Origin: Clavelina lepadiformis
Taxonomy: Eukaryota; Chordata; Ascidiacea; Aplousobranchia; Clavelinidae
Length of the DNA: 64,000 bases
Direction of reading: 5' to 3'
NCBI RefSeq assembly: GCF_947623445.1
Contig: NC_135240.1
Span: forward strand, 4,588,001-4,652,000
Below the pieces are notes generated by a model. It saw nothing but the letters and a program-made list of their open reading frames with translations, searched no databases and was not told where the DNA came from. Of the stretch, positions 1-64,000 are shown piece after piece (the first letter of the stretch is position 1; each line of letters opens with the position of its first letter). Position numbers and translations under genes: made by a program.

Positions 1-1195
1 CCCATAGAATTCATGTTGAACGAGGGCGACACTGAAAGCTATGACGTACTGCGTGACCTTTCACACGGAGAACGTCACAATAAAGCTAACGAAGCTGGGA
101 GGGAGCACACGGAGATTGTGAAGACCGCTTTAAAATGTAAGCTTTCTTACGTCATAATGACTGTTTCATAGAACAATGGGTGTATGATGTGTCAGTAAGT
201 TGCAATAATTTAATCTTTATCCTCGGTCTGAGGAAAGTCTTTGCACCATTTATTTGCGATGATTCCTCGACGTTCGAGCCCCGGGTACCGAGATAGAATT
301 TGCGTATTTCTCAATCAATTATTTATTTTTTCTAATTTTTTCATTATTCGTTAAACTTTTTTTCAAAACTTGAACGATGTGCTCACAATGCCATGTCAAT
401 AATGACGTAACATTGCTGTCTGTAGTCAGCAGCGCACAAGCGGTTGTCTACACGACTCGAAGCATCCACGCCCAGGAGAACGAAAATGTGGTCAACAGCG
501 CCATCAAGTGGCACCGCGACAACGGGCAGGGGAACCACCCGTTCCGGGTGTGCCCCCCAATTCTTCCACTGACCTCCAATGACATCAGAGAAAGCGAGAT
601 GGAGGTCATGTCCATGGGGAGGATGACGTCAAGCAAGTCAAGGGTGAACCCCCTAAAGCATAACTTTCTCCGGATGCGACAGTCGACCGAGATGAACGGA
701 TGCTTCATCGCCGTCATGTCCCGCGAGGTAATTTCATCGTCATCTTGGTAAGAATTCTCTTTTCTGGCGTCTTAATTGCTCTTTATGACGTAACAGTTCG
801 ATCCGAACGACACGTTATCAGCGAAGGACGTTCTACGTCGCGCCGCCCTGCAGGGACTGATCGCCCCAGCTTCCCCCCTCGCCGAGACGAAACCGCTGAG
901 CCCCAGCAAGTGGGTATTCCCCTCATGTGGTTTACTGGAGTTATGTGATATCTATAAACGCGTTTTTCGCAGGGAGGTGACGGAGAGGAAAGAAGAGCAG
1001 GGAGTGGAGAAAACGAAGAGAAGTAAGAGCAAGATTGCGTTTGGGAAGAAGGCAAAGGGGAGCAGCTCCTCCCATCTGCCCAAGCACAGGAAGTCAGCCA
1101 CCAAGAACGTGGATGCGGAAGATGTTGACAGACTGCTGGAGACCTACAACAACACGCACAGGAAGAAGAAAAGTTGTGAGAAAATTTCCGTTTAG
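1..1195 (+). CDS. NSUN7: NSUN7-type RNA cytosine-5 methyltransferase, C-terminal exons (partial)
   Basis: Four exons fit with matching phase: <1-136, 426-727, 797-909 and 973-1195 (TAG), giving 257 residues with the 5' end outside the window. The first exon reads IEFMLNEGDTE and the second SSAQAVVYTTRSIHAQENE, which parallel human NSUN7 segments around its EFILNE and AQAVVYCTCS stretches. Exon 3 (LSAKDVLRRAALQGL) matches the NSUN7-specific segment after the fold, and exon 4 is the Lys/Ser-rich tail. The family is the NOL1/NOP2/Sun SAM-dependent m5C methyltransferases. The T-T-R-S motif here has Arg where active members carry the catalytic Cys (TTCS). Human NSUN7 keeps Cys at this place, so activity of this copy is doubtful. 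The exon 1-2 intron carries a short tRNA-like dispersed repeat at about 224-300. Confidence 0.88.
224..300 (+). repeat. Short tRNA-like dispersed repeat, copy 1
   Basis: CTGAGGAAAGTCTTTGCAC to TTCGAGCCCCGGGTACCGAG, within the first visible NSUN7 intron. The GTTCGAGCCCCGGGT core resembles a tRNA T arm / B box. Related copies lie at 53021-53100 (+), 56990-57070 (-) and 57826-57925 (-). Confidence 0.6.
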
Positions 1196-2146
1196 CGTTG
1201 CTATAGCAACGATGGTTGTCGGCTTGTAGCCCACTATGTTGTCATCGTATTTTTAAAGTAACCTCTCTATTTATTTACTTCATAAACAACTGGCAAAGTT
1301 TTTTCTGTGCTTGACGAAACAAATGCTTAATACAGCTTGCACAATTGTATGTCCACAGCAAGCAAACTAACACTGAACAACGTGGCGCAAAACAATATAA
1401 ACCTCGGATTCTCAGTTGCTGAAACGATTGACTTCTCTGAAAACGTGCTCTCCAGTGTAGGGAAACATGATATTTCACAGCCATCAGATGGCAGCATGCA
1501 GGTAGTATGGGGACATATGTTAAGCGCGTGCCCAGTGACCTGGATTAAGAAAGTAAAAACTTTTCTTTTTAGAATCAAGTCAACACAGACATGGAGAAAA
1601 TGCTAAATAAAATGTCGAGTCGTGACGACACCAGAATGTAAAGTGATTAGTCATCTTTTATCCTCGTTATATTTCACTGTTATTTTCACACAGGTGTTTG
1701 TTCTTAATCTTTTGCTAAAGTGCTTAAAGTGTTTAAATTTTTATCCCTGTATATTCCAATGTACACTTCCTCAAGGTCGGCAGCACAAGTAACTTTGAAG
1801 GAGAATTCAAACTTTACACCTTGATAGTTCCAACATGTTGTGCAGCAGATATGCATTTGAACATTTTGTTTCCATAGCAGTGTATTTATTTGTATCATAC
1901 TGTGCCTGTTTATACGCTACTCTGCAGTTACCTGTTTGCTGCTTGTACAGTCACCATATATCTCATGTTCCGTTCAATAAATACACATTATCATAATCTT
2001 TCCAGTCGGGTTGAAATATGATGAACATATTACCAGTGAGATGAAAAGAAATATGGAATTTTGCAAAACTTTCACCTTCTGGGAAAATTTAATATTACTT
2101 ATTATTATTCATGATTTAAACAAAAACATGTTCGTAGTCGCTTTAG
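1196..2146. other. NSUN7 3' flank / probable 3' UTR
   Basis: No convincing coding exon is seen. AATAAA-type hexamers occur near 1606 and at about 1976 (TTCAATAAATAC), so polyadenylation of the upstream plus-strand gene could fall here. The open frame at 1337-1606 has no ATG start, no neighbours in phase and no recognisable family, and is treated as chance. Confidence 0.4.
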
Positions 2147-3061
2147 TCAATTAATCTTTAGTTTCCCAAAAATTGCTTTCAACGGCCCATCGCCAGGTAA
2201 TCCTGGTGAAAACGTGCACTTATACCATTCGTTGTACGTAGCCATCCAGGATAGTACAGCAGCCACAGTGCCCAAGGCTTTGCTTAAAAAAGTGTGAAAA
2301 TACAAGCAAGTTGAAATCAACATAATAACCCAGATAAAAGATAAAATGCAATTTAAAACAAACAAAATGTCGATGCAGCTATTGGTCGTCCTAAATCTTT
2401 GCTTGAGATTTGAAAGTGTTTTGGAACCGATGGGCACATATAGTGCTGCATCTTTTGATATCTTGCACCAATTTTTATAGATTTGTATTTCAGAGTTGAT
2501 GAATAAAACTGAATAAGTTAAAAGAAAGCAATGTCCCGAGATATCGAAGCCATCCCAATAATGCCCCTGCTTCAACTTGACACAATCACGCTTGTTGTCA
2601 ATATTAAAGTCCGGCATTCCATCTTGACTTAGACAAGTTCCTGTCAAGTTTTCTACAAAATGAAAGACAAAATTTGCCCAAAAATGCCATACCATTGTCC
2701 CGATTGCAATCCTGAAAATTGAAAGTGCCATACTTTTCTTCCAAGCATCACACCCGTACACAAACGAAGAAATCATCATGTACGGGCCTACTATCCCCAC
2801 TGTCCAAGCCCAGGCCCACTTCACAAAAAATTGATTAAAGAAGTTACTTTTTTCAGAAAAATAGCTGTGAGGAATCTCAATGAGGCATTTTATGATCGAT
2901 AAACTCAAAATTCCAAACCAAAGGTAAATAACAAGGAATGAAGGGTGGACGATGCAATATTTCTTCAAGATCTTCAGAACAAATTGTTTCCATCCAACTT
3001 CATTTTTCTCTGCAACGGTTTGACAATTTTCATCCATTGGTGACTTCACTTTGTCAGCCAT
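2147..3061 (-). CDS. FITM2: Fat storage-inducing transmembrane protein (FIT/FITM family)
   Basis: A single-exon 304-residue protein, close to the usual FITM length (about 260-290). It has an acidic/basic N-terminus and about six hydrophobic segments, roughly residues 38-60, 80-103, 112-138, 176-192, 232-254 and 255-275. The signature WDGFDISGHCFLLTY lies at about 169-183. FITM proteins are ER membrane enzymes of the lipid-phosphatase-related fold that partition triacylglycerol into lipid droplets and cleave acyl-CoA (FITM2 acyl-CoA diphosphatase). The two histidines considered catalytic in human FIT2 (His155, His214) correspond to His177 in SGHCF and His256 in LYFHTF, and both are present. 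The ATG at 3061 was chosen because it starts the hydrophilic head and an in-frame stop lies upstream. FITM1 and FITM2 cannot be told apart from this sequence; the FITM2 symbol is the ancestral form. Confidence 0.9.
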   Translation of the reverse strand: MADKVKSPMDENCQTVAEKNEVGWKQFVLKILKKYCIVHPSFLVIYLWFGILSLSIIKCLIEIPHSYFSEKSNFFNQFFVKWAWAWTVGIVGPYMMISSFVYGCDAWKKSMALSIFRIAIGTMVWHFWANFVFHFVENLTGTCLSQDGMPDFNIDNKRDCVKLKQGHYWDGFDISGHCFLLTYSVLFINSEIQIYKNWCKISKDAALYVPIGSKTLSNLKQRFRTTNSCIDILFVLNCILSFIWVIMLISTCLYFHTFLSKALGTVAAVLSWMATYNEWYKCTFSPGLPGDGPLKAIFGKLKIN

Positions 3062-3348
3062 TGCCTATATCCTGTCAAAATAACTAGTAACTTGTAACCT
3101 TTTGTTTGTTAAGGTTGTCATGCCTTCTAACTGTTGCATGAACTTGGAAGCAACTAAAATCGTAATTTAGTCAACGTTCAATCCCCACAAAGAAAAATCA
3201 TCACAACTGTCCAAAGCAAACCAACTAAAACATGAAAGTGACTATTTTGCTAAAAGCAGATCACGCAGCCTGTTGCTAAAGATTGGCGGTTAGGTGAAGA
3301 GAATTGTTAGCCTATGTAAAAACTTGATTTTAATTATTTAGGGTTCAA

Positions 3349-3751
3349 CCCTAGAACTACCGGATCGGTCAATTGACCGGTAGATAAGGATAGATGTGTT
3401 TGCAGGTGTTGCAGGTAAATTAGCTCATTTGTGACTTATAAGCAAGCTAATGTCAGAGATGTGATTAACTCAGTTTGACTATTCGCTACGGTCGCATCAG
3501 AAAAAGTGCAGAATCGGCGTTTTCTCTTCATCTGTTCACCTTGCTGTTTTCATTTTATTGGTCTACGAACGAAACATGTAGCTAAGCCACAATGACTATT
3601 CTTGTTTTATACAATCATCCTTTTTGCCCTCTTTACGTTGACTGAACCTTTTCTGAAAGTTTCTTTCTTCTCAAATTGCTATGTGTAAACATTAAGGTTT
3701 GCAGGAAAATTTCAGCCATTATTTTCATTTACCGGTATGGTAGTTCTAGGG
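3349..3751. mobile_element. piggyBac-type MITE (403 bp)
   Basis: The left end reads CCCTAGAACTACCGG and the right end is its inverse, CCGGTATGGTAGTTCTAGGG with a small insertion. The right flank is TTAA; the left flank is TCAA, which looks like a decayed TTAA. CCCTAGAA termini with TTAA duplications are the hallmark of the piggyBac superfamily. There is no coding capacity, so it is non-autonomous. Confidence 0.7.
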
Positions 3752-4019
3752 TTAATTAGGATTAGATTTAGACTGGATGGTAGTTTTAGGCTGGGTCTAG
3801 GTTACTATGTTTTAACATTAACGTTAGCAGAATAAAAAACTGAAAAACAGAGCATTGAACGCACGATTTTTTCCAATCAAATAGTGGCAACCCAAAAATA
3901 TTCCCTTTGCCCTCTAGTCCCTGCAAGCCTGTGGTGCCATGGTGGAATCCCACAAAACGTTGCACATTATTTGTCACCTGCATAGATATCTTGTATATAA
4001 CACTAGTTGTCTGACTGAA

Positions 4020-4087
4020 CAAAGAGATTTAAACACATGAGTAGAAACTTCTCTTTTGCGCATGACGTCATGTTTGTTTCTTTTATT
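4020..4087. repeat. Left terminal inverted repeat of the P-type element
   Basis: Sixty-eight bases identical in inverse orientation to 7307-7374. The repeat contains the palindrome CATGACGTCATG near its inner half, one of the octamers that are frequent in this window. Confidence 0.95.
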
Positions 4088-4100
4088 GTACTGTTTTCAG

Positions 4101-5531
4101 AAACGTTTACTGCACTGCACCTGGCATTCAAGATAATGTTTTAGAAGAACTGAAATCCAAAAGTCTCAGTCTAGCATCACATGAACGATTTCTCGTTATA
4201 TCAATCGATGAAATGAAAGGTGAAACTTTTCTTGGAATTTTTAACACTATTAATCACACTGTGTAAGATTCTTATTCATGCTTTATGACAAAACAATGAC
4301 ACAAGTTATTAACTGTATATGCACAAGATATAACCTGTTGCTTATTTTGTTTACAGTGAAAGAAAATATTGTGTATAATGCAGCAACAGACCGAATAATA
4401 GGATTTGTTGATCTGGGTGTCGACAGACAATACAATAATGAAGCTCCTGCCACACATGCCCTACAATTTTATGGTAGGAGTATCCTCAGCAATTTTTCCC
4501 GGCCTATTGTTTTTTATGCCACCAAGAATACAAAGGCATTTCACTTGGTTAGCATGTTCTGGGAAGTGGTTGAATCCTTGGCCGGATGTGGTTTTACAGT
4601 CTTAGCACTTGTTGCTGATGGTGCATCCTGCAATCGAAAATTGTTCCAATTGCTCAATAATTCCAATTTGACCGTCCCCTACAAGTGCATTAATATTTAT
4701 CAGCCAGAAATGCCTATTTATTTGATTAGTGACCCTCCACACTTGCTGAAGACAGCCTGTAACTGTGTGAGATCCAGCCGTCCAGGTGGAGCTAGAATGA
4801 TGAAGTACAATCAACATTTCATTTTGTGGAAGCATTTTTGCCATGTTCCCTACCTATTTGAAAGTTCAGAGTTGAGAAGTTGCAAGTTGACTGATGGCCA
4901 TTTTTCCCATAAGAGTTACGCAAAAATGCGGGTTTGCTATGCCGCACAATTGCTCTCTGGAACTGTCTCCAGTTTAATGAAGAGTCGTGGTGGAGAAGAA
5001 ATGAAGATGAGTGCGTGGTTTGCTGGTTTGATGAATAAGTGGTTTGACCTCATGAACACCAGATTAAATTATTCATACAACCCAGACTTGAAACCATATA
5101 CAACGATTGATGATCCTCGTCTGAAATGGCTTAATACATTCCTTTCAGAGTTAAAACAATGGAAAAGCAGTTTAACTGGGTCCGTTTCCGAACAGTCAAA
5201 GCAGTTTCTGAGCCATCAAACCTACGACGGTTTAGTTTCCACATCCATGGCCATTGCTGAATTGGTGAAATTCTTGTTGGAGAACAGCCCAGAGGGTTCA
5301 TACGTCTTAACTAAGCGCTTAAACCAAGACCCATTGGAGGCCTATTTCGGTCATATGAGACAAACTGGCCGTCGAAATGAAGTGCCTGATATTCACCAAT
5401 ATGCACAATTTGAAAATGTGATAATGTGCAAAAAGAATATCAAGTCACTTAAGGGGTCAAATGTAAATCACGTTATTGACTGGAAACATGGTGATGTTTG
5501 CGATGATCCAATGCCGAAGCGAAAAAAATAA
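4101..5531 (+). CDS. P-element/THAP9-like transposase, catalytic region
   Basis: Two exons fit: 4101-4219, preceded by a good acceptor (ctgttttcag), and 4357-5531 ending TAA, joined in phase at SIDEMK|VKENI. The chain has the RNase-H-like order of P transposases: first Asp in ISIDEMK, second Asp in LVADGASCNRKLF, a DPPHLLK block, and the late acidic motif LNQDPLEAYFGHMRQTGRR with its Glu. Drosophila P transposase and human THAP9 share this layout. The N-terminal THAP zinc finger and leucine zipper are absent from this reading, and the usual P C-terminal domain is also missing after PMPKRKK; a similar tail appears instead on the opposite strand. A start codon for a stand-alone protein was not found in the first exon; internal ATGs exist. 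Confidence 0.85.
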
Positions 5532-5638
5532 CTTGATTTCGAGTGTTTTGACAGTCTGCTTACAATACAGTAACACTTAATCCTTTTTGAGCTAAAACTG
5601 ACGAAGTACATGTAAGAAGACAACTATGTAATGTACAT

Positions 5639-6862
5639 TCATTTTAATGATTTTCTCAGACTTACATTTTGATCAGAGGTTACATGCAGTACTGAATTTA
5701 AATGATTGGCTTTTTGATAGCATCTAATCTTCACGTAAAATTTACATATTTTCATGCACAATTTTTGCAAACATTCATCAAAAACAAGATTTTCAAATAT
5801 ATCTTTTATGTTACAAACACTCAAAGAAGACATGCAACTTTCCATGATGTGCTCCTTTATGTCTTGTTTCCTAAAGACACTTTCTACATACATCAACAAT
5901 TTCACTAGTGATTTCGCTGGAACTGTAAGATGTCCATAATTGTAATTATTTAAAGCGGAAATCAAGGAACTATTAGTGGTTTCATTACTATAATCAGTTA
6001 AACAAGACAATAGATCTATTTCTCTCGGATTTATACAGCGCTTAGTGAGTTTCTGCAAAATATAACCAAAATATAACCAAATACTGAATTATGAATTCTT
6101 CGTCTCGGGTTAACTTGTGTAATGTCAAGTGTTTCCCCTTTTTGTTGTGTGCAACAGTGGTAACGTGTGATAAAAATACATCAAACAATTTTCGTGTTAA
6201 ACATAGTGACAATTTTCTTGGCAAGAAAAATAGTGATGGGATGCACGTAATTCCATCACAGGAGAATTTATGAAACAGTTCATCCGGTGAACTGTACGAA
6301 GAAAATAGCTTCATAAAATAGTTAACCGCATCTGCAGTTAGATCTGTTTTAACGCCACCCACTGTTTCCCACCATTCCATCAGCTTTTCTCTTGTAACAT
6401 TATTGCAAGAAGATTCTGCAAGACAAGTGTAAAATTAAGTTTGTTTGATTTTTTTAATCGGAATCTGCCAATGATAGAGCTCAAAATGAAATAAGTTTCA
6501 AACAAAAAACAAATATACCGTGAGCAGTTTTTTGATGAGCCAGCAAAGTTTCATTACTTGTGCAGTTATGCAAACATTGTCCACATCTGCAAATAAATAT
6601 TTTCATTATCAGATTAAATGACATCAATATATCAGTACAGTATTACTTCAAATACTCGTTACGACTTACATTAATTTGTTGTTTTGCTTGGCTGTTTATT
6701 ATAAATTGGCGAGAACGTACACTCTGGGTGACCGCCATACAGGACAAGCTCAACAGCAGTTGGCTAATTGATTAATAGGCATATCGTATCTTACATGAAG
6801 TTTGCTGCATCGTCTTCTGGGTCACAATCTATTTCAATAATTAACTTCAAGTTGACATCCAT
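5639..6862 (-). CDS. Transposon-borne C2H2-finger protein with P-transposase-like C-terminal tail
   Basis: Three exons join in phase: 6862-6795 (MDVNLKLIIEIDCDPEDD), 6586-6519 (one C2H2 finger: Cys-x2-Cys-x12-His-x4-His at about residues 24-45) and 6415 to about 6070 (ESSCNNVTREKLMEWWETVGG). A last exon from 6052 (acceptor ttttgcag) runs to 5639 and carries a block, NNYNYGHLTVPAKSLVKL, of the kind seen near the C-terminus of P-type transposases. The join between the last two parts is unclear: an 11-bp tandem duplication sits at about 6060-6085, so there is either a 25-nt intron, too short for normal splicing, or a frame break. The gene points at the transposase gene and lies wholly inside the inverted repeats. 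Function is unknown; it could be an accessory DNA-binding subunit or the displaced C-terminal half of the enzyme. Confidence 0.7.
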
Positions 6863-7306
6863 TAGATCCCAACAACTGCACCACAATAACAAGATCTGAA
6901 ATCAGACTTTCAGTAGCCTATTTTAATGACACAACACCTGCAACATAAGGCCTATGCTAATGAGTAATGAGTTTAGTTGCTAATTGCCTGGTCGAAGATA
7001 AATGTGGTGAACGAAAAAATCTTCCCGCGCAACTCAAGTAGGCTAAGCCATGCCTTGATACAAAACAGCAGCATTATCAGTTCAAGGAACTGAAACTAAG
7101 TTAATTGCTGAACCTAAAACTCTCACCTGATTTCAATAATTAATTTCAATTAAAATTAACACCCAATGGATCCCAATAACTGCACCGTAATAATAAGACT
7201 AATCTCTTCCAGCAGCAAACAGATCTGAAAATCATTGTCGTCGTCTGCATGTTTATTGTTATGTAGTGAACCGTGACCGTGGAGAAAGTAGAATATGCTC
7301 CAAGAG

Positions 7307-7374
7307 AATAAAAGAAACAAACATGACGTCATGCGCAAAAGAGAAGTTTCTACTCATGTGTTTAAATCTCTTTG
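7307..7374. repeat. Right terminal inverted repeat of the P-type element
   Basis: Exact inverse copy of 4020-4087, followed at once by the GACTGAA target-site duplicate at 7375-7381. Confidence 0.95.
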
Positions 7375-10300
7375 GACTGAATGAGTATCCCACTATTAAA
7401 GGATTATTAGCTATTCAATTTTAACAGACAGTGTAGGAAGCGTAGTTGTAACTACAATGTGTCAGGTTTAATGCTACAACGTGATACGAGGAGCATCTTG
7501 AAATGCTAAGAATTGCACCTGTACGCACAAAGTGTATCGGCAGTACATGCTACGGACGTTTAGGTGTTATTTTTCAGGTCTTCTGTAATAATAATAGACC
7601 AGAGGTAAATAAACTACGACACGCATCACTGTGCGACAAATAAGCATATTGCATTGTAGTCTATTGAGCAAAGGGGTATCCAGCCCGTGATCGTCGGCTC
7701 TCATGCTTATCTGGCCCATTGTGAAAACGCCTGCTGCACTCACCAGTAATCTCAACCTACATTGATTTACACCACAATAAAAAAAAAAATATTACAACGT
7801 AACAATTTTCCTTCATATGGCCTATCTCAAGCAATGCAAGCTTCCTGCATTTCTTAGCACATTAGAGTTAAACTGCTATTAACCTGTGATAATAAGGGGA
7901 TATTATAGCATACAGATCGAATGCAGCATAAAATTCTTGTTTACGGAAATCTGCTTTACGAAACGTGACGTTTATGACAGATAATATTGCATACCGATGA
8001 CTTTCTGTACTCGCCTGTACTTATCAATGGAAATTGTCGATCCACTTTGATTTTTTTTTAATTGCAAGCGTTTTGCGTTACATATAAATTCCTTTACATG
8101 ATAAAATAAAAAGTTGAAAATACGTTGCTTAGCTCTTATTTACAGCGGTTGAATCCTACGCACTTGACTTGTTCGGTATGACGTCTAGATACGTGGCCAG
8201 CGAAGCATGCGACGTAAAATGCGTAGTATCTGTAGCCTGGTATCTGTAACGCGTGTGAATACAGTAATTCGGTTCGCATTTACTTGTAGTTTATCATTTT
8301 ACACTTTACTGGAAATGTGAAACATAATTTTTTTATGTAACCCGCCACAGATACCACGCAATCGTATTCATACTTTGCACGATCTAAACAAATTTCGATC
8401 AGAGCTGCCATTGCCTGCCTTCGACTTATCTTGAAGCACCAGGTGGCTTCGTTAATTTGTGTTCTCGTTGTGTGTTACGTCATCTATGTTCACACATTTT
8501 TTGTTTGATCAGCGTGTGTCCATATTACTGAAAGAGATACTTTACTAGCTTTCTAGTACTCAGCCTCGGCCAGTGTAACTTGAACAATCTAAATCTAAAG
8601 ATCTTTTTTGAACGACACGAAATGTTGCCATGGAAACTTTAAAAGTCATCACTGTAGGGCAAGTTTTTTTTACAGCTTCCGGCAGCTTCCTAAATACTCA
8701 GAATTTATGTAGTATCATGTTTTAAGCTGTTTGTAGGAATTTTATATTGCAACTTTTTTCTATTTTTCATGCAACTTTTATCAGGTATTGCGCAAATGTA
8801 AACATGCTATAAAACTATTTCTAGTATGGTTCTATTCTCTTTGATTTGCATAGCAAAGAGCTATGTGATGGATTAGCTGCATCTCAATGTTATCTATGAC
8901 GCAACGCTTGGCTTGCAAGCTAGAAGTTCAACAACCCCAGCCAAGCACGCCCGAACTAAATTAGAAGTGGAAGTCATTTTCGCTCCAAAGCTAGTATTTT
9001 GAACTTTGAATCTTAGCCTAATTAAAATGTACCAGTCAGCTTTTAGGGGCGCAGTAATAGTATAGTATGGGAGCTGTTACTCTCTCCATTCGCCTTTTTA
9101 TTTCTCGTGCGTGACTGAAGAGTGAAGACTGAAGAGAGATTGTTGCGCAATAATGCTTCCGAGACTGATTGAATGAGGCTAGAGTGCTAGTTGTCGGTTA
9201 GGATACTTGTTTTTATAGTGCAGTGTTGATTGACTGTTGGTATTTTTTAAATTATGCGTTTGCCAGGACAGTGAAAGCATTTAGCCTGTCTAACAATTGT
9301 CTAGATTTTAAACCTAAAAAACATAAAAATGTATGCATGATCGATTGAATAGCGAAGAAAGAAACGGAACAAGCAGACACCCTGCAAATCTTAAACTGTT
9401 GGGTTATACAACGGAACCTTTCGAGTATCTCATACCTTAACACTTTCAAAAAACTTGTGCATAAATGCAACTTTTGTTAAAATTAGGTGCAACTTTCTCA
9501 CAATTGTAGTGCAACAAAAACTTGCCCTAGTCATCAGATCCGAGGCATCTACGTCACAGCGAAGGATTGACAACAACAAAGTCAGTGGAACCACCAGCGC
9601 CTTAACCTCATGGGCAGGCGCAAGCGACGCCATAACATAAAAAAAAACATTGAATCAAACTCTGTGTTGCCAACTTATAATTTAAGAAAACTTCTACTTT
9701 CTCGAAATGTTTATTTTTTGCATCTATTACAACCTTTATCGCAACCTTTTTAACATAGTATAACATTAACAATAACTAATAAGATCACATTGTTGTTATA
9801 GCCTAGTATACTTGTCATTATTAGGGCGGAACGGAAAATACGATGCCAAGTCCTTAAATACAACTTAAACTAAAATTTTTACATAGAAATCTTATACTCG
9901 AAGGTCCGTTGGATGAAGTTATAACGAATTGTTGATGTAATCTTTGACATATGGTGTCAAAATAATAAGAAAGTTTTACGAAATAAAATTAAACTTGAAT
10001 AGACTGTGTTACATTAACGATTAGTCGTATGTGTAATGGTGATACTAAGTTAGTGAGTGAAAACGGAATTGTTAAAAATCGGAATTTAAAAAGTGGTAGT
10101 CGGTATGAGGCTACGAAAATTATTATTACAATTTCAGAATAGGGTAAAATTTTCAAAATATTTTAAGTAGGTCGCCCATTTTGCTGCGAAGTTTGTAAAT
10201 AATACAAATTTGTCATATGTCGTTCATATTTCGTTAACATGCTGTAAAGACTAAATATCCAGTTAAAGAAACCTGCCGCAAAATGTCTTCAATGTAAACA

Positions 10301-10487
10301 AAGTCTGACGTCATGAACAGAATGCAGACGAGTTGCTGGAATATTGAGAAGATAGCCTGAGCTTGATGGACGAATAACAAAGGAACGCAGTGGTCGCAGG
10401 TAAAAGTACTGAAGTGTGTAAATTTTTTACCCCTAGTTTAATATAATGTACCGATTAATAAACAATGTAAAATTGGGTCTAGTGCAC
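7375..10487. other. Intergenic, no gene recognised
   Basis: About 3.1 kb of AT-rich sequence. No open frame over 75 codons has an ATG plus family resemblance, and I see no convincing splice-linked exons. Only short homopolymers and scattered GACGTCA-like motifs are noted (for example at about 10307). Confidence 0.5.
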
Positions 10488-11165
10488 GGGAGCACGACAT
10501 ATGGCCGCGGGAAAGTGGCCGCGAACAAACTCACCGGGGTCAACTGAACGTGACGTAAATTGACCGCAGACAAACTGACTGTGACATAAACTGGCCGGCG
10601 ATCAAATTAACCGTCGATAAATTGGCCGGCGATCAAATTAACCGGCGACAAATTGGCCGTCAAAAGGTCAAAATTTTAAACTCGGTAGTACATGATATGT
10701 AAAGTAAATATTTGTTTGTAACTATTTCCTTTGTTTTTAACAAAATTGTTTTTTATTTCAATACACATTGAAACGTTTATTGAAATAAACAGAAATATTT
10801 CCGGAAATACGAGAAATACGAGTAACAACATTAAAAGACGTTCACTGCAAAACACATATGACACTACATAATATGGGCACTAAAATTTACACAAGCTGTT
10901 ATTTGACAAACAAGGAAGTTTATTGCGCAAATTGTGACGTCGTCAAATCGACGATAGTGACTAGATAGTGAATTAGAATTTTGACCTTTTGACGGCCAAT
11001 TTGTCGTCGGTTAATTTGATCGCCGGCCAATTTATCGACGGTTAATTTGATCGCCGGCCAGTTTATGTCACAGTCAGTTTGTCTGCGGTCAATTTACGTC
11101 ACGTTCAGTTGACCCCGGTGAGTTTGTTCGCGGCCACTTTCCCGCGGCCATATGTCGTGGAACCC
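10488..11165. mobile_element. Non-autonomous DNA transposon with ~190-bp inverted repeats (678 bp)
   Basis: The arms 10488-10677 and about 10977-11165 are near-perfect inverse copies. The right end reads GGGTTCCACGACATATGGCC inward; the left begins GGGAGCACGACATATGG. Exact 8-bp direct repeats TAGTGCAC flank it (10480-10487 and 11166-11173). Each arm holds two tandem copies of GGCCGGCGATCAAATTAACC. The AT-rich 300-bp centre has no coding potential. An 8-bp target duplication occurs in hAT, P, Merlin and some other groups; the termini do not let me decide, so no family is given. Confidence 0.85.
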
Positions 11166-11173
11166 TAGTGCAC

Positions 11174-12724
11174 AACCAAATGACGTCACAATTTGAGCAG
11201 CTGGGGTTTAGCCTAGTATACAATGTATTCCTGTGGTTGTGCAATTCTGCACTCAACTTAAATTAGTGAGTAGTGAAACTTTGCCTAACGTAGGACTGTA
11301 TGATAGGCCTATGCCATAATGGAAAGTGTGGCACCTGCACGCACGAGATTCATCATCGTGCACGCCGAATATTTCAAGCACCAAGCCGGTTTACAATAAA
11401 TGAACAAAGAAACACTGTTTGTTTACAGGCCAAGTTATATAAACAAACAAAGATTTGAGGCTTCAATGCACGTTATCGCGCCAAAATTTGGAGTAGGTTT
11501 GATAACGTTACATACAGTTCTAATGGGGTGTTACAAAATGGGGATAAAATTCACATATAATTGTATGTTAATGTTTGGTCGTTGTGCTAACCTGCTGTCG
11601 TTATAACACCATTGAATTTGAAATCTTGCATGCTTTTAGCGCGAGAGGCTTTGCTAACTTTTCACGTCCATTGTATTATTTGACAGCATTTGTTTCAACA
11701 ATTGTGCCATGGCAACACATTTTCCCTCCTCCCCGTTAATGGCGAAAATCAAGAACATAGTTTATTCTTACAATATTGCAAGTTTTAGTTTTTTTTGTGA
11801 AAAAACTATTTAGTTTATGTACTGTAATAAGCAGACAATTAAAGACTTAACTTAAAATAGACCATATCATTCATCTAAAAACAAATAAAAGGTTTTACTG
11901 CAGTACGCGTACATTTGACATCATTCATTTCCCATGTATCTACTGGTGAGTTATTGGCATCGTAGCAGTGTGTGTAGAACTCCATCAAACATCTTATTTA
12001 TATATGTGATATATCAAAGATACAAAGTTCTCAATATAACATGTATTTACAAAATAAGATGCTGGAAATTATTTTATCTAAGTTTGGAGCATAAACCATG
12101 AAACTACAAATACTACATACTACAAAGATTGTGTAATTTCTGCACTTTTCCAAATATTTCTTTTCTCTGGTAATATTGATGCAGTTATTGAGGTGACATT
12201 GAACCAGCCTGAGTTGTGCTTCATCTCTTCAATGATGGTCGTTGTAGTTATATTTTTGATCAAGCGATCTTGTAATTCACTTTTCATTCTTGGCTATAAA
12301 TACAACAGTTGCAAGTTTTTGTTAAAAATTAAACTTTCAATCAAAAGTGGATTCGCTTTTAGTGATTTACAAGATCAAGAAAGGTTTCCTGCAGCTGGCT
12401 GGTGATCTATTGTGTGTACAGGTCTCTTAACCAAGTGACAGACTTGGACACTATGGTGTAGGCAAGGGGTGGGGTTTTAGTGGTTCCTGCCTACGCTACT
12501 GCTTAGACATGATATAAGTGTTTTACTGGTCTATGCAAAGTTTCACAAAATCTCTTTTTTAATTCATTTATATAAGTGCTTTGTCATGTTCATTGTTACA
12601 AGCAATAACATTTAGGCACTTGAGAGTTGCGGTAATTTGATGAATTTTAGATTTGTTCTACTGGCCTAGTCACCAACATGTGAAAAATTAATTAAAAACT
12701 CATCTTTTGTGTCAGTGAATCACT
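11174..12724. other. Intergenic, upstream of the sulfotransferase
   Basis: AT-rich, without recognisable exons. The open frame at 11400-11606 shows no family features. The promoter of the sulfotransferase should lie toward the right end, but no clear TATA box was picked out. Confidence 0.4.
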
Positions 12725-13747
12725 ATGACGACTGAAGCAACACGGAAGATTCCCAAGGTATGCCACGTCACTACTCCCTCTGGTGGCTCGGTAGCTCTTC
12801 CGACCATTTGCTCCCAGGAGACGTTTGATGACGCCATCAATTTCAAATTTTCTGAAAATGACGTCATAATTCGAACATATCCTAAGAGCGGCACCACGTG
12901 GATGATGAACATCATTTATCTGATCACGCATCACGGGAAACCAATCCCTGGAGGAACTTTCTTGGAGGATCACTTCCTGTTTTGTGAAACTTATGGAAAG
13001 GAACGATTATTACATCATCAGGGTTCCCCATTTCGATTTTTTCAAACCCACATCCACGCAGATCACATGAAGTTTAACAAACTCTCGAAGTATGTTTGTG
13101 TCGTGAGAAACCCAAAGGACGTTTGCGTGTCATTCTTCCATCACACCAACGTTCTTAAAGATCTTTATGACGTCACAGAAATGGACTTTGTCAGCTACTT
13201 CCAACTTTTTGTTGAAGGGAAAACGGATTTTGGCAGTTACTTTGATCACGTGACCGCTGCGTTGTCACATCGTGATGACGCGAACGTCCTATTTATCTTG
13301 TACGAGGACATGCTGGTGAGGTCATGGTGACGTATGAATTGAATTTACATGACGAAATAAGTGCTTGTGGTGACGCGCAACATTATTTCAGGCCGACACG
13401 CGGTCTGCAGTGCTGAAGGTGGCCAGATTCCTCGGCCAGGACTACCTGGAGCAGGTGCAAGATGAAGATGTGATGAAGAGTATACTTGAGCAATCTTCTT
13501 TCGCCGCCATGTTCAAAAGCAAGGAGCAGTTCGTAAGCGAAATAATCCGTGTTTTGTCGTCTCTTTCTTTTTATAATCCCCGTGGTTTGATTTTCAGTCG
13601 CACACAACCAGGGACGACGTCTGTGCCGTCATAAGAAAAGGCATTGTTGGGGACTGGAAAAGCTTAATGACGCAACAACAGGCCGGTATTATTGATGAAA
13701 TGACACGGAAGCATGAGCTTGATCATCTTTGGAAGGATTTCCAGTGA
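12725..13747 (+). CDS. Cytosolic sulfotransferase (SULT family)
   Basis: Three exons in phase 0, 12725-13315, 13392-13532 and 13598-13747 (TGA), give 293 residues, the normal SULT length. SULTs move the sulfonate group from PAPS to hydroxyls or amines of small molecules in the cytosol. The 5'-phosphosulfate loop TYPKSGTTW is at about 51-59. The catalytic-His region reads FFQTHIHADH at about 105-114; the common form is KTHLP, so it differs but keeps the His after Thr. The 3'-phosphate site VVRNPKDVCVSFFHH lies at about 130-144, and the PAPS-binding RKGIVGDWK is near residue 257. The start ATG precedes a typical short head. Substrate cannot be told. The coding sequence contains GACGTCA octamers that yield Asp-Val-Thr. 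Confidence 0.93.
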
Positions 13748-15092
13748 TTTTAGCAAACCAAAATTTGTCTGCTGCATTTCAAAAAATTATCTTCCGTTAG
13801 GTGGTAGTAGTGATTTATCAGTAGTATTTATCAAATGAACTAAAATCATGTGCAATGTGTTAATAGAATCAAGTTCTTATTTGCTGTGAAATTGCTTCTG
13901 TCTACTATGCAATGAACAATCCAAACAAAATCGAAAACATCAGTTGTGGCTAAGATGAATATTTATTTGAAGTATAATTACTTTTCAGTAAAACGAGTTT
14001 TCTTATTGCAAGAAAAGTTGCATAATCTGCGTTAAAACCTTGCATCGTTCGATAGATTGACGACCGCACAGAAGTGCAGAACTTACTGCTCGTGATCAAG
14101 TTTTGCAAAAGGATCTGTGATAATATTATAATAATAATCAAAAGTAATATACAGATTGTGTAAGATTTACAATTCTCGTCTTTAAGTGTCGAATCAGCGA
14201 AGCATAACACTGCGTGACGTAATCGATTGCTTATTGTGCGTGCATTATGAGTTATCACTTCTTCTTGCTATTACGATCAAGGCCGCAACATGTACATTTT
14301 TATTCTGTTGCTGAGCAAATGTTTTGTCTAAATGTATTCGTTCAAAGAAGCTTCAATATAATCAGTTTGATGAGTTCAATTTAAAAGAAGTTCAGTGTCA
14401 AGTTAGACAACTTTGTTGTCAGCTTCACAAGACAATTAGCTTTTAGCTGAACAATTAAGTCTAGGGTTGATAAAGCAAAATAACGACATTTGAAACTCAT
14501 ACAACATCGAGCGCAATAAACAATCGAACATTGTATTGGAGTGGCTGGATCAGTCAAGTTCAACAACCAAAACCAACCATTCCATTACAGATCCATAAAA
14601 ATTTTTCGACTGTGCCTACCAGTGAAACAAATTTTCGGCCCATCAGATTGGCAGCGCGACAACTTGGTCTTTGGTCAAGTCGCATTGACCTGAGTTTTCT
14701 CGGCAACTGACCGCCTTTGATGGCGATTGTTATTATTCGCTATCTGTTTTGCATAGTAAGATGGTTGCCGAAATTTCATGCTATTGTGACGTAGTTTGAA
14801 GACGTTTTAGAATGGAGACATGATCACGCGCGCGTGGAATGTCAAAGATTCTTGCAACAGTGAACAGTTCCGCTTCGTTGCGCATGACTTGACGTCAAGA
14901 GTTCGAGTTATGCAGCGGTCGTTGAAAGACGGGAGACCGGCCTGGAAGAAAATCCCTTAAATGCTCAAGCCAGCTATTTCTCGAAACACAAAAAGGATCG
15001 GTTCTCACCTATTTTCACTTCACCTTTGACCCGGTGGTTTTGGTAACTTTTTATTTTGAGCATTTTCATTCTGTGAAAATATTTGTTTAGTC
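13748..15092. other. Intergenic stretch between sulfotransferase and hAT-type MITE
   Basis: Apart from the LTR-like repeat at about 14187-14589 I see no gene. Open frames at 13950-14258 and 14381-14566 lie on or next to that repeat and show no family resemblance. Confidence 0.4.
14187..14589. repeat. Dispersed repeat, possible solo LTR (copy 1)
   Basis: This block is clearly similar to 33685-34211: the shared part ends in an ATTGTATTGGAGTGGCTGGA stretch followed by TTCCATTACA. It starts TGT and ends ACA, as LTRs do. No internal region or matching second end is nearby and no clear target duplication was found, so the LTR reading is tentative. It is an old, diverged fossil. Confidence 0.45.
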
Positions 15093-15296
15093 CAGTGGTT
15101 CTCAATCTTTTTTGGCTTACGGCGCCCTGCGAACAACCAAAAGATTTGGCGGCACCCAAAGTAAAACCAAAATGTTTCTGCATTAAATAAAAATAATTTT
15201 CGTAACCGTTTTCCTGAACTAGTGATTAGTGCGCAATAACTTGCGGCACCCTTGCGAAACGTAATTGGCAGTTTGGCACCCCGGTTGAGAACCACT
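15093..15296. mobile_element. hAT-type MITE (about 204 bp)
   Basis: The ends are CAGTGGTTCTCAA and its inverse TTGAGAACCACT, the well-known terminus of Charlie-like hAT MITEs. The flanks GTTTAGTC and TTAGAC are a plausible worn 8-bp duplication. A second inverse pair (GGCGCCCTGCGAA / TTGCGGCACC-like) follows inside. There is no coding. Confidence 0.75.
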
Positions 15297-15402
15297 TTAG
15301 ACTTTAGAAAGTCACCCAACTGTTGTAGAGGGCTCCAAAATGTTTCATAAATTTTATTTTCGCGTCAAGTAAACTTAGATTGCTGCAAGATTAAAGGCGC
15401 AA

Positions 15403-15636
15403 TTACTTTGAAGTTTTTTGTTTAACAGTATGACGCAGCCCTGACGTCACAATGGTTTGAATCATCTCACAGATCACGTAAGCAGCTCTTGGAACTATAA
15501 CGTTATCGGAGCGTGTTTTATCGCCAATATTCTTAAAAACTTCGTTTATTGAGGATATTTCTAATAAATTCATCAAAAATATCAAACAATTCTCTCTGAA
15601 GTTTGTCCAGTTGACGTCATAATTGCTCTGATTCAT
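15403..15636 (-). CDS. Small open reading frame of unknown function
   Basis: A 77-codon frame from ATG (context aaaATGaat) to TAA, 243 bp downstream of receptor A on the same strand. The product is mostly helical in appearance (FRENCLIFLMNLLEISSINE) with no signal peptide. I do not recognise it. It may be a short gene, a missed exon, or chance; the frame holds GACGTCA octamers like its surroundings. Confidence 0.25.
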   Translation of the reverse strand: MNQSNYDVNWTNFRENCLIFLMNLLEISSINEVFKNIGDKTRSDNVIVPRAAYVICEMIQTIVTSGLRHTVKQKTSK

Positions 15637-15878
15637 TTTCAGTCTGACTCATAATCACTCATTGTTTGCAAACAATTTCATTCGCAGGCACCTTGCAGGC
15701 GGGTTAAGAAAAACAAAAACTTTCAAACAAGAAAAACAAAGAAAATTGACAAAAAGTGCGAGAATAAAAAAATCAGACACTATGCAATTGCTAGATGGTG
15801 CCCCAGAGCCGCGGATTGGGCGGGTAACTTCAGCGATTTCGTGATATGACACTCATCATTGTTACATCACAATAAACT

Positions 15879-18659
15879 TCACACATCCGCAGTCTTCTGT
15901 GGATGTCCGGGCTTATATTTGAATCCGGATCGACAAGAGGACTTGAAGATGTTCCGGGAAATCCCCCCTTCCCTCGTGTTTCTGGAAAAACAGGTTAATT
16001 GGGTTTGGGCTAAAATTTGGAAACAAGAATAGTATTTGCTTTGTGACGTAACAACACTCTTTTTCAGAAAAATGGAGCCACTTAAGATAGAAAGAAGAAG
16101 TTCAATTACTTTGTGTCATTTTATATCCTGTTGTTGACATTATCACGTCATAATTGATAATAATGTAGATAACTTACTTCCTAAAAACGTAAACCCCCAC
16201 AAAAGCGACGAACACGATTATGACAAGTCCGCAGCTAATCAGGGCGATATCTGCAAAACAATGCATTGTCGACGTCACAATGTGTCGGATGGACGTCACG
16301 CGAGGTTATTGAGAAAAGTTTGAAGCAGTAAAATATTTTGGTAATGATGCTGTGCAGATATTTAAGCGGTGTCGTATCTCCAAGTCATAGAAAGAATTCA
16401 ACTCACTGATGACGCATCTCCCGTCGTCATGCTTCACTGGGTCTGATTCCGGTTTAATAACATCAGGTAAGTTTTCTTCGTATTCCATTTCTGTGACGTC
16501 AAAATAATTTATGTCCCGATATCCGACAAAGAAATTAAATTTCATTTCACAAAATCCAACCTGTGACGTCATAATCAACGTTTTGTTGCGTTGTTTCTTT
16601 CATCACTTCCGCCGCAACTTCGGCCGCCTCACGGTCGGTTGGGCTGATCGGATCACGTGACCTTGGTAAGAAGTTCTGATATACGTCATAATGCATGTTA
16701 CTGAAAAGGAGGTCATCGATGTATTCAAGCTGCTCCTCTGTGATGTCATCAGACGAAGTGACGTCAGGTTTTTTGATCTGAACGTCATCTACTGGGTGGC
16801 GTTTTGGCGACTCTGTTGTCGAAACTTCGCTGTTTTTGATTGGATTTCTACCATTTGCGTGATTTGTGACGTCAAACCTTGGAGTGTCTGCAGAAAAATT
16901 AATTATCAAAGAACAATGCTTTTTATGACGTATACGCCAAGTGTCGGTGTGCATTATTTCACCATAAATAGAAGCAGGTTACGCAAGAATGCCCAGATGC
17001 TTCTTAAAATTGAACATGCGCAACCAATTACCCGGGTTGGGTTACAAGGGGGCGGCTTGGGGCACATTAATTATCTGGGATCGGCTCTCGTGAGCGAATT
17101 CTTTACAAAACCAACAAAAACGTTGGAAGCTCGATCAGAGATTCTTCGTCGCCGACATTCACTCCTATCATCCGGTCCATGCGATCGTTTAAACATTGGA
17201 ATTAATCAGTGTTGCCATCGCAAAATCTCCATTTCAATATATTGAAAAATTGCAGATTGTTTTCAGCTGATTCTTGCGCAAATTGTTGGGGCTGCCCTGG
17301 TAAGGTCGGTATCGAAGCTTACACTAAATCTTATACAGGCAACGACATCACATAAACATGCACGAATTAACCCGATCACCAGCACCCCAAGTCCATAGAG
17401 ACCTTAAAATCTTTTTTGTTCCAATTATGGGAACGTCATGCATGGATGCACCCTTACCACTTATTACGTCATCGGCAACGTCATCAATATCTGTTGAGAC
17501 GGCAGCTCTCATGGTGACAGCGGCCAAGCGCCTCGCGTCTTCGCGAAAACTCAGTCCGCGGTCTGTGAGTTTGGGGAAAAATTTTAAGACTTCTGAATCA
17601 CGTGAGGGGTCTAAACGTTATTTAGTTTCAAACGGTCCAATCAAATCTCGGCATTTTTCTGACAAAGCGGCAATTTTCCTCATTAGACTTAAAACTATTT
17701 TTAAAAGATTGTTGATGGACAACGTTGAAGAAAACTTTAAGGCGAGCTGTGACGTAGAACACGTTTTGAGATGTGCCGAGATAGAAGTAAACAGAGTTGT
17801 TCACAAAAGCTGCATGACCGCTGTTGGTTCATCTACTCCGTCGCGATCTTGAAGCACCCTCCCTACTGTATTTCCGAAACTACTACTACTGTATGTCGTG
17901 CTTCTATGAATTAGTACTCACCGTAGCAAGGGTTGGCGAAGATCATGTTGTAGACATCTGTACACTTCGGCAGTTTCTGAAAAATATGGGATAAAACTTT
18001 ATGAAAATTTTTACTCATCGCCTCATAAAAAACAATCTCGCTGATTTTCCCGCCATTTTACAATCGCTCTTTAAATTCTATCGTTTTATTGGTGCTTTGA
18101 ATTGTTCTTATGAAGAGTTGTTTGTGACGAAATACTGCTGACTTGCTTTATTCAAACAGCCGCTCGTTTGAGGTAATAGTTGAGTCATTTATTAAGTCAC
18201 AAAGACTTGTTTTCAGCGCATAAGTCTGGGGCGAAGCTGCGATCAAAACTGTACCAACCTTTAGTGGGTAGCTAAGGCAAGTGCAAGAAGCACCGAAGAA
18301 CTTCTGCAAACGCTCGATGTCGGAGAAACACTGGTCCAAGTGGTTGTGTGATGCCTTGCACCGGTGTTCCACAAACTGAAAGTGAAATTTGAAAAACAAA
18401 AGTTTTAGTCTGTCTCAGAGCGGCTAATTCCATTGCGGTTTGTAATTTCTTATCTCACCGAACATTTTCTTTTCACTTCTCTGCGCAACGACGCACATTC
18501 CTCGTTCTTTTTACACATAACAAGACGATCCAGACATTTCTTAGATCTTTTCTTCATCTGATCAGTTTCGTCCGATTTTGCTGACGATTGCACGAGAATT
18601 TGGAACGAAAATATAACCACCATCATCCACTTAACCCCTATTGACCCCCACTTAACCAT
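15879..18659 (-). CDS. GFR-alpha/GAS1-domain transmembrane receptor A
   Basis: Eight exons join in phase: 18659-18459, 18375-18259, 17976-17922, 17562-17458, 16887-16561, 16490-16407, 16250-16178 and 15981-15879, giving 354 residues. It starts with a signal peptide (MVKWGSIGVKWMMVVIFSFQ). The ectodomain then has Cys-x6-Cys-x5-Cys-x10-Cys (KCLDRLVMC...KRKC), the cysteine spacing of GDNF-receptor-alpha/GAS1 domains, followed by HRC...FFGASCTC and LPKCTDVYNMIFANPC. A Ser/Thr/acidic stalk follows, then one membrane segment (LISCGLVIIVFVAFVGVYVF) and a short basic tail. GFR-alpha proteins are ligand-binding co-receptors; most vertebrate ones are GPI-anchored, while GFRAL has a membrane helix like this. 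It is first of three tandem paralogues with near-equal exon lengths. Ligand unknown. Confidence 0.82.
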
Positions 18660-20553
18660 TGTTACGAAATAATGCACCTTTATGCAGCTGTCTGTGATGA
18701 AACCGTAAAGCTTTTAAGTTATTTTTGATCTTTCGAGCGATTCAGCTGACACAACGCAACAAATAAAAATCGACTCATTTTAAAACCTAGCCATCCACCG
18801 CTTTGCTGTCATCTGTCGCGATTAATAGAGCAAATATCGCGATAAATCGCTCGATATTTTGACTACACAACCTTTTCTTCTGTCCTACTTCAAGCAGCAT
18901 TTACAGGAAAGCGACTTCGTTCCGACATTTATTCGCAAGACTCGGCAAACATCGAGGCCGTAAATTCGTCATAACGTAAATAGCGTCACTATCCTTTTAC
19001 TGCTGACGTCACAATATAGACAATAGTTACGTTTCTGTGCTCTAAATTAATCGCAAGTTCCAACAAGGGGCGGAGCCACCGGTGAGGAAAATTATTTACC
19101 GAATAAAATGCTGGCCACCCCGACATAATTACCGGCCCCCACCTCGTTTCCTTTCCCTGCTTCTGAAATAAACTGCGTTAATTTTTAATGAAAAATTTTT
19201 GGTCGATGCTTCTATTTACTTCGCCTGAACTTTTGTGAGTTTTCGCTCAAATTTTATATCAAAAGCTTTTTTCAGAGTTTCCTCATTTATCAAGAAATTA
19301 TTATATAGTATATGAAATTATTATAATTATTCGTGAAAATATTCGAAGCCAAACGTATACAACTTTATAAACCCCGCATTTGAAAGCAGCTCAGTAAGCA
19401 ACCAATTGTGCACGTCACAAGCGGGAAACGCCTTTAAAGTTTGAGCTGGTCCAATACCAAAGTTATTTGTCTTTCAGCAAAGCATTCATTTATAATTTTC
19501 CGTCTAAAAGAAACGAGTCCACTGTAGTCTAAGTGAATCACTTTTCCTTATCTGAGGTTGATATATTTGACGGGCTGCACTACTACTCAGCATGTAGATT
19601 TAACCAACCTCAAAATCACCTTGTGACTCCAGAATCAATGTCGGGCAATTTTCTCTGATGTAGGTCTCGAGATTAAGGTCGACGTTTGCAAACATTATCG
19701 CAGATTTACACGATGTTGCTTTTAATCGCGATTTTTAAAACACGTCTGAGTTGATAAAGAATTCAAATCGCATCAAGCCGCCATCTTGAAATATTTCCCT
19801 GACAATTCGACTGACACATGCGCTTTGTGACGTCACAAAACAAGCTACCTAGAGTAAAAGCTACATCAACCACAACAGAAGCTTATGCAGGAGAAAAAGT
19901 CGTAAAAATCGCGATTTTTCGCGTCGCGTTTCCAACATCGAGTGATAATCGTGACCTGGCTGGATTCCTGCTCGGTGCAAATCTGCGGACGGACCGAGCT
20001 CATCTACTTAACGTCAGTCACAGCTCTCGTGGTCGCCTTATACGCCTGCTCTGGTCGTCTAACCAGGCGAGGCAGGATATCGTCGAAAAACTCGAACCAA
20101 TGTTGGAGAGATCAGAACGAACCGACCTTGTTTACTGTAAACATATTTCTCTCTTTGCTATTGTGACGTTATTCTAAACAGCGCTGTCGAAGCCGACTTC
20201 GAAAGATGCATTCGAGATTTGGCGGATTTCTTCACAAAAGACCCAATTCAAAGCCCCGTGAAGAGTCGGGGCGATAATTGTTACGTGAGAAGGGGAACCT
20301 GGATTCAAATAAAAAGCGACAACCCGGTCTGTGACAAAATAAAGATTTAGCCAATTCACTTGTTACGTCACAAACAAAGCGCACAAAAGCGGCAATATAA
20401 TGGCGAGGATGCGAATTAGACGACGAAAAGTTTTGAAATAGCTTTGTAGAATGGGGGGCGGGCGTGTTACAACAAAACTCAATTAAAAATTATCTACTCT
20501 GATGGAAACGTTCCAGCTGCCCATGTATCTCCCCCCCCCCTTAACTTTTCCTT
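18660..20553. other. Region between receptors A and the 20.5-kb open frame
   Basis: Promoter-side sequence of receptor A, with no firm gene. On the plus strand a frame at about 19960-20150 (GANLRTDRAHLLNVSHSS) and another ending at 20349 (DFERCIRDLADFFTKDPIQS) look protein-like, but their splice phases do not agree and no start was found. They are noted as possible exons only. Confidence 0.25.
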
Positions 20554-20949
20554 TCAATTAATGATTAACCACCTTATGCTCGCCTCGTTAACTTTTACGA
20601 CTTTCACTGGAATTGTTTTCAACCAAATCGCGTCCACCGCGCTGCCTGGGTTTATAGTTCTAGAACGAGGCAGTCGCGTCCGGATTTGTTCGACCATCCC
20701 CAGTGTCTGACTCGTAGTTAAGTGTTCGTTTATTTTAATGAACTTTCCCGGAGTACAAAGTCGTGACCAAGCCGTCTGGGTTTGATTTTGAAAAATCTCA
20801 CATTTTTTAGAAGATTTAAATTTCTTTTTGATGCTTTTGTCAACAAACAGACAAACAATTTCTCGAACTTCCTGTTTATCTTCCAGCTTAAACGAATTCT
20901 TTCTGCCATTTAAAAAAGAACTGAACAGACCACAAAGAACCGCTTTCAA
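20554..20949 (-). CDS. Unrecognised open frame with possible signal peptide
   Basis: A 131-codon ATG-to-stop frame beginning MKAVLCGLFSSFLNG, which could be a weak signal sequence. The rest is basic and polar with four cysteines, and no cystine-knot or GFR spacing. A donor-like AAG|GTGGTT near the end (about 20567) could splice it onward. It lies between receptors A and B on the same strand. I do not recognise the product. Confidence 0.3.
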   Translation of the reverse strand: MKAVLCGLFSSFLNGRKNSFKLEDKQEVREIVCLFVDKSIKKKFKSSKKCEIFQNQTQTAWSRLCTPGKFIKINEHLTTSQTLGMVEQIRTRLPRSRTINPGSAVDAIWLKTIPVKVVKVNEASIRWLIIN

Positions 20950-21269
20950 TAACTATCAATAGAAAAACCATAGCAATTTGGTAAAATGTTTTATTTGGAA
21001 AACAGCAAGATGCTTTACTCGTTACCGCCTTCACGCGGCGGTTCCAAATTTACAATAACCGAACGGTAGCGCCAGTTTGGCCAGAAGTGGAAATATACTG
21101 CATTTATGTTCATTGAACTTGACGTGAAAGCAGGAAGTTGCAGCACAAAAAAATCGAAGAAAGCTTGAACAACTGTTACAATGGTCAAAGATAAACGCGG
21201 CAAGTTACGACCCTGGGCACCGCTGCGTCCGCGCGGCCTCGCATTTTTGACAAATCGGAAGGCGCCGAT

Positions 21270-23675
21270 TTATGACGTGTCCGGTTTTTGCCTCTTCTTT
21301 TCTTTTTGAAAACTGATGAGTGGTGACGTATGTTTTTGGGGCTTCCCCTCGGCGTACTTGCGTCTCTTTTTTCTGGATACATGATTTCTATGTTAGCCAA
21401 TGATGTCGAAGCAAATGACCAGGTCAATCACTTATCACCTAATTTTCACAATGATTGATAGCTGTAAGCCTACCTTTTGCAGCAATATATCGCACCAATC
21501 AGTGTGAGGACGAGTACCAAGGCTCCGAGAGCGATTCCGACGATTTCTGCGAATAATGAGGCAGATGTTTATTGCGTAATAATCGCACTTATGACGTATA
21601 TTGACATACCGAAGATCGTCAGTGTTCGCTCACTCAGCTTTACAACTTGAGTTGAAAGTTCATTCGAAGCTGGAATTAAGACGAGAGTTCAATGATTTTG
21701 CGATTTCACAAAAGAATTTTTTGGAATATTTAAAACGCGTCTTACATGTTTCTTTGACAACCAGCTGTGGAGTTGACAGAACGTCTCCCAGTTTCGTTGC
21801 TTTGGTAACCGTGACGTCGTCGATGTCTTTCTGTTTCGGCCGGCTACCCCCATGACGTGATGTTTTGTCATTTTCAGCGAAGAAAAGATCAAGTTCTTCC
21901 AATTCCGATTCCGAAAGTTCAGGTGCTGACGTGGCATTTTTTGATTGGAAGTTGCCTTCTTTTTTGGTAGGAGATTTCGTGACGTCTACAACAATCGACA
22001 TCGATCAATGTGAGAATAAAGAGGCATTATTTGCACATAATGGTGGGGGGAGAGTAATTGATCAAACCAACATTGATATCAATAAAGTGTCAATTTCGTC
22101 ATAAAAGATCGATTTTATTGAATGAGATGACGTCAGTTATCTGTGAAAGAAAACTGAAACAATTCTGAAACGATTTTCGTGAATTTTGTTCAATATTTTG
22201 TCGCTTTTCTCAGGTTTTTGATTGTTTTGGAAAAATGAAATTAAAATTTCAACTCATGCAATCATTCGACAAACAGTAAAACATACACATTATTACGTCA
22301 CAATGAAATGGTAAATTACTTGATGAATGTGACGCATGCAGAGGTGTAGTGACGTCAAAGGGGAACAGTCGAAACATGCGGAGGAAAATTATCGAGTCTA
22401 AACATGCAAGTGACGTCACATTAGAGATCATGCACCATACGTCATCACTTCTTACCGGTACTAATTTTCTTATAACTAACAGTCGTTGCGGTTGTCTTGG
22501 CTACGATTGGTTGCCTAGTAACCGGGGTAGTTTGTGTTATCCTGTCTCGAATATCAACACCCTCGTCTGTCCAAGCATTATCGTTAATAGATGAGCGATA
22601 ATGACGTCAAAATATTGTCTTTATTACGTCACAACTCACCAAAACAAGGATTGAAATAAACGCTGTTGTAGATGTCGCTGCATTTTTGAAGTCGCTTGAA
22701 AAGTAGGGCCAAGTCAGTATTAAACACATAGACATATTATAACCCACAATGGCAATTATTTATAACTTTGAGCTAGGGCTGGATACAACATCTGCATGAG
22801 CGGGTTAAAATGTTGTATCCAGAATAAACCTTTTTAACGACGTATCCAAAGCACTTGCAGGAGGGTTCTCGCGGAAAAGCGTCCTCCCTCAACACATCGA
22901 TGCTGTTCGCGCACCTCACAAGATACTTGCTCTCCGCGTTGCAACTGCCCTCCTTCATCTGTGACGTCACAAAATACAATCTTTATATTTGCTTAATGGT
23001 TGGAGGTGAAGACAAATGTGCGTCGTCGTATTAAGGTTTTAAAACTGCTTGAAATGGTGAAGTTGGTCAACGGCTGCTCGCCAAAAGTTCTTCGTTATTT
23101 TCCGATTGTCGGATTAGTTTTTCGTCGATTACAAAAACGGATTATGACGTAGCCAATGGCATAAACAATTTGTGGCATTTCCTGGGTCGTACTCATCTAT
23201 CGTTGTTGTACACGATTATGACGTCACAAATATGTTTGTGGTTACATAATTACATCAGACTAGCGCTCATATTGTAGAATGTAGAGGTTAAAGTTAATTT
23301 AATTATGACGCAAGAAACGTTTAATTATGAAGTCACTGTTCCGTGGCCAAGCATGCAACCATATGTCCTGATGCTGCTTCAGTGGTTGTTCTATTCGTTA
23401 ACAGACAAACGCACAGACGTATGAGCCGTACTTACTGTGCATTTATCCTTCACGAAATTGAAGGCCGAAGCACAAGTTCTATTTCTTTTACAAATTGACT
23501 GTGACTCCAGACACGTTCTAACTTCACTTCGCTTCGTGCGTTGAATCCCAGTAAATCCACTTGGCCTGCTCCAGACTGAGTGAAGCAAGCTCAGCACTAA
23601 GAGAACTAACCACGTCATAATAAGAGCGTCGTGTTTACGTCGGAACCTGGCCAATTGTTGGCCTTCATCCATCAT
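21270..23675 (-). CDS. GFR-alpha/GAS1-domain transmembrane receptor B
   Basis: Eight exons join in phase: 23675-23436, 22958-22830, 22694-22640, 22566-22456, 21985-21746, 21645-21610, 21546-21474 and 21372-21270, giving 328 residues. A hydrophobic leader (MTWLVLLVLSLLHSVWS) follows a short polar head. The cysteine block TCLESQSIC...KDKC repeats the Cys-x6-Cys-x5-Cys-x10-Cys spacing of paralogue A, followed by SCKCFGYV and LQKCSDIYNSVYFNPC. The stalk is Ser/Thr/Glu-rich (ELSESELEELDLFF, parallel to A's ITEEQLEYIDDLLF). The membrane helix is VGIALGALVLVLTLIGAIY and the tail is basic. The 55-, 73- and 103-nt exons equal those of receptor A, which argues for tandem duplication. The 36-nt exon is the least certain. 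The donor of exon 2 is weak (GTTTAT) and sits beside a hairpin. Confidence 0.78.
22779..22823. repeat. Short inverted repeat beside a 5' splice site
   Basis: CTGGATACAACAT and ATGTTGTATCCAG form a 13-bp stem with an ~18-nt loop. In the minus-strand pre-mRNA it begins about seven bases after the GTTTAT donor of receptor B exon 2. Confidence 0.7.
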
Positions 23676-25813
23676 AGCAATATACCAGGTCAGCGAGTCT
23701 AAAGAAATCAGAAAACTGCATCAAGTCAGGATTTCAAGTCGCCCGATGCGCCTCAATCTTGTTCTGATCAACGTGAAAGCTTTTGCGAAAAGAACAAATC
23801 TAATTGTCCCGTTACATCACGTCACCGCATCTGTAAAGCGCGTCTGCTATTGATTTATATGAGAATGTCAGCTCTATTACATATCACTCGCTTCATAAAC
23901 AACTTCAATTTGCCTTAAATAGAACAAAAACACGATGTTGCTGTCAGCCTAACCGCTAAACCAGCGCGTTTTTTGTGGTCTATAGTCGGTCGTCAAGCTG
24001 ACCACAAATTCGAGTCAAAACTACAAGTTAAGAATTTCTGATTCAGACGAACAACCTTCTATCGACAGGTCCCAGCTCAATTAAACTCGCCTTGTTTCGA
24101 TGCTCGCGCGATTTGTCTCCATTCTACGCTTGATTCAGGAAATTACTTGACGCCTGATAACTTCAAATTACCTGCACTTTATTCTCTCGCGTAATTTGAG
24201 CCTTTTTGCGATCAAATGAAAAGCTACGATGGCCTAGTTTGTGACGTAACAGTCTAACCGTGACAAGTCTAAAAGACGACTCTTAATGTGATATTGAAAT
24301 GGCGTCAGGATTATTTTGTTTACTTAACCTCGCCTACACACGACCAGATAGTCGCTACTTTAACTCGCAACAATTCTCGTCACCTTGAACGCCCCGACGA
24401 TCAGCGGTTTCGCTTCATGCATTGTTGACGTCACACTAATGAACCGAACTAGGTTTCGATTTTCCGTGACACGAGCCGAATGAATTATTTATTTCGCGAC
24501 AAGTTAACCTTTTAATTTTCTCCACATGAAGGAGGTGAAATTCTTTCGCTTCTGGGACGCGATTTGGCCGAAAATTAGAAAGTTTTCCTGCATGGATGTG
24601 TCTATGATGTCTATGAAAAACTTTGCATAACTTCGCGCAAAATTTCTACTTTGACTTGTTTCATGACGTCATCCATCAACGAACCGCGCTCATGCAATGA
24701 AGCGAGATTCTAATTTTCAACAAAAGCATTAGAGTTTAATTATTTATTAACATACGCACGCGAACGTGTTTGTTTGTGAAATGTCACAACAGCTTACATC
24801 ACCTGCGTCAAGTGTTGAAGTAACGCCTTTTTAATCACCCCCATTAGCTGGGCCTTCTCGCTGAAACGCATTTTTACGATTATTTAAGAAATCGATCTTC
24901 TGTAATCAATTTTTTCATCCTTGCTGGCCGGCACCTATATTTTACCCCTCCCCCTCCCCTCCCCTCCCCTCCCCTTCCCCCTCACAAAAGGGAGAATTTC
25001 AGAACAACCTGCACCGGGTTAAACTTTAACTTTGTGCAAATCCAACAGCATCGTGTCAAAAATCGCTGCGTTTGTTACAATAACGCTCTATCACGGGTGA
25101 TTTGCAAGTAGTTGACGTCATAATAGGAAGGCGGGGCTTTATATGGCGGCTTTGCAGGTCGCAATTTCACCATCGAACTTAAGCAACAAACTATCATTCA
25201 ATTTATACCTTCAAACAACGAAGCAAATCTTTCCATAATTTATTCCTGCGCTTCCCAACACTCTGAGTTGCTCAAAGTCAACAAAGCATCGCACACTACC
25301 CCTTTTGTTACGTGTTTATGACTTCACAATGAACAGATATGCGCACCAGAGCAATTTCTGCTCTTTCATTTTCACAGTGCACCTGAAGAAGCAAACTTGT
25401 GCTTGCGAAAGCTCGCGCAGAAGAATCAAAAATAGAGTTAACCTTCAGAGCACCAACTTACATCTTGCTTTTTATTTTACTATTTGCTCGGTTTACGAAG
25501 CTCGGCCGCCATCATTCTTCCGCGAATGAGACTTAACTTTGCATTAAACCTATTGTCACGTAACAATGCATGAGAAGTAGCTGGCTGGCTGGCAAGTCAC
25601 CAATGACAGCTCGAGAACGTTTCTCCTGAAATTTATTGAAAGATTTTTCGACTTGGTCAAATAAACGATAAATCGAGTCAGAGCAATTTGCTCCGTTTTA
25701 TTACAACCCAGAGCTGGTGAGACAACAAACAAACAACGTCACAGTAGTATCTCATGCTTTCATCTTTGTCATGTAACAATTGGGACTCTTATCTGGCGGG
25801 ATGCCACTTGTGA
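23676..25813. other. Intergenic between receptors B and C
   Basis: No coding exon recognised. It holds a C-rich tract at about 24949-24982, several GACGTCA octamers (about 24425, 24664, 25113), and an open frame at 25305-25529 without family features. Confidence 0.4.
24949..24982. repeat. CCCCT-type low-complexity tract
   Basis: About 34 bases of repeated C4-5T units. The minus strand is therefore a run of G4-5 blocks spaced by single A, suited to G-quadruplex folding. Confidence 0.8.
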
Positions 25814-27637
25814 TTATCTTCGCCCCACTTGACCCCGTTTGAACTCAGTCAAGCGTCGAAACTTTCTCATTGAAAAGACGGTAAATCCCCCTATTACGAG
25901 AAGAAGTTGCATGAAAGTTTTTAATTTCCTGCAGGGACAACAATTTGCTTAAGATAAATTTCTACGAACCTAATTGTTTATGACGTCGAATCACGTCATA
26001 ACAGCTTTGCTCGTCTCCGCCGTTTTTGATTTCCGCTTCATGCTGCGTTTAATATCACCGGTTGTTAAACTGGTCAGCCAATAAATGTCGTCTTAGTCAC
26101 AATTTATTGTATGATGTCATAATAACGTTACAACTCTCACCTGAAATAAACCAATAAGGCGGCTCCGAACGACAGAATGACGATCAGCAGAACACCGGTT
26201 GCTATGGCGACCACACCTGCAAAATTTATTTTGAAGTGATGAAATTTGATCTCGACTGCCACTGCGGGTCGGACATAAAAAATTGGTCATATCTGGGATT
26301 CAATTCTATACAAAACAAATCAAATATTTTGGCTTACGAAGTAATATGACGTCACTATGTGAAGAAATTTGTCCCGACGGTTGATCGTCTCTATCTTTTG
26401 TGACGTCATGGAGTTGTTTGCTTTGAACGTCTTTGCTTGTGCTTTCCTCCTCTGTTGAGTTGAACCAAGTTGAGATGAAAATTTCGGTAAAATGAAGCGC
26501 CGCTAGACGGAGTAAGCGAGTCGATGCTAATATATCGAAAATCTAATTTTTAACCTTTGACTTCTTTCAAAACTTCTGGGTTTCGAGTCAATATAGCTGA
26601 CGTCATAACAGATTCATCGACATAATCCTGAGACTCAACAAATGGCGCGAGAAGCTCCTCCACCGCGTCACGTGATTGAGTTATTGTGTCATGGTCACGT
26701 GTTGCAGGGGCTGCTTTTGAAGTCTCATCTACAAAGATTAAGTAATTTGTCAATGTCATCACAATACCAGGAAAATGTACAGTTATGACGTCACTCACTT
26801 ATTTTCGGGATTAAATTTTGGCCTCGGAGAATTTTCACTGAAGCTGAAAAATAAATTAGAAGAAATTAACTCCATGTGACCAATTTTAACCAATCACTGG
26901 TCATTCTACACAAACAATTTGAGCTTGTATCGTCACTGTGACGAAATAATTGGATGGAGATTAGTATGTTGTAGTCACAAAGGTTCTATGTCGTCACAAT
27001 TGCAAAGAGCATGATAATTACATGCTATAATGATAAATTTTTCATTTGCAAACAAATTAATTCTCACCAAAACATGGATTGTCGTAAATAATTTCATGGA
27101 TCATTGCGCATCTTGCTGTATTCTGCAACGTAACAAACATAGTTATGACGTGAAAAAGTATATTGTGCGGTGGCTGTAGAATGGGATGGGGTGCACCTTC
27201 TCGCAAAAACATTTCTCATCCGTCTTGAATATCCCCTTTGTGACGTCATCCATGATTTTGGCACAGGCGTGCAGGTTCCTCATATCGGCATTGCATCGAC
27301 CCGACTTCACCTGGTACATTATGACATCATAGATGTTTATTACAAAGAATGGACATAATTCATGACGTAACTGGCTCGAAATATTTCAAGAAATTACCGC
27401 GCATTTTGTTTTGAGACCGTTGAGTGAGATCCTGCACAATTTGTCCTGTCTGCAATCCTTTAGTATCTCGTAGCAGGGCTTTTGCTCCTTTGCGTCCAAA
27501 ACTTCGTTTGTTTGTGCCGCTCTATGCGCCTTGCCGGCCCCCGTCGCGCTCCTAGGGGTGCCACGACGAGCACCATGCGATTTTCCAAGCGTAGCCAATT
27601 GCAGGACAATGAAAAAGGTCAAGATTGAAAAATTCAT
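25814..27637 (-). CDS. GFR-alpha/GAS1-domain transmembrane receptor C
   Basis: Eight exons join in phase: 27637-27398, 27310-27197, 27122-27068, 26843-26799, 26728-26555, 26451-26356, 26216-26141 and 25928-25814, giving 304 residues. The leader is MNFSILTFFIVLQLATLGKS. The cysteine block PCYEILKDC...KTKC again has Cys-x6-Cys-x5-Cys-x10-Cys, then RCNADMRNLHAC...CFCEK and ARCAMIHEIIYDNPCF. An acidic stalk (AVEELLAPFVESQDYVDE) precedes the membrane helix (IATGVLLIVILSFGAALLVY) and a basic tail. Exon 1 (240 nt) and exon 3 (55 nt) match receptor B. The last exon is the weakest part: its frame is open and in phase, but its sequence is unlike the tails of A and B. It is the oldest-looking of the three by divergence. 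Confidence 0.75.
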
Positions 27638-30600
27638 CTTTGTACTTCTCTGATATATTCCACGATAGGTCGCTCACAATGCTTTGTTATGACGAAACAA
27701 TCGCTTATTGTCAATACAACAGCTGCAAGTAGATATTTAAGATAATTAGACTCTAATCTCCCGGGGACGCCACAGTTTATAGCGATAGGACTCAGCCTTC
27801 AACGAACAACTAGCGCTAAGTCTTCGTCTAATTTTCTTGTTTAATCTTCATCGCCTGCATGATTTCACAAACTTTGCATGAACGGTTTTTACCTGGTATA
27901 TGGTGAATCGTGACGTCACAATTTGATTAAGCAAAAACTGAAGTGCTGATCTATGATTTGTATTATCTTGATCTGCATAAAAATTCTGGCTTTAAGTTTT
28001 TTCAAAATGCTCCAATCTGTCTTTTTTTTTCAAAAAAATGCTAAAAACCAGCTTTTTTACAAAACAAAGTGTTGGTTGTTGCAAAACAATGGTCTTTCGA
28101 CTTCCTTCAACTTTTCCTTAAATTTTATTTAAAAACTTTTACCTCGAAGTGCCATCACGTAACAAAGAAACCGCGATCGTCGTCACGCGCCCGTCTCAAG
28201 TAACTGGAAGACGAGAGCTGGTCGTTGATAAATAAGCCGGGTCCGACGCGAAAAACTCCAATCGAAGCCAAGAGCGCTTTTTTGTTTATTTATAAACACG
28301 CGCGCGGAGTGAGTGGTGTGTGCGAGCGCATTGTGACACAATAGATCAGTAATTACTTATCGCGTCTAATGGACGCGCTTTCAACGGCGGCAAACGCGAA
28401 GTATAAAAGCACGTGCTGGTTATTCTAGAGCCCGGCAACACAACACCAGATGTGAAGGATCAGAATTAATCCGAAATATTTTCACCGAAAACTCGAAATT
28501 CAAGGCATTCTTCGTTAATTATGACGTATCAATGGCACGAGATAATTGCAGTGACATCGTTTTATTTTAACCAACCACAATTTTATAACAATCGACATTT
28601 AAACGTCCTAAAGTGCTATTATCTGCAAAACTGGAATTGAAATTTCTTCGCCAAATTTCGTGTTTTCTCACGAGTGGGGGGCGATCCTCCATCGACTCAA
28701 CAGACGAAAATTTCTCTTTTTACAAATCTCGAATTTTTCTGCGCGAGTCAAAGTCATGGATAAGTTCACACAGATTGGTGCCGTCTGCTGTTTGTTATCA
28801 GCGCGGCTTCGTGTGAATGTACAAATTAGTTCTTAAATTCCAAGACATATCGCGTAACAATCTCCTCGCTTTTCCCACGCCCGACTGCAGGCTTCGGTGA
28901 CCAAACAAGAACCTATTATGTCGTCACAGAGACAATATGTGTTAGTAGTAAGGTCATTTCAAATGGCGACCTTTTTAAAAATCGATTTTGGGTTTGTTTA
29001 TTAAATTTTCATGAAAGAGTATTTCAGAATAAGTCGCTTTTATTTCAAAAGTTTCTAAAAATCATTTTCAGTTGGTCACGTGACTCGTCTGCGAGTAAAT
29101 TGAAAATTTGTGAAACCACCGCACAATTGTTGCCGGATCCGCCCAAACTTTCTCGTGCTTGGCCTCTAAATGCGCTGAAGCAAAATCTTGGGCATTATGA
29201 CGACACAAAGCAGTTTAACAAAGACTGAAACCTTCTCCTAGATTGTTCACAATTTCCTTTGCATTATTCTTAAGTTTAATTATTAAAATTTTTTTGTGAA
29301 AACATCAACTGATCTCTTTCATTTCCACAAACCATGAAACATTTATGATGTAACAAAGAACACGCGACCAGACAGCTGTCTGTTGTGTTATGACGTCACA
29401 ATGTAAAGCATGGATGTCACCTGCTGGTTGTCAGCGTGAAACAAGAAGACAATTTGGGTCCAATCCTTCAACCAGGCCTGTCCGTATATTGTGACGATAT
29501 AAGTATTTGAAAGATCGATTGTGACATCATAACGCCCTAATTGCTGCAACATTGAAGCGCGATTGTTTCAGCTTTCATGAGAAAACTTTCAACCTTTTTA
29601 GAGGAAGTCTGTCCGACCTGCGCGACCCGTCAATTGTTGGAATTCTGGAACTCGCGTCGCTGCGTTTCCGGTTTCCTTACTTTCCCACACTATTGTTACG
29701 TCATCAATCGAAGAGAACTGCTGCATCAAAACCTCGTTTCACGTTTTTGTGGAGTTGGGGCGATTCCACGCATGATTGAGCAGCAGATGTGGCTGAGTTG
29801 ATTTGTTTCTGAGCTTTCCGCGTTGGTTAAATGAGAACTTGCCTCACGTGACCAATCCCAAAGGGGGTTTCAGTCATAATCTAACTTTTTCTGATGACTC
29901 TGGTATTTCGTCGCTGCTTACATTTCTCAACATATGCTCTCATTAAACGTATTATGACGCAGTTAATACGCAACAATTAGGTGCGGAAATATTTGTCAAA
30001 TTGCTTGTTCGCTCCCACACTATATTTTGCGCCGACCCATTCCCAACAGACGCTTCCCGCAATTCACGATTGTGACAAAACAGTTGACGCTTTATTGATA
30101 TAATGACGTCACAGTGCATACATATGTTCTTTGCAAACACAAGTTGCACATTATCAGCATTGCAATTATGACGACGCGAATAGGAAAGTGGAACGCGGGA
30201 TCGTTATTATGTTGATCAATGTGACGCAACAAAAGGAGTTAGTGCATCATAATTGAGACTTTTTCGTCCGCTGCAGTGACTCGAGCATCCGCAAAAGACT
30301 CTAAAATATTTCCGCTTAATTTCGCTGCCAGCTGATTAGAAGTTTAATGACGAACAAACAGGTTCATGGCTGTAGACGTCTTATTTGTGAATGTGAAGAA
30401 TTTTAACAGGTATTCTGCATAGTATGACATCATAATTACTCCTATTATGATATCGCTTTTAACGGATTAAATCCTCCTCTAATTATGTTAACATTTTAGA
30501 TAACGTTGATTGCATTGTCACGTCACAGATAATTTCTGTAAAAAGCGATTATCGGCTTCGCGTGAATAGAAAATCACCTGAAAACGGTAATTGAGGGGAT

Positions 30601-33600
30601 TACATCATCGATTCCTTCCGAAGTGTCGCGTCGTTTTAACCAACATTTCATATTTAAACAGAGCAAATCTTTCATCGCGTAAAATCGCGTCTTGTCGCCG
30701 AGCAGCTGCCTCTCCCGCCCCCACCACAGAGCATATGCCGACCGCGCCGGGGCCTTCTGCGACACGGAAGGTGTTGGCTCGAACCGCGGTCGCTTTAAAT
30801 TTGGCCAAACCAACAATCGCCTTCGCAGATGTTGTTGGAGCCGGGAACTTGACAATGACGCGCGCGAAGTATTTGTCCTAAAATACGGGCTGGGCATATC
30901 CCAGTCAAGGTGAGTTCTCTCAAACACATCGCGAACTTAATTACAGGATCGAAGGCGATTTTAAATCAAATTGGACTGAGGACTGAGGACATTTAGAACT
31001 TATGACTGGAACAAACACATAAGGTTCCTGGAGTGACGTCATTTTTTTCAATTTTAAACATTTTGTTTTGTCATAATCCGGAAAGATTAACCTCTACATA
31101 TAGGAAGTGATGATCACCAGTTACTAAACGATGCCAGATATTATGTCGTCACCATATGCTTGTTGTATTGATTATGATGTAATAAACACTCAAATTCTTT
31201 AAATCTTCCTTATCTCTGTGTATGTGGAGTTGAAACAATCCGAGCAAAAACACATAATTGAACAGGGGGGGTGGCCTAATTAGCGGTTTCGCGTTTTATC
31301 GAAATCCAAGCAACTGAACAACTTCAGATTTGGCAATGAATACTTTCCATACTGACGTCACAATGCTGTCTTGCTACGTCTTTGTCTTCTTTTATTTCTA
31401 AATCAAACAAGTTTTAATTCGTTTATTGCCTTCGTTGAACTGATAACCCTTGGAGTAGAAAATTGACGGACATTTGTGACTTTTTACGACAAAAAACTCG
31501 TTAAACGGTAAATTTGATTCGGTTCCAACCGATTTACGAGAAAACACATAAAAAGCACCAACTAACAATATTGCTACTATTACGTCATAATAAAGTGAAA
31601 ATTCACGAAGCGGAATTTGCTACTTGATCTGCGTTTCCCACCATTTTATTTTTGAACGTCACCAACACCGGGATTCGAAATAAACAGAATAACGAAAATA
31701 TCATGAAATGCCAATTATGACGTCACAAATGCACTTGTTCTCACGATGAAATGAGAGATAAACTTGCTGTCGTCGAGAAAGAGCGAAGTGTCGCGGTCAA
31801 GTTCTGGCGTAAGCAGCAATTATCGATATTTTTTCACCGTGACCCGGCGGTACCCCCCATCAATCACTCACGAGACTGGACGATTCTTCAAAGAACCGTT
31901 GAACATGTCTTCATAATGATTTTGATTGTGACATCATAAATACCATGTGAAAAAGTAAAGATTGTTTATCCCGAACCAGCGAGATCTAGAGTTGAAATGA
32001 CATCGAATGATTTTGTTCACATATTCAAAGAAATCGCGTCCGGTGCAAATATTCTTCGACCAGATCATTTGACTTCATTCAATGCAACCGATGCATCTTG
32101 CCGGTCTTATGACGTAATTAGGCGTCATTTTTAAATAGCTGTTTTCCCACTTAACTCAGTGGTGAATCGCGTCTTGCTTCACACGAGCATGCCATGGTGT
32201 TAATTTCTTATCATATCAGTCGCTCTGTGTTGAATATTCGTCTTTTTCGCGCTTGTATTATCACCTCATAATGGTCGTGTCGCATTGTCTTTGTAATCAA
32301 ATCATAATCCTATTACAAATTGCTTCTTAGCTGTTGTGAGTTTGCCGGATTACAAACGTGAATAATCATATCATCTTCCTGTCACTTCTTATGCGCTCCT
32401 ATTTGTTAATAATCCGGTGAGCAATAAACCATTATGACGTTTGTAAAAAGATTATTTAATGGTTGTCTGAACAATATACAGAAATGGAGAAAGACAAATA
32501 AAATTTGATCAGGAAAATTTTGTTGAAAACATTTTAATCGAAATAAACAAAATTGAAAATCAACGACGATTTTGAATTAAATTTGATCTTGTTTTGTCGA
32601 GTTTGCTTCCAATGACGTTGTTAAAAGCGCAAAATGTCCAAATTGTCGAAGAAAGTGTGCTTTAATGCTGCTATCTAGTGACCAGGTATTTCGTCTATAA
32701 TTTTCGGAAATAATGTTGTCCACTTTGTTTTTGTTCTCGGCAATTTTCTTACTGAACGTCGTTGTATATTTGCTTCTTTTGCTGACGTTGATTGTAAAGG
32801 TAGCGCAGAAAAAGATTCTTTTTGTTTCGCCTCCATTCTGCTCTCACACGAACGGAGAAAAGGAATATCAGTGTCACAACACAACTATAACGTCCACGTG
32901 GACTTTCGTGCAAATTGAAAAACAATCAACGTCAACTATAACCGCGCCAACGTTTAACCGACGTCAACTTACAGGGAAGGTCGCAACTCGTCACAGCTTC
33001 TTGGCTTCTTGGCCGAGCAATTTGTATTTAGGACGTTTTCAACGAAGGTCTTCAGATTTTTGTGTTAAATATTGGGATTAAGAACAGACCATGCGACATT
33101 TTCAGTAGAACTTATGGCTCCAGGCAGGTTGTTTATGCGCAAGTCCGAAGAATACGATGCTTTTCCGCCATCTAGTGTGCATTTTATAGTTTAAAGTTGG
33201 TGATTTTCGGCTCCGTACATTTTCTCTCGTTAGCCTTTATTTGCTGGAAGAGTTCCACCTGCGCAGTTTCAGGTGTTTATTGCCATCTATCAACCACGTT
33301 ATTTCGTGATGTGTCTGAAAGTACAAAAGCTGTATTTTAGTTTCTGACGAAATTATCTGGAAATCGTCGGCCAGTGGCAACAGTGCGTTTGGTGGCGGAT
33401 GCGAGATGACTCAAGTCATTCATTCATCGATTCATTCATTTATTCATTTATTTTTCGTCAAAAGAGCGGTGGGGACGAAAAATCAAGCCAGTTGTCACTA
33501 ACACGCACCAATGAACAGAAAAAAGTGACAAAGTCGAAAAGCTTTAAAAGTGCTCAAGAGAACTAACGTTGATATTTACTAGTAACCACTAGCACGGCCA

Positions 33601-33684
33601 CTAAACCTATGATTAGTTTGTGATAACATGATGACTAATTTAACATACGGAATTACATATCATTTGGAAATTTAGTTTTTTAAG
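27638..33684. other. Gene-poor stretch rich in TGACGTCA-like motifs
   Basis: About 6 kb without a gene I can support. A TATA-like GTATAAAAG at about 28401 follows a GC-rich block and could mark a plus-strand promoter, but no exon could be tied to it. Open frames at 30574-30927 and its plus-strand counterparts sit in a GC-richer patch and are open in several frames on both strands, so strand and reality are unclear. A 122-codon ATG frame at 32713-33081 (+) begins with a hydrophobic helix (SAIFLLNVVVYLLLLLTLIV) but is otherwise unlike known proteins. Palindromic GACGTCA octamers recur about every few hundred bases. Confidence 0.45.
33412..33600. repeat. Dispersed SINE-like repeat with ATTC-type tail (copy 1)
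   Basis: An (ATTC/ATTT)n microsatellite at about 33418-33452 runs into a unique block, TCGTCAAAAGAGCGGTGGGG to about 33595, which is repeated with roughly 85% identity at 44886-45045. A simple-repeat tail next to a conserved ~150-bp body is typical of a SINE in reverse orientation. Confidence 0.55.
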
Positions 33685-34211
33685 TGTTGTTTCAGCAAAG
33701 CGTAACACTGCGTCACGACAGCTTCCTGTTCGCCGCTGTAACTTATGCTATCATATTTCGTCTTGCCTGTTTCGTATATGTTTGCCTGCTGTAGAAGTTT
33801 TTCAGTTGCGTTAATAACTACCAGTAACCAGTTTCAGCAATGTTATACAGTTGCCAATAATAAGCAAAAAGTCTTTATGCTGTTGATGTGCCTGTGTACT
33901 GTTGATATGTAATCGCCTAAAGAAGAATCAATATATTTATATAATCAGTTTATACAATCAACATTCTTGTGCAATCTACTGATGAGTACAATTTAAAGAA
34001 GTTCAGTGTCAAGTTAGACAACTTTGTTTGTCAGCTTCACAAGACAATCAGCTTTTAACTGAACAATTAAGTCTAAGGTTGATAAAGCAAAACAACGACC
34101 TTGAGACTCATGTAACAACATCGAACGCAATAAACAATTAGACAATCGAACATTGTATTGGAGTGGCTGGATCAGTAAAGTTCAACAACAATAACCAATC
34201 ATTCCATTACA
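33685..34211. repeat. Dispersed repeat, possible solo LTR (copy 2)
   Basis: Similar to 14187-14589 over its first ~40 bases and over its last ~220 bases, with a different middle part. It begins TGT and ends TTCCATTACA. It is a diverged fossil; no coding region is attached that I can recognise. Confidence 0.45.
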
Positions 34212-34564
34212 AGTTAAATCCATAAAACATAAGTTGAAAAAGCGAAATTAAGCAGACGAGCAAGTGATGTGTTCAAGCAACGGATGAATGAAAATTGCTT
34301 CAGTGTTGTACATCAGTGGATGAGAAAGGAAGCCCACCGTGAAAGAAACCCCATCCCGGGAAGAGCCCGGTTTCTGGTGGCCATAGCACTAAAGAAGGAC
34401 GTTGAAGTCACGAGACTCTCTTCGGATTGATTAGCTTAGATTTGAGTTGCATCGTGCGAGTAAAGTGCACAGATGTAATTAGTTGATTGTTTAGTCGATT
34501 GTTGATGTTGTTAGTTGATTGTTGTTAGTTGATTATAATCAATTGATTGAAAAATTGATTAGTT

Positions 34565-34638
34565 GAGGCCTAAAATTTTGTTTGTTTATTTTAAAATGGA
34601 GTTTATACTTGATTCGATTTGCCCGATTGTGCCACATT
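34565..34638. repeat. Direct repeat, left copy
   Basis: GAGGCCTAAAATTTTG through CCCGATTGTGCCAC, repeated about 860 bp downstream at 35424-35494 with few differences. Confidence 0.7.
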
Positions 34639-35423
34639 GTGCACAGATGTGCACTTAGCGTGGCACGTAAGTGCACAAATGTAATTAGTTGATTAATTAC
34701 TGACTAATTTATAACAAGAAACCAAAAAACTGCTTAAACTGAGATTGTACAGCAAAGTTTTATAGTTGGAAAAAATTATCTCTTTAAATTTTTTTAGGTT
34801 AAAGTTTTATTCTTTTATTTAAATAAATATTCCTTGGTTGATTAAATTTCTATGATAGTAATTTCGAAGATTTCTTCATTTGGTTAAATTATAAATATTG
34901 GTTCTATTTTTACTATTAATTTATTACGATGAAACCAAGTGTCAATGAAATACAGAAAGGTTATCACAAGGCTTATGCCTTATCCGTTTTAGTTATGGCT
35001 CCTCCGTTTTAGTAACTCTAACCACCAGTGCATAAATTTGACAACATTACTGAAAGAATATTTCGATACATTGCTGCAAAATCGCAAATTGTTGTTGCTG
35101 CGGCAGCTGCGTTAGCTGCTATAGGCTAGACCACCGTTAGTTTCCAGGCTATAGACAGCACAAATTTAATTTGTTTTTGTAGGATTTTACTTGCACACCT
35201 AATAGACAAAATTTATTTACCATGCAAGTGAAAGAGGTCGTAGTTTTATGTTGATAAGAATGGTTTACGAGATTATGGGGTTGTACACGATAACGCACAA
35301 AGATATGGCGGAAAGCGGCAAGATATAAGAATGCAACGGACCAAAACCCGTCCGAAAAGTTCGTCAGTTTTCGACGAGAAATTGTGTGTGCAAAGACGCA
35401 CATTATGACGTGATGGTGGCACT

Positions 35424-35494
35424 GAGGCCTCAAATTTTGTTTGTTTATTTTAAATTGGAGTTTAAACTCGATTCGATTTTCCCGATTGTGCCAC
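35424..35494. repeat. Direct repeat, right copy
   Basis: Second copy of the 34565-34638 block in the same orientation. The interval between them may be one mobile or duplicated unit, but no termini were recognised. Confidence 0.7.
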
Positions 35495-36573
35495 GCTAAC
35501 GTAATAGTTATGATATGCAATATGCAAGTATAGAATGAAAGTGTTTTGTGCACTGGACAGCATAATTTTCAAAGACTGGGCTGCACCAGTACCGGTAGGT
35601 AACAAAAAGTGTGCACTGGTTTGATCGAGTGTGCACCAGCCACCAGGTGTTGCTGTTTTGGGATTAGTTAGCTTGCAAAGTAGCTTTTTTATCCATTTTG
35701 TGCACAGGTCATGTTATGCACAGACATGTCCGGTGCACAGTGCTTTCTTTCCATTTGGGACAATATGGGGCAAAACGACAAATCTGTGCAAGAAAATTTG
35801 AAACCCAGCACACATAGAAACTTAACAGTAGGTTAGTAGCCCATCCGGGTCTTTTTTACTTTTGCATCCCCATATCAACTTCGATTATTGAGGAATTATC
35901 ACGTCATAATTTTTTACCTACTACCTCATAACTCCTTCCCATTCAGGCCTTCAAGTCAGAGTGCAAAAGTATAAGAGTCCCCAAATTTTGGCATTACATT
36001 TATTTGGCACACTGGAAACAAACTTTCCAGCAAAGGGTTACTTCTGCTGCTAGACATGGATACAATACAAGTAATGTAGCAATTAAGAAAGTGAAGATGA
36101 TTGTAACACATTTTCTAATTTTAAATATTCAAAAGGAGCGAGATGTCTATTAGTGAAAGTCTACTCATCGTCTAAAGTTGAAAGTGTTACACCTGCATGC
36201 ACAAGGTCCACCACATATGCACCAAACTTTTTCATCATCACACGGATTTGTAATTAATAAACAAAATATTGAACTTTCAGTGCACACAATCATGCCAAAA
36301 TCTTTGCATGCATGATTTCTCATCGAAAACTGTCATATTTTACGTCGGGCTCATTATGCGAGGAGTTTAAACACGAGGGCCTTCTGGATTTTTCATAACT
36401 AATTGCGTTTTGTGTTTCGTAATATTTGAATATGTTTTATTTACTGTTGACCCTGTTAAACCCATTGTTGGCATTTATGGGTTGAAAGATGAATTTCATT
36501 TTTAAAATATAAAGTTTCCATGGTCCAGGTCCGCACCGTACACATAGCTGTATATTTCCTATTAATGTGAAAA

Positions 36574-38125
36574 ATGAAGATGCTGTCAAGATCTACTATA
36601 TCAGCTGGACGATTGTTATGCTTGACCGGTCATCTGAAACCATGTCCAACCTCAATTCGCTCTATTACATCACAAAGCAAAGTAATATCCATTTGTGATG
36701 GAACAATGCATTATGTTGACACAGGTGCTATTGTGATGCAGTTTCATGAAAAATGATGATAAGCTGATGATCATATTCATGTGATCATATTGTCATTGTG
36801 ACAGAAAAACATCCAGAACGTGCGGTCATCTTTCTCCATGGCAACCCTACATCATCGTTTCTATGGAGACGAATCATTCCTCATGTCCAAGATGTCTCTC
36901 GTTGTCTTGCTCCTGACCTCATAGGGATGGGAAGGTCATCAAAGGTCACTGGGTCAATGTACACATTTGAAGATCACTTTAAATATCTGTCAAAGTGGTT
37001 TGACTCCATTGACCTGCCAGAGAAGGTTCCACCTTTTGTTCAAATTTAATCAAACTATTGAAAATATATTTCCAATGAATTGCATAAAATTAGAAAAGTT
37101 GTTTTAAAAGTCACTTTCCATCTAAAACTGACCACTTCTCAGAATCTTCGTTGTTCGGAACCCTTTTGTCTTCATATGAATTGCATCACATGAACCAACC
37201 ACATCACATGATCTGTTTTCTTGTTTAGTTGAACCTTGTCGTCCATGACTGGGGTTCAGGGTTGGGTTTCCACTGGGCAAATTTGCACCGAGGTCGTGTG
37301 GCGTCGATCACCCACATGGAGAGTTTAGTTTCCCCGTTGAAGTCATGGGATGAGTTTCCTGAGGGTGGTCGCAAAATATTCCAGGCGATGAGGTCACCTG
37401 CAGGTTTGTTCGTCGTTAAGTTGTTGCTGCAGAGCATCGTGCAAACTGCGTATACGAATATCTACTCTCAATCTCTCTCTCTCTCTCTCTAACAGTTAAC
37501 TTCTTTCTGGAAAAGCAACAAAATAAGACGTAAAGAATGAACTTGTGATGAAATATTCTTGTTTAACTTCTATGAGGCCGCACTCATTTTCTTCATCAGG
37601 GGAGGAATTGGTTTTGAAGAAGAACATCTTTGTTGAGCGGATTCTTCCCTCCAGCGTTATCCGGAAACTTGATGAGGAGGAAATGACGTCATACTTGGAC
37701 CCATTCAAGGAACCCGGGGAGGATCGTCTCCCCACCCTTACCTGGCCCCGGGAAATCCCCATAGAAAGCGATGGTAACAATAACACGATTGGAAGTGATT
37801 TTATCTGAGTGTAGATTTTCCAGACAATTGTTGGCTAAAATTATTTCCGGAAAATGTATTTATAAGATGTCTATTTTCAGGCCCTGCCAATGTTGTTCAG
37901 TTTGCAAAGTCATGGAAGAGTTGGCTTGAGCAGTCTTCAGATTTGCCGAAACTCTACATCAACGCGCATCCCGGATTCTTCTCGTCCTTCATCAAGCAGA
38001 TAACAAAGGATTGGCCAAATCATCGGGTTGTCGAGGTCAAAGGTCATCATTTTCTTCAGGAGGATTCACCGGATGAGATCGGAAGAGCTCTCAGGGACTT
38101 CCTTAAAAAAGATGTCTTCAATTGA
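36574..38125 (+). CDS. Renilla-luciferase-like haloalkane-dehalogenase-family alpha/beta hydrolase
   Basis: Five exons join in phase: 36574-36724, 36805-37025, 37229-37403, 37600-37773 and 37881-38125, giving 321 residues (Renilla luciferase: 311). The oxyanion motif HGNPTSS is at 62-68. The nucleophile Asp131 lies in VVHDWGSG with Trp132 beside it, the acid Glu155 in HMESLV, and the base His297 in KGHHFLQED. Asp-to-Glu spacing (24) equals that of Renilla luciferase (Asp120-Glu144), and the C-terminal stretches LTWPREIPI and HPGFFSSFI are close to its LSWPREIPL and DPGFFSNAI. The first ~45 residues are basic and Ser/Arg-rich, which could be a mitochondrial presequence. Homologues include bacterial haloalkane dehalogenases and coelenterazine luciferases. 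Whether this one emits light, dehalogenates or does something else cannot be told. Confidence 0.93.
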
Positions 38126-38791
38126 AAAGATTTATTAATAAGCTTTCTGTTGTGATTCCAATCATTATGACGTCAGCAAAATAATTGCAAGATCAAAATC
38201 TTTTCTAATCGATTCCTACAGAGAAGCATTATTAGCAAACAAAGCACATTGAATGACAGCTCTATGACCTCACTATGCAATATGTTATGTTTTTGCCAAA
38301 AATTTACATCGTTCTACTTTAAGTGTTTGGCTTTCTCCGCTATGGCCCCTACGGTTTTTGTGGCGTAACAATACGACGATTGTGCAACAGTTTGGCTTTG
38401 TCAACTTTATTGTAAGTGCTCTAAAGTTTGATCAGATTGTTTGCCACACAACATGTTTCCAAACCCGAAAATTGCAAATTAAGCGACACGGCTGTGTTGT
38501 AGAAAGATGATAAGTTTACGTTTTACCCTGAAACTCAGTGAACAGCGTTGTAGGCGTTTTATTACTGACCACGCTACAATTTCTTTCAAGGGTCAATATA
38601 AATGCGCTTGAAATAAGTGATAGTGTTCAATTTTCTGTTGCAATAAAAGAAAACTTAACGATGGTGATTTTTGCTCATGTCGGTGAAAAACACGCAGCGA
38701 AGAATAACGAAGCTTCGATGTTTGCTTTGATCAGTTTCATCAACATCTCGCTCTCTGGCTTGGAGTGTTGGCTTTTCGTGTCTGACATCAT
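38126..38791. other. Intergenic between hydrolase and HS3ST-like gene 1
   Basis: No gene recognised. The last ~150 bases (about 38637-38790) are repeated at about 41335-41488 as part of the tandem duplication of the following genes. Confidence 0.6.
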
Positions 38792-40335
38792 TCATACCCA
38801 GTTAAACGTCCGATTGAGCATTTTAAATAAAGCCTCGTTGTGAGTTTTGTAGAAACTTTTCAATCGAACCGTCTCCTCGTCGGTCAGCTTAGCGTTGCCG
38901 TTCCTTGTTCGTTGCTTCGATTTTGGAAGTCGCCTCAACTCGCCAGTTTTCCAATATTTGAAGCAGAAATAATTTGTGTCCGGATCTCTGACGTAATCTT
39001 CCTTCAAAAGAAGTTTGGGCAGATCGTAAAAATCTTGAACCTCTTCGATTATTGGACCCGGGTTACTGAGCAGTTTCCCGCCGTCAATTATCATCAGGTT
39101 TGACTGATCGTAATAGGGGAACCACCTTTTCAAGTGCAGGGCGTACAGACCGACAGTTAGAATATGATTAAGGAAATGTCTGTTGTGTTCTTTGATCACT
39201 CTGTAGCTCATCAACGTCGCGCGTTCTTCGATCCACTCCCCAACCTCTTGCGTCATCCTGGGCAGATAAACGTCCAGGTAAGAAGTAAAATTGTGGTAAT
39301 GTGTGAGCTCGCCAGACCCATTGTGGACTCTGAGAAGATCCCACTGGAACAGACAAAACAACACTAAAGTCAAAACAGGAATCAATCTACCTGGAGAGGT
39401 GTTCCAATGAGCTAATTTTACTCCCTGCTCACCTCATGGTGAAAATCTGACAGCGCCCTCTTCACTGGATCGCAAAGCACAAGGAGCAACTTGGTGTGCG
39501 GAAGAACTTTCTTCATGGACATGGGTACAAAGAGAGGCGGAAAGGAAAAATAAGCCGGAGTTTTTTCCGCAACGAACGCGCCTTCCTCGGCCAATGGCAG
39601 ATGAGTGCTGTCAAGAAATCAAGCACGAATTAAACTTTTTGTGAAGGAGGAGCCGGTTCTTAGCTGCAAGAGTGGGCGTCACCATTTTCTAACATCAACT
39701 ATTACGCGTCGCCTACAAGTAGGGTTTTAAATCGTGGCCATTCCAGCGTTGATTGAAAAAGTGAGCTTCGATTTCTAAATCTCCCGCAAACGGGTCTTCC
39801 TTCAACTCCGGCGGAAGTTCTCTTCCCATCCTGATCATCGGATGCGGACGAAGGAAGTTGAAGAGCGCGAAAGTTCCGCATTTCTCAGTTCCTATTCCGA
39901 CGATCTTCGGAAGATGGTGATCTTTTGTCTTGAACACATACGTCACAATGATACAAACGTACCAACTTATATGACCACATAGTTCACATATTAATGTCGA
40001 TGACGTAATTACCTTATTCTGGAATTGTTCTTCTATTTTCAACCAAAGCTCTCTCCTCAATTTGTCTTCAACGGAGACCGGAGCAGGGGGTTCCCCATAT
40101 TGGAAGTTTTGAAATCTTCTCAAAAGATATTCCGCAATCGATTGCGATTGGTCTAAATTACAAATAGCAATGATGATGTCATGTTGTGAAGTGTTGATGA
40201 CGTCATCTCACCTTTGTCGGACAAAACCTGGTTGCGGGGAAGCACCTCTCCACGTAGTCCGAGGTTGAGCAGACAGAGAATGACCAAGTTTAAAACGAAA
40301 AAGGCGATGAGCAGCTTTTTGACCAGAGTCAGCAT
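38792..40335 (-). CDS. Heparan-sulfate 3-O-sulfotransferase-like protein, copy 1
   Basis: Five exons in phase, 40335-40212, 40152-40013, 39928-39717, 39607-39433 and 39343-38792, give a 400-residue type II membrane protein. It starts with a signal anchor (LLIAFFVLNLVILCLLNLGL), as Golgi sulfotransferases do. The PAPS 5'-phosphosulfate loop reads IGTEKCGTFALF (about 97-108 region), followed by AEKTPAYF and LLLVLCDPVKRALSDF, the equivalent of the 3'-phosphate site RDPxxRxLSDY of HS3STs. Here the usual Arg is Cys, while the Ser remains. The final block KQRTRNGNAKLTDEETVRLKSF...NEALFKML corresponds to the HS3ST C-terminus. These enzymes modify glucosamine in heparan sulfate in the Golgi; the exact carbohydrate substrate is unknown. 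It is a tandem twin of copy 2. Confidence 0.85.
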
Positions 40336-41159
40336 TTTGCGTTCTGCACAGTCCTAGAAATATCTGCGTCTGTGAAAATCGGCGTTGATAGTTTATCTTG
40401 TAAGACCGCATCAACTGTTTACGCCTACCATTGTTTATCAATCGGTTTTCCTTTGCTAAAATCTGTCTCTCATAGCAACTTGCAGCTACTTTGACTGTTC
40501 TCCTGCATTCATCCATGACATCTCCTGCATTATGACGTCAGTCTACTATTAGCATGTCATTGGGTGAAAAATATCTTGCCACTAAGATGGGATCAGCAGC
40601 AAGCCAATGGCCATAAAAATCAACGAAATCTCAACTTTATGCCTCCGGTAAATTGCGCAATTTACAGCAAAAGACAAACCTATTTCAATGACTTCTATTA
40701 CAATAGACTTATCTATACTGGAAAAATTTTGTTATCATCCCTTTATCCCAGGTTACAATTGACGAAGTGGCTTTCAACAATGACATTAAATTGACAGCAA
40801 ATACTCATAAACGACATTTACTGTACAAGACATGAATTAATGGTTAATTCGGAAAATATCATTAAAATACGACAAGTCATTGCTCACTTTCACTATTGTA
40901 GTTTCTTTTCGAAAATTGCATTGGAAAACAAAATCTGATGGTTTTTATGAAAAGTTTTCCACTATTTGTAGGTAATTGTAACAATTACAATACATTGATA
41001 AGTTTTAGACTGCTACATACTCAAAATGAGCTTTATTTGATATTTCCTTCACTAAACTTGAACAAATCTTCATAAACTTGAACACCCGTTCCTCTCACCC
41101 AAAGCTACCATCTCCCAAAATCTGCAAATTTCAGTTAAATACGTTGCTTTATAGCCCGA

Positions 41160-41280
41160 GGACATGTCGAGCGTTTTGCGACGTCACAAACAATCCGCGC
41201 TATCAGTTCCATATCCGCCATTATCTTCGCGCAGTGGACCTGGTTCTATACGACCAACACCTTGTATACACATGATACTG
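41160..41280. repeat. Duplicated upstream block of HS3ST-like gene 1
   Basis: About 120 bases, from the GCGACGTCACAAAC region to GATACTGCAAGGAA, are similar to 43613-43740 upstream of copy 2. This marks the edge of the ~2.5-kb tandem duplication unit. Confidence 0.75.
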
Positions 41281-41488
41281 CAAGGAACCTGATTTCAAAT
41301 GGTCGAGATGGTTTTCCTGAAAAAGTGATGTTGCAATCAAAGAAAACTTAACGATGGTGATTTTTGCATTTTCATGTCGGTAAAAAACACGCAGCGAAGA
41401 ATAACGAAGCTTCGATGTTTGCTTTGTTCAATTTCATCAACATCTCGCTCTCTGGCTTGGAGTGTTGGCTTTTCTTATATGACGTCAT

Positions 41489-43138
41489 TCATATCCAGTT
41501 AAACGTCCGATTGAGCATTTTAAATAAAGCCTCGTTGTGAGTTTTGTAGAAACTTTTCAATCGAACCGTCTCCTCGTCGGTCAGCTTAGCGTTGCCGTTC
41601 CTTGTTCGTTGCTTCGATTTTGGAAGTCGCCTCAACTCGCCAGTTTTCCAATATTTGAAGCAGAAATAATTTGTGTCCGGATCTCTGACGTAATCTTCCT
41701 TCAAAAGAAGTTTGGGCAGATCGTAAAAATCTTGAACCTCTTCGATTATTGGACCCGGGTTACTGAGCAGTTTCCCGCCGTCAATTATCATCAGGTTTGA
41801 CTGATCGTAATAGGGGAACCACCTTTTCAAGTGCAGGGCGTATAAACCCACAGTTAGAATATGATTAAGGAAATGTCTATTGTGTTCTTTGATCACTCTG
41901 TAGCTCATCAACGTCGCGCGTTCTTCGATCCACTCCCCAACCTCTTGCGTCATCCTGGGCAGATAAACGTCCAGGTAAGAAGTAAAATTGTGGTAACGAC
42001 TGAGCTCGCCAGACCCATTGTGCACTCTGAGAAGATCCCACTAAAACATACGAAGTAAGATCAAAGTCAAACCTGGAATCAATCTACCTGGAGAGGTGTT
42101 CCAATGACTTAATTTTACTCCCTGCTCACCTCGTGTTGGAAATCTGACAGCGCCCTCTTCACTGGATCGCAAAGAACAAGGAGCAACTTGGTGTGCGGAA
42201 GAACTTTCTTCATGGACATGGGTACAAAGAGAGGCGGAAAGGAAAAATAAGCCGGAGTTTTTTCCGCCACGAACGCGCCTTCCTCCGCTAGAGGCAGACG
42301 AGCACTGACAAAAAGTAAACTCCAAGTGAAAGTTTAGTAAAGAGAAGGCAACGTAAACAAGTTTTTGCTTGAGATAACAACTTTTCATTACGACAGCACT
42401 AAATTGCAATCCCCGTCTTCTAAGTGTACGCAACACAACCATCATGTATCATCACACAACCTACCAGTATTGTTTTAAATCGTAGAAAGTCGAAGATTGG
42501 TCAAAGTAGTGAGCTTCGATTTCTAAATCTCCCACAAACGGGTCATCCTTCAACTCCGGCGGAAGTTCTCTTCCCATCCTGATCATCGGATGCGGACGCA
42601 GGAAGTCAAAGAGAGCAAAAGTTCCGCACTTCTCAGTTCCTATCCCGACGATTTTCGGAAGATGGCAACTTTTCGTCTGCAGTACAAGCGTCACAATATT
42701 ACAACTGTGGTGCTTTATGACAATAACAATCGACAATAGTTAGCAAGGATGCCGATGACACGATTGTTAACATATTAATATCGATGACGTAATTACCTTA
42801 TTCTGGAATTGTTCTTCTATTTTCAGCCAAAGCTCTCTCCTCAATTTGTCTTCATCGGAGACCGGAGCAGGGGGTTCCCCATATTGGAAGTTTTGAAATC
42901 TTCTCAAAAGATATTCCGCAATCGATTGCGATTGGTCTAAATTACAAATAACAATAATGACGTCATGCAATCTTGATGTCACAGTGCAAACCAATGTAAA
43001 TTACGTCATCTTACATGTGTCAAATGAAATCTGGTTCCGGGGAAGCACCTTCCGGCGTAGTTCGAGGTTGAATAGACAGAGTGTGACGACAGATAAACAG
43101 AAGACGCCAAGAAGCAAACTTTTCATCAGAGTTAGCAT
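41489..43138 (-). CDS. Heparan-sulfate 3-O-sulfotransferase-like protein, copy 2
   Basis: Five exons, 43138-43015, 42936-42797, 42676-42465, 42304-42130 and 42040-41489, have lengths 124, 140, 212, 175 and 552, the same as in copy 1, and give 400 residues. The signal anchor is more changed (LLLGVFCLSVVTLCLFNLEL), but the 552-nt last exon is nearly identical to that of copy 1, with only a few residue changes (LTHY to LSRY; last residue V to I). The KCGT loop, KTPAYF and LCDPVKRALSDF are all kept. Flanking non-coding blocks are duplicated too. The uneven divergence between first and last exons suggests gene conversion or selection on the head. Confidence 0.85.
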
Positions 43139-43612
43139 TTTAAGCCGCGCTGGGTCTTAAGGAATATCCGCGTCTGTGAAAATCAGTTTTAAGATTGTAT
43201 CAGCTGCTTATCTTCGCAGAAATATGGACCCTAGGGCATTGACCCGGATTCGAGTCCGACAAAGTCACCTTGAATGCAGCCAACGACTGATTCTTGACTT
43301 AATTCGGGAAGTCTACGCGGAAAAACTTGCTTTCAAGTTCCGACGTAAAACGATTAAGAGATTGGGAGTAGAGGTTTATCGCTCAATGCCGTCACTCCTG
43401 TTGTGTTGCTAGTTGCTGCACTTTCTGCTGACGTAAGCACAAGTTTAGGTGAGATACTCGCAATCTGCCTGTTAAATTCAACAAATATCGCTATTTTAGC
43501 GGCGACGAAGCTGACCGAGGTTGAACAAACTTTTCTAAACTCGCTTGTACTGCAGCTTCAAACACCGACATTTTCTAGACTTCAGGGAAAGGCGTCGTTT
43601 TCGGCGCCCGAG

Positions 43613-43740
43613 GGCAGGGCGAGAGTATCGCGACGTCACAAACAAACCGCGTGATCAGTTCCATATCTGCCATTATTTTTACGTAGTGGACTTCGTTACC
43701 TTGTTGTCGTTACCTCTTGTACACATGATACTGCAAGGAA
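43613..43740. repeat. Duplicated upstream block of HS3ST-like gene 2
   Basis: Partner of 41160-41280 at the same relative place upstream of the second gene, sharing GATCAGTTCCATATCTGCC-like and CATGATACTGCAAGGAA segments. Confidence 0.75.
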
Positions 43741-44529
43741 TGTTGATCAGGAGTTCGATGACGACTACCCAAGTAAGATACGGTGAGGATACATATGGTG
43801 CATAACACCATGTTACATGGTGTAATAGTTCAAGGTTAAACCAATTTTATGATATTTATTTTTACAATGGAACCTAATTAAAACACTTCAAATGAATTAT
43901 GTTATAACAAGTACACCAGTAAACCTTAACTTTATTGGTGAATTTGTGTTTGTGAACCGAAATAAAAAGGGACATTATTATAAATGATTGGAATAATTTG
44001 CATTTCACAACTAATTTTAAAATAAATCATTTCTAAATTTCTGCAGATTGAAGAAAAACAAGAAACAAACTTTCCACGAACCGACTTAAAAAGCAACTAT
44101 CGCTAAAAATTCGAAACTCAGAATAAACAAAATTGCAAGTCATCTTCTTCTGAGGGTTAAAAATCACCTTTGACCTTTCGCACGAGCTTGCATGTGTGAC
44201 GATTTAACCGTGTTTAGTGACTTGTTACGACTGTCACCTGGGTCGAAATATTTGGCGCAAAAATGGCGGTGAAACCTGCAATTTTTACAATTGCAATGTT
44301 TTGTTAAAACACTAAGCACATGATAAAAGTGTCATGAAATATTACACAAAAAATGTCGTTGATATGAAAAAGCGACATGATTTAGAATCAAATCCAAGCC
44401 AAATGCGCTTATTAGCCAACTCGCTTGTTGAAGTGATAGCTTGACGCTGTCACATTCATATCCAGCGATCAACCGCGTGAAAAAAGAGAAAAATAAATGA
44501 GTTCGCGTTTTACGCCATCATTCATCAGC
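43741..44529. other. Intergenic, upstream of the tRNA pair
   Basis: AT-rich with no open frame of note. A possible promoter side for the HS3ST-like gene on its left; no motif stands out. Confidence 0.4.
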
Positions 44530-44601
44530 TCCTACATGGTCTAGTGGTTAGGATTCCTGGCTTTCACCCATGCGGCCCGGGTTCGATTCCCGGTGTAGGA
44601 A
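44530..44601 (+). tRNA. tRNA-Glu (UUC)
   Basis: Seventy-two bases fold as a cloverleaf: acceptor TCCTACA/TGTAGGA, D arm with GGTCTAGTGGTTAGGA, anticodon loop CTTTCAC with TTC at 44563-44565, and T arm CCGGGTTCGATTCCCGG. The A box (TGGTCTAGTGG) and B box (GGTTCGATTCC) are intact, and there is no CCA, as in nuclear genes. Confidence 0.96.
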
Positions 44602-44607
44602 CACTTA

Positions 44608-44678
44608 GCATTGGTGGTTCAGTGGTAGAATCCTCGCCTGCCACGCGGGGGGCCCGGGTTCGATTCCCGGCCAATGCA
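44608..44678 (+). tRNA. tRNA-Gly (GCC)
   Basis: Seventy-one bases with acceptor GCATTGG/CCAATGC, anticodon GCC at 44640-44642, and T arm CCGGGTTCGATTCCCGG. Internal A and B boxes are intact. It starts six bases after tRNA-Glu, so the two could be one dimeric transcription unit. A T run (CTTTACTTTTTTC) follows. Confidence 0.96.
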
Positions 44679-44683
44679 AGCTT

Positions 44684-44695
44684 TACTTTTTTCAA
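44684..44695 (+). terminator. Pol III terminator (T run)
   Basis: A TTACTTTTTTC T-run six or so bases after the tRNA-Gly gene serves as the expected RNA polymerase III stop. Confidence 0.7.
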
Positions 44696-44885
44696 CTGTA
44701 TTATGTATTAAAGTTGTTCTTGATTAACTTTGGTTGTTTTCGCAATAACCAATTATTTAACTTTTTTTTTTCGAGAACTTCGCGCTACAACTGACTTCGT
44801 CGTTAGATTCATAGCCATACCTGCCATGTGGGTCTAATTAAATGAAATATATAGGAAGCTGTTTAATTAAAATCATCAATCAATC

Positions 44886-45045
44886 ATTTTGTTTTTCGTC
44901 AAAAGCACGGTACGGACGAAAAATCAAACCAGTTATTACTAACACGCGCCAATGAACAGGAAAAAGTGACAAAGCCGAAAAGGCTTAAAACGTGCTCAAG
45001 AGAAATAACGTTGATATTTGCTGGTAACAATTAAACCTATAAATT
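44886..45045. repeat. Dispersed SINE-like repeat (copy 2)
   Basis: TCGTCAAAAGCACGGTACGG through TTGATATTTGCTGGTAAC matches 33452-33590. Left of it lies an ATCAATCAATCATT run in place of the ATTC tail of copy 1. Confidence 0.55.
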
Positions 45046-45830
45046 TCAAAGCTATAGGCCTACCAATAAAATTTTGTTTTTGGTGAAACCACACCCACAG
45101 ATAATTCCACATCCTACGTCATACGCAGGTACCGGTCAAGCAGGGTCATGTTGAAATAATTGCCATACCGGTGGCGTTTGTTTGGTGATTATCGACATCA
45201 ACATAATATCGACATTGAAAATCTGCGGCCAACTATGGCAACAAGTCATTGAGCTAATTTTGAAAACCTGGTTATCAAGTTGCCCGGGGCGTCGTATCAC
45301 TCGTTTCAGGTTGTTCGTTTGCTTTTTGCGCACACAATACCGCGTAGCTGACGTAAACAGAACGCTCCCGTTGGTATAAGTTCAAGACCAAGTTTGCGGT
45401 CAAGTGCAGATTTCAAATCACGGAAAAGTTAAAGGTGTCGAGTTCATTTCAATTTTGATTTTCAGGTGAAACCGGAAAGACTTTTGTTTCATTTGGGAGA
45501 TTAGATCGTGATTTCGTTTTGGAAATTTCGGAAATTTTCCAGTTTGTGTTGGATATGAATAAAACACGCGATGCAATGTGCGACGCGAACATAGGAAGCC
45601 AAACTTAACGCGAGTAATTATTAGATAAGAGTTGATTACAGAACGGAATATGGTTGAAATCCAACTTTTCCGCTGTTGTTTGAGAAAAATGGGATGTGAT
45701 GTGAAACGAGAATTTCGGAACTTCGCGTTACAACGAAGCAACAAGACCATAACTAAACAAGATCCAGACATTTTAATTGCGGACGAATTGTGTAATAATT
45801 ATAATCATTCCCAATACAAGGCAAAATTAA
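45046..45830. other. Intergenic
   Basis: Overlapping open frames on both strands (45418-45771 minus, 45632-45898 plus) do not resemble any family and one runs into the piggyBac end, so neither is taken as a gene. Confidence 0.4.
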
Positions 45831-47141
45831 CACTAGAACGGCCGGAAAACAAGTTTACCTCTAACGGCCGATGGTGTCGAAAACGACACCATCCTTAAAA
45901 ATGTACTTTTTGATTTAATTTAGCGAAAAACTCAAAACTAAATACTTCCGTAATGAATTTAGGATGTATTTTGCTTGTTCAGTAGAAACAAAAACTAACA
46001 TATCTACCGCAATTCGACCTTTGATGACGTTGCACACATTTGTAAGAAACGAAAAAAAAACAATATTTATCAGTTGAAACATAAACAATCATTATTCTGA
46101 TGGTAGGTATCTTAACAAAACGCTAACTATTGCAGAAAAAGCTCATATGTTTCCCACACACAATGTGATAAGTCTTTAGAGTTTACAGCAGGACCCATGT
46201 TGATCTATTTACGTCGTGCAGTTTTTGCATTGTGTAAGTTTCCAGTCGCCGTTACCACACAATCCGCAAGTTGGCCTGTTGCAGTGACTTAAACTGTAAT
46301 TATATAATTTTACGACTTTCTTCCGCACATTTCCTTCGCTTTCCAGATGTTCTTCTCTGCGCTGGGTTCACTTCTCTTTGGACCACCTGCTTCCGCTTCA
46401 CCGCGTAAGCATCCGTCAACCCCTCCGTAAGCTGGAGTATGAAGCTTCGTCGGCCGATTTTGCTACCGAAACATTTTCTGTGCAGAATCCAGGAATTTAG
46501 CTCTACTATGTACAGTAGTTTTGTCCTAACAGCCAAAGGTCATCGTCTACTTGATGCATGAGTTGTGTATTTTCTCGCCGTTTGGTCGAAAACGTCCACG
46601 CCTACCTTGTTTTGTTTTGGCCTACACTACAGTTTATAGCCTAGCTCTGCTAATAGCGTATGGCATACAATCCATACGTTGCACAAAAACTGTCGTGTGA
46701 ATTTTACAGTTCGCCTTCGCTGCAAAGCAAAGCGAGTTTGTATTGTGCAAATGTACATGGACAAAGTACGTTTAGGATATCATAAACTCTCCGTAAAAGC
46801 TGTATCTAAATTAGATAAACAATCACTTGAAAAGATAAAACTGGGCTAATCTCAAGTATATGTTAGTTGCAAGTGCAATCGTGCGAAGTAAAAAAATGTT
46901 GTAGTTTACTGGACCTCTAAAACCATCTTGGTGTCGATTTCGACACCTCGGCCGTTGAAGGTATAACAGGTTGTAAAAAATAAATCGAAAATCAAATTTC
47001 GGTAAATATTACTTATACATACTCTTTCAAGAAAGTTAGGAAGCTACTGAAAATTTTATATCGTTGCAACTGCTTTTACTAAAAAAAAATATACATCAAA
47101 ATTCAAAAAGTGTCGATTTCGACACCTCGGCCGTTCTAGTG
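45831..47141. mobile_element. piggyBac element with a remnant transposase (1,311 bp)
   Basis: TTAA duplicates flank it (45827-45830 and 47142-47145). The inverted ends are CACTAGAACGGCCG and CGGCCGTTCTAGTG. Sub-terminal copies of GTGTCGATTTCGACACC, a palindrome, with CTCGGCCGTT occur near both ends (about 45873, 46930 and 47110). The minus strand keeps the last part of a transposase (46536-46300, then a Cys-rich segment). Full piggyBac elements are about 2.5 kb, so this is an internally deleted copy. Confidence 0.88.
46210..46536 (-). pseudogene. piggyBac transposase C-terminal remnant
   Basis: The frame 46536-46300 reads LNSWILHRKCFG...RRSFILQLTEGLTDAY, matching the end of the piggyBac catalytic domain. 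Just beyond it, in another frame (about 46300-46215), lies HCNRPTCGLCGN...QCKNC, the cysteine-rich zinc-binding domain that reads the sub-terminal repeats. The rest of the transposase is gone and the two parts are out of frame, so no working enzyme is encoded. Confidence 0.75.
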
Positions 47142-47209
47142 TTAAACATTAAGCAATAATTACTGTTTTTAGTGGATGATGCTGGTTTACTTTTCACTAA
47201 GCAGTAGGT

Positions 47210-48806
47210 ATGTTGTTTCCTTATAAACACACAGGTTTGGTTCTGATATTGCTTGTAGGTTCAGCCGCTTTCTTCAGCATTAGCTTATTTCAAAATTTAG
47301 CAGCAGAAATATATCAAAGATCTCCAGCAAAACCAGGTAACAGATTTTAATATCTTAGAGCTTTATAATTTACGATTGCTCCATATTAAACACACTATCG
47401 TTGTTCTCTCAAAGACTATTGAGTATGTAGTAGACTACTGTGCATCTGGCATAAAATGTTTTGACAAAATTTGCGATTTGTTTGTTAACTTGACGTTTTT
47501 GTCAGAATATCCGAAGTCTTTTCTATTTGAGCAGTCAAGTAATAAACCGGATACCAGATGGAGAGAGGAATTATGGGAAGATCTAATTAAATCTTGCGAG
47601 AATCAGGTAACACGTGGTGATGGAAAAAAAATTTGGGACAAGTCTTTTAGTAAATTTTCAAGGCTCACAAAATGTACCCGGACAATCTTTACAGCGCTAA
47701 GTTAATTTAAAACATTGAAAATAAACCGGCTGCCTGCAGACAAAAGCAAAACGACTTCCGAAGATCATCGGAATAGGAGTCGAGAAATGTGGGACTCACG
47801 CTCTGTTGCACTTCCTGCGTCCGCATCCTCTGATCCGAGTCGCAAAACCAATGGAGACTCACTTTTTTGATGCTAAACCAGGCGCGAGCGTTCGTAGTTA
47901 CTTGTGAGTAAATGTGAAATGTTTAGAAGTTTCAGTTCAACAGATTCTGTGTTTCCTATTTCCTTGAGTTTTTGAACCTTGTAGTTTGTTCAAATTGAGT
48001 TACATTTAGGCTAATGTTGCCTGAAGTGGAGAAGAATGCGTTTGCGATGGAGAAGACTCCGGCTTACTTCAATTTCCGCCCGTCTTCCATTCCCGCCAAC
48101 ATCAAGAGGATGGTTCCTGATGCTAAACTCCTCCTGGTCCTCTGCAATCCAGTTGATCGGGTCCTCTCCGATTTTTATCAAGAAGTGAGCTATTTTTGAC
48201 GTTTGTTGTCACTTTTATGCTTTTCAAACTAGGATGTTGCTTATTTATCTACAGTGGATCATGTTCAACATCACTCATCCAGGTAAGGGGCAGTTCAGAT
48301 ACAAGAGCGTGGACCAATATGTCCATGATTACTTTCCTCGGATCCAACAAGCAATCGGAGACTTTGACCAGAAGAATGCTCTTTTGCAAGAAGACAGAGT
48401 CTTTGATCTGATGGGGAAGGATTACTTGAGTCACATCATTACAACTGGATTTTACGCCTTGCATCTACAAAGATGGTTTAAATATTTCAATGAAACCAAC
48501 TTGATGGTCATAGACTCCGAGGCGATGTTGCAAGATCCGGGAAGTGTGATAGAGGAGGTTCAGGAATTTCTCAAACTTCCGAAGGTTCTATTAAAGCAGG
48601 ATTACGTCAAAGAGGAGGATAGCGGATATTTTTGTTATAAAAACTGGAGAGATGAGAATAAACTGGATTGTCTGCCGTCGGCCAAGCGAAGAACAAGAAA
48701 TGGCAATAAATCGCTACCGCCAGATGTCACTAGTAAGCTGCAGGGGTTATTTCAGAGTCACAATGAAGCTTTGTTTAAAATGTTAGGGAGAAAATTATGG
48801 GTTTAA
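47210..48806 (+). CDS. Heparan-sulfate 3-O-sulfotransferase-like protein, copy 3
   Basis: Five exons, 47210-47336, 47506-47606, 47740-47903, 48010-48184 and 48255-48806, join in phase to 372 residues. The last two (175 and 552 nt) have the same lengths as in copies 1 and 2. The signal anchor is GLVLILLVGSAAFFSISLF. The PAPS loop is IGVEKCGTHALLHFLRPHP, followed by METHFFDAKP, EKTPAYFNF and LLLVLCNPVDRVLSDFYQE; again Cys stands where the 3'-phosphate-binding Arg of HS3STs is usual. The C-terminal block RRTRNGNKSL...FKMLGRKLWV is kept. It lies on the opposite strand from its two paralogues, with the tRNAs and a piggyBac element between, and is clearly the more diverged member. Confidence 0.85.
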
Positions 48807-49925
48807 ACATGAACCTAACGAAAGCTTCCGACAATGATCTTTTCTGTTTATGAGTAACTTAGTAAATCACTTTTTTAAACTATTTTCCTATTTCAATTGA
48901 CATTTTCCAAGTGAGCCATTGTTATTGTTTTACAGCTACTGTTGAAGTTTTGAACCAGAGTTTTTTTTGTAATATTGTGGGAAGTGCTGTCAGGTGTTAG
49001 ATGAAGTCGATATAAAAAAGCTATAACCTGAGTCGCAAAACTTCTACAAAAGCAAACATGATAACTCACTTACGTCACTGTGCTTGCGTGTCATTCGCAG
49101 ACATGCCCGTCGGAGTCTACGGTTGTCTACGCTTACCCGGTTTAAATACAGCTGCGGTTGCTGCCGTAACTCGACGCGTTTCAACCCGACCTGCTGTGCA
49201 CCTGTGAATTCCAATGAAAACTTTCAACAATGAGCAAGGTCGCTAATAAACATGCAAAAACACAAAACGTGAGAAATGTTTTGAAATGCTGTAAATCTTA
49301 ATGCATGGAGGCTGGCATCAAACCAGTGACCAATCAAAGCAAGTATTATACCGCTTAAGTCATAGGCGGTCGTTGGAGCAAATTCCAAACTTTTCTAACA
49401 ACGACCGCTTAAAACATAACGAAAGTGAATGAATGCGATGGGGTAAAAATGAAATAGAAAGTCAGTCAGGAATAGAACACGGTCAGTTTTATAGAATTTT
49501 ATGAACTGTAGTGTTAGCTTGCCCGTGGCATCGTGAAGCGTATAACCAGCGAACTTTGAATCCACCAATATTTATCATTTTGTTCTATTTGGGATTGAGT
49601 AATTTATAGCGGATGAGCTTCATCAAATCCCGGATGTCGACGCTGAACGTGCGAACACAACAACAACAACGACAACGACCTTCCTGCGAGACAGGTCGTT
49701 GATCCACGCCCTGGCGCTGCTTCGAGTTTCCTTGCTTAAGTAAAAGCAACTGGTTGTGTGCAATTGTGTAGGGTCGGTGAAATCTGTTCAACAAATGTTT
49801 GACTCTGGCACTCGCGTTTTACAAACTGCTCGAAGGCGTCAATTACAAGCATCGTTCGCATCAGGTCGGACCCAAAACAATCAGAGTTTATCGTCAAAAA
49901 TTTCAGTTTTAAGGCTCAGAACAAG
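48807..49925. other. Intergenic between HS3ST-like copy 3 and the FN3 gene
   Basis: No gene recognised. A (CAA)n/(CGA)n patch at about 49656-49678 and the minus frame over it (49585-49794) look like low-complexity chance. Confidence 0.4.
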
Positions 49926-52900
49926 ATGGTAAAGTTAAAGCAAGAGTGGTCTGATGCAAGATTACCCAAACATTACGTCATTGCTGGATTGCTTTTAGCA
50001 GCTTGTAGACCGGCGGTAAGCTTGTAGAGGTATCCAACCGCTACTGAGATGTTGACGTCACATTCAACGAGGCTTCTTTGTACAGATGCGAGAACCCATT
50101 GACGTAGAATTTGCAGAAGTTCGTTCAACGTCATTCGTGGTTGAATGGAGCAGCATGGTTCAAAAATCTTACAAGATCTCCATCGAGAGAAACAACTCCA
50201 TGTTTAGCCAAGACAACATAGTCAGCGTCACGTCTCCCGTGAGTTTGCCGTTTCCATGTACAGTCGACTCCGCTTAATTCGGACACTTTGGTTCCGCTCA
50301 CTTTTGGCCGAATTAAGCGGAGAAACGGCTTTGTCCGAATTAAGCGGAAAATCAATTGTTCGTTTCATGGTCATGCATAAAGGCAAAAAACGCATTTAAG
50401 ATACTGTACTGTTGCGTAATAAATGAATTGCAGCTGCGCTATACTGCAGTAATTGGCACTGATCGCGTAAAACGTCTTCGTTTACTTTAGTGAGCAATTT
50501 CACTTTTTGTGCTAAACTTTTCTGTACAATTTTGTCCTACAAATTTGTACCGAATGTACCAAATTTTGAATGTACCATTTGTACCAAATTTGGACGCAAT
50601 TGTACCGAAGTAAAAGCGACTATGAAGCTGGCGTTATATGAGTTCATTGTCGATTGTTACTGCATGAATCGTCATTGTTTCACCATAATCACTCATAATG
50701 CAATTGAATCTTGTCTTAAAACGAACGAAGTACTGTTTATTGTGTCATAACCTAACGATGGAATTGCGAACCTGTGTCCGAATTAAGCGGAGAATTGTCC
50801 GAATTAACAGGAGTTTTTTACGTTCAATTTTTACTTTTGTTCCGTTCCCGAGCATTTTGGCCGAATAAAGCGGTTTTCCGGGATATCCGGTGTCCGAATT
50901 AAGCGGATTCGACTGTATTACAGTTCGAATTAATTAATTGATGCAAACCTTAGTTCGTTCGACGGACATTGAACAATTCATCTTAAACTTTTATTGCTGA
51001 GCTTTCTATAAAGGTTCAACAAAAGCTTGAAAACGTTAAAGTTTTTTCTTCAATTCTGAATGTTTGCATTCTAGTATTTGGTGAAAACCACGACATCTGG
51101 CGGTGCAATAGAACCAAGCACGACATACAAGATTCGCATTCAAGTCGTCAACTCAACCAAACCAGACAATGGTAGTCACACATTTCTGCTCGAGACAGGT
51201 AATCCAAGGCCTATGTATTTTGACAGGTATAGAGCCTTTCTATAATTCGCAAAGGCAAGTACCGCAAGTAAGTTGGAAGTCGTCTCTTGTCGTTGTTTGC
51301 TGTGTTATTCGAGCAAGACCGCGTTTTCAATATGGACGAAAACATGATGCGAAAACAAATTCCGGAAATTTCTTCTACGACGTCATTAACACTTGAGCGT
51401 AGCACAACTTTCTAATAGGGGTGTGTTGCAGCCCCACCAGCTCCAAGCGACGTACGAGTAAGCGACAACCATCGCTTCCATTTTAAACTGTCATGGAACC
51501 ATTCAGACCCAAGATCGAAAACGACTCGCTACAGAGTCATCTGCAGGTCAGCGAGTGGAAGAGAAATAATCACCAAGACCACCGGTGGAACCACTACGGC
51601 GACAACTATGAGCCGGCTTGTAGACAACACTCACTATAAAATTTCCGTGGTGGCGCTGACGTCATCTGCTAACGTCAGAAGTGACGAAAGTCCTCCACTT
51701 TTGACCGAGACAGGTGCTTGATGGATTGTATTGTATCGGGGGGTTAATAAAATAACTTTTACCCACTAATCTGAAAATTGTAAGTAATTGCTGAAAGTAG
51801 TAACATCTGTTGAGCGATCTCAATTTGTTTTGCTGGTTTCCAGCCCCTGGTATCCCCAAAGTGTCGCTGCGCTCGCCTATTGGTCCATCTGCGGACAACA
51901 AGACGATGATTAAAGTTGATTGGACGAAACCAGAAGGCGGTGACGCGGTTACCACTTATACTGTTGAATGGTTTCGCTTCGACGACTCAAAATACTTCAA
52001 AACTATTCGCCACAGCAAGAATAGCGACATGTACTCGTACACCATCCAAGGGCTAACTCCGGGAGGGACGTATCGAGTGCGGGTAAAATCGACAAACTTC
52101 GCAAGATCCGGGCGCCTTTCAACCAGCATCAGCCGTACAACCGGTGCGTATCCTGCACAGTTTATGCTTATAGTATCCTGCCCACAGCTTTATCGACCTT
52201 GAAACGAAGCATTTTATAACGTCGCTGGTGACTTTAGTTAATAAAAGAAGAAAGTGCTGCTTATACTGTTAGTCTAATGCTTGACTAAATATGTTTTTTA
52301 GTTCCTAACTCTGTCAAAAATCTCAAGGCTTTTCAAAACAGAGAAAAATCAAACAAAGAGATTCATGTCACTGGGATAAGGTCTTGGGCGTTGGAAGCTC
52401 GATCAAGGTGACATGCTCAACCTGCACCGACAGATGAGTTTGCAAAGATGATAAAATAATCTTCCATCTAGGTCTGGTATCAAGCTTACTCGGAATCAAA
52501 CAGATTCAATAAGACATCAAGCGTTGAAGCAGACTTCAGTTCTACCACAGCGACACTACATGTTGTCCCTGGTTGCAATTACTCGATTGACGTCATTGTT
52601 TACAGCAGAAACATCTCAAGCGAATGCAAAACTCTGCGCATCAGCTCAAGTCAGTTCGATCTTGAACCCATTCTCGAGTAGTTAATCTCTAAAAATTCGG
52701 ACACGTTAATTTTTTGTTTGTTTACTTCTACAGTAATTTTACTTTGATTTGTTTGTCGGAGCCTTCAAGGGTCAATTACACGTTGATACCAATGCAAGGT
52801 GCATTTTTTATTTCTGGCATTTTTAATTTGGACTCTTGGACGTATTTTGGTCAAAACTGGACGAATTGAACACAAGAAAACTACAATGGATTGGTCCTTT

Positions 52901-54119
52901 GTGTCATCGGTGTAAAAGTAAGTGACGTCTGATAAAACATAGCTCGCTATTCTTAAGCTGACGTCATTTTGCTATGGATGTGCTATTGCAATGCTATGAC
53001 GCCACAATATTTTTTATCCGCGGACTAAGGAAAGTCTTTGCACGACTAAAATACGGCGGTGATTCTTCATCGCTCGAGCCCCGGGTACCAAGTTAGCTGT
53101 TCTGCAAAATCTGAGTAACACATATTTATATTTGGGTTTCTTTTACAATTTTTATTGTTTTTTTTTATTGTCCAACCTGAAGCTCTTCATCAGCGCCGGA
53201 CCTCCAATGAGGGGCGAGCGACTTATTTTGGTTGAAGACTTTACATAGCTATAAACGAGGGAGGGCTTGATGAGGGAGCAACTTACTCCATTGATCTTCG
53301 CTCCTGGATCATCAACTCAGAAGGAGAGCTCGAGTTTGTCATCACTCAGCAACTCAACCACTCTCGTCGCACGTGAGTCTCCATTCTTTCAACTCTCACC
53401 CGGACACTTTATTTCCCGGGTTCGCGACTGCGTAAAAGTCGGTCAAGGTCGATCGATGCAAAACAACTTCTACTTGTTGTGGCCGAACCCGAAGAAGATT
53501 CTTCAAATTATTTGCATGGGGCGAAAACTATCGAAACAATCTCGTTGTCGTGTTATCGCTGAAACCTGAAATGCTTCCAATGCTTTTCTTTAAGATCCCA
53601 ACTCGAATGCTGCCACAGTAGTTGGCGTGGTGATAGGAATCATGGCGCTGGTCTTCATCTTATCAGCCGCTCTCCTTTTTTTCATCTGCTTTGTGAAGAA
53701 GAGACGAGATCCTAAAGATCAAGGAGGGAACACGGGCAAAGTAGGAGCAAAACGTGTGTTGTTGGATTAGGTTTAAGTTTTATCTCATTAAAGATTTTTA
53801 ACGGGCAACACTGCCAACCCCAGGTTGAAATAAAGTCGGTGTAAAAATAAGATAATACTCTGCACAAATAAAGCGAAAATCTGTTATTATTTAAATGAAA
53901 TCGGCAAAGCGGTAATTCGGTGCCGGCATTGAAAAAAGTTGATGACTATTGTGATAATTTTTTGCTGTTAACGTATTTTTCATCTTGATCTTAGTCTTGA
54001 ACAGGTGTTAATGCCACTTTATTTTTGCCACATTTTGTCTTTAGGACTGTTGGTATCGGTCTGCACCGGGTGGCTACGCAACGGATCAAGCCATGACTGC
54101 AGTTGCCGAGACAGCGTAA
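49926..54119 (+). CDS. Fibronectin type III single-pass membrane protein
   Basis: Supported exons are 49926-50015, 50086-50238, 51075-51171, 51432-51713, 51844-52143, about 52302-52380, 52472-52649, about 53290-53372, 53595-53740 and 54045-54119 (TAA). A hydrophobic leader (VIAGLLLAACRPA) is followed by about four FN3 modules. The clearest are coded by the 282-nt exon (PSDVRVSDNHRFHFKLSWNH...YKISVVAL) and the 300-nt exon (PGIPKVSLR...LTPGGTYRVRVKS). The membrane helix is VVGVVIGIMALVFILSAALL, with a short tail holding DCWYRSAPGGYATDQAMTA. The join of exons at 52380/52472 is out of phase with the simplest splice sites, and the start of the exon near 53290 is unsure. Function is unknown; such proteins usually act in adhesion or recognition. 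Confidence 0.75.
50261..50915. mobile_element. pogo/Tigger-type non-autonomous element in FN3 intron 2 (655 bp)
   Basis: The ends are CAGTCGACTCCGCTTAATTC and its inverse (26 bp, GTGTCCGAATTAAGCGGATTCGACTG on the right), flanked by TA on both sides. These termini and TA duplication fit the pogo branch of Tc1/mariner. Further GTCCGAATTAAGCGG units are arrayed near both ends. The centre has no transposase. It makes up most of the 836-bp intron. Confidence 0.85.
53021..53100 (+). repeat. Short tRNA-like dispersed repeat, copy 2
   Basis: CTAAGGAAAGTCTTTGCACG to GCTCGAGCCCCGGGTACCAA, inside an intron of the FN3 gene; closest in length to copy 1. Confidence 0.6.
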
Positions 54120-54949
54120 GACACGTTGCTGATGTGGATTAGCGTAAATAAAGACGTTTGTGACCCATCGGGCAATCTTGAGTTCTTTGTAATTTTTGTA
54201 AACCTCAGTTGCTGGCAATATTGTTCTGAAATTGATGCCACAGTTCACGTGATTATGCAGTAAGAAAATGGAGGATTTTAATTCAGTATTTGGTACAAGC
54301 TTTGATTAATGACATCACAATTAATCTGATGATTTATTTGCTAAACATTTAGCACACATGACTGCACACGAAATGTATTTACCTGTTGTAATGATTTTGT
54401 TGTGTCTAATGGAAAAAAGTGTTATATTCAAAACAAATGTTAAAACTTTGTTGTAAGTAAGTTATTAAAATTGTTGTGAATTTTAAATCAAACTCACAGT
54501 AGCTTGTACAGCGCATCTGCGCTAATGACTGTACAGTGTACACTAATCTACAAACACAGCATGCTTTAAAATGCAAAGTTTTTGAAATCATCAAGTCTCT
54601 CCAAACAAATATCCAAGCAATATACCTAATTATTCTGGTCTATCGTTGTCATGCTCAGTGGAGTGACCGAATCAACATCTTCTTTTTTTTCTACTTGTCT
54701 CGTGCTTACAAGTATGTTGATAATGTTTATTTTGTACAAATAATAAATTATTCCATGTCAAAACAGCAGATACGCTATCAATCAATAAACTTCATTCCAT
54801 TGAATTAGTTATAATTAATTACTTCCATACGCGAGTATATAAACCAATATTGCAATCTATCTTCATAAATCTTGCCGATGACGTTGTGACAGGTTTCAAA
54901 AATTAATCTTTATCATCCAAAATTATGCAACTCCGTAACCAGGGTCTAT
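54120..54949. other. Intergenic after the FN3 gene
   Basis: AT-rich. AATAAA-like signals occur at about 53829, 54148 and 54740, which could serve the FN3 gene. No coding exon recognised. Confidence 0.4.
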
Positions 54950-55168
54950 TAGCTGTGTGCATGGAGTGCCGCTTTGTTTTGTTGTAGCCTTTGTAGCTTT
55001 TCGTGATTTTCCGCGTCCACGTTACGCCTCCAGCTGGTCCCGCTGGTTAGTTTTGTTCTTTGACGTTTCATCTCTCCAAGTTTTTCCTCGCAGTGTTGAA
55101 GCAAATTAGTTTGATTGTCCACGTTGCCAGTACTTTGATTTGAATTGAGTGTGAGTGGATTTTGAAAA
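54945..55168 (-). CDS. Possible terminal exon, charged helical tail
   Basis: An open minus-strand frame ending TAA at about 54947 reads from about 55168: NSNQSTGNVDNQTNLLQHCEEKLGEM (given here only in part), then RNVDAENHEKLQRLQQNKAAL. It is rich in Leu/Glu/Lys/Gln, as a coiled coil would be, and an acceptor-like CTAG lies at its start. It may join the minus-strand frame at 55560-55372, but phase was not settled. Family unknown. Confidence 0.35.
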
Positions 55169-55371
55169 CCTAGTTTACATGTAACAACTTAGTAGCCGCA
55201 GTTAACCGAAATTATGCGCTCTTCATGTTGAACGAACTAAAGGCGTTGATTTGGTTTTGTTTTTGAGCTCACGATTCTATAGAATTCATCGCCCATGTGC
55301 TTGATGTCTCACTCAAAACTAACTTGAATGTAACAATCTGTCGCCAGCGAATCGACTTTTGTCTGTTTTGT

Positions 55372-55560
55372 TCAACATTTCGTTCCTGTTTTTGTTATTG
55401 CGTCTGCAAAGCCAGGCTTGAAGGATGACACTTTGTTAATGTTAAGTCTGCGAAGAATTTTATTTAGTTTGACATTTAGAGACAGGTCTAATTTATATCG
55501 TCTCTTTTGATATTTAAAGTTCAGTTTCTTCTGAAATAAATTTCTGAAAGTCGCCATCAT
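55372..55560 (-). CDS. Possible first exon, basic protein
   Basis: From ATG at 55560 the frame reads MMATFRNLFQKKLNFKYQKR and continues Lys/Arg/Leu-rich to TGA at 55372. A donor-like AACAAA|GTGTCA within it could splice to 55168-54945. Its ATG is only about ten bases from the ATG of the oppositely directed microprotein gene at 55571. I do not recognise the product. Confidence 0.3.
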   Translation of the reverse strand: MMATFRNLFQKKLNFKYQKRRYKLDLSLNVKLNKILRRLNINKVSSFKPGFADAITKTGTKC

Positions 55561-55570
55561 TACTGGCGCC

Positions 55571-56053
55571 ATGATAGAGCTTGTTATAATCCTCATCATT
55601 GTAGTGTTTGTCTTGCATCACATCTATGAGTATGAGAGGAAGCTTCGAGAAAAACGAAGAAAGAAGAAACACAAAAACAAAAACAAAGTAGTATTAAACA
55701 CATATTGCTGGCATTGGTTTAATTTTTCATTTTTACTTTTTTATCAAATTCGCAAAATTTCGTTTCCATCCATCGTTGAATTTATTGCAAAGTCATTCAG
55801 TCATTCTCCCATGAAAATTTATCATGTAAAAGTTGAATTAAAAGTATCTTACACAGGAATTACACCAAGCCTACAAAATGAAAGCTATTTTTAGTCCATG
55901 CAGAACCAATAAGTTATAACTTCCTAGCATTCATACTGCGTTCTTTTCTTGATGTTATTTATTTTTCTCTCCTAGGATGGGTCCCAGTCTGTAGAAGATG
56001 GATTTTCAAAGAATAAAATGCTGAACACAGGTTGCCAGACTGAAGGCTTTTGA
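55571..56053 (+). CDS. 64-residue single-pass membrane microprotein
   Basis: Two exons in phase 0, 55571-55687 and 55976-56053 (TGA), give 64 residues. The first 17 or so (IELVIILIIVVFVLHHI) are a membrane helix at the very N-terminus. A highly basic cytosolic-type stretch follows (ERKLREKRRKKKHKNKNK), then a polar tail (DGSQSVEDGFSK...GCQTEGF). The donor is CAAA|GTAGTA and the acceptor TTTTTCTCTCCTAG is strong. The positive-inside pattern suggests an N-out, C-in small integral membrane protein, but no named family is recognised. Evidence is the in-phase splice, the ATG context gcgccATGa and the protein-like composition of exon 2. Confidence 0.5.
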
Positions 56054-56989
56054 TAAAGATGCTCGTAACACACCGGACGATTTACTTCGTACTTTGCAAA
56101 AACCGTTGTTTGAAACGAATTTGAAAACGAGTTTACTGTTATAAAATGATTATTTAAACACCACGTGTACACTTCACTGTACCTACAGTATAGTTCATCA
56201 ACTATCCCGATATTAGTGCTTTTGTATAAATGCACCTGTTTTTATCAAGAATCCTGTCAAGGAAACATAAAACTCTGTGATCTGACTTGACATTTTTTTA
56301 CCGTTTTCAGTGTCTTCCGGGCTGCGGGTTTGCTTGAAAGTGAACCTAAGCCTCTGTCTGTGCAACGCGTATTTATCACCAATATGCTGCGATAGCACAG
56401 CTTCCAATAATAATGTTTATTACGTAGGCTGAAAGAGATAAATGCGTTGTTCGTCAACAATAGTTTGGTATCAATCGATTCGCCACAATCTTAGTGAACT
56501 AATAAAGCCAGCATCACTTTAACGATATGAGAATCATTATTGCAATCTAAGCTGTCTACACATCCAGAGTAATGTGGTGACGAAATCAAAGTCGCAAATT
56601 TTGACGTAATAATCGTTACTCCTGTCGATGATATGCTTAACGCTAGGTGTCGCTAGCAAAGCAAGCACGTGTGGTTGATTTAGTGGGGGGTCAACTGTTT
56701 TGGACTTAAACCAAATTACTGAGGAACTTTTGTGATGTAATTCCGTCGTTACAAGAACGGATGATTGAATCAAAATACAATAAACTTTTAATGACATTTG
56801 TGGACTTTACTGCTGCATAACAATAGAGGAGAGAAACAATGGAGTCAGACACCTAAGATAGACTTTCGTTCCGACCGCACTCAAAGCTACAGGACGCTCG
56901 CTCCTCCGGTTCAGTGGTGCCGGTGAACATTTTCAAATTCGTTCTCCAAAACTAACGCAATACGCCGGTGTATTGGAACTTGCACAAAG

Positions 56990-57070
56990 ACGAGCTCGGT
57001 AACCGGGGCTCGAGCGATGAAGAAAAATCGCTGAGTTTAAAACATGCAAAGACTTTTCTCAGTTCGAGAA
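56990..57070 (-). repeat. Short tRNA-like dispersed repeat, copy 3
   Basis: On the minus strand it reads TGAGAAAAGTCTTTGCATG to GCTCGAGCCCCGGTTACCGA and on to CTTTGTGCAAGTTCC. Confidence 0.6.
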
Positions 57071-57624
57071 TAAAGTTTCATGACCTTGAAATACCATACC
57101 GTAAAATAAGTTAAAAACGAACAGTGACGAATCATTTAATACTGAAAAACTTGACTGACGTCGATTGACAAAAACATGACACAATTCCGAATAAAATCGC
57201 TTTGAAATTTAAAACCTTGAAGTTTCGGCAAAAAAAAGAAAAAATTTGTGACTTGAAACTGCTGGGTTTTGCCTTAACTTTGCTACGAACAAATGTTTTT
57301 GCCAGATTTGCTAGGAAATAACTGAAAACCAAAAATTCGCAATTAAAAGATTAAAAATATAAAGCTTTGTAATTAATCCTCTTAAAATAAAAAAAATTCG
57401 AGTGATAAAAATTTTGGTTATAAAAATAGAAAGGATAAATAAATAAGTTTAAAACCAGTTCGTGGAAGTTTTCGACGGTGCTCCCTCACTTCTCAGCAAC
57501 AGCTCACTTGTTTGTACCTTATTAGGGACTTTCCCAGCAGCGATAGTCAATAAAGTCATTCGTGAAGATGTTTGTTTGTCATTTCTAGCTTGGTCAAGAC
57601 CAGTAGAGGTAGCTAGGCTGGTAA

Positions 57625-57785
57625 AAGCCCGTAGCCGAGTAGTTCGAGCGCTGGCCTCAGAAGTCAGAATAATGCGGCCAATTTTCGTGTTCGATAGCCA
57701 GTGGCGCCATATCCTTGGGCAAGGCAATGACGAAACCTGCTCCTGTTCAGTGGACCTGGTGGACAGTTCTAAATTCAGGCAATAA
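57625..57785 (+). repeat. tRNA-derived SINE-like unit
   Basis: GTAGCCGAGTAGTTCGAGCG followed by CTGGCCTCAGAAGTCAGAAT resembles the 5' half of a Leu/Ser-type tRNA, with an A-box-like start. GTGTTCGATAGCC about 50 bases on could be the B box. A non-tRNA body ends near 57785. One copy only was seen in this window. Confidence 0.45.
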
Positions 57786-57825
57786 TGCTACATAAAGAAA
57801 TAAAAAATATGTGACAATCGGCACT

Positions 57826-57925
57826 TGCACAAAGGCTAGCTTGGCAACCATGAGTAATGAGGAATCATTATTCATTACCGGGTTTAAGTCGTGCAAAAAC
57901 TTTCCTCGGTCCATGAAAGCTTACT
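57826..57925 (-). repeat. Short tRNA-like dispersed repeat, copy 4
   Basis: On the minus strand it reads CGAGGAAAGTTTTTGCACGA and ends CTTTGTGCAAGTGCC as copy 3 does; the middle is more worn. Confidence 0.5.
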
Positions 57926-59170
57926 TTAACAGATCAGCCTTTGGTAAACTAAAAGGCTCTAAAGTTTTGTGTATTTAGGTTCATCATTTATATGCTAACA
58001 ACAAGTTCATCGAAAGCATAGAATTTAGTTCAAGTGCAGACGATAGAGATTGTGAAAACCAGAATATCTGGAACGTCTCAAACAAGTCTCTGTTAAAGCT
58101 TTTATTTACTTTTGCTGAAGTTTCCTTTTATTTGTGCATTTTTGTTTACAACTGAAAATTAAGTTGACGATTTAACGACGTTTCACGTTTTTGGTTTAAT
58201 CATCAGCTCAAGCTCTAAGTCACCAAGCGGCTAAAGTAAGGTAAGATAGGTTGCCCTTGCTCTCTTATCTGTCTTATACTATTTTGGAAATTTGTTATTG
58301 TTTCAAAAAATGTTTGGTATCAATATATTATTTGTGTATTATAAATGATGTAGTAAGGCCTTTGCTATTGGCTGCCACTATTTCACTGGAAATAATCCTG
58401 CGTATGAAGCTAATTTTACAGTTTATTACAAACCTAACTTAAATGTTATTACATAGTGTCTTGTATCCAACCTAAATCTAATTTAAAGTTAACTCAAATA
58501 TAACCTCAAACAGCTAAACTGAACTTTCCGCATTCCCATTCTCCTAACCTAACCGCCTATCTTTAACAACGAGCTGCGTGACCTACATACGGTGAAATAG
58601 TCGCTTCGTTTGCTATTTACCTTATATTTTACCTTATCACTTATCTTTAACGAGAGCATAAATAAATCACCTAGACATAGAGTTAAAAATTAACCTTTTT
58701 ACATAATTAAAAAGCAATTTAAAGATAAAAATAGTTTATTGATATACCATGATATTCCTTTTCGTACATAAAATGCTGGCTAGAAGAAAATTAGGGTAAG
58801 CGTAAGAATTGTATTTTGAACAATGCCCTGTAACATGCATAAGTTCTCTTTATTTATCACTTTTTCTTGTGCTTTTTGTGTCTTTAGCATCTATAGTTAC
58901 ATTTACCAGTCACCAAATGCAAACCAGATGGCAATAAATGGTTAACATATAACAAATATTTACAACCCATTTGAATTTACTTCAAAGCAGCTAACTTTAC
59001 TTTTAACCTAACATTTTCATTGCAGTTACTTGTGTTTAGCAATGAGCTGTGTTATTTGGTTACTTTGAAGTGATTTAATTCATATTTTACTTTTAACATA
59101 GATTTATTATTTTCATTATCGTTACTTATGCTTTTTTTTTATTTATCTTGACGTACAGCTGCAGGAACTA

Positions 59171-61276
59171 ATGATGAGTCAAATCTTAATTCTTATTTTT
59201 ATGTCATGTCTTAGTACTACGGTAAGTAGCTTTAAAATTACCATCTTCAATTGTGATTAAGATGATTTTTTATTATTTTTCTTTGATTTTCATATAAAAT
59301 CAGTAGATACTAAACACTGGTATATGGTTAAGTTGAACATTAAAATTAGCTGAATATAGTAGTTAATGTTACTAATGTTAGTCTCTAAAACATTTTTTTC
59401 TAAATGTTAATTAGTAGTATTTTGTTCAAACATAACACATATAAAAACACAAACCATATTTGCTGATAGATTGCAATTAAATTCTGTAGCAATAAGGTCC
59501 TATAGTTCTGGTCATGCCTGATAGTGTGTTTCCATCATTAGGTGGCGCAATCAGTTTCACTGACAAGATCAGAAATCCGTTCAACGTCTTTCACCATAGA
59601 ATGGAATCCACAAAGTGGTGCTAATTATAAGATAGCAATTGTGGAAATTGATTCCCCAGTAGATGCTTCTTCTGCCCTTGCTGCCACATCACCAGTTAGT
59701 ACATTGCGTTGTATGATTATTGTATTACAAGTGCACAGTTTGTAATACCATTTTATTTAAGATGTAGCAGTAAGATAAAGTAATTTAAAGCAGTATTTTT
59801 ATGTATATATTTTTACTTATAGTTTTTGCAACTTATGTTATGTCACAGAAAAATATTTATTATTAGAACACAAATTGTTTTTGTTATTGTTATAACAATT
59901 TTAGCTAAAGATAGCTCCATGCCCACAATACTCATAATTTATTCATTGATATAGTTGTTGTTGCAGACAATGTGAATTTTAACAACTTTCTTTCTTTATA
60001 TAGAAATTGATAAATTTACTCTGATTTCTTGTTTTAGCAAAATAACTGCCAGTACGCTGGCAAGCAATTTTAAAATTTGCTCTTGAAAACAGTGTCCCTG
60101 CTTTATAGATGCAACCTGTTGCTGCCAAACTGGAAATTTGCTTGTAGCAAACGTCTCCGTAGCAAAAAACTTTGAAGAAGTGTCAGTAAACTAAGTAAAA
60201 CGATGTGAATGAAATATGTTAAAAAACTCTGAAACAGCAATTCCAGATCATTGCCTTTAAATTGAGTATCAGTCTGCCAGCATAGTTCAGTTTTTTCAAA
60301 AATAAAAGTTTCAATCAACAGGGCACCTCTGCCCTTAAATATCTTGGACCATTGGACAACATTGTTGTACACATACAATCTGCCGGGCTTTGCCACAAAA
60401 GAGGTTTTTTACTCTGATTTGTCAGGCAACAACATGTCAGAAGTCATTAGTGCAGTTCATTGATAGGACTGTAAATGGAATGCTGTATGGCTGGAATAGC
60501 CTTGTACAATCGTTTATTTTATTCTATTCCTCTCCGACTCTGCTAGACGTTTGGTTGCATATTTTAATTTTACCTTTTATAAAAATACACTATTAATACG
60601 TTTGCCTGATATTGCCACATTACCGTGGTCACATGACTGTTAAATTTTGGAGTGCTTAGAAAGCCAATGGTTGCTCTGAAATATGATTAGTTATAAGCAT
60701 AGCTTTTTGAAAACAAGCTATTTTGTTAGGTGGAGAGAGTTTTGTTCCATCTTGGTGTTCCAGTGTTTAGTTTCTGATTGCAAAAATGTTTAAATTGATT
60801 TGTCAACTTTGAGGTTGATCTTTAGTTAATTTAACTTTAGTTTTCTATGGATATTTGTTTTGAAGAAACTTTGTTTGAATATTATTAATATTAGTTTTTT
60901 CAATGTCAAATTATGAATAATGTAAATGAAAGTTCAAAGCTCAAATAATAAACAAACTACCTACATTATATGAATGCATGTTGATAAAGTTTAACAGTAA
61001 TGGTTTACGTTTAGTTTAGTATTGGCCTATTTTAGCAGTTATAGATTCTACATAATAGTGATATTTTCTGTTCTAAGTTTATGTTTACAATAATGGATTT
61101 GTTAAGTTTGTTTAACAATTATAATTTCATGACTGTTCTACTTAAACTTTCGTTTAAACAAACTTATTTTTATTTGCAGTTTAAAGTCACCTCCACTGTT
61201 CCTGCTGGTGCTTTGATAACACCAGATACCAAATATGACATTTACTTATATCAATCTGGTTCGTTTGCTGAAGTAG
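59171..61276 (+). CDS. FN3-type membrane protein paralogue, 5' part (partial)
   Basis: Exons 59171-59221 (signal peptide, MMSQILILIFMSCLSTT), 59542-59694 and 61180-61276 join in phase and are followed by a donor (GTAG|GTAAAA). Exons 2 and 3 are 153 and 97 nt, exactly the lengths of exons 2 and 3 of the FN3 gene at 49926-54119, and share EIRSTSFTIEWNPQSG / EVRSTSFVVEWSSMVQ. They form the first FN3 module. Introns are far longer and more AT-rich than in the sister gene. No further exon was recognised before 64000, so the gene either continues outside or is a truncated copy. Confidence 0.65.
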
Positions 61277-64000
61277 GTAAAATTCCTGGACTTTTAACAG
61301 GTATTTATAGTACAGGAAGCATGTTCCATTTTATGATGTCATAATTTTTTTAAGGGCTCAATTCCAAACAGAAAGGCAATTTTGAGCCGGTAACACTTTG
61401 ATTATTACGTGTTCGCACTCAATGCGTCATATTAAAAAAAGTAAGAAATTTTCCGGTCCAATGCGCATGTGACGTCGATGTGAACTAGTTTTGTTGTTGT
61501 TTTGGCGACAGCTGGTTCCAGGTTTTGGCTAAATTGTACATTTTTTGTGGGTTTGATTATTGCATTTTTGGAGAATTTGTGCTAAATTTTTAAGTTCAAA
61601 ACTTGCTGTAAAGTTTAGGTAGCTGTTATAGAAAACTGAGTACATGGATTTTGTCCAAATTAAGACTGCACACAGTCATAAACTAAATCTCGTTGCAAGC
61701 CAGAATTCAGGGTAGGTTTATGATGTGGAATTGCGACAGTAGCGTCTTGATTTAATGTACTTTGCATTGAAAAGCCTATCTCTTTCAAATGGGAATTGAC
61801 CACTTAAATGGCATTGAAATTAACCCAAATTTACATTTGCATTGTATCAATAGTGTTTTGCAAGCAGCAAAGTCGGTCACGTTTTGATAATAATTAGTTG
61901 TTGTGTCGTAGCCATGTTTATGTTGCATTTACATACGTTACTTTACGTAAGAAATTATTTTGACTCCCATTTTTATTTTTATGAAATCATGTATGATTTT
62001 ATATACATAATCTTACACATGAGTGCTCATACTAATTTCATCAAAAGAATGAGATCAATGCAAGAAAAACATAAAAAATGTTGAAATAAGATCATCTCTG
62101 GATCCAACAGTGAACTTAACGATGGCCAAGATATATTTACTTAGTGTTATCATGGAATTATTTTGAACTGATTCTGGCAATGATGTTAACCACTCTTGAT
62201 ACACAATCGCATCCCTTTAAGTCAATATACATGTTAGAGATCTCAGTATTTCACTTCCATAGAGAATTAGTTGGGAATATTTTTAATTTAGTATGATTCA
62301 GGTCTTCAAGTTTTTTAATAAAATCATTTCATTACTATTTTGAGACGGACTATTTTAACAGAAATTTTATTTCAAAAATTAGTGCATGAGAGCAAGTAAA
62401 TTAGACCTGATGGAAAACACAAAATTGGATTTTTGAAATCAGTGGCCAAGCGTTAGGTAAAGATCGCTGACATATTGTTGGCACAAAAAAAAATTTTTTT
62501 TTTGGCAAGTGTAATGAGTTAGTGGGTCCTTGCCATGTGACATTGCAATATTTCAGAAAATATTTTGACTCATGTTTTTATTTTTACGAAATCAGTGTGA
62601 ATGTGCAGTTGTGTATGGCCTAGCATTACATGGAGGCTTATTTAAAGTTTATTTGTTGGTATTAATTGGAAGCCTATATTACTTTCATCAACGAAATAAG
62701 ATCAACAAGTGGAAAATGAAATGTTTGAATAAGACTATCATTGTACCGGTGGTTAAGAATAAATGAATGAGAACTTATTGCTTTGCAGGAATTATTCTGA
62801 TTATTTTGAACATGTTCCATCATGATATTGATCTACGTTTGATATAGTCACCCTTATTTGTGGATATTCTTGTTAGCGATCACTTTATCATTTCCCTGTA
62901 GCATTACATGGAAATATTTTGAGTCAACTCTTGAAGTAAATCCTAATTCATATAATTTCAAATCATTTTCAACAAAACTTACCAAGACTATAAGAACTTT
63001 CCAGATGCTCAAAACGTTGTGTTGTTTTAGAAATAAGTTTACCTCAATCAATGCTCTTAGTAAGAATGTAATGGTTTATCAAAAATATAGAAAAGCTTTT
63101 CAAGACGAAAACTTTCAAATATTCATTGGTGTATAAAAGCCGCTTTCTGTCGTATTTTCGTTTAACAAGATGACTTCCTGGTTCGCCTGGTCTCAGGTAC
63201 CGAGCAGTATTCGCCTCATTTGTGAATTCTGACTGTGAAGCTCTAGTGGCAGAAAGATAAGCACCAGTTAACTCGTGGTTGGCAGTGACCATGTTAATAA
63301 AAAATTACTTTAACGCTGATGTTTTTTAAGAATTGACTCAGCATGTTGTTGTAGTTCTAATCAAAGTAAAGATGTTATTTGATGCACCCCGATCTCATGT
63401 GTTTTAAATTTCTGAAATACTGTTAACAACGTAGTGTATACTTTAAACAAGTGGTTTGTGGATATTATTTTTTTTGAGTTTTTTGAAAACTAAGCCGGTC
63501 TAAAGAGATCATATTAGGTGAAGACAAAAAGTCATGTTTCAAAAAAAATAGCTTGAATTTTAGTAAGTTAACGTGAAGCCACATTTTTTGTACTAATTTA
63601 ACTTAAAATGTACAATAGCTTTTTCACTATGAATATTTTACTACTTTCAATTTATTTTTAGACACCGGCCAACTTAAATCTTAATTATCTGCTTATTACG
63701 TTTCTTCACCTGAGTTGTTCTTTTTAAACTATTATTACCTATTATTAGGACTAACATCTTTAATCTTTCTGTTTTTGTCGTGCAACTTTTTCATTTCAAC
63801 AAAGATGGAATTATATTTTTTCAAGATGATCTCTATTGGCTGTTGATATAAAAAGATGTACTTTTCGTGTTCTTAGATGTTAATTACACCAAGTTGAAGT
63901 ATTTATGTATATGTCAGTGTTTGCCTATTATCACCTCATTACTATTGTTTCTTCAAGTTTAAGAATAACATTATTGTTCTATAAGTACAAATACATGCTC
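61277..64000. other. AT-rich tail of window, likely intron or intergenic
   Basis: No exon resembling the next (282-nt) FN3 exon of the sister gene is seen. A short local duplication (ATTTTGACTC...TTTTTATTTTTACGAAATCA) occurs at about 61960 and 62562. The frame at 63044-63292 (minus) lies in a GC-richer patch of unknown nature. Confidence 0.4.

Follow-up and report, generated by a model that had tools for sequence, protein, structure and literature searches.

The locus examined here raises the question of why a P-type transposon should carry two genes that converge on each other, one encoding the catalytic part of a transposase and the other a protein with a C2H2 finger. A first-pass annotation of the window, the 64,000-nucleotide stretch of Clavelina lepadiformis DNA that we analysed (C1:4,588,001-4,652,000), had described such a P/THAP9-type element at positions 4020-7374. 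The assignment to this type held up, both through the P-type domains recognized by Pfam and through the THAP domain of complete copies elsewhere in the one genome that was searched (209 Mb).

The window copy and its complete relatives

The unit at 4020-7374 begins and ends with 68-bp inverted repeats (4020-4087 and 7307-7374) that proved 100% complementary when the window sequences were compared, and it is flanked on the left (4013-4019) and on the right (7375-7381) by the 7-bp target-site duplication GACTGAA. The two convergent genes within one unit were confirmed as initially described, with the refinement that these 68 bp correspond to the outer segment of a repeat that measures about 376 bp in complete copies. 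The left repeat of the window copy is a plus-strand remnant of this length (4020-4087), as against approximately 376 bp in complete copies. The right repeat, on the minus strand, extends over approximately 376 bp (6999-7374, its inner border inferred from complete copies), and its outer 68 bp match the left end of the copy exactly. At 4087/4088 the junction sequences reveal a deletion in which position 68 of the left repeat is fused to position 2964 of the complete element; element positions 69-2963, which hold the THAP exon and exons 2-6 of the plus gene, are gone.

Numbered as in the complete model, the plus-gene exons that remain are exon 7 (4101-4219), with the first catalytic Asp and the motif SIDEM, and exon 8 (4357-5531), which encodes the remainder of the RNase H domain (second Asp and Glu) and the GTP-binding domain and runs to a stop codon with no C-terminal domain (CTD). 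Pfam assigned the plus-strand open reading frame at 4278-5531 to its families for the P-type RNase H N domain (E 1.4e-18) and the GTP-binding domain (E 3.3e-8). On the minus strand, the exon model placed in the window has a first exon at 6795-6862 (start codon, 22 residues), a second at 6519-6586 (C2H2 finger) and a third at 5639-6415 (linker and CTD-like tail). Over the part that it shares with the complete copy L009, the window copy differs by 12 substitutions; in addition, 7 nt are inserted at 6068, which breaks the frame of minus exon 3. Because of the deletion of positions 69-2963 and this insertion, both genes of the window copy are broken, and because the deletion removed plus exons 1-6, including the THAP exon, the copy has no THAP domain. 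The window copy is an internally deleted derivative of a two-gene P-superfamily cut-and-paste transposon.

Searching the genome with the window unit returned 111 matches, 15 of which, besides the window copy, span query positions 67-3355 unbroken at 97-99% identity. Twenty loci were fetched together with upstream DNA, and the left end was located in 19; L028, where it was not found, was excluded from the end and frame counts. Five copies of this family, family A, are complete (L009, L014, L015, L018 and L020; 6,236-6,268 bp), with terminal inverted repeats of about 376 bp that are about 98% alike. Target duplications measure 7 bp in 19 of 20 copies, the window copy included, with an 8-bp match in L025, and their sequences vary. 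Kolobok transposons duplicate TTAA, and membership among them was excluded by these 7-bp duplications of varied sequence. Four copies (L010, L011, L012 and L019) share one internal deletion with the same borders and yet lie within four different duplications; therefore, a deleted, non-autonomous form has been mobilized.

Among the 19 family A copies, 14 have a minus frame and 4 a plus gene uninterrupted by stops or frameshifts; exon 5 is shortened in two of the latter four (L013 and L016). These fractions are not comparable as a sign of selection because the search query held the minus gene and not plus exons 1-6. Values of dN/dS for the minus gene among family A copies were scattered from 0.27 to above 1, there being too few changes. 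The first-pass annotation had proposed a search of the same genome for two-gene copies with intact frames. The convergent order was indeed found in many copies; as for the frames, L020 alone among the 19 family A copies has all exons of both genes open and at reference length.

Predicted proteins of the two genes

Our gene models were derived from reading frames, splice signals and conservation, and the proteins described here are predicted from these and not from transcripts. In the complete copy L014, the plus gene has eight exons with GT/AG borders and encodes 840 residues. Pfam recognized in this protein a THAP domain (33.1 bits, cut-off 23.9) in which the C2CH spacing is present, a helix-turn-helix domain (HTH, PF12017; 23.3 bits, cut-off 23), RNase H N (PF21787; 96.1 bits, cut-off 24.6) and the GTP-binding domain (PF21788; 32.7 bits, cut-off 24.8), while RNase H C scored 15.2 bits, under its cut-off of 24. 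The catalytic residues D446, D537 and E777 are all contained in the 840-residue protein, and the second Asp and the Glu align with the fly P transposase. No CTD was matched by Pfam in the plus protein, and 63 residues follow its catalytic Glu, compared with 265, 204 and 138 (the last counted to a frame break) in the fused transposases L036, L037 and L038. The first-pass annotation had stated that the plus gene lacks both THAP and the usual C-terminal part; the second absence stands, but the first is peculiar to the window deletion.

The complete element thus has the THAP, HTH, RNase H N and GTP-binding domains, the DDE residues and the target duplication of the P superfamily. What it lacks is a CTD in the same polypeptide, a CTD-like tail being located instead in the convergent minus gene. 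By its domains, ends and duplications, the predicted catalytic gene belongs to the P superfamily, although not in the canonical form of a single protein with a fused CTD.

The family A minus gene consists of three exons, predicted to encode 22 residues beginning with the start codon, one C2H2 finger, and a linker followed by a tail that ends in LRKSLK. The finger has the pattern C-x2-C-x12-H-x4-H, and its Pfam zinc-finger scores fall under the curated cut-offs. No CTD family was matched in Pfam by the minus protein of family A or by that of a second family, family B (described below), both giving weak zinc-finger matches only. A search of IMG/VR with the minus protein gave no relative, and one 400-base piece of L009 gave no match in phage records. 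AlphaFold modeling of the 139-residue tail fragment of the window, run without an alignment, yielded a mean pLDDT of 40.3, too low to be of use.

Family B, convergent pairing and the minus-gene tail

A genome search with the minus tail found relatives at 34-41% identity. The best copy of family B, L029, is 5,065 bp long. Its ends are short, about 29 bp, and its flanks show a 7-bp duplication, GTCACAC. On the plus strand it is identical to family A at 47% of residues in the THAP domain, 33% in the middle and 60% in the catalytic part, and its tail is convergent on the minus strand. The minus proteins of the two families are about 35% identical. That of L029 is predicted to have 318 residues encoded by four exons and has its own ATG; its zf-C2H2 match (22.7 bits, E 1.2e-4) falls under the cut-off of 25.2, and the intron before the finger has the same phase in both families. 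The plus gene of L029 is damaged, the catalytic match starting at query-exon residue 47 beside an inverted repeat; L039, another family B copy, keeps the catalytic part that L029 has lost. Only family A yielded a copy with both genes intact (L020). The idea that promoters shared within the long repeats are a conserved design was rejected, since repeats of about 376 bp in family A and about 29 bp in family B are not a common feature; in family A, the repeat could hold a leader exon. At C8:17.838-17.853 Mb, a family A and a family B copy (L023 and L031) lie end to end with the common flank GTCTGAC, which suggests that they may have inserted into or beside one another.

When whole elements of the two families were compared as DNA at E 1e-3, similarity was confined to the catalytic exon. 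In the tail region, the minus frame alone matched (E 1.4e-30) and no DNA similarity was detectable. Identity by codon position in the minus gene is 47, 62 and 35%, and 59 of the 99 codons for the same residue differ. This codon-position pattern and the synonymous differences indicate that the minus protein has been kept by selection since families A and B diverged.

For a count of pairing, catalytic matches were merged into 51 loci and the tail matches used into 77, with a distance limit of 2.5 kb. Catalytic matches below 48% identity (single-gene families and weak fragments) were left out, as was part of the tail matches (for the most part pieces of exons from loci already listed, besides weak ones). 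A minus-gene tail lies within 2.5 kb of 46 of the 51 catalytic loci of the clade (39 of 40 A-type and 7 of 11 B-type), and it is downstream on the opposite strand, that is, convergent, in 46 of 46. Since most of these loci are copies of two families, the 46 pairs cannot be counted as independent of one another; it is the two families that provide independent evidence. No tail was found within 2.5 kb at the other five loci, one A-type and four B-type. These four family B catalytic fragments form one cluster at C3:23.65-23.75 Mb, which may reflect local duplication or be what is left of a former host gene. The stable two-gene form that the first-pass annotation had envisaged is borne out by this pairing in two diverged families.

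In single-gene P families from this genome (L036, L037, L038 and L040), the C-terminal part follows the catalytic part within one gene, with a frame break there in the L038 copy and a probable intron in L036. The Pfam family Tnp_P_element_C matched L036 (E 0.0083) and L038 (E 0.093) below its cut-off, covering the YIAGY/YISGY region. A profile of the family A and B tails matched the L036 CTD, second exon included, over 126 columns with E 1.2e-5; the score of 40.7 exceeded the shuffle maximum of 22.5 and was reached by none of 100 column shuffles. The fused relatives L036 and L038 gave E 1.3e-5 in the same type of comparison. We joined the second L036 exon manually and with knowledge of the tail; when this exon is omitted, the L036 match has E 0.0068 and is still C-terminal. 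Against whole fused proteins, the profile matched best at the C-terminus of both L036 (820 residues; match at 652-799, E 7.6e-5) and L038 (776 residues; match at 725-752, E 2.3e-4). For L037, its best match was not C-terminal (392-440, E 0.084), while the family A tail alone ranked 704-732 first (E 0.054). The profile was not significantly similar to L037 or to the second L038 piece alone (10 and 13 of 100 shuffles reached the score), and the family B tail alone matched L036 weakly (E 0.076 against the CTD, 0.21 in the whole-protein comparison).

On these comparisons the minus tail is likely, though not proven, to be homologous to the fused CTD of P transposases, in keeping with the resemblance to P-type tails that the first-pass annotation had seen in the minus C-terminal block. 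A CTD that is fused in other P families of this genome is, in the two-gene clade, found in the minus gene only, behind the C2H2 finger. The only P transposase sequence among solved structures was 6p5a (569 residues), which L036 matches up to chain position 560 with none of the match beyond. L036, L037, L038 and other single-gene P families have long open frames (up to 739-860 residues) and repeated identical scores, and to judge from these they look recent.

Competing explanations and known two-gene transposons

It seems probable to us that this is a two-gene P-superfamily element, in which a THAP/HTH/RNase H/GTP-binding plus protein is complemented by a convergent C2H2-tail protein supplying the CTD in trans. 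The sequences themselves show the layout and its conservation in family B, the THAP domain and DDE residues of the plus gene, and the similarity between tail and CTD. The plus-strand transposase of a complete element would end near the RNase H border, and the opposite-strand protein would have a short N-terminus followed by a single C2H2 finger, then a linker and the CTD-homologous tail. The two proteins may associate, so that the CTD is furnished in trans and the transpososome completed, and the finger may add a DNA or protein contact. A CTD acting in trans is plausible because, in the fly P enzyme, both the GTP-binding domain and the CTD line the path of the looped-out transferred strand (PMC7776569, in part). 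The split would predate the divergence of families A and B, and most simply it would have arisen when a single-gene P element had its 3' part inverted. For the stronger claim, that a P-superfamily DDE transposase has in nature been divided between two convergent genes, each specifying an obligate subunit, with a C2H2-CTD partner completing the transpososome of the THAP/RNase H/GTP-binding catalytic subunit in trans, we put the chances at barely better than even.

If this is true, a second transposition protein can arise through splitting of the enzyme, and the element would be an independent parallel to RAG1/RAG2 with a partner derived from the enzyme's own tail. It would also serve as a comparison case for RAG1/RAG2, whose convergent arrangement is similar, and a CTD maintained in a separate gene would be a natural experiment on the role of this domain. 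In the open-access literature on P/THAP, split or two-gene transposons, we found no two-gene P element.

The minus protein might instead be a regulator, a C2H2-CTD repressor or tuner, with a plus protein that works without a CTD. A truncated repressor of 66 kDa is produced by the P element of the fly (PMC7776569, in part), and deleted copies here often have an open minus frame (L010-L012, L019, L022, L024, L025 and L027), a set biased by a query that contained the minus gene. However, the plus protein is without a CTD that is present in its fused relatives, a loss for which a mere regulator would not account, and the minus gene stays with the catalytic gene in both families; we regard this explanation as unlikely. 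More doubtful still is a capture origin, in which the element took up an independent gene, transposase-related or from the host, whose product ends in a CTD-like tail and assists in, for example, end binding or nuclear import. No counterpart of the N-terminal exon, C2H2 finger and linker was identified in the fused families, Pfam gave no more than weak zinc-finger matches, and two-gene elements such as RAGL and MuDR do exist, but the part absent from the plus gene is exactly the part present in the minus gene.

The first-pass suggestion that a C2H2 finger had replaced THAP, which the window copy taken alone invites with its missing THAP domain and a C2H2 finger on the other strand, has almost nothing left in its favor: the plus gene of complete copies has a THAP exon with the C2CH residues, which family B matches as well (47% identity), and the replacement is ruled out. 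The related idea that DNA binding was split from catalysis is not simply so, the separated part being the CTD. A one-off composite or rearranged copy of no wider meaning, for which the deletion and frameshift of the window copy might speak, is hardly credible either; the recurrence of the convergent arrangement at 46 of 51 loci argues against it and the diverged family B rules it out. The annotation had also considered that other copies might have a THAP-containing plus gene and that the minus part might be confined to the window copy; the former is the case, the latter is not.

The preferred reading, with the CTD supplied by a second protein, departs from the known P-type systems chiefly in gene arrangement. 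Like the Drosophila P element and vertebrate THAP9, the element has THAP, HTH, RNase H with DDE and a GTP-binding insertion (PMC7776569, in part), together with inverted repeats, target duplications and many internally deleted copies. In the known proteins the CTD is fused (PMC7776569 and PMC10983969, each in part), whereas in this element a convergent C2H2 gene carries the CTD-like tail. P and Pdre2 have 8-bp duplications, as opposed to 7 bp here. Galileo, a P-superfamily element of Drosophila, is similar in its long inverted repeats and mostly 7-bp duplications (PMC4168063, in part); in that part of the source no second gene is mentioned, and the ends of family B, unlike those of Galileo, are short (about 29 bp).

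MuDR of maize also has two genes transcribed convergently, but it belongs to another superfamily, the mudrB product is of unknown function, and promoters have been shown in its repeats (PMC3440606, in part). RAGL/ProtoRAG elements likewise carry two convergent genes between inverted repeats, for a DDE enzyme and a partner; they differ in superfamily, in their 5-bp duplications and in a partner that is a kelch-type RAG2L and not the enzyme's own tail (PMC7204232, in part). Neither a RAG1L core, a kelch RAG2L nor 5-bp duplications were found here: Pfam searches with both proteins returned P-type and zinc-finger families only, and the duplications are 7 bp. The second protein of PIF/Harbinger elements is a separate protein of DNA-binding type and not a transposase tail. 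Two element-encoded proteins are required in that system (PMC2836001, in part).

Finally, a 54-nt part of the right terminal repeat of the window copy (7145-7198) is 78% identical to 6841-6894, in the region of minus exon 1. A second direct repeat (6831-6850 and 7130-7149; 20 nt, 95%) adjoins the first and extends the same similarity. From these alignments, part of the right repeat and the start of the minus gene appear as if derived from one duplication.
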